IMG/VR virus record: IMGVR_UViG_3300017971_000516
Span: 1-37,342 of that record
Reading direction: 5' to 3' (one strand)
Length of the DNA stretch: 37,342 nucleotides
Source of the DNA: a virus
The first letter of the stretch is position 1. Each line of letters opens with the position of its first letter. Under the pieces are notes generated by a model. It made no database searches. It saw only the letters and a program-made list of their open reading frames with translations, and was not told the origin of the DNA. The position numbers and the translations under genes are program-made. Positions 1 through 37,342 of this stretch are shown here, piece by piece.

Positions 1-105
1 CTCGCTTAATTCTCGGTCGCTATATACGGCGGAATTCTCTTGAGCGTGTTTGGCGAGTAACTGCACCGCTAGTGTTTCCATGTTGTCTCTAGTGTTTGTG
101 CTCAT
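1..105 (-). CDS. Small hydrophilic helical protein, 5' part (continues across window end)
   Basis: Thirty-five codons read leftward from an ATG at 105-103, starting MSTNTRDNMETLAVQLLAKH, and stay open to base 1. A GAGGA ribosome site lies 7 bases before the ATG, and a sigma70-like promoter lies just upstream at 144-171. The frame at base 1 is exactly the frame of the open reading at base 37342. If the molecule is circular, the gene therefore continues there and ends at 37193, giving 84 residues. It would be the first gene of the leftward operon. The product is hydrophilic and probably helical, and I do not recognise a family. Confidence 0.6.
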   Translation of the reverse strand, partial: MSTNTRDNMETLAVQLLAKHAQENSAVYSDRELSE

Positions 106-143
106 CTTGCTGTCCTCTGTGTGTGTTGTTTGCCTTTAACTAT

Positions 144-171
144 AAGATACCACATACAAGAATTAGTGCAA
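144..171 (-). promoter_or_regulatory. Leftward sigma70-like promoter with extended -10
   Basis: On the minus strand a -35 TTGCAC (166-171), a 16-base spacer and a -10 TATCTT (144-149) preceded by TGG form an extended -10 promoter. It sits about 40 bases upstream of the ATG at 105 and points into the leftward operon, so it is the natural early promoter. A second weaker candidate lies upstream, TTGCCA (273-278) and TACAAC (251-256) with 16 bases between. Both are pattern-based calls. Confidence 0.5.
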
Positions 172-339
172 GCTTTTTATTAATTATTTGCATTGATTGT
201 TGCCCGATATATCAAGGAGATTCATAGCCTATTATCTATAGTCCAGGACTGTTGTATAAATGGTACAGTTTTTGGCAAGAGTCTTGCTTAATCCGCATAG
301 AATAAAGGGATGGGACTTTAATCCCAAACTTCCCCAACA

Positions 340-376
340 CTGACAAACCTGACAGGATGTACTGACATATATGACA
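340..376. repeat. Two paired TGACA direct repeats, iteron- or operator-like
   Basis: TGACA occurs at 341, 350, 363 and 372, as two copies of CTGACA-NNN-(C/A)TGACA with a 22-base period, about two helical turns. A perfect 10-base palindrome, GCATCGATGC, follows at 388-397, and a TGACT/AGTCA inverted repeat at 398-414. Such phased repeats upstream of an early promoter suggest a protein-binding array, either regulator or replication initiator. The binding protein is unknown. Confidence 0.45.
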
Positions 377-702
377 ATAGATTAAATGCATCGATGCTGA
401 CTAATTGATAGTCACAGTCTATCTAAAATCTGATTAGCAAAAGTCATGCCAGTGATGCAGTTAGTGTGCATCGATTGTGTTTATGGCGTGAATAATAATT
501 CTTTATGCCAACCACCCATCAGGGGGGTAGGGCCAAAAAAAGATTGCGCGCGAAAGTGCTAGTACCCAGTTTCCGACGATTTTGCAAAAACAAAAGGGAA
601 TCTTTTTATATGCAATCTCCGAATATGATACAAACTAACTGCTATCTAGAGGGGGGTATGATACTATATTTCCCACCCGTAGCGCACCTAGCGCTTATGT
701 GA

Positions 703-900
703 ATCTCGCCTCTCTCAGTAGTCTACCTTCGGTTGGGCCTCAGTACGACCTGAGCCTTGGAATACGGCTCGTCAGCGACTAGCTACGTCCCACCCACACT
801 GAACAAAGCGAAGATCTGTCACCGCTCATTGAATACCTGGGCAGTCACGAACCAGTCTGATGGCTACGGATTTGGTCACGAACTCTGTTTCGTTACCAGA
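703..900 (+). other. GC-rich structured segment, possible non-coding RNA or packaging site
   Basis: This segment is richer in GC than the AT-rich sequence on either side and carries several inverted repeats. One hairpin has GAC-ct-GAGCC (747-756) pairing with GGCTC-GTC (766-773) around a nine-base loop. Another has GGT-c-ACGAA pairing with TTCGT-t-ACC near 874-897. GTCACGAAC is repeated at 844-852 and 875-883. It has no tRNA T-loop or cloverleaf. Strand and function are uncertain. Confidence 0.3.
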
Positions 901-970
901 CAGTAAGCTATTGTTTTCCAGATAGTTTATAAAATAGTTGAAAATTAGTGGGAACTAAATGAAAAAAAAG

Positions 971-999
971 TTGTCTAATACTGTGAATATATAATTATA
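971..999 (+). promoter_or_regulatory. Candidate rightward promoter for the late operon
   Basis: A TTGTCT (971-976), 17-base spacer and ATTATA (994-999) form a plausible sigma70 promoter. An overlapping TATAAT at 990-995 would leave only 13 bases. Transcription from here would give a leader of nearly 400 bases containing three stem-loops before the TerS start at 1396. No phage RNA polymerase gene is present, so host polymerase use is expected. Confidence 0.35.
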
Positions 1000-1052
1000 T
1001 CTAGTGAAAAGATAAGATCCACTACTGGATGTTAGCTTTGAACTAGAAAGTA

Positions 1053-1093
1053 GATAACTGAGTAACCTCTCCACTGGGGGTTACGAGGTTATC
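1053..1093 (+). ncRNA. Leader stem-loop 1
   Basis: GATAAC (1053-1058) pairs with GTTATC (1088-1093). Then, after a 3x3 internal loop, GTAACC (1062-1067) pairs with GGTTAC (1079-1084), and CC (1071-1072) with GG (1077-1078) closes a small apical loop. An alternative 7-bp stem, TAACCTC/GAGGTTA (1063-1069/1085-1091), is mutually exclusive, so the RNA could switch between two folds. No U-tract follows on the plus strand. Confidence 0.45.
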
Positions 1094-1114
1094 AGTAACT
1101 AATAGATTAATCTA

Positions 1115-1156
1115 AGCGAGTAGGCTCGTAGTCCCCAAACGAAGGGACTACTCGCT
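1115..1156 (+). ncRNA. Leader stem-loop 2 with two alternative folds
   Basis: AGCGAGTAG (1115-1123) pairs perfectly with CTACTCGCT (1148-1156). An alternative stem pairs GTAGTCCC (1128-1135) with GGGACTAC (1144-1151) around an eight-base loop. The two share bases 1148-1151 and so compete. No U-tract follows, which argues against a simple terminator. It lies between the candidate rightward promoter and TerS. Confidence 0.45.
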
Positions 1157-1222
1157 AGATAGATTATAATATTAATATTATATAATTACTATTAGATTAT
1201 AATATCTATATAATAATTTAAT
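1157..1222. repeat. AT-rich tract with repeats, candidate origin or unwinding element
   Basis: This 66-base stretch is almost entirely A and T. It carries AGATTATAATAT twice (1161-1172 and 1194-1205) and a TAATATTAATATTA palindrome near 1167-1180. AT-rich repeated DNA in the only large non-coding region is a typical DNA-unwinding element. No DnaA-box array was seen, so the origin call is inference. Confidence 0.3.
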
Positions 1223-1251
1223 GGGGGTCTACCTTCGGGTAAGGTATCCCC
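1223..1251 (+). ncRNA. Leader stem-loop 3
   Basis: GGGG(G)-tc-TACCTT (1223-1235), loop CGGGT, AAGGTA-t-CCCC (1241-1251) form a strong hairpin with a small internal loop. Its 5' arm contains GTCTACCTTCGG (1227-1238), a 12-base sequence also found at 721-732. No U-tract follows on the plus strand. It is the last of three hairpins in the presumed late leader. Confidence 0.45.
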
Positions 1252-1319
1252 TAACACCTAAAATACCTGGTAAATAAGGCAACTGATAAGTTGCTGATAT
1301 TACTAGTAATTGTAAATTA

Positions 1320-1338
1320 GTTCAAAAAAAGATTGAAC
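1320..1338. promoter_or_regulatory. Inverted repeat upstream of TerS, possible operator
   Basis: GTTCAA (1320-1325), AAAAAGA, TTGAAC (1333-1338) form a perfect 6-base inverted repeat 58 bases upstream of the TerS start. It could be an operator or a weak RNA hairpin before the first late gene. No regulator gene has been tied to it. Confidence 0.3.
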
Positions 1339-1395
1339 TTTTCTGAATTAAATTTGTCAAAGTATATGTAAGAAAAAATTTAGGGGAGTACTGTC

Positions 1396-2040
1396 TTGAG
1401 CAAGGCAAAGCGGGTGGTGAATACTACCCATCGTCCAAAAGAAGAAAGAGGTCGTGGAAGACCTCCTGTTGTCAATGCTCCTCATGAATGTCTATCTGAC
1501 GAACAGCAATCTGTCGAACTCTCTGACCTCTACCACCCAAGCAGCAAATGGACTCCTGAACAGAAGATAGCTGCTGTACAAGCCTATGTACTAACTGGGA
1601 CTTCCAGAAAAGCATCTGCTATTTGTGAGATACCTGAATCCACTATCCGTTGGTGGAAGATGTCAGCTTCCTGGTGGGATGATCTGATTGCCCAGACCCG
1701 CAGGGAGAGGGATGATCAGATAGAGGCTCAGTTTACCAAGATCCTTACTAAAGCTGCTGGCAACATGGAAGAGAGGTTGGAGAAAGGTGACGAGGTACTG
1801 GACAAGGAAGGTAACGTCAACTACCGAGCAGTAAGCGCAAGGGATCTTGCAACCATTGCTGCGATTATGTACGACAAGCAGGCTCTGATTAGGGGGAACC
1901 CTACTTCCAAGGTAGCAAGGTCTGAGACTGATGCTCTTGAAAGCCTGAGTAAGAAGTTTGAAGAGTTCGCTACCAAGATGGAGAAACGGGGCGAAACCGC
2001 TAAAATCATTGAAGGGGAAAGGACAGATGGGACGCAGTAA
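1396..2040 (+). CDS. Terminase small subunit
   Basis: This 214-residue basic, helical protein should be the DNA-recognition subunit of the packaging terminase. A TTG start is supported by GGGGAG seven bases upstream. Residues about 52-90 (SKWTPEQKIAAVQAYVLTGT onward) look like a helix-turn-helix of the kind found in small terminases, followed by a long charged helix. It opens the rightward operon and lies about 1.6 kb before TerL. Assignment rests on position and the HTH-plus-helix layout, since small terminases diverge quickly. The control region upstream probably contains its binding site. Confidence 0.7.
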   Translation: MSKAKRVVNTTHRPKEERGRGRPPVVNAPHECLSDEQQSVELSDLYHPSSKWTPEQKIAAVQAYVLTGTSRKASAICEIPESTIRWWKMSASWWDDLIAQTRRERDDQIEAQFTKILTKAAGNMEERLEKGDEVLDKEGNVNYRAVSARDLATIAAIMYDKQALIRGNPTSKVARSETDALESLSKKFEEFATKMEKRGETAKIIEGERTDGTQ

Positions 2041-2185
2041 ACACTCTGGTGGTGACTGGCAGGAAGATGTGCGCAAGTGGGTCTATGACAAATTAGGTGG
2101 TACTGGTCAGCGCAAGGCTCAGCTAGACAGGCAGGAATGTCGTGCTGGTATGACTGACAAATGTAAGAAGAAGCCTAAGAAATGA
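2027..2185 (+). CDS. Small basic protein, unknown
   Basis: A 52-residue ORF starts MGRSKHSGGDWQEDVRKWVY and ends in a lysine-rich tail (CKKKPKK). The ATG at 2027 follows AAGGACAG, an acceptable ribosome site, and overlaps the end of TerS by 14 bases. The stop overlaps the next start as ATGA. It has a mixed N-terminal half and a strongly basic C terminus with two cysteines. I do not recognise a family. It is the first of seven small, mostly basic genes between the terminase genes. Confidence 0.55.
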   Translation: MGRSKHSGGDWQEDVRKWVYDKLGGTGQRKAQLDRQECRAGMTDKCKKKPKK

Positions 2186-2292
2186 AGAAGAAGTGTAAAA
2201 CAAAGCCTGTCGTAAAGACCAAGAAACCTAAGAATAACGCTGTTATCAAGACAGTCAAGAAAGTCAAACGTCCTAAAACCATCAAGTTCTGA
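2182..2292 (+). CDS. 36-residue lysine-rich micro-protein
   Basis: This ORF starts MKKKCKTKPVVKTKKPKNNA and has only 36 residues, nearly half of them lysine or arginine, with no acidic residue. The ATGA overlap with the gene before suggests translational coupling. The coding strand is lysine-codon rich. Such a peptide should bind nucleic acid without specificity, and might be a virion or DNA-condensing peptide. The very short length keeps confidence moderate. Confidence 0.45.
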   Translation: MKKKCKTKPVVKTKKPKNNAVIKTVKKVKRPKTIKF

Positions 2293-2293
2293 T

Positions 2294-2548
2294 ATGGAAA
2301 AGAATCTCATTGATCGTCTAACTGAGCAGGTGGGGGGTAACAGGGAGTTAGCTCTGAATATCCTGCGAGATCGAGGAGATGTTGCTCCTGGTACTGAAAA
2401 GCTCACTCCACAGGGGGAGAGAAAAAGCTCGCTAGGGGCGGAGGGTCGCGCACTGGAACGAGCAGTAAAGCGTAGTGGTGGTAATACTTGGGACTACGAG
2501 TATAACCCAGAAACTAATCTTACCCGTAAACGTAAGAGTTTGTTCTGA
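2294..2548 (+). CDS. Hypothetical protein, 84 residues
   Basis: Starts MEKNLIDRLTEQVGGNRELA one base after the preceding stop, and its last base is the A of the next ATG. It is charged, with a predicted N-terminal helix and a flexible middle rich in Gly, Lys and Glu. It ends WDYEYNPETNLTRKRKSLF. It is much less basic than its neighbours. I do not recognise the family. Its place between TerS and TerL suggests a packaging or head-assembly accessory role, by position only. Confidence 0.6.
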   Translation: MEKNLIDRLTEQVGGNRELALNILRDRGDVAPGTEKLTPQGERKSSLGAEGRALERAVKRSGGNTWDYEYNPETNLTRKRKSLF

Positions 2549-2688
2549 TGCCCTACACGAAGAAACAATGTAAACTGTTCGGGGCTAAGGCTAGTCGAGG
2601 CCAAGATGTGCCTCAAGACTGGAAGAAGTACTGTACGGCTGAGATGCAGAAAAAGGCTAGGAAGAAACGTGGCAGCAGCAAAAAATGA
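2548..2688 (+). CDS. Small basic protein with two cysteines
   Basis: A 46-residue ORF starting MPYTKKQCKLFGAKASRG overlaps the previous stop as TGATG. It contains CKLFGAKASRG and a later YCTAEM, and ends in a basic tail (KKARKKRGSSKK). The two cysteines and basic tail might bind DNA or metal. It overlaps the next gene, whose GTG start at 2669 lies in another frame. The pattern of stop-start overlaps through this cluster supports genuine translation. Function is unknown. Confidence 0.5.
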   Translation: MPYTKKQCKLFGAKASRGQDVPQDWKKYCTAEMQKKARKKRGSSKK

Positions 2689-2878
2689 TGTAACTGGAGA
2701 TAAGATCCAGAGTAAGGTTCCCTCTAAGGCGTATCTTGACAATTATGACAAAATCTTCTCCAAAACAAAAGAAAAATACGCCAATGCGCTCGCAGGGCTT
2801 GGCAAAGGCGATGGTAATGAAGCCGGAGTTTCGGACGAGAAAGGTACGTTCCGCTACGACCTACCAGAGACAGATTAA
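2669..2878 (+). CDS. Hypothetical protein, 69 residues
   Basis: A GTG start at 2669 follows AGGA with six bases between, giving MAAAKNDVTGDKIQSKVPSK and so on. A longer in-frame reading begins at 2606 but has no ribosome site and overlaps the preceding gene more. The product is helical and charged, with a segment AYLDNYDKIFSKTKEKYANAL and an acidic C terminus (RYDLPETD). No family recognised. It may be a small structural or packaging accessory by position. Confidence 0.5.
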   Translation: MAAAKNDVTGDKIQSKVPSKAYLDNYDKIFSKTKEKYANALAGLGKGDGNEAGVSDEKGTFRYDLPETD

Positions 2879-2895
2879 ACATAAAGGTGATCAGC

Positions 2896-3420
2896 ATGGC
2901 ACAGAGTAGGGCACGAGTAAAGGCAGGAACTAGGGCTGGACGGAAAGCATCAGCCAAAAAGTCTGCTACAGTACGCAAAGAATACAAAAAAGCAATTAAG
3001 AGGGGTAAACCTCTATCAGCGTCTCAGCAACGTGTACGAAAAGCCGACGTAAGCTCTGCTTCCTCCGAGCGTATCAAAAAACGAGAAGCTAAAAAAGCCA
3101 CCTCCCCGGCGGAAGGTCGCAGAAAACGAGTAACACTTGATGCTCGTAAAGAAGCAGTAGGGAAAGCTTCTGGCGTTCAGGTAAACAACAAACAAGTACG
3201 CAAAGGCAAAGTAAAGGCTGCTGAGAAGGCAGTCAAAAAAGCTAAAATTGCTAAAAATGTGGCAAGGGCGGTTAGGGCTGGAGCCGTCGGCAGTCGTGCT
3301 GGTATCTTAGGAGCAGCAATAGGTGTTGCTGATGCGATGGGAGAAGATGCTCGTAAAAAGTCTAAAGGAAAGGGTGTTCGTGGGCGTAATGCAGCCAAGA
3401 AGTCTTCTGGTAAAAAATAA
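2896..3420 (+). CDS. Highly basic Lys/Ala-rich, histone H1-like protein
   Basis: This 174-residue protein is dominated by lysine, arginine, alanine and serine. It starts MAQSRARVKAGTRAGRKASA and ends NAAKKSSGKK. The start at 2896 has AAGGTGATC upstream, preferred to an ATG nine bases earlier. A less charged stretch near residues 120-150 (AGAVGSRAGILGAAIGVADA) is amphipathic or weakly hydrophobic. The composition resembles histone H1-like or DNA-condensing proteins, so a role in compacting packaged or incoming DNA is possible. That role is inferred from composition alone. Its stop overlaps the next ATG. Confidence 0.6.
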   Translation: MAQSRARVKAGTRAGRKASAKKSATVRKEYKKAIKRGKPLSASQQRVRKADVSSASSERIKKREAKKATSPAEGRRKRVTLDARKEAVGKASGVQVNNKQVRKGKVKAAEKAVKKAKIAKNVARAVRAGAVGSRAGILGAAIGVADAMGEDARKKSKGKGVRGRNAAKKSSGKK

Positions 3421-3674
3421 TGCCAGCTACTAAAAAACGCGACTACAAGAAAGAGTACGCTAACTACCACTCCAAACCTGCTGCAAAGAAGCAGAGAGCA
3501 AGGAACAACAAGGCGAACCGTAAGGCAGGGACATACGGGAACGGAGATGGCAAGGATATTGCCCACAAGGACAATAACACTAAGAATAACAAGAAGTCTA
3601 ACCTGAAGAAGCAGTCTCCTGGTAAGAATCGCTCCTTCGCACGGACAAAGACAGCAAGACGGAAAAAGACCTAA
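3420..3674 (+). CDS. Small basic HNH-like protein next to TerL
   Basis: This 84-residue protein starts MPATKKRDYKKEYANYHSKP and contains DGKDIAHKDNNTKNN followed by SNL. That matches the His-Asn-containing core of compact HNH proteins found near phage terminases. It is very basic, with short Lys/Arg runs, and ends ARRKKT. The family is often annotated as HNH endonuclease, and HNH nucleases beside TerL assist packaging in some phages. A full set of metal-ligand histidines is not evident, so it may bind rather than cut DNA. TerL starts four bases after its stop. Confidence 0.55.
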   Translation: MPATKKRDYKKEYANYHSKPAAKKQRARNNKANRKAGTYGNGDGKDIAHKDNNTKNNKKSNLKKQSPGKNRSFARTKTARRKKT

Positions 3675-3677
3675 TAC

Positions 3678-5189
3678 ATGAAGTACATAAATGCAGATAC
3701 CGTTTATGGCTTTACTGCATCGTTACTTCACTCAAGGTTCGATGATCCTCAGCCGACTCCAGACTTCCATAGAGAGCTATGGGAGTTATGTACATCTGAC
3801 TACCAGAAGATAGCAATTGCTGCGCCCAGAGGCCACGCAAAATCTACAAGTGTTACCCATTCGTTTGTACTAGCATGTGCCCTATTCAGGGAACACGACC
3901 ATATCCTGATTGTTTCGGATACGGAGTCTCAGTCTAAACTGTTCTTGGGGGATATAAAGACTGAGTTGTTGGAGAATGATGACCTCATTGCTACATTTGG
4001 TGTTAAGAGGCTCATCAAGGATACCGAAACAGAGATTATTGTAGAACTGACAGACGGATACAAGTTCCGTGTGTTCTGTAAAGGCTCCGAGCAGAAGATG
4101 AGGGGCTTGAAGTGGCGCAATAAGCGTCCAAACCTGATTATTGGTGATGATCTTGAGAACGATGAGATCGTCATGAACGACGAAAGAAGGCATAAGTTCC
4201 GTCAATGGTTCTTAAATGCCCTTGTACCTTCCCTGTCTAAGAACGGTAAGATACGAATCGTAGGTACAATCCTCCACATGGACGCTATGTTGGAGCGATT
4301 AATGCCTCAATGGGGGGCTGATACAACCCAAACTGACGGTCTGCGCCATTGGTCTACTAAGCCAGTAGGCAAATACGACTGGAAATCCATTAGATTCCAG
4401 GCTCATAATGAAGATTTCTCCAAGATCCTATGGCCTGAGATGAAATCTAAGGAAGAATTGCAGGCTATTCGTCAAGGATATATAGAACAAGGTATGCCAG
4501 AAGGCTATGCTCAGGAATATCTGAACTATCCTATTGACGAAACTAATGCTTTCTTCCATAAAGAGGATTTCAGAGAAGTAGAGAATCCAGATACTCACCT
4601 AGAGTACTATGTAGGTGCTGATTTGGCAATCTCTGAGAAGGATCAGCGTGCATACTCAGTGTTTACGGTAGCTGGTATAACCGCTAACAACAAATTACGG
4701 ATTGTCAACGTCATCCGAGACAGGATGGACTCGATGGAGATCATTGATACGATCTTCAGGCTCCATGAACTGTATAGACCAGAAGCATACTTCATTGAGA
4801 AGGAAAACATTGCCCGTTCTATTGGGTCAATTCTGCGTTCTGAGATGATGAGAAGGGGTGTATTCCCTAACATTGGTGATGACACATACATCGTACCCTC
4901 TGCTGATAAGATGAAACGCGCACAGCCTATCAGGGCTAGGGCGAGGGCAGGAGGAGTCGAGGTAGACCACGATGCCCCTTGGTTTGATTCCTGGATTACC
5001 GAGTTTATTCAGTTTCCACGCGGGGTGTACAAGGATCAGGTTGACTCCTTATCCATGATTGGTCTAGGTCTTGATCGTATGGCAATGGTTCCTACGAACG
5101 AAGAACTAGAAGACGAAGAATATGAGGCTGAGTTTGGGGATAATGTTATATCCTTTGAGCAAGGCAGAGATCGAACAACAGGATATTAG
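3678..5189 (+). CDS. Terminase large subunit (TerL)
   Basis: This 503-residue protein is the packaging motor and headful/cos nuclease. The ATPase Walker A is APRGHAKS (about residues 49-56). Walker B is LIIGDDLE (153-160), with adjacent acidic residues. The RNase H-like nuclease domain has Asp315 in YVGADLAIS, Glu374/376 in FIEKEN and an Asp pair near 453-456 (YKDQVDS). Length and domain order are normal for TerL. It reads directly into the portal gene. The family is clear, but the packaging type (cos, pac or terminal repeat) cannot be told from it here. Confidence 0.95.
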   Translation: MKYINADTVYGFTASLLHSRFDDPQPTPDFHRELWELCTSDYQKIAIAAPRGHAKSTSVTHSFVLACALFREHDHILIVSDTESQSKLFLGDIKTELLENDDLIATFGVKRLIKDTETEIIVELTDGYKFRVFCKGSEQKMRGLKWRNKRPNLIIGDDLENDEIVMNDERRHKFRQWFLNALVPSLSKNGKIRIVGTILHMDAMLERLMPQWGADTTQTDGLRHWSTKPVGKYDWKSIRFQAHNEDFSKILWPEMKSKEELQAIRQGYIEQGMPEGYAQEYLNYPIDETNAFFHKEDFREVENPDTHLEYYVGADLAISEKDQRAYSVFTVAGITANNKLRIVNVIRDRMDSMEIIDTIFRLHELYRPEAYFIEKENIARSIGSILRSEMMRRGVFPNIGDDTYIVPSADKMKRAQPIRARARAGGVEVDHDAPWFDSWITEFIQFPRGVYKDQVDSLSMIGLGLDRMAMVPTNEELEDEEYEAEFGDNVISFEQGRDRTTGY

Positions 5190-5192
5190 TCT

Positions 5193-7247
5193 ATGCGAAG
5201 TGCTGAAGAGCTGACCAATTCGTTTACCGCAGAGAACCTTGCCGAAGGTATTGAGGAGAAAGACCTCAATACTATTGGCTCTAAGATTGTCGAACTCGTA
5301 GATGAAGACATCCAGTCCCGTGAGGAGTGGGAAGAGCAGCATGACGAGTGGATGAAACTCGCTGCTCAGGTAATGGAGAGTAAGGACTTTCCTTGGCCTA
5401 ACGCTTCTAACATCAAGTACCCTCTACTGTCTACAGCAGCTCTCCAGTTCCATGCGAGGGCTTATCCTGCACTCCTGAACGATGGGAATCTTGTAAAGAC
5501 CCAGATTACAGGCAAGCGTACTCAGGACAAGATTGATCGCTCAAAGCGGGTTGAAGCTCACATGAGCTACCAACTCCTTCACGAGATGAAGGACTGGCAG
5601 GAAGGTATGGACAGGCTGCTTTATATCCTGCCTATTACCGGACTGGTATACAAGAAGGTTTACTTTGATCCAGACACCAAGCGTAACGTATCAGATGTGG
5701 TACTTGCTCGTGACCTGATCATCAACTACAATGCTACCTCTTTTGAGAGGGCTACCCTAACTCATCGCATGTACAAAGATGCAAATGAGATGTATGAGCT
5801 TCAGAAGGGTGGGTTCTATCGTGACATCGACCTCGGGGAACCAGGGCCTAAGAAGCATGAGGGGGTTGTTGACGATATTGTAGGTCTTCAGGAGACAGAC
5901 CGCACGGAGGATGCGGTATACGAAATCTACGAGTGCCACACCTTCTACGACCTTGATGGTGATGGGTACAAAGAACCTGTTATTATTACGGTTGATTCTG
6001 AGAGCGAGAAGGTACTTCGTATCTCATTGCGTAGCGAACCCGATGCGGAAGAAGTCAAAGAAGATGGAACAATTATTAGGATTTCTCCTACTGAGTACTT
6101 TGTTGCTTACAAGTTTCTTCCGAACCCTGACAGTGCCATTTATGCTCTCGGTTTTGGTTCTCTTCTTGGGCCTATTAATAAAGGGGTCAATACAACTTTA
6201 AACCAGCTCATTGATGCTGGTACGCTGAGTAACCTGCAAGGTGGGTTCCTCGCTAAAGGCGTTAGGGTACGCGGAGGTAAGCTCCGCTTCTCTCCTGGTG
6301 AGTGGAAGACAGTTCAAACTACAGGCGAAGATCTACGCAAGGGTGTATTCCCGATGCCTACTCGTGAGCCTTCAGCAGTCCTGTTTAACCTGCTGGGAAT
6401 GCTCGTAGAAGCTGGCGAGCGTCTATCGTCTGTTAAAGATATTATGGTTGGTGAGAATCCTGGACAGAACCAACCTTATGCCACTACTGCTGCCGTACTG
6501 GAGCAGGGCATGAAAGTGTTTGTCGGTATCTACAAGCGTATTTACCGAGCACTGGGCCAAGAGTTTAAGATGCTGTATCGTTTAAATGGCATCTATCTCA
6601 ATGAGCTTGACTATTTCGACCTTGTTGATTACGACCCTGCTGTAGAGGAAGCGCTAGGTGGTACAATGGGTCAGGTCAAGATTGGCCTACCAGACTATAG
6701 AACAAAAGGTCTGGATATTATCCCAGCAGCAGATCCGAATATTCTGACTCAGGCGCAGGCTATTATGCGCGCTAATTCCCTACTTCAGAAAGTCGCTGCT
6801 GGTCTGCCTCTAAATATCACAGAGGTTACTAGAGCTGTGCTTGAAGCGGAAGAGCACGAGAACATCGAGGCTCTGATGACACAAACACCTCCTCCACCTA
6901 ATCCAGAGTACGAGCTGGAAGTTGCTAAGCAGCAGCATAAACAGCAGATGGATATGATTGAGGTCAGATTACGTGCTGCCGAGATTGAAGCCGCTAACAT
7001 GAAGGACATCTCACAGGCAATCAAGAACCTTGCCTCTGCTGAGAACCTTGAGAATAAAACAGAGATTGCGACTGCTGATCAGGTCATGAAAGAGCTGATG
7101 GGCAAACAGGATTCAGTGCAGAAAGAGTTATCGGCTATTCAGCAGATAGCTCAGATGCAACTGACCGGAGGGAGCCAGCAAGCTCCTGAACAAGCTCCGC
7201 AGGGAGCACCACAACTACCACCACAAGAAGGTGAATTACCAGTATGA
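5193..7247 (+). CDS. Portal protein
   Basis: This 684-residue protein is the dodecameric DNA gate at the capsid vertex. The N-terminal part contains REEWEEQHDEWMKLAAQVME and a WPNASNIKYPLL segment typical of large podovirus portals, perhaps of P22 type. The C terminus is a long charged helix (EYELEVAKQQHKQQMDMIEV) followed by a Gln/Pro/Ala-rich tail, which could form a barrel-like extension. It lies directly after TerL and before scaffold and coat, as usual. The stop overlaps the next start by four bases. Confidence 0.9.
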   Translation: MRSAEELTNSFTAENLAEGIEEKDLNTIGSKIVELVDEDIQSREEWEEQHDEWMKLAAQVMESKDFPWPNASNIKYPLLSTAALQFHARAYPALLNDGNLVKTQITGKRTQDKIDRSKRVEAHMSYQLLHEMKDWQEGMDRLLYILPITGLVYKKVYFDPDTKRNVSDVVLARDLIINYNATSFERATLTHRMYKDANEMYELQKGGFYRDIDLGEPGPKKHEGVVDDIVGLQETDRTEDAVYEIYECHTFYDLDGDGYKEPVIITVDSESEKVLRISLRSEPDAEEVKEDGTIIRISPTEYFVAYKFLPNPDSAIYALGFGSLLGPINKGVNTTLNQLIDAGTLSNLQGGFLAKGVRVRGGKLRFSPGEWKTVQTTGEDLRKGVFPMPTREPSAVLFNLLGMLVEAGERLSSVKDIMVGENPGQNQPYATTAAVLEQGMKVFVGIYKRIYRALGQEFKMLYRLNGIYLNELDYFDLVDYDPAVEEALGGTMGQVKIGLPDYRTKGLDIIPAADPNILTQAQAIMRANSLLQKVAAGLPLNITEVTRAVLEAEEHENIEALMTQTPPPPNPEYELEVAKQQHKQQMDMIEVRLRAAEIEAANMKDISQAIKNLASAENLENKTEIATADQVMKELMGKQDSVQKELSAIQQIAQMQLTGGSQQAPEQAPQGAPQLPPQEGELPV

Positions 7248-7561
7248 TCATTGAACAACTGTCCGATAAGCTACGTGACAGTGCCGATGAGCTACTAAGG
7301 GAAACTCCTCAAGGCGAACGTATTACATGGTTACAACACCCATTGACACAAGCCTTGTTGAAGACGCTAAATGCGGATTACCTAGATTATCACAATGGAT
7401 GGGAGAACGGTTCGTTCACAACAGAGTCCATTGAAGGCACAGCACAAGCTAATGCAGAAGCATTAGGCTCAGTCAAGGCGATTTCACTCACTATTGGCTG
7501 GATAGAAGATGTACCATCTCCACAAGAGGAGTTAGACGATGATAAGACCCACGGGGCATAA
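7244..7561 (+). CDS. Hypothetical protein, 105 residues
   Basis: Starts MIIEQLSDKLRDSADELLRE with an ATGA overlap on the portal stop. It is acidic and helical, with a middle segment LNADYLDYHNGWENGSFTTE, and ends DDDKTHGA. No hydrophobic membrane segment or metal motif is visible. Its last 23 bases overlap the GroES-like gene. Small proteins at this position between portal and scaffold are frequently of unknown function. A role in head assembly is only inferred from the neighbours. Confidence 0.7.
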   Translation: MIIEQLSDKLRDSADELLRETPQGERITWLQHPLTQALLKTLNADYLDYHNGWENGSFTTESIEGTAQANAEALGSVKAISLTIGWIEDVPSPQEELDDDKTHGA

Positions 7562-7943
7562 GATTCTTGTATTAGCAGATCCTGTACAGAAACAAACTGA
7601 AGCAGGTATCATACTACAGGAAGACGAGAAGCTACAACGATCAGGCGTACAGCGAGGACTACTTCTTGCTAATGGGCCTAACGCTTGGAAGGCTTTTCGG
7701 GAATACAACGAAAACGGCAAAGAGATCAACGGTAATCCTTGGGCACAACCAGGAGACTATGTTCTTTTTGCGAGGTTCGCAGGGCGCTTCGTAGAAGATC
7801 CTTTCGATCCTAGACCAGAGACAGAAAGCCATTACATGATCATGAACGATGACGATGTGCTGGCAGTTCTGACAAGCGGTAAACAGAGTCTTCCGCAGAA
7901 TCAAGACCGAGATGATGTAGTATCTAAGAGGATTAAAGTATGA
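7539..7943 (+). CDS. GroES-like co-chaperonin (Cpn10 family)
   Basis: This 134-residue protein matches the layout of Cpn10. It has an N-terminal strand IRPTGHKILVLADPV, then TEAGIILQEDEKLQRSGVQR where the mobile loop lies, then a GDYVLFARFAG strand, and a C-terminal MIMNDDDVLAVL. The last two correspond to the GDxVLF and DDILA elements of GroES. Phage Cpn10 proteins, such as T4 gp31, cap host GroEL so that the coat protein can fold, and the gene's place three genes before the coat fits. It carries an extra C-terminal tail of about 25 residues. The family is recognised by pattern; function is inferred. Confidence 0.7.
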   Translation: MIRPTGHKILVLADPVQKQTEAGIILQEDEKLQRSGVQRGLLLANGPNAWKAFREYNENGKEINGNPWAQPGDYVLFARFAGRFVEDPFDPRPETESHYMIMNDDDVLAVLTSGKQSLPQNQDRDDVVSKRIKV

Positions 7944-8851
7944 ATACTTTTGTTGCAGAGTATAGCGACAACCCACCTAAAGAAGAGGAAACTCCAAAGG
8001 TGGTGAATGAAGGCACTCCAATCCCAAATGAAACTCCGACAGAGGAAGTTAATCCAGTAGAAGCCAAGGCACGTGAGGGTGGCTGGGTTCCGCAGGACGA
8101 ATGGGAAGGTGATCCGGCTGATTGGGTAGACGCTAAGGAATTTAATTTCCGTGGCGAGTTGTTTGAGAAGATTAAATCTCAAAGTAAGTATACTAAACAG
8201 CAGGAGAAGGAATTAGAGCAGCTTAAGAAAGCGATTCAGGCTCTAGGGGAAATGAACAAGCAGATCAGTGAGAAAGAGTACGAACGTGCTGTTAAAACAC
8301 TGAAGAAGCAGAAGGCTATCGCTCTCGAAGACGACGACCATGAGATGGTTGTTGAAATCGACGAGAAGATGGGTGAACTTAAAGAGGCTCGTAAAGCTAC
8401 CGAAGAAGGTGAAAGCGAACTCTTTAGCGAAACCCAAGACCCTGCTACTGCACCTACGACTCCTCCAGTAATTATGGACTGGATGGAAGACCCTAAGAAT
8501 AGCTGGTATCATAATGACCTGGCTATGAGTGGGGCTGCTGATAGGTTCTTTGATAAGTATGTCAATGAGCGCGCTAATGGTGACATCAAGTCGTTTGACG
8601 ATTGGGATGGTGCTATTAAGTACGCAGAACAGCAGGTACGACAAACATTCCCCCAGAACTTCTCTAACCCACGTAGGGATCAAGCTGCTGTAGCCTCACC
8701 AAGTGGTAGGGTTTCAGGAGCAACCAAAAAGTCCAAGATGTCAGTATCAGACCTGAATGATGAACAAAAGGCAGTAATGAAAACCTTTGTTGCACAGGGC
8801 GTAATGACACAGGATGAGTATTTAGAGCAGCTCGAACAGATCGGCGGTTAA
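7940..8851 (+). CDS. Scaffolding-like protein
   Basis: This 303-residue acidic protein has a disordered Pro/Glu/Thr-rich N terminus, a GGWVPQDEWEGDPADW motif seen in several podovirus scaffold-position proteins, and a coiled-coil at about residues 70-155 with many Lys/Glu heptads. The C terminus is helical (DEQKAVMKTFVAQGVMTQDE). Position between portal and coat, high charge and helices are the hallmarks of a capsid scaffold. An ATGA overlap couples it to the GroES-like gene. No protease is evident nearby. Confidence 0.7.
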   Translation: MNTFVAEYSDNPPKEEETPKVVNEGTPIPNETPTEEVNPVEAKAREGGWVPQDEWEGDPADWVDAKEFNFRGELFEKIKSQSKYTKQQEKELEQLKKAIQALGEMNKQISEKEYERAVKTLKKQKAIALEDDDHEMVVEIDEKMGELKEARKATEEGESELFSETQDPATAPTTPPVIMDWMEDPKNSWYHNDLAMSGAADRFFDKYVNERANGDIKSFDDWDGAIKYAEQQVRQTFPQNFSNPRRDQAAVASPSGRVSGATKKSKMSVSDLNDEQKAVMKTFVAQGVMTQDEYLEQLEQIGG

Positions 8852-8865
8852 CAGGAGATAAGTAA

Positions 8866-9360
8866 ATGGCAACACCTAGAAAAGCAGGACAGGCTCGTAA
8901 AAGTGGGCCACAGGAGCACCAGGATCGCGTAGAAGGCACTGAGGCTCGTCCACGTAAACGTACACCAGTATCAGGACAGCGTGATATTCTCACAGTGATG
9001 GGTAAGAACCCTGAGTTTGAATATCGCTGGGTTAGTGACAAGGATGACGCAGGGGCACGTATTTTCGTGTTCAAAGAAGCTGGGTACGAGTTCGTTGCAA
9101 TGGATGAAGTTAGCGGAATTGGTGAAAACAATGTGTATACTACCGATAATGTTGGTTCAATCGTTGCGCGACCAGATGGTTCAGGCAGGTACTTATTCCT
9201 AATGAAGATTCGTAAGGAGTGGTACGACGAAGATCAGGCAGCGAAAGCTGATCAGATCAACGAGACTGAACTTTCCATTAAACGTAAACGCGCTGCAAGC
9301 GTTGATGATGGACAGTATGGTGAAGTTAAACTTACTCGAACTCCGATTGGTAATCAGTAA
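8866..9360 (+). CDS. Hypothetical head-region protein, 164 residues
   Basis: Starts MATPRKAGQARKSGPQEHQD after an AGGAGATAAGTAA ribosome site. The first 45 residues are basic and probably disordered. The rest looks folded, with GKNPEFEYRWVSDKDDAGAR and a FKEAGYEFVAMDEVSG segment. Proteins with this pattern recur next to coat genes of marine podoviruses, without known function. It may bind nucleic acid or the inside of the capsid through its basic arm. Confidence 0.65.
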   Translation: MATPRKAGQARKSGPQEHQDRVEGTEARPRKRTPVSGQRDILTVMGKNPEFEYRWVSDKDDAGARIFVFKEAGYEFVAMDEVSGIGENNVYTTDNVGSIVARPDGSGRYLFLMKIRKEWYDEDQAAKADQINETELSIKRKRAASVDDGQYGEVKLTRTPIGNQ

Positions 9361-9419
9361 TACAAAAACTTACCGCCATGCGTCCAAACTATAACTTTTA
9401 TTAATAAGGAGATATTAGC

Positions 9420-9980
9420 ATGGCTAATGTTGATCGTCCTAACGGCTTTCGTCCGGTAGGTACTCTTAGTGGCTCGCCTTGGCAGGGTGCAGTTAGGAAG
9501 TATCCAGTGGATGCTTCAAACGCTACCGCAATCTTTGAGGGTGACGCAGTTACTCTTGAGACTGATGGTAACGTAACTCCCGCTGCTGCTGGTGGTGTTA
9601 TTCTTGGCATCTGTGTAGGTGTCGTAATTGATCGTGATGTTGCTGCTACTGAGCATCCCGGCTACCTGCCAGCAACTACCGCTGGTTATGTTCTTGTTTG
9701 TATTGCTCCTGATGCTCTGTATGAAGTTCAGGAAGACTCAGCAGGTGGCGCTCTTGATGCTGCTTCTGTAGGCGCAAACATTGATCATATCGCTGGCGCT
9801 GGTTCAGCAACTACTGGTCAGTCCGGTCATGAGATTGATAGCTCAAGCCTGACTGCTGCTGGTTCCGCTGGCTTCCGTATCGTAGGTCTGTCAGATCGTC
9901 CTGACAATGCTGTCGGTACTAACGCTAAGTGGCTGGTTCGCGTTCACGAATCTCACTTCGCTGCCGCTAACGGCATTTAA
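9420..9980 (+). CDS. Head decoration-like protein
   Basis: This 186-residue Ala/Gly/Val/Asp-rich protein starts MANVDRPNGFRPVGTLSG after a strong AAGGAGATATTAGC ribosome site. Its many beta-prone segments and a VTLETDGNVTPAAAGGVILG stretch resemble small capsid decoration or stabilisation proteins placed just before coat. The strong ribosome site suggests abundant product. No transmembrane segment is seen. A decoration role is inferred from composition, size and position. Confidence 0.6.
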   Translation: MANVDRPNGFRPVGTLSGSPWQGAVRKYPVDASNATAIFEGDAVTLETDGNVTPAAAGGVILGICVGVVIDRDVAATEHPGYLPATTAGYVLVCIAPDALYEVQEDSAGGALDAASVGANIDHIAGAGSATTGQSGHEIDSSSLTAAGSAGFRIVGLSDRPDNAVGTNAKWLVRVHESHFAAANGI

Positions 9981-10010
9981 TTAACAACCGTCTAATAGGA
10001 GGATATTAAG

Positions 10011-10913
10011 ATGGGTGTAATGGTAAGTTCGGATTTTGCCAAGCTCTTGTGGCCTGGCCTCAATTCCATCTACGGTAAGGCGTATGCTGAGCACAATACT
10101 CAGTACACTGACCTGTTCGATATGATGGGTTCAACCAAGGCTTATGAAGAAGATCTGGGCGTTTCCAGCTTCGGTCTGGCAGCTGCAAAGGGTGAGTCTA
10201 GCCCTATTGCTTACGATGAAGAGAATCAGGCGTTCCTGACTCGCTACCAGCACGTTGTATACGCTCTTGGCTTCATCATGTCTCGTGAGCTGTATGAAGA
10301 TGATCAGTACGCTACCGTTGGTCAGCGTCGTGCGAAGGCTCTTGCTTTCTCTATGCGTCAGACTAAGGAAACCGTAGCTGCTAACGTCTACAACCGCGCA
10401 TTCGACAGTTCTTATACTGGTGGTGACGGTAAAGAGATGTGTGCTACTGACCATCCTAACTGGTCTGGTGGTACTTGGTCTAATGAGCTGACTACTGCTG
10501 CTGACCTTTCAGAAGCTTCTCTGGAGCAGGCATGCATCGACATCGCTAAGTGGACAAATGATCGTGGTCTGAAGATTGCTGTTCAGCCGGAAGATCTGAT
10601 CATCCCACCTGATCTGATGTTTGAAGCAGAGCGTATTCTGGAGTCTCCATATCGTGTTGGTACTGCTAACAACGATATTAACGCTCTGAAGGGCAAGATC
10701 AAGGGTATCAAGGTAAATAACTACCTGACTGATAGCAATGCTTGGTTCCTTCGCACTAACGCTCCTGATGGACTCAAGGGCTTCCAGCGCCGTGCTATGC
10801 AGTTCGGCATTGATAACGACTTCGATACCGAGAACGCTAAGTTCAAGGCTACCGAGCGTTGTTCTTTCGGTTGGACTGATCCTCGCGGCATCTTTGGTTC
10901 GCCTGGTGCATAA
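10011..10913 (+). CDS. Major capsid protein
   Basis: This 300-residue protein starts MGVMVSSDFAKLLWPGLNSI after GGAGGATATTAAG, an excellent ribosome site. It has the size, position and style of HK97-fold coat proteins (MMGSTKAYEEDLGVSSFGLA, long helix QRRAKALAFSMRQTKETVAA, and FGIDNDFDTENAKFKATERC near the C terminus). It sits after portal, scaffold and decoration genes. A terminator-like hairpin follows immediately, as expected where coat must be made in excess of downstream tail proteins. Confidence 0.85.
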   Translation: MGVMVSSDFAKLLWPGLNSIYGKAYAEHNTQYTDLFDMMGSTKAYEEDLGVSSFGLAAAKGESSPIAYDEENQAFLTRYQHVVYALGFIMSRELYEDDQYATVGQRRAKALAFSMRQTKETVAANVYNRAFDSSYTGGDGKEMCATDHPNWSGGTWSNELTTAADLSEASLEQACIDIAKWTNDRGLKIAVQPEDLIIPPDLMFEAERILESPYRVGTANNDINALKGKIKGIKVNNYLTDSNAWFLRTNAPDGLKGFQRRAMQFGIDNDFDTENAKFKATERCSFGWTDPRGIFGSPGA

Positions 10914-10920
10914 ACTGGTT

Positions 10921-10943
10921 GGAGGGGCTAGTCCCCTCCTTCT
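10921..10943 (+). terminator. Intrinsic terminator after the major capsid gene
   Basis: GGAGGGG (10921-10927), loop CTAGT, CCCCTCC (10933-10939), then TTCTCT. The U-run is imperfect, so termination is likely partial, letting some transcripts reach the tail genes. Confidence 0.65.
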
Positions 10944-10959
10944 CTAATAGGAGGATATT

Positions 10960-11436
10960 ATGAGTTCAATGACTAAGCTCATTGGCGATGCAGGTGCTAC
11001 CTTTGAAGTTAAAGATACTGCGGGTGTTGCCTCAGTAGAGCTGGATGGTGTAGGTGTTATTAATGGTGTAGAAACTGTAACAGGTGCTACTACTTTGACT
11101 GCTGCTGACAGCGGAAAGACCATCTACATGAATGCTGCTGCTGGTGCAACAATCACACTTCCAGCGGTTGCTGCTGGACTTAACTTTAAGTTTGTTGTAG
11201 CTTCTACTTTCGCCACTTCAAACTGGGTGATTGCCTCCGCCGAAGGAGACAACATTGATGGTTCAATCGAAGTTGCAGGTGCTGTTGTAGTTGCTGGTGC
11301 TGAAGACCAGATTAACTTTGTTAACAGTGCCGAGGCTCTTGGTGATCATGTTGTTCTGCACAGCGATGGTAATCAGTGGTTTGTACATGGCATGGCTGCT
11401 CTGACTGGCGGTATTACCGCTACTGATCCAGCCTAA
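10960..11436 (+). CDS. Small Ala/Gly/Thr-rich structural protein
   Basis: This 158-residue protein starts MSSMTKLIGDAGATFEVKDT and is rich in Ala, Gly, Val and Thr with alternating beta-prone segments (SGKTIYMNAAAGATITLPAV). This beta-strand style is common in head fibres, decoration proteins and adsorption accessory proteins. It has an AGGAGGATATT ribosome site and is boxed between two terminator hairpins, which suggests expression separate from the tail genes. No family can be named with certainty. Confidence 0.6.
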   Translation: MSSMTKLIGDAGATFEVKDTAGVASVELDGVGVINGVETVTGATTLTAADSGKTIYMNAAAGATITLPAVAAGLNFKFVVASTFATSNWVIASAEGDNIDGSIEVAGAVVVAGAEDQINFVNSAEALGDHVVLHSDGNQWFVHGMAALTGGITATDPA

Positions 11437-11442
11437 TTGATT

Positions 11443-11464
11443 GGGGAGCTTGTCTCCCCTTTCA
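11443..11464 (+). terminator. Intrinsic terminator, second in the late operon
   Basis: GGGGAG (11443-11448), loop CTTGT, CTCCCC (11454-11459), followed by TTTCATCTTT. It resembles the hairpin after the capsid gene and should lower transcription into the tail genes. Confidence 0.6.
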
Positions 11465-11482
11465 TCTTTACAGGATTCTATT

Positions 11483-12064
11483 ATGGGTGGTAATGTAGTT
11501 ATTCAAGGCAAGGTAGTGGATGACCGTACCATTGTCAAGGAGATTGAAGTAGACCGCTCAGGCTCTTTAATCACAATCACTCACGAACATTCAAAAGTGC
11601 ATCAAGGTAGGTTCTTTGGTGCTCAATATTATGATTCTGCTGTAGTAAATACAGGTACGCTAGACCTACTTGTACAAACAGCAGCAGATAAATCACTCCA
11701 CACGTACATCAAACTCTTGGTTGGTGGAGATGCAACTTTCCAGTTATACGAAGGAACTACTTTTAGTGGCGCTGGTACTGCTGTCGATACAGTTAACCAC
11801 AACCGCACAAGTTCAGAAGTTTGTACCTGTACCGTAACCCATACTCCTACGGTTACAGACGTTGGTACTGAGTTATGGGAGGAGTTTATTCCTGGAGGTA
11901 CTTCCGGTGGTGGGGGTCAACATACTCCCGGCGGGATAGACTCTATCTCCGCAGAACAGTGGGTGTTTAATAACGACACAGACTACCTTCTTCGGTTAAC
12001 GAATATTGCTGGATCTACGCAACCAATGCAGATCGTTATGGCGTACTACTCAGTAGACGTTTAA
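11483..12064 (+). CDS. Virion structural protein, unknown
   Basis: This 193-residue protein starts MGGNVVIQGKVVDDRTIVKE. The ATG at 11483 is chosen because ACAGGATTCT supplies a ribosome site, and an earlier in-frame TTG lies inside the terminator hairpin. It is beta-rich, with FQLYEGTTFSGAGTAVDTV and a glycine-rich GGTSGGGGQHTPGG loop. The style matches phage proteins annotated as head or fibre components. Its place between coat and tail fibre genes is the only functional clue. Confidence 0.6.
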   Translation: MGGNVVIQGKVVDDRTIVKEIEVDRSGSLITITHEHSKVHQGRFFGAQYYDSAVVNTGTLDLLVQTAADKSLHTYIKLLVGGDATFQLYEGTTFSGAGTAVDTVNHNRTSSEVCTCTVTHTPTVTDVGTELWEEFIPGGTSGGGGQHTPGGIDSISAEQWVFNNDTDYLLRLTNIAGSTQPMQIVMAYYSVDV

Positions 12065-12089
12065 CAACTAATGAAATAGGACATTAAGC

Positions 12090-12386
12090 ATGGGATCAAC
12101 AAACGTATCAACTGGGCTACTCGCTACCAGTACTCAAGTGTTCACAGGCAGGGGTACTTTGTCTAATGTAGTATCAATATCAGACGGAACTAATGCTTCT
12201 ACTGTAGAAGTATTTGACGGTACAGACGATTCTGGTGTGCTGCTTGCTAAAGTAGTATGTCCTGCTGGTTCTCCGGTAGGCTACACAGGAGGTGCTATGC
12301 ACCTACCCGTACGCTTTACTACTGGCATGTATGTTAAGATTACAGGTACTAACGCTGGTGGTGTTATCCATTGGGGTGGTAACTAA
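12090..12386 (+). CDS. Small beta-rich structural protein
   Basis: Ninety-eight residues start MGSTNVSTGLLATSTQVFTG after ATAGGACATTAAGC. It is rich in Ser, Thr, Gly and Val with likely beta-strands (TVEVFDGTDDSGVLLAKVVC) and ends FTTGMYVKITGTNAGGVIHW followed by GGN. It looks like a small head or fibre decoration domain. Unknown family. It is followed two bases later by a zinc-finger-like protein gene. Confidence 0.55.
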   Translation: MGSTNVSTGLLATSTQVFTGRGTLSNVVSISDGTNASTVEVFDGTDDSGVLLAKVVCPAGSPVGYTGGAMHLPVRFTTGMYVKITGTNAGGVIHWGGN

Positions 12387-12388
12387 GC

Positions 12389-12733
12389 ATGAGCCATTCC
12401 CGTAATCCTGGCTTTGATGGAGGCAACCATTGGGTTGTCTGTGATGTGTGCGGGATGGACTTTCGTAGTTCAGAAGTAAAGCAGAGGTGGGATGGTGCTG
12501 TCGTCTGTGAGGCTGACTATGAAACAAGACATCAGCAGGACTATGTTAGGACACACGCTGACGTTATCGCCGCGCAAGGCCCTGTGCGCCCGCAGCCTGA
12601 AGACGTATTTACAAACGGTATCTGCCAAACTCGTAGTGCTGTAGCTGGGCAAGCTATCGCTGGTTGCGCTATTGCGGGGATGAAGGTATACACTACAATG
12701 CCAGCAGGGACATTTTCTGGGAGTGGGTTATAA
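12389..12733 (+). CDS. Zinc-ribbon-like structural-operon protein
   Basis: This 114-residue protein starts MSHSRNPGFDGGNHWVVCDV. Two cysteine clusters, CDVCG (residues about 18-22) and VVCEADYETRH (about 38-48), with a nearby tryptophan (RWDG), resemble a compact zinc-binding domain repeatedly found in phage head-tail regions. The C-terminal half, with QAIAGCAIAGMKVYTTMPAG, is more hydrophobic. No enzymatic motif is seen. It abuts the tail fibre gene with no gap. Zinc binding is inferred from cysteine spacing. Confidence 0.55.
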   Translation: MSHSRNPGFDGGNHWVVCDVCGMDFRSSEVKQRWDGAVVCEADYETRHQQDYVRTHADVIAAQGPVRPQPEDVFTNGICQTRSAVAGQAIAGCAIAGMKVYTTMPAGTFSGSGL

Positions 12734-13969
12734 ATGGCAAGTACAACTTTTGTAGACCAAAACACAGTTATTGAAGCATCTTGGCTTAACGAAGTCGATG
12801 CCGTAGTTCATGATATATTTGATGGATCTGCCTCCAAAGCAGATGCACGGACAGCACTTGATGTTTATAGTAAGGCAGAAGCGGATGCTATGGTAGATGA
12901 CCTATCAGGAGTTAGTGATGCTGCTACTGCCCGGACTAACCTCGATGTTTATTCTCAGGCAGAGACTGTAGCCCTTCACGGCAGGCGCAATGTTATTATA
13001 AATGGTGCCCTTGGTGTAAACCAAAGAGGCTTTAGTAGTCTTGCTGGAGTGCCAAATGCGACGGCTACTTACTTTGCCGATAAGTTTCTAATTTACAACG
13101 ATGACGGTGGCAGTAAGTTAAATGTAGCCAGGGATACAGATGTTCCATCTGGATACGGGTTTGCAACCAGTTTATCTGCAACTACCACGGCAACACTAAC
13201 GCCCTCTGCTGGTAACGAGCTTTCTTTTACGCAGGACATAGAAGGGTATGACTATAAGCCATTAGAAAGTGCAGGGTACTTAACAGCTTCTTTCTGGGTT
13301 AAAAGCAACAAGACAGGGACGTATTCTTTCTCACTACGAAATACGGCTAAGGATAGGTGTTATGTTGCTGAATTTACAGTGGATACTTCTGGTACTTGGG
13401 AAGAGAAGACCCTGACAATCCCTCTAGATTACTCTGGAGGAACTTGGGAGTACACAAATGGTTTAGGGTTGCGGGTAAATATCGGCTTGATGGCAAATTC
13501 AAATCTTCATGCTGCTAGTACCGATACTTGGACAACCACAAATACTCCGTATAGCACAAATCAAGCAAATCTGTATGACGCTGTAGGTAACTACTTCAAG
13601 TTCACTGGGCTACAAATAGAAGCAGGACAAGTAGAAACCCCCTTCGAGCATCGCTCTTATGGAGAGGAACTTGCTCTGTGTCAGAGGTACTATTGGAATG
13701 GGCAGTTGCCTGGCTCTGGGTTTGGCTATCAATATGGGCAGTCGGGTGTTACGGGTTCAAACTTACTCAGTGCTGGAGCAGTTACATATCCCGTTCAGAT
13801 GAGAGCAGTGCCGAGCTTATCTATTTTGACTACACCTACCTACACCAACTGTTCTCATAGTGATCTACAAGGCGCAACACTAGATGGTTTTACTCACAGG
13901 GTAACGGTCACTGCATCAGGGCAATTCAGGGTGAGTGGTGGTCTATATGAAGCAGACGCAGAATTGTAA
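12734..13969 (+). CDS. Tail fibre / receptor-binding protein
   Basis: This 411-residue protein starts MASTTFVDQNTVIEASWLNE, an N-terminal element common in podovirus fibres. Two tandem stalk motifs, ARTALDVYSKAEADAM and ARTNLDVYSQAETVAL, follow at about residues 37-84. NVIINGALGVNQRGFSS and FTGLQIEAGQVETPFEHRSY mark the carbohydrate-binding-like fold shared by many fibre proteins. The remainder is beta-rich. It should contact the host receptor. A probable fibre accessory gene follows directly. Confidence 0.75.
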   Translation: MASTTFVDQNTVIEASWLNEVDAVVHDIFDGSASKADARTALDVYSKAEADAMVDDLSGVSDAATARTNLDVYSQAETVALHGRRNVIINGALGVNQRGFSSLAGVPNATATYFADKFLIYNDDGGSKLNVARDTDVPSGYGFATSLSATTTATLTPSAGNELSFTQDIEGYDYKPLESAGYLTASFWVKSNKTGTYSFSLRNTAKDRCYVAEFTVDTSGTWEEKTLTIPLDYSGGTWEYTNGLGLRVNIGLMANSNLHAASTDTWTTTNTPYSTNQANLYDAVGNYFKFTGLQIEAGQVETPFEHRSYGEELALCQRYYWNGQLPGSGFGYQYGQSGVTGSNLLSAGAVTYPVQMRAVPSLSILTTPTYTNCSHSDLQGATLDGFTHRVTVTASGQFRVSGGLYEADAEL

Positions 13970-13978
13970 GGAATAGTT

Positions 13979-14407
13979 ATGGACATTACATCAGTAGTAT
14001 ATGGCAGAGAAGGTGGGTATATAGTTAATGGCAAGTACTCTGTACCTAATGATTCTGCTAATAGACACTATCAGTTGATACAGGAATGGGTTGCTGAGGG
14101 GAACATAGTAACGCCATTCGAGCAATCAGAAGGGTATTTACCGTATCTGCGTGAAAAACGTATTGGTGAAATAAAGGAATATGGCACTGCCTTATGCGGA
14201 GCAAGGATAGAAGTTCTTGGGGACTATAGGATGGTTGAGTTTCTTGCCGAGCTTTGGCCTGTACTCAACAACCCAGCATCTAACCCTGACCTTGCTTATG
14301 TGCGTGATGTAGTCGTGTTTGCCAAAAACAGGATTAATACTGCTAAGAGCGCTACCGCAGCAACACTAGAAAATTATGATGTCACGCAGGACAATTGGCC
14401 TGCTTAA
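13979..14407 (+). CDS. Tail fibre assembly/accessory-like protein
   Basis: This 142-residue protein starts MDITSVVYGREGGYIVNGKY and contains VPNDSANRHYQLIQEWVAEG, a pattern common in fibre-assembly proteins and fibre C termini. The rest is helical (LREKRIGEIKEYGTALCGAR). It follows the tail fibre gene, the usual place for an assembly chaperone. The match is by motif style and position. It could instead be a separate fibre subunit. Confidence 0.5.
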   Translation: MDITSVVYGREGGYIVNGKYSVPNDSANRHYQLIQEWVAEGNIVTPFEQSEGYLPYLREKRIGEIKEYGTALCGARIEVLGDYRMVEFLAELWPVLNNPASNPDLAYVRDVVVFAKNRINTAKSATAATLENYDVTQDNWPA

Positions 14408-14420
14408 TAGGAACTAACTA

Positions 14421-15365
14421 ATGGCAACTTCTGGTTCTATTGATTATTCTGTCTCAGCTACAGACATTATTACTGAAGCACTGGAGCAGCTAGGGGTGCT
14501 TGGCGAAGGTGAGTCTGCTAATACTGACCAGGTAACTTCATCTCTGCGTACACTTAATATGCTTGTTAAGGCTTGGCAGGCAGACGGCCTTAACTTATTC
14601 GCAGTTAAGAAGATTACATTGTTCCTACAAAAAGCTCAGGCAGAGTATAGCTTGTCTAGTACAGGTGATCATGCGACTGCTAGTTTTGTAGAGACTCAGG
14701 TAAAGGTTGCTGGAAGTGCTACTGATACAACTATTGATGTGGATTCTATTACAGGTATCTCAGACGCAGATTATATCGGCATCAAGCTGGACACTGGTTA
14801 TCTTCATTGGACTACTGTTAATGGCGCTCCCTCTGGTGATACCATTACTATTACTGATGCCCTGCCTTCTGCTGTTGCTATAGATAACAGAGTATATGCG
14901 TATACTACCAGAGCTAATAGACCAATGGCTATCCTTAATGCTGTCAGGTCAACTTCAGATGGCACTGACATTCCTGTTAAGGTTACAAATCGGCAAGACT
15001 ATGTAGAGCTTATCCCAAAGGCCAATGAAGGCTCTGTCAACCAGGTTTGGTATAATCCACAGACTGGTACTGGCAAGCTGTCCGTATGGCCCACCTCAGA
15101 TAACGTAGATGACCGACTAACTTTATGGGTTATGCGTACTCTTGAAGACTTTGATGCAGCAGCTAACGATGCAGATTATCCACAGGAATGGTATCTGCCT
15201 CTTGCATTAAACCTCGCGGTGCTGTTAGCCCCTAAGTATGGTATTGGTAATCCTCAGCTTGGTGCACTAGCTCCTATGGCTAAATACTATTATGAGATGG
15301 CTCAGGGTTGGGATGTAGAGGAGTCGGTGAAGTTTGCTCCTAGTTACCGTGTGGGTGAAGACTGA
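14421..15365 (+). CDS. P22 gp4-like head-completion / tail accessory protein
   Basis: This 314-residue protein starts MATSGSIDYSVSATDIITEA. The helix DIITEALEQLGVLGEGE followed by LRTLNMLVKAWQADGLNLFA is characteristic of P22 gp4-type packaged-DNA stabilisation proteins, which extend the portal and form the tail hub's first ring. The central beta domain (about residues 75-165) is an insertion, and helices return at the C terminus (YPQEWYLPLALNLAVLLAPK). It is coupled by an ATGA overlap to the gp10-like gene, as in P22. Confidence 0.75.
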   Translation: MATSGSIDYSVSATDIITEALEQLGVLGEGESANTDQVTSSLRTLNMLVKAWQADGLNLFAVKKITLFLQKAQAEYSLSSTGDHATASFVETQVKVAGSATDTTIDVDSITGISDADYIGIKLDTGYLHWTTVNGAPSGDTITITDALPSAVAIDNRVYAYTTRANRPMAILNAVRSTSDGTDIPVKVTNRQDYVELIPKANEGSVNQVWYNPQTGTGKLSVWPTSDNVDDRLTLWVMRTLEDFDAAANDADYPQEWYLPLALNLAVLLAPKYGIGNPQLGALAPMAKYYYEMAQGWDVEESVKFAPSYRVGED

Positions 15366-17029
15366 TGCCAGAGGTACGCATTCCGCTTGCAGTCAACTTA
15401 AACGTTAGAATGACTACAGACAGTAAATCTGGCACATCCTTCAGTGTTAATGATGTTATTTACGAGTGGACTTCTGGGATATTTAATGGAGTTGTTACGC
15501 AGAATCCGTCTACTGGCAAGCTGGAAGTTTCCCGCAGAAACGGGTTTGAGTCGTATCGCTACAAAGATTTTGACCAAGATCCTCATGCTAGTGGATACTT
15601 GTACGAGCCAGAAAATAATGTGCATTGGTGGGTGGCTAATGATTCTTCAAGCAATTCTGATTATGTGTGCGCTGATGATGGTAACAATATAGGCGATATA
15701 AGCCATAGAATATCCACAACCCCGGTACAAAGGTATTCTACAGCATACTCAAAAAACTACACAAGTACTTTTTTTATTGGTACTGAGATTGATAACGCTA
15801 CGTCTAGTGTAACTGCTAAAATATTTTATGAGCCAGCTAACGGTGGTGGTATTATTTCAAACATGACTCCTGGGGGGCAAGGCATACCAAACGAGAATTA
15901 CTGTGTAGGACTTCATTTTTTCCATGATTATATGTTTTTAATGACAGAGAGTGGTAAAATACATAACTGTAATCTGTCAACACCTTTTACGTGGACTTCT
16001 ACGGATTTTATTTCTATTAGCGATGATGCTGGATACCCCGTGTATTTAGCAAAGCACAATGATAACTTGGTGGCATGTAGCTCGAACACCTTAGAGTACT
16101 TTTATGATGCTGGAAACCCAGCAGGCAGTCCGTTAAATGCTAGAAAAGATTTGACTCTGCCTCTAGGGGTATTGTGCGAAATAAAAAACAGTCGTGCTGT
16201 TTCTCAAGCTATTGATTCCGACGATGAGCATATAGTATTCGTTGCTCAAAGAAAAGGAAGAAATAACCAATCAGGTGAAATCTCATCTAACCATGATGGG
16301 GTGTACCTTATTGAGAATTTTAGAGCGACTAAAATCTCAACACCAGCCATAGACGCAGTTATATCTGAAACATTAGCTGGTAATGTCAGTCCAGGCTCTT
16401 ACACTACTGCCTCTATCCGCCTGCGACTATTTACCTTCTTAGGTAGAAAAATGATAGCACTACAAGGATCTACCGCCCGACAGGATAGAGTTGTGGGGTA
16501 CGGCACTCCCGTCTATGATATGACTACGGGGATGTGGTATTCGTGGAAATGGGCATCTGATAATTCTATGAACATCATGGACTCCTGTGGCGATTACTTG
16601 ATGTGCACGTATGGTCAAATAATTCGCGGTAGTTCAGGGCTGACCGCCGATGTTACTACACCTACTCCTGTGTACCAGATATTCAACTTTCCCTTCGGGA
16701 TCATGGTGGACTCCTATGATGGTGAAACTTCTGACTATAAATACTGCTATCGCACTAGGATAGCTGGTAATTACGCACAATCGCAGCATGATGTTACAAT
16801 TAGTTGGTCAGATCAAGATAGTGTTACGGAGGCCGATATGACATCCAGTAGGACTTATGACTTGCGCTACCATAGGCCCTTAACTCGCTGTGGCAGGTTC
16901 CGCAATAGAAGATTTTTTATTGAGAAAGACTCTACTAATACAGGCGCTGGTCTGCCTATAACAATGTCGGAGTTAGTTCTGACTTTGGATAGGGGCGCTG
17001 TGGGCGGAGGGGATCAAGGTGGGAACTAA
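15365..17029 (+). CDS. P22 gp10-like packaged-DNA stabilisation (tail hub) protein
   Basis: This 554-residue protein starts MPEVRIPLAVNLNVRMTTDS. The beta-propeller-like repeats, including a RVVGYGTPVYDMTTGMWYSW element at about residues 370-395, are typical of gp10-family proteins. These form the second ring of the short tail and plug the portal. Length is close to P22 gp10. It overlaps the gp4-like gene before it and the next gene at its end. Confidence 0.75.
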   Translation: MPEVRIPLAVNLNVRMTTDSKSGTSFSVNDVIYEWTSGIFNGVVTQNPSTGKLEVSRRNGFESYRYKDFDQDPHASGYLYEPENNVHWWVANDSSSNSDYVCADDGNNIGDISHRISTTPVQRYSTAYSKNYTSTFFIGTEIDNATSSVTAKIFYEPANGGGIISNMTPGGQGIPNENYCVGLHFFHDYMFLMTESGKIHNCNLSTPFTWTSTDFISISDDAGYPVYLAKHNDNLVACSSNTLEYFYDAGNPAGSPLNARKDLTLPLGVLCEIKNSRAVSQAIDSDDEHIVFVAQRKGRNNQSGEISSNHDGVYLIENFRATKISTPAIDAVISETLAGNVSPGSYTTASIRLRLFTFLGRKMIALQGSTARQDRVVGYGTPVYDMTTGMWYSWKWASDNSMNIMDSCGDYLMCTYGQIIRGSSGLTADVTTPTPVYQIFNFPFGIMVDSYDGETSDYKYCYRTRIAGNYAQSQHDVTISWSDQDSVTEADMTSSRTYDLRYHRPLTRCGRFRNRRFFIEKDSTNTGAGLPITMSELVLTLDRGAVGGGDQGGN

Positions 17030-17465
17030 GTATCGCCAAATAGTAGAGGCATTACCCGACTTTCTTGATATACCTATAGAGTTAAAGAAATGGGCAGACA
17101 GGATTCAACTTCAATTAGGGCAGGTAGAAGAGTGGCATGAAGTAGGAACTTCTGGTGAGCCAGCATTTCAAAATAGCTGGACTAATGATACGAGTTCTTA
17201 TCCAACTGCTGCTTTCTACAAAGATCCTATGGGCAGAGTTCATCTGAAAGGGCAGGTTACTGGAGGTGTTTCAGGAAACTCAGCGTTCGTCTTGCCTGTC
17301 GGATATCGTCCAAGTACCCTACTCGTGTTCCCTGCGTACAATTTTAGTGGCAACACGATAGCTCGAATTTACGTGACCAGTGTTGGGACAGTACAACCTT
17401 TATTTACAGGAACTGCGCCTCAGAGAATCCCTCTAAACGGTGTGTCTTTCAGGGCAGAACAATGA
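17019..17465 (+). CDS. Tail needle/fibre-like protein
   Basis: This 148-residue protein uses a GTG start at 17019, with GGAGGGG upstream. Residues 1-35 (YRQIVEALPDFLDIPIELKK) look like a coiled stem. A fibre-type beta domain follows, with EWHEVGTSGEPAFQNSWTN and MGRVHLKGQVTGG. In P22 the corresponding slot holds the gp26 tail needle, so this may be a short needle or accessory fibre. The domain style is clear, but the exact role is not. The stop overlaps the next start. Confidence 0.55.
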   Translation: MGTKYRQIVEALPDFLDIPIELKKWADRIQLQLGQVEEWHEVGTSGEPAFQNSWTNDTSSYPTAAFYKDPMGRVHLKGQVTGGVSGNSAFVLPVGYRPSTLLVFPAYNFSGNTIARIYVTSVGTVQPLFTGTAPQRIPLNGVSFRAEQ

Positions 17466-17938
17466 CAATAAGAATCACCAGAACCTACGATATTGCTGCT
17501 ATTGACGAGATATTAACTCATCCAAAGATATACAAGCATATAAGCGATGACTCCTCTGCTCCTGTAGATACATTTACGTCAGAGAGTTTAGTTGCTAACC
17601 CTAATGTTATGTTTGTAGCAGCTCGAAAAGCTGGGCAGTTCATGGGCGTATTCATGTTTGTCAAGACGAATGCAGTTTGTTATGAAGTCCACAGTGCGGT
17701 ACTGCCTGAGTTCCGTGGTAGGTGGACTCCTATGATGGCTCGTGGTGCGCTGAAGTGGATGTTCGATCATACTGAATGCCTAAAAGTGGATACGAGAGTT
17801 CCATCTAACAATAGACTAGCTAAGAAACTGGCCGAAGCCGCCGGAATGACTTATGAAGGTACACAACGAATGAGTTTTCTAAAAAATGGGAAGCTGTACG
17901 ACCAGCTCCTATATGGTATTACTAAGGAGGAGTTCTGA
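17462..17938 (+). CDS. GNAT-like acetyltransferase fold protein (P22 gp14-like position)
   Basis: This 158-residue protein starts MTIRITRTYDIAAIDEILTH. It shows the GNAT order: N-terminal strand and helix, a central strand pair FVAARKAGQFMGVFMFVKTN, a VLPEFRGRWTPMMARGAL segment where the acetyl-CoA-binding loop lies, and LAKKLAEAAGMTYEGTQRMS. The Q/RxxGxG/A loop is imperfect (RGRWTP). Position after gp10-like and needle-like genes matches P22 gp14, an internal head-assembly protein of a GNAT-like family. Whether it acetylates anything is unknown. Confidence 0.65.
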   Translation: MTIRITRTYDIAAIDEILTHPKIYKHISDDSSAPVDTFTSESLVANPNVMFVAARKAGQFMGVFMFVKTNAVCYEVHSAVLPEFRGRWTPMMARGALKWMFDHTECLKVDTRVPSNNRLAKKLAEAAGMTYEGTQRMSFLKNGKLYDQLLYGITKEEF

Positions 17939-18777
17939 TGCCAGTAGTAGCAGCAATTCCAGCAATAGCTGGTGCCGCGGGAGCAGCAGGTATCATTAGT
18001 GGAGGCACAGCAGCAGCCATAGGTGCAGCGGGAGCCGTAGGTTCCGCAGTAATGAGTTCTAGAAGTGCTAAAAAGGCATCAGCACAACAAGCTAAAGCAA
18101 CTCAACAGGCAGCTTCCGCCGCTGATCCATTCGCATCCCAGCGTGGGTATTATCAGGATCTTCTGAGGGGCTTGTATAGCGGTGCCTCAGGAGGAAGCGC
18201 AGTAACCAGAGGTCTGGGTTCTGCGACTAGTAGAGTGTTAGGTAATAGTATTCTAGGGCCTATGGTAGCTAATCGTGAGGGAAGTCGCGTATTAACAGGC
18301 CACGACCAGACTGGTGCCCCAGTATATGGTAGGGCACTTAACCCGACTATGGAATGGATGAAGAATAACCCAGCCTACCAGTTTGCTCAGGAAGAAGGTA
18401 TACGTGGGCTTAGTCGTTCAGCAGCAGCCTCTGGTATGCTGCGTTCTGGTAACTACCTACGTGATCTGGTTAAATACTCCTCTGGTCTTGCCTCTCAGAC
18501 GTATGAAGGCGAGGTTAATAGGCTAATGACCCTCTCAGGAGCTACATCAGGCTCTCCAGCTACAGCAGGGCAGTTGGGTGCTAGTGCAGCACAGATCCAG
18601 GCTGCTGGCTCTCAGAATGCAATGGGACAGCTCGGCTATGGTATTAGGCAGGCGGGTGGTATCTTAGCGGATAACCCGGGTCTGTTTAGTCAGCAGGGCA
18701 GGTCTATTATTGGACAGACTGGCTACGGTGGTGGCGTATCTGGTGTTCTTTCCGGTGCAGAATTCGCCTCTTGGTAA
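17938..18777 (+). CDS. Internal virion / DNA-ejection protein, gp7- or gp20-like
   Basis: This 279-residue protein starts MPVVAAIPAIAGAAGAAGII. An Ala/Gly-rich hydrophobic N terminus of about 45 residues could insert into membrane. The core has YQFAQEEGIRGLSRSAAASG and LRSGNYLRDLVKYSSGLASQ, a pattern typical of podovirus ejection proteins. A Gln/Gly/Ala-rich tail follows. The ribosome site AAGGAGGAGTTCTG is strong. It should be packed inside the capsid and released with DNA to form the trans-envelope channel. Confidence 0.65.
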   Translation: MPVVAAIPAIAGAAGAAGIISGGTAAAIGAAGAVGSAVMSSRSAKKASAQQAKATQQAASAADPFASQRGYYQDLLRGLYSGASGGSAVTRGLGSATSRVLGNSILGPMVANREGSRVLTGHDQTGAPVYGRALNPTMEWMKNNPAYQFAQEEGIRGLSRSAAASGMLRSGNYLRDLVKYSSGLASQTYEGEVNRLMTLSGATSGSPATAGQLGASAAQIQAAGSQNAMGQLGYGIRQAGGILADNPGLFSQQGRSIIGQTGYGGGVSGVLSGAEFASW

Positions 18778-18789
18778 GGAGATAATATA

Positions 18790-20046
18790 ATGCCATTACC
18801 AGATTTTTCTAAAACAGGGTTCCTTGGTGGTATTGTTGCTGCTGAGGATCAGGCTAAAATTGATAAAGAGTTTAAGCAGATTACAGAAGACCGTACTCTG
18901 TCCCTTCGTAAGAAGGCTATGGAAGTCGAGGAATTTGAAGAGGAGGCTCCACTTCGTCAACTAGCTCGTGATGTTGATACCGTTAATCTTGAAATTGAGC
19001 AGGAGCTACAACCTCTCACTAGAAAGGTTAAGAAGGGGGAGCTTAAGAAGAAGACTGTACTCGACGAGCTTGAGATGAATGCTGAGAAGATTGAGTTCGA
19101 TTCTCGTGTTCTATATGGGATTCAGAGCCAAGAAGCTTATGACTCTACATGGGATCAGATACCTTCTGCTACTAAGATTGAGCTTGGTCTGACTGGAGAC
19201 TTTGAAGCTGATCAACCTACTTTGGCTAGGCGGGTTAGCGCAGGAGTTAATACTGTAGACCATATCCGTAGCTTACAGACAGCAGCAGCTAGGGCTGCTG
19301 GAGGTGCTGAGGGCAAGCTAAAGAAAGTTCAAGTCAATAACGCCAAGCTAGGCGATATGCGCTTCCGTTTGGGCAGTCAAGATTGGTATAAGGACTTGTC
19401 TGCTGAAGATCAGCGTACCGCTACTTCTTATTTGCTCGCTGCTAAAGATGATATTAAAGAACGGACGGACGCTATTGACTCTGACATCATGGCGGAACTC
19501 CTGATTATGGCTCAACAGTCTTACACAAAAGGGGGATTGTGGGGCTTGCAGGACGGGGAGTTTGACGTTGACAGGTTCAACCAGCTAGTCTCTCAGAAGT
19601 ATGGTGCAGGAGTGTCTGGCAAAGCCTCTAGCTGGTACAACAGCATAGAAGTGAGCGAGAATGGTGATTGGAGGGTTAAGCCCCCTGAAGGATACTTCAC
19701 TGAAGAAGACCTCGCTGCTGTTAAACCAAAGCCTCCTACTGAGACTCCTCCCGCAGAAATCAAGCTGACTGAGACTGAGAAGAAAGAGGTTGCTAAGTAT
19801 AGTGATCTTATCTCAGAGGCCCGTAAGCAACAGAACATCCCAGAACAGATTACTGACTGGCAGATATACCAGAAGCTGCGGGAGAAGCAGGTGATTGAAA
19901 CTGTCGAGCAGGCTCGTAAGGAAGAGGAAAAGGCACGTAAGGCTAACACCCGTAAGAAGCGCAGGGTTGATGAGAAGGATTTACTCGAAGCTACTGAGTA
20001 TTATTATCAGGGTAAAGGTCGTTCCCGCACTCGTGAAGAAAAGTAA
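18790..20046 (+). CDS. Internal virion protein, helical, 418 residues
   Basis: Starts MPLPDFSKTGFLGGIVAAED. It is strongly helical and charged, with long Lys/Glu-rich coiled-coil-like stretches (LRKKAMEVEEFEEEAPLRQL; IETVEQARKEEEKARKANTR). No enzyme motif is visible. Its place between two ejection-type proteins, and the two-base gap to the 957-residue gene after it, suggest an internal or ejection protein of the same complex. The C terminus is basic. I do not recognise a named family. Confidence 0.6.
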   Translation: MPLPDFSKTGFLGGIVAAEDQAKIDKEFKQITEDRTLSLRKKAMEVEEFEEEAPLRQLARDVDTVNLEIEQELQPLTRKVKKGELKKKTVLDELEMNAEKIEFDSRVLYGIQSQEAYDSTWDQIPSATKIELGLTGDFEADQPTLARRVSAGVNTVDHIRSLQTAAARAAGGAEGKLKKVQVNNAKLGDMRFRLGSQDWYKDLSAEDQRTATSYLLAAKDDIKERTDAIDSDIMAELLIMAQQSYTKGGLWGLQDGEFDVDRFNQLVSQKYGAGVSGKASSWYNSIEVSENGDWRVKPPEGYFTEEDLAAVKPKPPTETPPAEIKLTETEKKEVAKYSDLISEARKQQNIPEQITDWQIYQKLREKQVIETVEQARKEEEKARKANTRKKRRVDEKDLLEATEYYYQGKGRSRTREEK

Positions 20047-20048
20047 TT

Positions 20049-22922
20049 ATGGCTATTGATATACCAGATCTCGGTTTTGGTTCTGAGATACCTGATCTTG
20101 GGCTTGGTGCTGCACCTGCACAAAAAGAAGAAGCTGAACAAGAATCTACTACGACGACAAAGATTCCTGATCTTGGCTTCAAGAAAGCAGGAGAAGAAGC
20201 TACGTTTGGTGAGGAGTTTAAGTACGGGTTTGCTCAGGGTGGCACATTTGTAGGTAATGCTGGTGACTACCTAGAGCGTAAGTTCCCTCTTGGGCGTATC
20301 ACTATCTATACTCCTGGCCGTGGCTACCACTTCCCTGAATATGAGTCTCCTGAAGAGGCTTATGGTGAGGGTGCTAGTGAAGAAGCGATATTTGCACAGC
20401 AAAAGGAGCAGCGGGCTAGGGATTTAGCCGCATACGTTCCTGAGCAGGCTACTCGCCCAGATGACATGAGCTGGGGTAGAGGTACGGGGGCGTTTGCTAA
20501 AGCTGTAGCTGATCCTACCACATTGATTCCTGTAGGTCATGGAGTTAAGCAGGCTGCTGTTATTGGTGGGGCTATAGGTGGTGCTGATATGGCTGCTTGG
20601 GGCTTGGGTCGTGAGGATAAGATTGACCCTGCTCTTACTGCTCTTGGTGTAGTTGGGGGCGCTGGTGGCGCTGCTGGTTTGACCTATATGGGTGGTAAGC
20701 TATCTCGCCTGTTTCAAATGCACACTGAATCAGGTGCTAAAGACTTTCTTGGTAAGTTCGAGGCTCGTGCTGATGAGTTAATGGGGGATGGTCTTAGTCT
20801 GAACGATGCTTACACTCGTGCTATGAGTGAGATGAACATCAATGAGGACGGTCTTACTGGCCTTATGATTAAGGCAGGGAAGGTAGCCAAGACTAAGAAT
20901 ACTGATGTGGATGGAGCCACAGCTACGCTACGCAAGAAGTCCCGTAAAGCACAGGAAGATGCTGGAGTCTATAAGTCTAAGAAACACGCAAAGTCTGCTG
21001 AGTTCATGGATGATCTGCTAGGCGTTATGTCCACTAGACTGAAGAATGAATCAGAGCCTGTATGGGCGCTCCAGAGGCGTATGGATGCCGAAGAGCATAT
21101 CCTTGTCGAAGATGCCTTCAAGAAAGTCAACCCCTTTTCAAAGTACGTCAAGACCAAGCTTAGTAAAGGAGAGCGTAACTCGTTCAAGAAGGCTCTGGCT
21201 AATGATGATAAGGCAGGCGTGGAGAACATCCTAGCTCGTCACCCAACTCTTCGTACTCATTTCGATGAAACCAGGAAGTTACTTGACGACATCCATAAAC
21301 AGCTAACGGATGCTGGCTATGACGTTGAGAAGATTGACATGTACTTCCCTCGTGTTATCAAAGATCCTGAAGGGCTGAAGAACAAGATACCTGCTAACAT
21401 CCGCAGGGGTCTTGAGAAGGAGATGGCAGATCCAGCTAAACAACTGGCTAGTCCAGAAGATCAGGCTAAGTTCATCAACCAGTATCTACGCGGTAGGCTG
21501 AGTGACAAGTCTATCGACACCAAGCTAGGGGCTACTAAAGAGCGTCAGATTAAGAACGTAACTGATGACATAATGGAGTTCTACGCAGACCCACATGAAG
21601 CTATCCACACCTACCTGAGAGATGCTATCCAGGATATTGCTCGTCGTAAGTTCTTTGGTAGAGATGCTGCTGCTGTCAAAGGTAATGGTGAGCTTAACAT
21701 TGCTGCTACTCTTGACAATGCTCTTATGGGTAAGGGTGGGTCAGTAGGCGCTGTCATACAGAAGGAAATGATGGAAGGTAGGTTAGCGCCAGAACAGCTT
21801 AACACAATACAGAAGCTCCTACTTGCTCGACATGACCTAGCTAGCCGTTCAGTTAACGGGGGCATTCAAGACCTTCGTAACATAGCTTATGCTGCTACTA
21901 TCGCTAATCCGTTGAGTGCAGTAACTCAGATCGGTGATATAGGTGTTGCTGCTTTTGCGAATGGCATCAGGAATACAGCCAAGTCTGTACTAGCTGAGTT
22001 AGGTCTTGGTAAGCGGTATGCTAACGCACTTGATCTAGGTATGGAGAGTATCGCAGAGGAATTTGCTGATACAAGGGCTACTGCTAAGTTTCTGCACGGC
22101 GCTTTCACAGCCTCTCTGTTCCGTACCGTTGATAGGATGGGTAAGAATACCGTAATCAATGGGGCGTTCAGGAAGTTTACTGCCAGACAGGGCAGGGACT
22201 CTGTTAATACCGCAAAAGGGCTTGCCAAGTTTAAGGAGAAGTATTCCTCGATGTTTGGGGATGAACTCTATAGTGTTATTGACGACCTCAAGAACAAGAG
22301 AGTTACTCATAACGTCAAGATGGTACTGTTCAATGAGCTGGCTGATCTACAGCCTATCTCCCTGTCTGAGATGCCTTTGAAGTACCTCCAGAATCCTAAT
22401 GCTCGTGTGTTCTACATGCTCAAGACGTTTACTCTGAAGCAGCTTGATGTGTTGCGTAGGAATGTATGGAATGAGCTGAAGCAGGGAAATGTGAAGCAGG
22501 GCACTAAGCAGTTGACTAGGTATATAGCCCTCTTGTCATTCTTCAACTTCTCAGCGGAGAACATCAAGCACGCCATGATTACTGGGGAACCTATACCACA
22601 GGAGGATGTGCCAGATGTGGTAGTAGCTAACCTGATCAAGAACTTCGGAGCTAGTGAGTACCTGATTAACAAACATGGATCTAAAGGCGAGATAGGTACT
22701 ATGCTTGGGTCGATGGTTGCACCTCCGCTTAGTGTGGTTGATGGTCTAGTAGGTCTGTTCACTGACCTTGATAACTTCGATACGCATGCGAAATATGCAC
22801 CTGTGTTCGGTAAGATGTGGTATTACTGGATGGGGCCTGGTGTAGAACGGATGATGGATAGAAAGCAGAAAGAGGAACGTGCAGAGTTCTTTGATACTGA
22901 TGATGACTTCTGGGACGAGTAA
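20049..22922 (+). CDS. Large internal/ejection protein, 957 residues
   Basis: The longest protein here starts with three copies of an IPDLGF/LG motif in its first 47 residues, separated by acidic linker. A hydrophobic Gly/Ala-rich segment at about 170-220 (VIGGAIGGADMAAWGLG; LGVVGGAGGAAGLTYMGG) could span membrane. Helical domains follow (FPRVIKDPEGLKNKIPANIR; NIAYAATIANPLSAVTQIGD). Length and last place in the ejection set fit P22 gp16 or other large podovirus internal proteins. No lytic transglycosylase motif was recognised. The IPDLGF repeats may dock to the portal or another virion protein. Confidence 0.6.
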   Translation: MAIDIPDLGFGSEIPDLGLGAAPAQKEEAEQESTTTTKIPDLGFKKAGEEATFGEEFKYGFAQGGTFVGNAGDYLERKFPLGRITIYTPGRGYHFPEYESPEEAYGEGASEEAIFAQQKEQRARDLAAYVPEQATRPDDMSWGRGTGAFAKAVADPTTLIPVGHGVKQAAVIGGAIGGADMAAWGLGREDKIDPALTALGVVGGAGGAAGLTYMGGKLSRLFQMHTESGAKDFLGKFEARADELMGDGLSLNDAYTRAMSEMNINEDGLTGLMIKAGKVAKTKNTDVDGATATLRKKSRKAQEDAGVYKSKKHAKSAEFMDDLLGVMSTRLKNESEPVWALQRRMDAEEHILVEDAFKKVNPFSKYVKTKLSKGERNSFKKALANDDKAGVENILARHPTLRTHFDETRKLLDDIHKQLTDAGYDVEKIDMYFPRVIKDPEGLKNKIPANIRRGLEKEMADPAKQLASPEDQAKFINQYLRGRLSDKSIDTKLGATKERQIKNVTDDIMEFYADPHEAIHTYLRDAIQDIARRKFFGRDAAAVKGNGELNIAATLDNALMGKGGSVGAVIQKEMMEGRLAPEQLNTIQKLLLARHDLASRSVNGGIQDLRNIAYAATIANPLSAVTQIGDIGVAAFANGIRNTAKSVLAELGLGKRYANALDLGMESIAEEFADTRATAKFLHGAFTASLFRTVDRMGKNTVINGAFRKFTARQGRDSVNTAKGLAKFKEKYSSMFGDELYSVIDDLKNKRVTHNVKMVLFNELADLQPISLSEMPLKYLQNPNARVFYMLKTFTLKQLDVLRRNVWNELKQGNVKQGTKQLTRYIALLSFFNFSAENIKHAMITGEPIPQEDVPDVVVANLIKNFGASEYLINKHGSKGEIGTMLGSMVAPPLSVVDGLVGLFTDLDNFDTHAKYAPVFGKMWYYWMGPGVERMMDRKQKEERAEFFDTDDDFWDE

Positions 22923-23245
22923 TGAACGATGAGAGGGATACTGAGCGTAAAGCGAGGGAGGAGGCTGAGTGGCACGGGTATATCGAGGAGAGAATCACTA
23001 TGACGGAATCACGTATTGATGATCTCCATACATCTATTAGTGGACTTAGTGACAAGGTAGATAGGCTCCATGCTGATCATAAAGATCTGTCCTCTGACAT
23101 AACAGAGCTACTGTCTATCTTTCGTGCTGGAAAGGGAGCAGTAAGAGTCTTTGGTTGGTTCGGTGTAGCTGTACGCTGGGTAGTGGGGGTTGGGATAGCT
23201 GTCGCAGCTATTATAGCCTTTATGAAAGGCGGATTCCACCAATAA
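22922..23245 (+). CDS. Coiled-coil membrane protein, possible XhlA-like lysis accessory
   Basis: This 107-residue protein starts MNDERDTERKAREEAEWHGY. A charged coiled coil occupies residues about 5-65 (ITMTESRIDDLHTSISGLSD). A single transmembrane segment follows at about 76-100 (FGVAVRWVVGVGIAVAAIIA). This architecture resembles XhlA-type haemolysin/holin accessory proteins. Its start overlaps the 957-residue gene's stop, and it is the last rightward gene before the terminator. It could help lysis or anchor ejection proteins. Confidence 0.55.
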   Translation: MNDERDTERKAREEAEWHGYIEERITMTESRIDDLHTSISGLSDKVDRLHADHKDLSSDITELLSIFRAGKGAVRVFGWFGVAVRWVVGVGIAVAAIIAFMKGGFHQ

Positions 23246-23250
23246 GAAAA

Positions 23251-23269
23251 AGGGGGCTTAATGCCCCCT
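23251..23269. terminator. Bidirectional terminator between convergent operons
   Basis: AGGGGGC (23251-23257), loop TTAAT, GCCCCCT (23263-23269). Read leftward it is followed by TTTTTCTTATT, a good U-tract. Read rightward it is followed by AACTTTATTTT, which is weaker. It lies in the 28 bases between the two converging operons and can stop both. Confidence 0.8.
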
Positions 23270-23273
23270 AACT

Positions 23274-23444
23274 TTATTTTATCTTCCTGATTCCGTATAT
23301 TGTCCCGGAATCTTCAGCAAGCGCCCAGACCTGTTCATCAGTATGCTCTAAACACTTCTTTAAATCGCCTCCAAATTCTTTCTGCAAATCCTTCTCATCT
23401 ATTAGGTTCTTTACCGTATATTCTACGAGCACCTTAACGTCCAT
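23274..23444 (-). CDS. Small acidic-basic protein, 56 residues
   Basis: An ATG at 23444 with GAGG ten bases upstream opens MDVKVLVEYTVKNLIDEKDL. The ORF ends KIK at a TAA (23274-23276) just before the shared terminator. The product has one cysteine, a probable helix (IDEKDLQKEFGGDLKKCLEH) and a short beta end (GTIYGIRKIK). No family recognised. It is the last gene of the leftward operon, after the holin. A 12-codon ORF (MKIKVRTTTDGR) lies between the two with its own AGGA site. Confidence 0.5.
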   Translation of the reverse strand: MDVKVLVEYTVKNLIDEKDLQKEFGGDLKKCLEHTDEQVWALAEDSGTIYGIRKIK

Positions 23445-23468
23445 CAGTTGTAGTCCTCACTTTAATCT

Positions 23469-23867
23469 TCATTGATTTTTCCTAGATATTACGCTAGTGA
23501 CCTTCTCAGCACTACGTCCCACCACATAACCACCTAGACCTATCTGGAGCAGTGTCCACGCCTCTGACGCTAGTCGGAAGGGCAATACACCAAAACTATC
23601 CAGGACTACTAAACAAAGAAAGGTTAGCATAGTGATTGGACGCCAATTACGAGCAACCCAGCTTTGGCTTTGAGCCTCCGCTGTGATGATGGTCTTTTTC
23701 GCATCTAGGAGTTTTGTCTCATACTCCTCCGCTTTATTGAATGCTTCTACCTGTAGCTCAAACATCTTCTGCTTAACTAGTAGCTTCTCCTCCTGACTGG
23801 TATGGAGATTGTCAATAAGCTCCGCAGCGGGTTTGAAGATACTGCCTACCAAACTAAACCAATTCAT
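23469..23867 (-). CDS. Holin, three-segment membrane type
   Basis: This 132-residue protein starts MNWFSLVGSIFKPAAELIDN. A Lys/Glu-rich amphipathic helix follows (about 25-65). Then comes the WVARNWRPITMLTFLCLVVL membrane segment (about 70-92) and a second at about 104-120 (LLQIGLGGYVVGRSAEKV). The WRP-ITML signature is typical of the 3TM holin family of phages and gene-transfer agents. It would form the membrane lesion that releases endolysin. Its start overlaps the endolysin stop by one base. Confidence 0.75.
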   Translation of the reverse strand: MNWFSLVGSIFKPAAELIDNLHTSQEEKLLVKQKMFELQVEAFNKAEEYETKLLDAKKTIITAEAQSQSWVARNWRPITMLTFLCLVVLDSFGVLPFRLASEAWTLLQIGLGGYVVGRSAEKVTSVISRKNQ

Positions 23868-24301
23868 TACCCCTCCCTCATCATAAGCACTAGATTCTCG
23901 CCTCTACGTCCAACCTGCCCGTACCATTTAGAGTCAATCATCTGTTCTGCTGCCTCGTAGTAGTCTCCTGCATGTAGGGCTGCAATCATCTTCTTAAAGC
24001 CCATAAACCTAGTAAGCCCCATATTAAATACCATATCAACTACTACTGCTTTGCGGTTCTGGGACAACAGATCCCAAGTTGATGATAGTAACTCGCTGGC
24101 TTGGTAGATAGACTCAGCAATATCATTCTTCAGCAAGTGCTCGGCCTCCTCCTCGCTTAGACCCTTCTCATCAATGTTTCTGCCATAGCCTATAGTGTTA
24201 ATGCCTAGTGAATCCTGGTAGCAGATATGAGCACCACGTTCATTAGTCACCTCGCCTTCATGATCTTTAAGCTGAAACTTTAGTTGTTCAAATAATGTCA
24301 T
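23867..24301 (-). CDS. Endolysin, T4-lysozyme-like muramidase (GH24)
   Basis: This 144-residue enzyme cleaves the N-acetylmuramic acid to N-acetylglucosamine bond in peptidoglycan. The catalytic triad is visible as Glu15 (KDHEG), Asp30 (YQDSLG) and Thr36 (NTIGYGR). The Asp-Thr gap of six equals that of T4 lysozyme, and the Glu-Asp gap is six longer. NMGLTRFMGFKKMIAAL is the standard C-terminal helix. No signal peptide is seen, so it needs the holin. The ribosome site is AAGGAGAAATCAGA. Confidence 0.85.
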   Translation of the reverse strand: MTLFEQLKFQLKDHEGEVTNERGAHICYQDSLGINTIGYGRNIDEKGLSEEEAEHLLKNDIAESIYQASELLSSTWDLLSQNRKAVVVDMVFNMGLTRFMGFKKMIAALHAGDYYEAAEQMIDSKWYGQVGRRGENLVLMMREG

Positions 24302-24313
24302 TCTGATTTCTCC

Positions 24314-26194
24314 TTAAACGATCTCACAACTGTTTCCCGTACAGGCAAGCTCGTGACTTGCTGTAGTCATATCCTCTTTCTCATACTCTGAGATACGTGA
24401 CCACTCAACTGCTTTCGGCATCTTAGTTACCCATTCCTCGTACTCATCTTTTGATATAGGCTGGTAAGGTGCTTGCCTATATGTATGGCCTGAGTATGGA
24501 AGGAAGCTTATGCCACTAGCTATATCAAAGTTCTCATACACCCAAGCTCCTGTACTCATCCACTCGTGTTCCTGGACGTAGACTGTAATGGAGGGTTTAT
24601 GCTCACACCAATGGATCTGGTACTTCTTCCACAACTCCATCTGCTCCAGCGCATTAACATCCTCTACGAAGATAGCCGACTCTGGTGCTTTCATCGGGAA
24701 GCTGAAAACATAACCTGTCTCTGGTTTCATCACATCATCTTCTACAGGGAACCCAGCATCTACCATAAGCCTAGCTAAAGGGTCTTTCTTGTCTGCCCTT
24801 ACTGTACGAATGTAATAGGGAGAAAAGCGAGGATGGATACCACTAGCACTATCGACAAGCTGACTGACTGTACCAGAAGGCTTAACACAAGTAATCCCCA
24901 TAGACTGATTAATACCGAGCTTATTAGCCCACTCCTTATTAACTTCCACGGCATGAGCACGTAGCTCCTCTAGCAGATCAGAATCCGGGTTTGCTGTGAT
25001 GGGATTGTCCATGATTCCTGTAAAGGAGACACCAAGTAGAGATTCTTCTTCGGTATTCCTTTTCCATATGGATGAGAGATAACGAAAGTCAGTTCTAGTT
25101 GCCTGAAAAGTTCCAAGTATGGTAGCAAGTTTAACCTTTCTCTTGAGCGTAGCTCTAGTATCATCTGCTCTAACAACAACTTCTGTGAGATTACAGAATT
25201 GCTTTGATCTAAGTACGATCTCGCTACATGGATTACATCCATAATCTTTATACTCATTCTCTTTCCTACGTTCTGGTACTAGGTTTTCCGCTGCTTCTCT
25301 GTTGAAGATACCTCGCTCTCCTGACTTACTATCGTAGAGCGCCTTCCATTCCTCCATAAAAATACCAATATCAGGCTTCTCAGTATAAGCCACACTGTTA
25401 TTAGCAAGAGCGCGCTGAGGATTATTATTCCACCACTCACCAGACTTAGCATCACGCATTCTAGGGTCGGACAGATTACTAAGACTAATGAGAGCAGAGC
25501 GCCTAACTCCACCAACGACAACGATGTCAGCCACCTTGCAAACAATGTCGTGGACTTCGATTGAGTTGAGCTTACGTCCTGCTGCATTCTTAAACACCTC
25601 GACTGTAAACCGGAACAGGTCTTCAAGCGGAGCTGGCCCAGAGGCTCGACCACCAAAGGTCTTGAGTCGTGCTCCTGCTGGACGTACCTTACTAGTATCC
25701 CACTTAGGTATCTGGCCCTGGTATAGCAGAGACACCAACTGCCTGTAAGAACTAGCCCAGCCAATCTTTGAATCAGCTACAACAATAGTAGTATCGGTTG
25801 TGTGGAAGTCTTCAGCTATCTCTGGCAGTTTAGATACGTACTGGCGTTCACAACTAAACCCTACTCCAGTACCGCACATCAGGACGTACATGATCTCATC
25901 AAATACACGAGGATGGTCAACAGCCACGTAACTACAGTTATAGCCAGCTACATTATCACGATCTAGGGCTTCTCCTGCTGTCATCAGGGTGCGCATACTA
26001 GGCATGATCTCAAGCTTGTTAATAGCCTTTGAGATCTTGTCAATAGTAGATTCATGCTCTGGGTACTTGCCTGTCCAGTAGTCAGATAGACGCTGTACTG
26101 TTTCGTCCCATGTTTCTCTTCGCTTCTTATCATCGTCCCACCTAGCATAACGGCTCAGGTGGATGAATGATTGGTAATCACTTGGTAGACTCAT
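24314..26194 (-). CDS. Class II (adenosylcobalamin-dependent) ribonucleotide reductase
   Basis: This 626-residue enzyme reduces ribonucleoside triphosphates to deoxy forms using coenzyme B12. Landmarks match the monomeric Lactobacillus-type enzyme. Cys87 (AGYNCSYV) and Cys334 (QFCNLTE) form the redox pair. Cys323 in NPCSEI is the thiyl-radical site, with Asn321 and Glu325. C-terminal Cys618/Cys623 in CTGNSC are the regenerating pair. The 11-residue gap from Cys323 to Cys334 equals that of the Lactobacillus enzyme, but the protein is about 110 residues shorter, mostly before Cys323. The ATG at 26194 is chosen for its AAGGAGATTAC site. Confidence 0.9.
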   Translation of the reverse strand: MSLPSDYQSFIHLSRYARWDDDKKRRETWDETVQRLSDYWTGKYPEHESTIDKISKAINKLEIMPSMRTLMTAGEALDRDNVAGYNCSYVAVDHPRVFDEIMYVLMCGTGVGFSCERQYVSKLPEIAEDFHTTDTTIVVADSKIGWASSYRQLVSLLYQGQIPKWDTSKVRPAGARLKTFGGRASGPAPLEDLFRFTVEVFKNAAGRKLNSIEVHDIVCKVADIVVVGGVRRSALISLSNLSDPRMRDAKSGEWWNNNPQRALANNSVAYTEKPDIGIFMEEWKALYDSKSGERGIFNREAAENLVPERRKENEYKDYGCNPCSEIVLRSKQFCNLTEVVVRADDTRATLKRKVKLATILGTFQATRTDFRYLSSIWKRNTEEESLLGVSFTGIMDNPITANPDSDLLEELRAHAVEVNKEWANKLGINQSMGITCVKPSGTVSQLVDSASGIHPRFSPYYIRTVRADKKDPLARLMVDAGFPVEDDVMKPETGYVFSFPMKAPESAIFVEDVNALEQMELWKKYQIHWCEHKPSITVYVQEHEWMSTGAWVYENFDIASGISFLPYSGHTYRQAPYQPISKDEYEEWVTKMPKAVEWSRISEYEKEDMTTASHELACTGNSCEIV

Positions 26195-26405
26195 GTAATC
26201 TCCTTTCTGCATTCTTTATAATTTGTTCGTGTCGTTTGGCTGGTAGCCTGTGCCACTGTGCTATCTCCTCCAATGTTCTGCCACATCCCCCACACCATCC
26301 TTGTGTGTTTATATAGCACTTCCCTGTGCATGGACTCTTACTAGTCTTAGGCATAGACCATAGATTGATAGGGGGAAGGCTCAACATGGGCCAGCGTAGT
26401 TTCAT
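26178..26405 (-). CDS. DUF1289 Cys-rich protein
   Basis: This protein of up to 75 residues has the DUF1289 core SPCTGKCYINTQGWCGGCGR followed by TLEEIAQWHRL, with four cysteines that probably bind a metal or iron-sulfur cluster. The family's function is unknown. The ATG at 26405 has GGAG at a long distance. An internal ATG at 26354 (MPKTSKSPC) fits the family's usual start better but lacks a clear ribosome site. The 3' end overlaps the RNR start by 17 bases. Confidence 0.75.
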   Translation of the reverse strand: MKLRWPMLSLPPINLWSMPKTSKSPCTGKCYINTQGWCGGCGRTLEEIAQWHRLPAKRHEQIIKNAERRLHESTK

Positions 26406-26421
26406 GATACATCAGATCTCC

Positions 26422-27180
26422 CTATAGTTTGCTTTGCGTCAATATGTGAGACTTCTTCTCCTGACTTGTTACTGTACTGCGACCTCGTATCGGGGTCAGA
26501 CAGTCAGCACAACGATACCTCTGGTACTGCATGGTCAACGTAGTCTCTGTGCCTTTCTTGATGACATGCTCACTACCGCAGTTAGGGCATACAGGGCGAT
26601 CAGTATCCATGTACAGTGCATGGTTCGGATGGTTCTTAATCCAAGGAAGAAGCTTCTTATATACCTTTGGAAGTAGTATGACATCTTGACGGTTATAAAG
26701 TTCCATCTCTTTTTGAGATTTTTTATCTCCGTCCATACATTCCTTCCAGAGATCCATTCCCTTGTGCTGAATCTTACCTTCAAATCCAAGCATTTTAGCT
26801 ACGTAATCCAGCTTGTTCGATGGGATACGGAACCGTTGCTTGACTACCTGATACAGATCAATCTGATGGTAAGGGTCTGGTGGCTCCCAGCCCTGCTGCA
26901 CAAACTCCCAGTTAAGTACGGGTATATCGAACTTCTTACCGTTGTAATGGATGACAGCATCGGCCTCATTCAGCAGTTCCCAAGCGTGTTCTAGCATAGC
27001 TTCGAACCCTGACTTCCAGAAGCTGTCGAAGATAACTTCCTTGCTGCCTTCCCACTTAGCGGCAAAGCACATGGTGTAACCAGGTTCTTCTATCTGATTT
27101 ATAGCGATGTTCTGCTTCCATAATCCCCATGCATATACTTTATTTGGAGCTGTTTCCAAATCGAAGTGCAGTAATTTCAT
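26422..27180 (-). CDS. DEDD-type 3'-5' exonuclease with C-terminal zinc ribbon
   Basis: This 252-residue protein has an RNase H-like exonuclease domain with HFDLETAP (Asp6, Glu8), YNGKKFDIPVLNWEF (about 99-113) and YNRQDVILLP (about 161-171, third acidic site). A zinc ribbon follows, with CPNCGSEHV and a second CADC at about 197-225. The ribbon may bind template or partner. The polymerase already carries an exonuclease domain, so this enzyme may serve repair, recombination or host DNA degradation. An ATGA overlap couples it to the methylase-like gene. Confidence 0.75.
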   Translation of the reverse strand: MKLLHFDLETAPNKVYAWGLWKQNIAINQIEEPGYTMCFAAKWEGSKEVIFDSFWKSGFEAMLEHAWELLNEADAVIHYNGKKFDIPVLNWEFVQQGWEPPDPYHQIDLYQVVKQRFRIPSNKLDYVAKMLGFEGKIQHKGMDLWKECMDGDKKSQKEMELYNRQDVILLPKVYKKLLPWIKNHPNHALYMDTDRPVCPNCGSEHVIKKGTETTLTMQYQRYRCADCLTPIRGRSTVTSQEKKSHILTQSKL

Positions 27181-27746
27181 TTAGCCTCTCCTGCCCATTG
27201 TTCAGCCATTGCCTTAGCAATACCTTCGTAAGTTTTAGAACGCAACTTGCTTCTATCTTTAGATGGAGGCATAAAATGGATTCTGTTATCTCGTCCTTCT
27301 ACAATATCTGTTGGTTTAAGTTCCGGTAGATTCTTCAGCCACAAACAGGTAGCCTTAGTTTCTCCATGACCAAACTGCCAAGGCTGTATGATCTGGTCTG
27401 GTTTCCTCCACTGAGTTGACATAATACTTACTGGATTCTCAAGTGCTATCTTCTCTATTGGTGCATTAGCTAGTGCCATAAAGAATGCTATAGCTTCTTG
27501 CTGTACTCCTGACTCCCTCTTCTCTTTGAACCACCTAGCCCAACTAACTGCCAGATGGGTGCAAGGGGGGAAGCCAATCATCATATCCCAGCCTTCGTCA
27601 AGATGGTTGAGTACATCGTCCTGTATGTGCCATTCTGGATGACCTCCGCTACAAGGTTCTGTATCACAGGAGTAGGCTTCATGCCCTAGCTTACGCATCT
27701 CAATAGTAACTGCTTGACTCTCTTCACACGCTATCAAGATTTTCAA
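27177..27746 (-). CDS. C5-cytosine methylase-like protein, compact
   Basis: This 189-residue protein uses a TTG start with GGAGG six bases before. The N terminus KILIACEESQAVTIEMRKLG resembles the SAM-binding motif I region. GFPPCTHLA (about 58-66) matches the catalytic Pro-Cys motif IV, and ALENPVSIM matches the ENV-type motif VI. There is no target-recognition domain, so it is about half the size of a typical C5 methyltransferase. Many phages carry such compact relatives. The start overlaps the preceding gene by 23 bases. Activity and target are unknown. Confidence 0.65.
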   Translation of the reverse strand: MKILIACEESQAVTIEMRKLGHEAYSCDTEPCSGGHPEWHIQDDVLNHLDEGWDMMIGFPPCTHLAVSWARWFKEKRESGVQQEAIAFFMALANAPIEKIALENPVSIMSTQWRKPDQIIQPWQFGHGETKATCLWLKNLPELKPTDIVEGRDNRIHFMPPSKDRSKLRSKTYEGIAKAMAEQWAGEAK

Positions 27747-27942
27747 GTTCTTCCTCCGATAAAGGTTCCTGGTAGTTCAGTAGCTTGTACACCAGCTCCA
27801 TAGACTCTCCTACCATCTCCTGCGCTCCTGAAGTGAAGACATAGGGGGTTGTATCATCTATAGCTACAAACTCCTCTACAACAGCATCCAAAGTCTCGTA
27901 CAGGTGGCGAAGCTCCCCCTCTGTAATTAGTTTAACGGTCAT
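27724..27942 (-). CDS. Hypothetical acidic protein, 72 residues
   Basis: Starts MTVKLITEGELRHLYETLDA with an ATGA overlap on the MazG gene. It is strongly acidic and helical (LYETLDAVVEEFVAID and ESMELVYKLLNYQEPLSEEE). No cysteine cluster or membrane segment is seen. The acidity could suit a nucleic-acid mimic or a protein inhibitor, but this is conjecture. No family recognised. Neighbours suggest a nucleotide- or DNA-metabolism role. Confidence 0.65.
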   Translation of the reverse strand: MTVKLITEGELRHLYETLDAVVEEFVAIDDTTPYVFTSGAQEMVGESMELVYKLLNYQEPLSEEELENLDSV

Positions 27943-28274
27943 CTTTCGTCTCCGGAACCACCCAATACACCACGTTCTTGTCTGTCCTGTAGTTTACGCA
28001 TATTAGCTACCATAAGTTCAGGAATTGAAGTGCCCAGTTCATCACAAGCACGAGTCAAGTACCAGAGAACATCACCTGCTTCTTTGACTGTAGCCGCATT
28101 ATCAAACTTACCATCCCTATACCACTTCTTTATTTTACCAGCGAACTCGCCCGCTTCATCATTAAGACCAAGAGCTAGGTACTTCATCTCAGCAAGATTA
28201 CCAGTAAGAGCATCTGGATAAATGGCTGTTCCTCGGCAAAACTCTGCGTATTCTTCGTATAGATCATTACTCAT
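27939..28274 (-). CDS. MazG-like nucleotide pyrophosphohydrolase
   Basis: This 111-residue protein has the all-alpha NTP pyrophosphohydrolase pattern: NDEAGEFAGKIKKWYRDG (about 38-55), supplying the first acidic metal ligands, and KEAGDVLWYLTRACDELG (about 64-81) with the EAGDVLWYL signature. Single-domain MazG proteins hydrolyse NTPs or dNTPs, and phage versions may remove damaged nucleotides or alter host alarmones. It fits with RNR as a nucleotide-pool enzyme. ATGA overlaps link it to both neighbours. Confidence 0.8.
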   Translation of the reverse strand: MSNDLYEEYAEFCRGTAIYPDALTGNLAEMKYLALGLNDEAGEFAGKIKKWYRDGKFDNAATVKEAGDVLWYLTRACDELGTSIPELMVANMRKLQDRQERGVLGGSGDER

Positions 28275-28525
28275 TGATATATTCTCCTAACTAATTTATG
28301 GACTCTTTTGTGGATACCTTTATTGAACAGTCTTCTCCAGAAGTACCCTCTCCAGAAAGATATGAAGGTGAAGATAGCTGTGATTATTAACGGGCTATCT
28401 ATGTGTATGTACCCATTTACAATCAGTGGGGTTAGTGCATACTTCCAAGCTAGTGCTGCGACTATAAACCCACTCGCCAAATCCATCGTCTTCTCTAAGA
28501 CACTCTCAAGTTTCGTTTGTTCCAT
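28271..28525 (-). CDS. DUF7220-like two-segment membrane protein
   Basis: This 84-residue protein starts MEQTKLESVLEKTMDLASGF. The ATG at 28525 overlaps the end of the previous gene; a longer in-frame reading lacks support. Two transmembrane segments are visible, at about 17-35 (ASGFIVAALAWKYALTPLIV) and about 46-62 (LIITAIFTFISFWRGYFWRR), with a very basic C terminus. The sequence pattern resembles small phage membrane proteins of the DUF7220 kind. Function is unknown. Confidence 0.6.
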   Translation of the reverse strand: MEQTKLESVLEKTMDLASGFIVAALAWKYALTPLIVNGYIHIDSPLIITAIFTFISFWRGYFWRRLFNKGIHKRVHKLVRRIYQ

Positions 28526-28808
28526 AAAGTGTGTCCGTGTAGATTGCTCTGGATACCGACAACCACATATCCAGGAGAAGTGGCCGGAACAGATCCTCGT
28601 TCCTATACTCAATCTCTGGTATAACTTTTGTCTCACAGATATCAAGGTTAGGATCGTATGTATGGTTAGCGTACACTCGTATCTGAGTGCGGGTATCCTC
28701 TGGGTAGCCTACCGTAACAATGTTACACATGGTAGCGTCAATGATATACCTGCCTACATTAGGCAAGGCTATCTGTTCTACAATGTGGCTAGTCGTCGTC
28801 TGCATCAT
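28506..28808 (-). CDS. Hypothetical protein, 100 residues
   Basis: Starts MMQTTTSHIVEQIALPNVGR at a tandem ATG overlapping the stop of the gene before. It mixes beta-prone and helical parts (RYIIDATMCNIVTVGYPED and RVYANHTYDPNLDICETKVI) with several cysteines, and ends SVSRAIYTDTLYGTNET. I do not recognise a family. It sits between the RusA-like pair and a membrane protein in the tightly packed leftward operon. Confidence 0.55.
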   Translation of the reverse strand: MMQTTTSHIVEQIALPNVGRYIIDATMCNIVTVGYPEDTRTQIRVYANHTYDPNLDICETKVIPEIEYRNEDLFRPLLLDMWLSVSRAIYTDTLYGTNET

Positions 28809-29049
28809 ATATCTCCAGTATCACTTCTTCCGTTTCTTCTTTACTGATTTCTTCCTGGCTATACCTGACTTCTTTGACGTACTTGTTGTTATCGTCTTCG
28901 AGTACTCCTGCAATAACGAGTCCGTCGATTGCTGCCTTTGCTGATACTCCATCAGCATCCACTAACCGCTTTCGCTTAGAATGGACACGAATGCTAACTC
29001 TTTTTTCTAGTGGCTTTCTTTTTGGCTTTTGGTCGGATCGCTTTGTCAT
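28789..29049 (-). CDS. RusA-like resolvase, C-terminal half
   Basis: This 86-residue protein starts MTKRSDQKPKRKPLEKRVSI. The stretch RLVDADGVSAKAAIDGLVIA then GVLEDDNNKYVKEVRY carries the Asp-rich DxD-x2-xxK-xxxDgL and DD pattern typical of RusA-fold Holliday junction resolvases. The N-terminal half of that fold appears to be encoded by the gene just before it, in another frame with a 56-base overlap. The ATG at 29049 is preferred to a TTG nine bases earlier. It may act as a separate subunit or reflect a frameshift at the A6 run (29001-29006). Confidence 0.5.
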   Translation of the reverse strand: MTKRSDQKPKRKPLEKRVSIRVHSKRKRLVDADGVSAKAAIDGLVIAGVLEDDNNKYVKEVRYSQEEISKEETEEVILEIYDADDD

Positions 29050-29221
29050 ATTCTGCAAGTTCCTCGTCTGTGATTTGTTCTCCGTCTAACACCTTGCAGA
29101 CGAAATCATGTACAAAGTGCCTAATCTTCCTACGTTGCCAGTGATTACAAGCCAGTAGCCTATTCCATGTGGGGAGGGCTATTGGTAGTTTGATCTTCAT
29201 TAAAGGTTTCTGGTCATTCAT
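28994..29221 (-). CDS. RusA-like N-terminal half or small basic protein
   Basis: This 75-residue protein starts MNDQKPLMKIKLPIALPTWN. IKLPIALPTWNRLLACNHWQ then RRKIRHFVHDFV resembles the N-terminal strand and the His-Trp-Lys/Arg-rich helix of RusA-type resolvases. The C terminus is lysine-rich (KAIRPKAKKKATRKKS) and ends in the A6 run shared with the next gene. Removing one A would fuse the two into one protein of about 140 residues, the normal RusA-like size. A TTG two codons earlier is a less likely start. Confidence 0.5.
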   Translation of the reverse strand: MNDQKPLMKIKLPIALPTWNRLLACNHWQRRKIRHFVHDFVCKVLDGEQITDEELAEYDKAIRPKAKKKATRKKS

Positions 29222-29414
29222 TCTCAAACAGCCTGTCTATTTGCAACTTAATCTCAGGCCAAGAACCTTCATGAATTGTCACAGTATCAGAATCTTCTTC
29301 TAAGTAAACCCTCTTACCAAGACTGTCACTATGAAAATCAAGCCTATATTTCCCAGTAGAGTCGTCATCCCATACATGAGTAATAATAACTCCAGTTAGT
29401 TTTGCCTGTGGCAT
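29214..29414 (-). CDS. Hypothetical protein, 66 residues
   Basis: Starts MPQAKLTGVIITHVWDDDST with GGAG ten bases before the ATG at 29414. Another in-frame ATG at 29423 overlaps the exonuclease stop. It is a small beta-rich protein (KYRLDFHSDSLGKRVYLEED and DTVTIHEGSWPEIKLQIDRL). It could be an OB- or Tudor-like small fold, but no family is recognised. Its end overlaps the next gene's start. Confidence 0.6.
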   Translation of the reverse strand: MPQAKLTGVIITHVWDDDSTGKYRLDFHSDSLGKRVYLEEDSDTVTIHEGSWPEIKLQIDRLFENE

Positions 29415-29415
29415 T

Positions 29416-30309
29416 TTACGCATCCTCCAAACTTACTGGTGGTTCCCAGTCTTCATCTTCGTACCACCTGATCCAGAGCAGCTTGCCTGTTTCGCGTAGC
29501 TTGTGCCATACAGCCTCAACTACGGAACGATACTCAATAAATGTCTCACCATCTTCAGGGAAGAAGGCTTTAACATAAACGTCTAGTACATGCTCGAACA
29601 TATCCTTATCATTATCCATATAGGCTAGTGGCTCGAACATCGCAGGCATAGCACGTACTCCAGCAATCTTAAACAGGCCAGGAATATGATCTGCTGTATC
29701 TCCCTTGATTAACTGAGCATAGAAGTTCACTCGTGCCTGATCATAGCTAATCTTGTAACGCTCGTCTTTTACAAAGTTATAATGACGACCAGGAATGTTA
29801 TCAAGATCCTTATCAATAGAACAGATACAAGTCCTTTCATCTACAGTCTCCATCTGAGCTATACCCAAAGCGTCATCTGCCTCCTGTCCTTCAATGACTA
29901 CAGCACCCCAGCGATTAATAAGATAGTCAGTAATGGCTCCGTAGTGAACGGGCTTAGGACTATCCTTCCGATTCGCTTTGTAATAATCTACAAGAGTTTC
30001 ACGGTAATTGCCACCACCAGAAAGATAAACAGTATAGCTAGTAGCTCCACACCCATTGATAATACTCTCCATTTGTAGTTTGACTGAGTGTAAGCAGTTC
30101 TCCACCGGATCAGGGACAATACGTTCTTCAATCACGAAGTCGCTGCTGTCTCCACCATGAACATCTTTGATCCACTTGTTGTACTCAGTCTTCGAGTCGA
30201 AGGTGGCGAGAGGCCCGCAAGCCTCTTCACCACGTACAAATACATCAATGTACTTCTTCTCGCAGGCAAATCCTACGCGATAACGTAAAACTTCACTAGT
30301 CGCCGTCAA
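29416..30309 (-). CDS. 5'-3' exonuclease (FEN/T7 gp6-like), N terminus disrupted
   Basis: This 297-residue protein has the FEN motifs VIEGQEADDALG (about residues 136-147), ICSIDKDLDNIPG (about 157-169) and KGDTADHIPGLF (helix-hairpin-helix region, about 199-210). T7 gp6 relatives begin with a DGD motif whose first Asp binds metal. Here RALIDGD (30319-30299) lies just upstream but in another frame, ends at TAG, and has CTT where ATG should be. The only in-frame start is TTG at 30309, giving MTATSEVLRYRVGF without the DGD. An AGGAGG at 30345-30340 lies 30 bases off. It may be inactive or rescued by recoding. Confidence 0.7.
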   Translation of the reverse strand: MTATSEVLRYRVGFACEKKYIDVFVRGEEACGPLATFDSKTEYNKWIKDVHGGDSSDFVIEERIVPDPVENCLHSVKLQMESIINGCGATSYTVYLSGGGNYRETLVDYYKANRKDSPKPVHYGAITDYLINRWGAVVIEGQEADDALGIAQMETVDERTCICSIDKDLDNIPGRHYNFVKDERYKISYDQARVNFYAQLIKGDTADHIPGLFKIAGVRAMPAMFEPLAYMDNDKDMFEHVLDVYVKAFFPEDGETFIEYRSVVEAVWHKLRETGKLLWIRWYEDEDWEPPVSLEDA

Positions 30310-30337
30310 TCAGAGCACGAAGTCTCTGCTGACGGCA
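30307..30337 (-). promoter_or_regulatory. Hairpin between a strong ribosome site and the exonuclease start
   Basis: On the minus strand CCGTCA-g-CAGAG, loop ACTTCGTG, CTCTG-at-TGACGG form an 11-bp stem. It starts directly after AGGAGGGTTG (30345-30336) and ends on the TTG start of the exonuclease. It includes the RALI codons of the out-of-frame exonuclease start. It could block or reposition ribosomes. Confidence 0.4.
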
Positions 30338-30354
30338 ACCCTCCTTTTTATTTT

Positions 30355-30834
30355 CTAAAGTTTGCATATTGCTCTCTTTGTGTAATTTGAAAATACTCGT
30401 CTGTACTGCTGATCTAACCTAGCTTTCCAATTAAATTTATTACGGTTAAGTCCGTTCTCCTTTCTGTACTGGTTGGTCGCCACCCTACACATATTATGAA
30501 ATCCATTCCACGTATGAGTTGTTGTGCTGAACTCACGGATAGGATGCAAACACTTATGATACGAACAGTAGCTATGGGTATCTGGCCTGCCCCCTAAATC
30601 CAGGATACGCTGTCTAGCATGTAGCAGTCTGTGGTAAGATTCATCAGGACATACAACAAGATTACTATTTTTATTGTTTGTCTTGTCGTAGTCTACATGA
30701 TGTACTCGTTCTTGCCATGACAGCTCCCTCCCTAGAGCTGCCTCTGCCACTGTTCTATGGACGTATTGATCATGACCGTGACGCTGGTATCCGTTCTTAT
30801 CTTTCCATACATCACCGTCCACAAGAGCGCGCAT
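30355..30834 (-). CDS. HNH homing endonuclease carrying the exonuclease's first codons
   Basis: This 159-residue protein starts MRALVDGDVWKDKNGYQRHG. The HNH core is QERVHHVDYDKTNNKNSNLV with YHRLLHARQR (about 44-80). A second Cys/His region (CSYHKCLHPIREF) follows, and the C terminus is basic. The first eight residues, MRALVDGD, are not part of the HNH family's usual start and match the missing N terminus of the 5'-3' exonuclease encoded next. It begins one base after the SSB stop. It is probably a selfish element inserted at the start of the exonuclease gene. Confidence 0.85.
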   Translation of the reverse strand: MRALVDGDVWKDKNGYQRHGHDQYVHRTVAEAALGRELSWQERVHHVDYDKTNNKNSNLVVCPDESYHRLLHARQRILDLGGRPDTHSYCSYHKCLHPIREFSTTTHTWNGFHNMCRVATNQYRKENGLNRNKFNWKARLDQQYRRVFSNYTKRAICKL

Positions 30835-30835
30835 C

Positions 30836-31480
30836 TTACCAATCCTCGTCTTCTTCCGGTACGTCTGCTTTAGGAGCCTCTGGGATAGAATCATCTGGAG
30901 CTTCAAGAGAAGCAGTCTCATTACCAGGATTCTCTACATCTACAGTCTTGGCAGTAGTAGGAGCTGCGAGGTACACCGCAAACAGATCCTTGGCTACACC
31001 AAGCACATACTCTTTGTAGCTCTCCCACTTCTCGTTCTTCTTGCTACCAGCTACAGTCAGGAACCCTTGTGCAATACCAGAGTTGACCATCTCAATAGCA
31101 GTATTAGTAGCTGCCTGAAAAGAGATAATCTGCTGACGTTCTACGTCAAGCTGCTCTTTGTTGTCCCAGTACTTCTGACGAGCTTCCCAGTTCTCAGTAG
31201 TCTGACCACCACCACCGCCACCTGACTTCTTGTATGAACCAGCAGACTTGTTCTGAGATACCTGTGGGGCTTCCCCTTCCTTGGACTTAAAGCTGTTCAT
31301 ATCTACGTTCCAGTACTTGCCATTCTGACTAGCCTCGAACTTAACCTTATCACCCTTATTTACTTTGGGATTGCGTACACCACAACCGTACCATGTACCG
31401 TCAACCAGGATAGAGAAGTAACGCTTCCCACCTGACTCACGATTATTTGCTGCTTCTACATAACCTGTTACTTCACTCAT
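30836..31480 (-). CDS. Single-stranded DNA-binding protein
   Basis: This 214-residue protein starts MSEVTGYVEAANNRESGGKR. The N-terminal 70 residues look like an OB fold (YFSILVDGTWYGCGVRNPKV). A Gly-rich linker (KKSGGGGGG) and a helical segment follow. The tail is acidic and ends EEDEDW, the partner-binding C-terminal tip known from T7 gp2.5 and bacterial SSBs. It should coat single strands during replication and recruit polymerase. It has an AGGAGAGATAGATT ribosome site and lies just before the replication nucleases. Confidence 0.7.
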   Translation of the reverse strand: MSEVTGYVEAANNRESGGKRYFSILVDGTWYGCGVRNPKVNKGDKVKFEASQNGKYWNVDMNSFKSKEGEAPQVSQNKSAGSYKKSGGGGGGQTTENWEARQKYWDNKEQLDVERQQIISFQAATNTAIEMVNSGIAQGFLTVAGSKKNEKWESYKEYVLGVAKDLFAVYLAAPTTAKTVDVENPGNETASLEAPDDSIPEAPKADVPEEDEDW

Positions 31481-31494
31481 AATCTATCTCTCCT

Positions 31495-31854
31495 TTAACC
31501 TAAAATCTTTTCACGAACTGCTGCGACTTCTTCTTCTGGAGTAAGAGCCATCTGTCCTACTCCGTACAAACCTTCATCTAAACCAGTTGATTCATCTAGT
31601 GAGACAATATCTCCGAAGTTTAGTTCCATCTCAGTCGGTATTGATTGGCCTTTCTCCTCAAACTCAATCAACATATCAAGTGTGTGCTTTGCTTTATGTA
31701 AGTCCTCAATACCTCCTTTTTGTCTGAACCTAGTCACATACTTAATGATAGTATGTTGGCAAGCGTCTAGGTGGTTAGCCATCGAATACTCCATCGGCTG
31801 TATAGCACAGTCTTTGTAGTGGCCTCCTCCTACTTGTTTATCCAATGCACTCAT
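31495..31854 (-). CDS. DUF3310 protein
   Basis: This 119-residue protein starts MSALDKQVGGGHYKDCAIQP. The ATG at 31854 overlaps the polymerase stop; a longer in-frame reading lies inside the polymerase gene. The DUF3310 pattern is clear in QVGGGHYKDCAIQPMEYSMA and HTIIKYVTRFRQKGGIEDLH, then KAKHTLDMLIE. The family is common in phages beside nucleotide and replication genes, and its biochemical role is not settled. An acidic C-terminal extension of about 40 residues is present. Confidence 0.85.
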   Translation of the reverse strand: MSALDKQVGGGHYKDCAIQPMEYSMANHLDACQHTIIKYVTRFRQKGGIEDLHKAKHTLDMLIEFEEKGQSIPTEMELNFGDIVSLDESTGLDEGLYGVGQMALTPEEEVAAVREKILG

Positions 31855-33854
31855 GCTGCTAAATACTCCTTCTGCCAATCTGGGTTGTCCGCCCAATGGG
31901 TTTCTACTTCCACCTCTGCCTCAAGAGGTACGTTAAAATCTATATCATACATTGTTTTAAGATACCAGTAAATTATATCCTCCATAGATAAGACAGATAT
32001 TTTATTAAAAAGTTCCTTCTCTGTAGGATTTATTTCAGCTATTGCAGAGTCATGGACTGTATTGACCAGGAAACTCTCCATGTTAGCTGCTCTCATTAGG
32101 TGGAACAGATACACCACCGATACAGGCACAATCTCACCAGTAGCTAGGTACTGTACGGGAGTATTACAAACAGACTGATCAACAGGACGACCATCAGGGC
32201 GAATGAGCTTACCATTACGATTAAGCCTAGCATCATCCCAGTAGAACACGAGTCCAGTTTCCATTGTGAGTCGTTTGTTTCTGTATACCTCAGAGATCCA
32301 TTGTTTTTGGGCATTTGATATTCCTTGATGTTTTTCACGGAAGGCGTCATAGTAGGCAACCTGTCTTGGGGTTCCTGAGTGTCCACCGTAGAGTGGTTTG
32401 AACGTGTGTGCCTTACTAGCCGTACGTGCCCTCTTTCCTTCAGGTGTTTTTCTATCTCCTCCACAAGCCTCCCACTCCTCTTTGAATATGATTGAGGCTG
32501 TGAACCCATGTGCATCTACACCATGTGTAATGTCATATAGTCCAGCCTTGTCCTGCCCCAGATAGACAGCAACTCGGTATTCAAGTTGACCTTCGTCTGC
32601 CTCCCCAACGAGCCACCCACTGTTCCTGGCTTTGAAGAGGGGTTTAAACCGCCTATCAAAGTTTTGAAACTGAGCTTTATAGTGCTTACCAGTAGATGAT
32701 AAGCGATGAGTAACCGTCCTCGTTTGATTTAGATTAGCGTATAATATTCCATCCTCTGTTTCGTTTACACAATCTAGGAACTTATCCAGCGACTTACTCA
32801 TTGCAGCCTTGAGCTTATTGTGCTTTGCTACAATCTCCAGGAATCTCTTTTGTTTCTTAGTCCTGCCCTTGAGCTTGGCTATCGCATCCGCATTAGTATG
32901 AGGTACACCATCCGGCCAGTCTTCAGAAGGTTTGTTAAGTAGTTCCTTACCTCTATGGTCTTTGGGGATAGCGAACTTCATTTCCCTGTAGAGAAAGTGA
33001 GCCATCTGCTTTGGTGAGCCTGTATTAATCCCTCCTGTAATCTCGTCGAGTTCTCTTGCATACCCACGCAGTTCATCAGCAAACTTCTTATGGACAGCCG
33101 TAACACGATCCTTGTCCAGACACATACCCACTGATTCGATTGCATTCAATACAGGGGTAAACAGCATGTGGGTGAAGAAGGTTTTATGCAGCCCCTCCTT
33201 GAATATCTCCCTACGCTGGCGTAGCATAAGGTCATGGCCCTTCAATACATCTATCTTACCATACTTCTTTAGCCAACTCTTCGGCATCTCCGAGGGACAA
33301 ACCCCATTCTTCATCAGCTTGCCTACGTGCGAGTCCTTGCCTCCCATCTTCCTGCTTTGCAGGGCTTTCTCTAGGGAACACATCTGCCCCCACTTTCTGT
33401 TGCCAGCTAGGACATACTCTCCTACCTGAGTGCACCATGCTAAATGGTTTGGTGTGTCTAGTCCACATCGTTTGAGCCATCCGTACTCGAACTTAGCGTT
33501 ATGAGCAGAGAAATAATCTGATTGTTCAATGTCTCTGACGAGTTCCTCAAGTTCAAACTCATTTCCCCAGCGTGCTTTAAGTACGGGCTTTCCTTGAGAA
33601 CCAGGATGGTCAGCTCCGATAATCCAAACTGCAAGGACAATAGAGTTGCTTGGATTGTTTGGATCTCCTTTATCAATATTTGTTGTTTCGAAATCGACAT
33701 AAGTATAGTTGTTACTCCTGTAGATAGATGGATCAGGATTCTGAAGAAAGTCGGGAAGCTTCTCCCAGTAGTCTTTCAACTGAGGTTCCAAGCTGCTCAC
33801 AAACTGTGAGGCTTCCCCTCTGGTATCCTGCATCAAATTCATCAACTGGGTCAT
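31851..33854 (-). CDS. DNA polymerase, family A, with 3'-5' exonuclease domain
   Basis: This replicative polymerase has up to 667 residues. The N-terminal proofreading domain shows YVDFETTN (Asp54, Glu56) and SAHNAKFEYGWL (about 116-127). Motif A is VGEADEGQLEYR (Asp420). Motif B is RTASKAHTFKPLYG, with Lys481, Phe485 at the position equal to E. coli 762, and Tyr489. Motif C is VHDSAIAEI, with Asp602 and Ser where Glu is usual. The start is uncertain: ATG 33854 has a weak ribosome site and overlaps the previous gene by 122 bases. A start further in is possible as long as the exonuclease motif is kept. Confidence 0.93.
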   Translation of the reverse strand: MTQLMNLMQDTRGEASQFVSSLEPQLKDYWEKLPDFLQNPDPSIYRSNNYTYVDFETTNIDKGDPNNPSNSIVLAVWIIGADHPGSQGKPVLKARWGNEFELEELVRDIEQSDYFSAHNAKFEYGWLKRCGLDTPNHLAWCTQVGEYVLAGNRKWGQMCSLEKALQSRKMGGKDSHVGKLMKNGVCPSEMPKSWLKKYGKIDVLKGHDLMLRQRREIFKEGLHKTFFTHMLFTPVLNAIESVGMCLDKDRVTAVHKKFADELRGYARELDEITGGINTGSPKQMAHFLYREMKFAIPKDHRGKELLNKPSEDWPDGVPHTNADAIAKLKGRTKKQKRFLEIVAKHNKLKAAMSKSLDKFLDCVNETEDGILYANLNQTRTVTHRLSSTGKHYKAQFQNFDRRFKPLFKARNSGWLVGEADEGQLEYRVAVYLGQDKAGLYDITHGVDAHGFTASIIFKEEWEACGGDRKTPEGKRARTASKAHTFKPLYGGHSGTPRQVAYYDAFREKHQGISNAQKQWISEVYRNKRLTMETGLVFYWDDARLNRNGKLIRPDGRPVDQSVCNTPVQYLATGEIVPVSVVYLFHLMRAANMESFLVNTVHDSAIAEINPTEKELFNKISVLSMEDIIYWYLKTMYDIDFNVPLEAEVEVETHWADNPDWQKEYLAA

Positions 33855-33933
33855 AGTCTTTAGCTGCCTGTATGATTGTCTCTACGTCTAGTTTTAGCAT
33901 CTTCAGCTCTGCTACGAGCTTTTCATTACTCAT
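33733..33933 (-). CDS. Small helical protein overlapping the polymerase start
   Basis: This 66-residue ORF starts MSNEKLVAELKMLKLDVETI after GGAGGACTAAG, a strong ribosome site. It looks helical, with coiled-coil character and an acidic middle (YDPVDEFDAGYQRG). It shares 122 bases with the polymerase reading from 33854, in another frame. The good ribosome site argues that it is translated. It may translationally couple polymerase synthesis. No family recognised. Confidence 0.55.
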   Translation of the reverse strand: MSNEKLVAELKMLKLDVETIIQAAKDYDPVDEFDAGYQRGSLTVCEQLGTSVERLLGEASRLSSES

Positions 33934-33934
33934 C

Positions 33935-34108
33935 TTAGTCCTCCCATTCTCTTAATACTTCTTGTATGTCCTGAGATGTAACTCTTGTATCAAAAAACTC
34001 CATGATTTGAGTATTGTAGTTAGCAATACAAATCTGATTATAACGTACTACTATATCTGTATCATACTTATACAACAACAATCCTAACTCTTGTAAAAAC
34101 TCTTTCAC
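33935..34108 (-). CDS. Small hypothetical protein, 57 residues, GTG start
   Basis: A GTG at 34108 is preceded by GGAGCAGGACAA, which resembles the start cassette seen before several other leftward genes. An earlier in-frame ATG at 34153 would overlap the DUF3850 gene and lacks a site. The product is MKEFLQELGLLLYKYDTDIV and so on, ending QDIQEVLREWED. It is helical at both ends with a beta-prone middle. No family recognised. Confidence 0.6.
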   Translation of the reverse strand: MKEFLQELGLLLYKYDTDIVVRYNQICIANYNTQIMEFFDTRVTSQDIQEVLREWED

Positions 34109-34124
34109 TTGTCCTGCTCCTGTT

Positions 34125-34361
34125 CTAATCAAGCTGAAAACCAAACACAACATAACCTTCTTTTTGTTGGTAGTTCGTCACATAAGTTATGATTACATCA
34201 ATAGGCTCATAGAAAACAATCCTCATTCCGTTAGAGTATGGCGTAAGTATGACGTGATCCCCAGCGTTATATCCTCTATCGTTGTAGCGAATCTCAAAAC
34301 GCTTTCGCCCATCCAGTACAGCCTCGTAGTAAGGTCGTTCTATTTTAATATCATGTGTCAT
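34125..34361 (-). CDS. DUF3850 (ASCH/PUA-like) protein
   Basis: This 78-residue protein starts MTHDIKIERPYYEAVLDGRK. It fits DUF3850: HDIKIERPYYEAVLDGRKRF followed by EIRYNDRGYNAGDHVIL, and a C-terminal strand EGYVVFGFQL. The fold belongs to the ASCH/PUA group thought to bind RNA or modified nucleotides. Its start lies one base after the helicase stop, with AAAGGTGAAC as ribosome site. A specific function is not known. Confidence 0.75.
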   Translation of the reverse strand: MTHDIKIERPYYEAVLDGRKRFEIRYNDRGYNAGDHVILTPYSNGMRIVFYEPIDVIITYVTNYQQKEGYVVFGFQLD

Positions 34362-34362
34362 C

Positions 34363-35547
34363 TTAGTTCACCTTTGATAACTTGGGATCGAAGGATACCC
34401 GTACTGGTTCCTTCATACCACCTACCTTATTCTTAACAAGACTCAGCATCCTGTCACCCATCAATTCCATACCAGCATCTGCCCCGATTCCAATCATCAG
34501 GTCAGCAGTACCAGGAATACCCACATTACTAAAGTCAATATCCCCTCGATCAAGTATCACCTTACCTGTAGCACTATCCGCTGCCTGAGTCAGACTCACG
34601 GGAATTAGACTGTACCGTTTACCTAGCCTCCTCATCATCATCGCAGCACGTTCTAGCTGTAGCACCTTGTTACTTTCCCCCATGTTCAGGTTACGAATCT
34701 GATCAACGACCAGTACATCTGGTTCATGCTCTACTACCAGTTCTTCAATCTCTCTCTCAGTACCAGGAGATAGTTCGACAAAGATAAGGTTATGATAGTT
34801 CCGTTTATGCGCTAACATATCTGCACGTTCTGGGTTATGCTCAATCTCATGCTTGGTCATCCCAGTAATGCGAGTTAGAAAGCGCATAATCATTGCATCT
34901 GCCGGATCTTCGTTCCCGCAATACATGACCTTGAGATTCTGCTTGATGAAACCAACTGCCATATTGATAGCAAACAGGGACTTGCCCATATCAGTGGGAG
35001 CAAAGATAACCACATGATGTCCACGTAACAAGCCTCCATCTAGGTACGCATTGAGTTGGCTAGGCCACACATAAAACTTATTCCCTGCTGAGTTGTTCTC
35101 TACCAAAGTAGCAATAGGCTTATCAATATATACCTCTGCCTTATGCCCATCAGCCTCTAGTTCTCCGGCACGTATAGCATTGTACTGGTCTAGGTAGCTA
35201 TCGTAAGTGTCATGCTTACCAGCTATTAGTGCCTGACTCATCTTATGAGACAAAGACTCTAGCTTTACTTCAAGTATCTCTTTGACAAGGTTTGGTACAG
35301 AAACATCTCCAACCTCATTAATAAATGCAACCAGGCTCTCTCCATGTTTAGGGTGAGTACGAACAAGGCGAGCAGCCAGTATATCACTATCCACCGCAGT
35401 TGCTTCTTTATCCTGTTCATAATAGTTTACGACCTCTGCCCAAACTACCTTGGCTTTATCAGTCAAGTCCTCCTGTATCTCTGCTGTGCATAACTCTTCG
35501 TATGCCTCTCTACTCTTTATTGCTGCTTTCAGTATGGTTTGTTCCAT
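34363..35547 (-). CDS. DnaB-type replicative helicase
   Basis: This 394-residue protein starts MEQTILKAAIKSREAYEELC at an ATG overlapping the preceding stop (TGATG). A DnaB-like N-terminal helical domain covers about 1-140. The RecA-like motor follows, with Walker A APTDMGKS (183-190) and Walker B PDVLVVDQIRN (about 276-286). RLGKRYSLIPVSLTQAADS is the sensor/arginine-finger region. No primase domain is fused and none is found elsewhere, so the host DnaG probably primes. It works with the polymerase and SSB encoded downstream. Confidence 0.88.
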   Translation of the reverse strand: MEQTILKAAIKSREAYEELCTAEIQEDLTDKAKVVWAEVVNYYEQDKEATAVDSDILAARLVRTHPKHGESLVAFINEVGDVSVPNLVKEILEVKLESLSHKMSQALIAGKHDTYDSYLDQYNAIRAGELEADGHKAEVYIDKPIATLVENNSAGNKFYVWPSQLNAYLDGGLLRGHHVVIFAPTDMGKSLFAINMAVGFIKQNLKVMYCGNEDPADAMIMRFLTRITGMTKHEIEHNPERADMLAHKRNYHNLIFVELSPGTEREIEELVVEHEPDVLVVDQIRNLNMGESNKVLQLERAAMMMRRLGKRYSLIPVSLTQAADSATGKVILDRGDIDFSNVGIPGTADLMIGIGADAGMELMGDRMLSLVKNKVGGMKEPVRVSFDPKLSKVN

Positions 35548-36314
35548 CAATCCGCCTCACAAAATATACCACACTCAACATGCATATTCTTTAATGGTCG
35601 TCCTACCGCATCAGGATCTAACTCATCCAGGAATATGCGGTTTCCTTTATAGATCACCAATCTAGCGCCTATACGCCTAGATTGTTCCGCCCTAGCTGCG
35701 AAAACTTCTGGATGCATCTTCCTTACGTGGTTCCAATATGTTACAGATGTGGACTTAACACAACCTATGCAGTTAGCATTTGGGTAGCCTAAGTTATAAA
35801 TCTCTGGCAAAGCTATACCAGCTTCTTGGACAATACGGAAACAATCAGCCTTTGTTATCTTCTCATCAATTAGCACGGGCAGCAGCTCTGGTAATTCCCG
35901 GCGCTTCAATCTTTCGTGACGCTTCTTCTCCTCGTAAGTAAACCCCAGCACGTGATGATCTGCGTCATTCTCCTCTTCCCAATGCCATCGTGCTTTCTTC
36001 TTTAATTCATACGTGCAAGGTGCTCCACGAACCCCAGACATATAGTTACGCTTATCCCATACTTCTACACAGGAGCATTCAGGATAATTTTTATTGATAG
36101 CAAACTCTATTTTTATGCCTAACCATCGCTCAACGTCACGTAAAAACCTATTATTATCCTCGTGTTCTTCCTTTATAGGATTATTTACAATCCGAATTGT
36201 CGCAACATCCCCGTACTTTTCAATGGTTTTCTTTGCTGCTACAGCGGAAGCTGCCCCACACGAGAACCAAACAACTATTGTATCATCTTGTTGTACTATT
36301 CTTGTCTGCTCCAT
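35547..36314 (-). CDS. PAPS-reductase-like PP-loop protein
   Basis: This 255-residue protein starts MEQTRIVQQDDTIVVWFSCG. The adenine-nucleotide PP-loop motif is VVWFSCGAASAVAAKK (about 14-29). Further motifs include ECSCVEVW, RGAPCTYELKKKARW and NLGYPNANCIGCVKSTS, rich in cysteines that could hold an iron-sulfur cluster or act in thiol chemistry. Phage members are usually annotated PAPS reductase, but relatives include DndC-like and tRNA-thiolation enzymes, so sulfur or nucleotide chemistry on nucleic acid is possible. GGAG six bases before the ATG supports this start. Confidence 0.75.
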   Translation of the reverse strand: MEQTRIVQQDDTIVVWFSCGAASAVAAKKTIEKYGDVATIRIVNNPIKEEHEDNNRFLRDVERWLGIKIEFAINKNYPECSCVEVWDKRNYMSGVRGAPCTYELKKKARWHWEEENDADHHVLGFTYEEKKRHERLKRRELPELLPVLIDEKITKADCFRIVQEAGIALPEIYNLGYPNANCIGCVKSTSVTYWNHVRKMHPEVFAARAEQSRRIGARLVIYKGNRIFLDELDPDAVGRPLKNMHVECGIFCEAD

Positions 36315-36483
36315 ATACTACTCCACATGCTGATAGGAATCTATCTCTCTTAAACTTAGGGTTAGTTATCTGTAAGTAACTAGCACAATGATAGGCGAAC
36401 TTCTCCTTATCCTCAATCTCACTGTCCCGTATCATATTACAGATTAACTGGTAATGCTTCTCTGTAAAGAAAGCCTTGCTCAT
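36283..36483 (-). CDS. Hypothetical protein, 66 residues
   Basis: Starts MSKAFFTEKHYQLICNMIRD at an ATG (36483) overlapping the stop before it (TGATG), with AGGAGAAAG upstream. It is helical and basic toward the C terminus (NPKFKRDRFLSACGVVYGAD), with three cysteines. A pattern of this kind occurs in unnamed small phage proteins. Function unknown. The last 32 bases overlap the PAPS-reductase-like gene's start. Confidence 0.6.
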   Translation of the reverse strand: MSKAFFTEKHYQLICNMIRDSEIEDKEKFAYHCASYLQITNPKFKRDRFLSACGVVYGADKNSTTR

Positions 36484-36704
36484 CAATCTTTCTCCTGTTC
36501 TGCTCTATGCGCTACAACCAAGTCTGCCAGCAATGCTCTATCTGCATCTGTGCAGTATTCACTAATTGGATAAGGCGAATTCCCAACCCTTAGCAACACG
36601 GACTTCAGCCTCTCGATTTCTTCAATCATTTCTTCCGCTGTCTTCTTAGAGGGGCGTTCAAAGATTCGTATTTCTTCCTTGGCCTTAGTAACCAGATCAC
36701 TCAT
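36483..36704 (-). CDS. Small coiled-coil protein, 73 residues
   Basis: Starts MSDLVTKAKEEIRIFERPSK. The ATG at 36704 is chosen because it lies in the GGAGCCAAGACAATG cassette shared with neighbouring genes. A longer in-frame reading would translate the cassette itself (TGAKT). The EEMIEEIERLKSVLLRVGNS stretch is a short coiled coil like the one in the gene at the window ends. The C terminus is acidic-helical (YCTDADRALLADLVVAHRAE). No family recognised. Confidence 0.6.
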   Translation of the reverse strand: MSDLVTKAKEEIRIFERPSKKTAEEMIEEIERLKSVLLRVGNSPYPISEYCTDADRALLADLVVAHRAEQEKD

Positions 36705-37056
36705 TGTCTTGGCTCCTGTTAGCTTTCCAGTCACACAAGCCCCAATGTGAATAATTGCCTATCTCCTGCATTACCCTTCGGCCTGCCAGCGTCAATCCAT
36801 CATCATCAGTTATCTCTTGGAGTTGGAACGAGAATGGGGCTGTCCAAGTAGAGGCAACCTTATCAATATGATTAAAGAACCGCGCCTGCTCATCTGACCC
36901 AAGATCGCAGAACATTGCAGCAATAAGCTCTGGGGTTAATTCCTTTATATGTTCTCCAACAATTAGCCTTATGTCACCCATTGTCTTTGCTCCTGTAGAG
37001 TTCTCTGGTAACAACCATCTTAGGCCCCAACCTTTGCTAGTTCCCGTGTCACTCAT
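36697..37056 (-). CDS. Small hypothetical protein with two cassette starts
   Basis: Two in-frame ATGs carry the same ribosome cassette: one at 37056 (119 residues, MSDTGTSKGWGLRWLLPENS...) and one at 36981 (94 residues, MGDIRLIVGEHIKELTPELI). The 25-residue leader may be a separate ruined gene or a second isoform. The main domain has a helical LTPELIAAMFCDLGSDEQAR and a TAPFSFQLQEITDDDGLTLA stretch, and ends GLCDWKANRSQDNE. No family recognised. Confidence 0.55.
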   Translation of the reverse strand: MSDTGTSKGWGLRWLLPENSTGAKTMGDIRLIVGEHIKELTPELIAAMFCDLGSDEQARFFNHIDKVASTWTAPFSFQLQEITDDDGLTLAGRRVMQEIGNYSHWGLCDWKANRSQDNE

Positions 37057-37212
37057 TGTCTTTGCTCCTCAAATCCAGCTTATTGATATATGTGAGAACA
37101 CCCAGATAATCGCCTCTATAAGCGCCCATCCAACGAGGCCCGCGATAATCATTAGGACTATAACAGCCGCTTTGATTCCTTCTCCTATACCTTCATACAT
37201 TGTCTTGGCTCT
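36702..37212 (-). repeat. Repeated start cassette GGAGC(A/C)AAGACA-ATG
   Basis: The same 15-base translation start occurs at 37068-37054, 36993-36979 and 36716-36702, and as AAGAGCCAAGACAATG at 37213-37198. A GTG version, GGAGCAGGACAAGTG, occurs at 34120-34106. The copies support the chosen starts and suggest that gene duplication or recombination built this region. Confidence 0.6.
37069..37200 (-). CDS. Single-span membrane micro-protein, 43 residues
   Basis: Starts MYEGIGEGIKAAVIVLMIIA with an ATG at 37200 that overlaps the stop of the gene wrapping the window ends. It has one long hydrophobic helix (about residues 9-36: KAAVIVLMIIAGLVGWALIE) and a short tail ending SWI. It is among the first genes of the leftward operon, so it might alter the host membrane early in infection or be a superinfection-exclusion peptide. 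That role is conjecture. Confidence 0.5.
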   Translation of the reverse strand: MYEGIGEGIKAAVIVLMIIAGLVGWALIEAIIWVFSHISISWI

Positions 37213-37342
37213 TGTAATCCTTTAATACAGTCTCAAGCGCAGTTAATTTCTCAAAAGCCGTCTGCGGTTTTTTTGTATCCATAAATTCGGTCAGCTTGAT
37301 CCGTGCGTTGTTTAGCTGATTTTGCAGCCTCTGGATTTCTTC
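37193..37342 (-). CDS. Small helical protein, 3' part (begins at 105 if circular)
   Basis: Forty-nine codons and a TGA read leftward from the last base. The product is EEIQRLQNQLNNARIKLTEF, then MDTKKPQTAFEKLTALETVL and KDYKSQDNV. The first half is a coiled coil. The frame is continuous with the ORF that starts at 105 and runs to base 1, so together they give an 84-residue protein if the ends are joined. If the ends are not joined, an internal ATG (MDTKKP) could start a shorter product, but no ribosome site supports it. Confidence 0.6.
   Translation of the reverse strand, partial: EEIQRLQNQLNNARIKLTEFMDTKKPQTAFEKLTALETVLKDYKSQDNV

Follow-up and report, generated by a model that had tools for sequence, protein, structure and literature searches.

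A phage 5'-3' exonuclease gene of the T7 gp6/FEN type very probably carries at its 5' end a homing endonuclease element that brought a recoded replacement for the piece of the gene it displaced. Homing endonucleases normally spare the host gene: they lie within introns or inteins, or next to genes. Judged by sequence comparison, three elements, representing two nuclease families, occupy the same exonuclease gene at the same motif: an HNH nuclease in IMG/VR phage record IMGVR_UViG_3300017971_000516 (37,342 nt; "the window" below means this whole stretch), an HNH homologue in L236, and an EndoVII-type nuclease in L199. All three elements come from metagenome contigs. Nucleases from two unrelated families thus appear to have entered a single phage gene at its catalytic codons, each with a recoded copy of the part it displaced.

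On the minus strand of the window, genes for a family A DNA polymerase, a DUF3310 protein and an ssb-like protein with an acidic tail are followed by the HNH/duplicate region and the exonuclease. An ssb-like gene precedes the exonuclease in L231, an uninterrupted locus described below, and in L236 too, in the same position as in the window. The features of the region, in order of transcription, are as follows.

30836 to 31480, minus strand: upstream ssb-like gene, with its stop TAA one base ahead of the ATG of copy A
30811 to 30834, minus strand: copy A, the native exonuclease start ATGCGCGCTCTTGTGGACGGTGAT (MRALVDGD), matching the start in relatives and now the start of the HNH gene
30355 to 30834, minus strand: HNH endonuclease ORF of 159 aa that continues copy A in frame (from Pfam, PHROG and L236 homology), with its stop TAG at 30357-30355
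30292 to 30810, minus strand: putative insert of 519 nt, comprising the HNH body, the B copy and the join nucleotides
30296 to 30367, minus strand: B reading frame, from an ATG (30367) overlapping the HNH stop, through MQTLENKKEGCRQQRLRALIDGD, to a stop TAG
30339 to 30346, minus strand: AAGGAGGG, which resembles a Shine-Dalgarno sequence, at the hairpin's 5' foot
30298 to 30340, minus strand: RNA hairpin of 17 pairs with one bulged A, copy B as its 3' arm and its foot at the UAG (-27.4 kcal/mol, z -3.9)
30299 to 30322, minus strand: copy B, the recoded duplicate CTTCGTGCTCTGATTGACGGCGAC (LRALIDGD)
30307 to 30309, minus strand: TTG, the sole conventional start near this end of the callable exonuclease ORF
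30292 to 30298, minus strand: join nucleotides TAGTGAA (7 nt) between B and the body, opening with an in-frame UAG
29416 to 30291, minus strand: body of the resident exonuclease, beginning at V (VLRYRVGF) and uninterrupted as far as its stop (from PHROG, fold and motifs)

A preliminary description made from the sequence had noted that the HNH protein starts MRALVDGD and that a second copy, RALIDGD, lies out of frame before the exonuclease body and is followed by TAG TGA. This is confirmed in the sequence. When every 7-residue peptide in the six-frame translation of the contig was compared, RALIDGD scored 34 against RALVDGD (self-score 35) and the next-best peptide scored 21, so chance is excluded as the source of the A/B duplication. 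The two copies differ at 8 nt, which fall at codon positions 1, 3, 3, 3, 1, 3, 3 and 3; part of their similarity could reflect later exchange. The protein fused to copy A contains an HNH domain (Pfam HNH_3, E 1.4e-8; 34.6 bits vs a cut-off of 24.8) and matches PHROG HNH endonuclease families. As a lone query, it found no viral relative.

Relative to B, the open frame of the exonuclease body is +1; the body is assigned to the phrog_107 exonucleases (E 4.6e-47). The motifs EADD, DKDLD and GDxxD are conserved, and outside its start the callable exonuclease is predicted to adopt a FEN nuclease fold (pLDDT 93.4), with plastid exonuclease 1, T5 D15, mycobacterial flap endonuclease and E. coli ExoIX as best PDB matches. 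The fold and the downstream acidic motifs of the T7 gp6/FEN group are therefore present, and the first metal-binding Asp, in strand 1, is absent. At the first Asp position of the DxD motif, more than 90% of relatives have Asp and the ORF started from the TTG (MTATSEVLRYR) has Thr4; its Thr4 and Glu6 replace the two Asp of DxD. To judge from these residues, an active window exonuclease would need Asp from copy A or B, and the first metal-binding Asp is available only with copy B joined to the body.

HNH-free relatives, collected in two viral contig scans (86 distinct loci by the later count), begin with Mx-AL(I/V)D(G/A)D, followed by exactly three residues and then Y (mostly YR), all in one frame. 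Because relatives keep these three residues fixed from DxD to Y, the native join can be placed at DGD/VLRYR. This spacing sets the insert at 30810-30292 (519 nt, with a 2 nt boundary ambiguity), at the conserved DxD motif that binds metal, between exonuclease codons 8 and 9, and leaves 7 extra nt at the join of B to the body. The 519-nt insert, the 17-bp hairpin and the ATG at 30367 that opens the B frame were all absent from the preliminary description. That description had suggested that dropping CTAG would restore the reading, a rescue that we reject because it leaves one residue too many for the family spacing; the extra nucleotides are TAGTGAA. It had also named two observations that would count against capture of the start, namely HNH genes elsewhere with a start like MRALVDGD and intact exonucleases without DGD. 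Neither refuted it: a broad HNH profile gave 80 loci, among which none of those inspected starts like the window HNH, and relatives of the exonuclease do start with D(G/A)D.

Scans of viral contigs with the DNA polymerase and terminase and a blastn search against phages found no close relative of the window phage, nor did viral contig scans and blastn against phages find one with an empty site; scans of bacterial genomes gave no matches. Occupied and empty alleles at one site were seen instead for a homologous pair, L236 and L231, which come from different metagenomes and are about 90% identical in both flanks. The empty allele, L231, has an intact exonuclease start, ATGAACCCGGCTCTCGTGGACGGCGAT, immediately after the ssb-like gene. 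In L236, an HNH protein that is 50% identical to the window HNH and lies at the same site in the exonuclease gene begins MNPALVDWKLNGY.. and opens with the same first 21 bases as the L231 start (21/21). In both the window and L236, homology between the HNH proteins begins at W-K, after the captured residues. The L236 HNH stop overlaps a new ATG, then AAT CCA GCA CTT GTT GAT GGA, a B copy in which the residues are unchanged and every codon after the ATG is changed. Across exonuclease codons 1-15, 15 of 45 positions differ between L236 and L231, mostly synonymously, with codons 2-15 as the recoded span; across codons 16-280 only about 4% differ (p about 1e-9 for the contrast). The L236 rescue is in frame and its exonuclease is intact.

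Since A in L236 equals the L231 start and B is recoded, A was resident and captured, and B was imported with the element. The evidence supports the homing-endonuclease invasion, start capture, and duplication and recoding of the target proposed in the preliminary description. The pair reverses one part of it: on this comparison, B arrived as part of the insert, and is not a leftover of the resident gene. Whether the copy is broken is a separate matter, and there the earlier wording stands as a possibility. Its direction, with B native, A and the HNH gene inserted upstream, and the 7 nt a separate lesion, is now improbable. B does adjoin the body, and either copy fits the family spacing, but the L236/L231 pair shows the opposite origin, and in the window A directly follows the stop of the upstream gene, as the native start does in L231.

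The third element, in L199, places an EndoVII-type nuclease at the same exonuclease motif, again with a captured start and a duplicate. This motif class is known from the homing endonuclease F-CphI (PMC6083498). The nuclease ORF starts MIGIVDSD, which is the expected exonuclease start, and its stop TGA overlaps the ATG of the duplicate ATG AGC CAA ACT GTT GGT ATC GTA GAC TCC. The duplicate frame ends in TAG, and the body, itself intact, resumes GAT ATT CTT after TAGCC (5 extra nt). Captured starts were absent in 11 EndoVII-type genes upstream of other phage genes, which served as controls, and also in the EndoVII genes beside the exonuclease of cyanophages S-CBP2 and SS120-1 and Pseudomonas phage 254. 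The EndoVII gene of the last (L261:1440-1938) is annotated as two small ORFs, probably a misannotation, with one frame open from about 1472. In L178 (1588-1980), an EndoVII-like ORF immediately precedes the ssb-like gene, and the exonuclease that comes next has no clear ATG at its own start.

Other nucleases sit at the edges of the same gene. In Klebsiella phage Asterion (L267:1115-2373), compared with VR7901, which is HNH-free upstream (L268:1192-1992), an HNH gene lies directly at the exonuclease start, as in the window, and its stop overlaps the new exonuclease ATG, as in the elements described here. Unlike the window HNH, it has its own start and captured nothing, and the exonuclease N-terminus is only slightly changed, from MIPLIDAD in VR7901 to MSMVALIDAD in Asterion. 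As an isolate, Asterion offers a setting where homing could be tested. HNH genes also overlap the exonuclease 3' end in L082 (2860-4127) and L264 (1483-3125), where an EndoVII-type gene follows in L264; these are possibly 3'-end counterparts of the same strategy.

Our explanation for the three elements begins with a nuclease that would cut the exonuclease gene at the DxD codons in phages lacking the element, which would then be copied in by break repair. The resident start, A, now opens the nuclease protein, and the insert supplies B, a mostly synonymously recoded copy of the displaced codons whose recoding would prevent recutting. In the window, the join of B to the body holds UAG and four more nucleotides, which ordinary translation is unable to read, and the exonuclease is either broken or rescued by unusual translation. 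The likeliest reason for the interruption, to which we give roughly even chances, is a break-repair scar at the cut site that would make the join uncuttable and inactivate the exonuclease by costing it its first catalytic Asp.

The main alternative, which competes with this last step only, is that the join is functional. In that case, ribosomes would read along the B frame and stall at GAC-UAG, refolding of the upstream hairpin would pull the mRNA, and decoding would resume at GUU to join RALIDGD to VLRYR; the short insert would also protect the join against the element's own nuclease, as has been proposed for the bypass of T4 gene 60 beside its homing endonuclease. Of the 3 occupied loci, 2 have a UAG immediately following the last B codon, compared with none of 79 distinct HEG-free starts (Fisher p 0.0009; p 0.025 without the window, through which the feature was ascertained). 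In both the window and L199, B forms the 3' arm of a hairpin with its foot at the UAG, and the shapes are alike: five upper pairs sit above a lower stem, and a single A bulges out on the 3' side. Their fixed-frame z-scores (-5.7 in the window, -3.0 in L199) are the two lowest, compared with -0.9 in the uninterrupted L236 and a mean of 0.1 (SD 0.8, minimum -2.5) across the 79 HEG-free control starts. The window hairpin sequence did not occur in other viral contigs. A stop directly after the take-off codon (GAC TAG) and a stem-loop at the take-off site, 5' of the stop, are both features of the gene 60 bypass (PMC5009743), and both exonuclease bodies are intact. However, the take-off and landing codons, identical in gene 60, agree in only 2 of 3 bases (GAC/GAA in the window, UCC/GCC in L199), the required shifts are unequal (7 nt and 5 nt), and the B peptide is short (23 residues in the window, 10 in L199). 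A joined product is known in neither case, and we consider bypass unlikely, if well above a remote chance. A sequencing or assembly error at a strong hairpin, with a true join in frame, seems slightly less likely still: these are metagenome contigs, and the extra nucleotides fall at the foot of a 17-bp hairpin, but L199, from another sample and with another nuclease, is interrupted likewise at the same motif, and neither interruption is a homopolymer slip.

Least probable by far is a self-splicing intron or an intein that carries the HNH ORF and joins A to the body exactly upon removal. Removing the 519 nt does yield exactly DGD/VLRYR, but no Rfam match, and with it no conserved group I or II catalytic core, was found at the gathering or a relaxed threshold, and the ORF leaves no more than 63 nt of the insert free, in agreement with the preliminary description, which had found no room for a group I intron. 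An intein is excluded by the stops, and in L236 the intact rescue makes splicing unnecessary. Two other routes through the window join were also rejected. In +1 slippage at GAC-UAG, the Asp tRNA should be unable to re-pair on ACU, to judge from codon pairing; and if UAG were read as sense, a TGA comes next in the same frame, while other genes in the window end in TAG.

The closest natural likeness to our preferred explanation, a nuclease element with a recoded replacement, is found in fungal mitochondria. In the Glomus mORFs, for which Allomyces atp6 is the reference case, the duplicated C-terminal ends have diverged and the hybrid genes are transcribed (Beaudet 2013, PMC3630166). As in the window, an endonuclease ORF interrupts a conserved gene and is accompanied by a second copy of the gene end it displaced, diverged and for the most part synonymous. 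In the shared design, the imported end takes over the completion of the gene from the native end, which is displaced. Unlike the window, the mORFs involve the C-terminal end, a LAGLIDADG or GIY-YIG nuclease, and mitochondria, and the native end is a remnant, whereas in the window it is the nuclease start. Taken as a rescue-carrying mobile ORF, the window insert does contain a duplicated, diverged copy of the displaced host-gene end; in-frame fusion of the duplicate to the body is present in L236 and absent in the window and L199. With its duplicate out of frame, the window is therefore mORF-like and not a working member. Tremella introns with N-terminal host-gene duplications (PMC7315562) similarly replace a resident N-terminal piece with an imported one, but they are intron-borne and mitochondrial, and the window has no intron.

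Among phages, T4 mobA in a topoisomerase gene and mobE in Aeh1 nrdA are described as splitting their genes, in a source that mentions no coding duplicate (PMC2988022). Like the window element, mobE is an HNH homing endonuclease inserted where a phage gene is functionally critical; unlike it, mobE leaves two working proteins and no duplicated end (PMC2988022). T4 mobA with the 50-nt bypass of gene 60 likewise places a homing endonuclease in a phage gene (PMC5009743, PMC2988022), and the gene 60 insert, which is thought to protect against cleavage, resembles the window's in being short, with a UAG after the last codon and a stem-loop. By contrast, bypass in gene 60 is proven and in the window a candidate, and gene 60 has matched codons and no recoded duplicate. 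In the part of the literature that we covered, no recoded duplicate together with a captured start was described for any phage homing endonuclease, which is weak evidence for novelty.

The design is that of engineered home-and-rescue gene drives, and in the literature found, natural cases occur only in fungal mitochondria. In HomeR, the target is an essential gene, and the nuclease that cuts it brings along a re-coded version of the part beyond the cut as a rescue (PMC7968924); cutting in the window would be analogous, and HomeR differs in being synthetic, in using Cas9 and in acting at the 3' end. The L231/L236 pair of empty and occupied alleles makes recoding as immunity directly testable. 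To our knowledge, very few cases of natural translational bypass are known, and the UAG-plus-hairpin joins of the window and L199 are short, concrete candidates. A more ambitious and doubtful possibility is that these are natural home-and-rescue elements in which a hairpin drives ribosomes past a short UAG insert, so joining the rescue copy to the resident exonuclease, and in which this insert also keeps the element's own nuclease from cutting the join. This would be a second kind of homing endonuclease and bypass cassette after T4 gene 60, in one gene and with at least two nuclease families.

Elsewhere in the window, two 23-nt direct repeats (36972-36994 and 37047-37069) are 96% identical and lie 75 nt apart, and each covers the start of a small minus-strand gene together with its ribosome-binding site.
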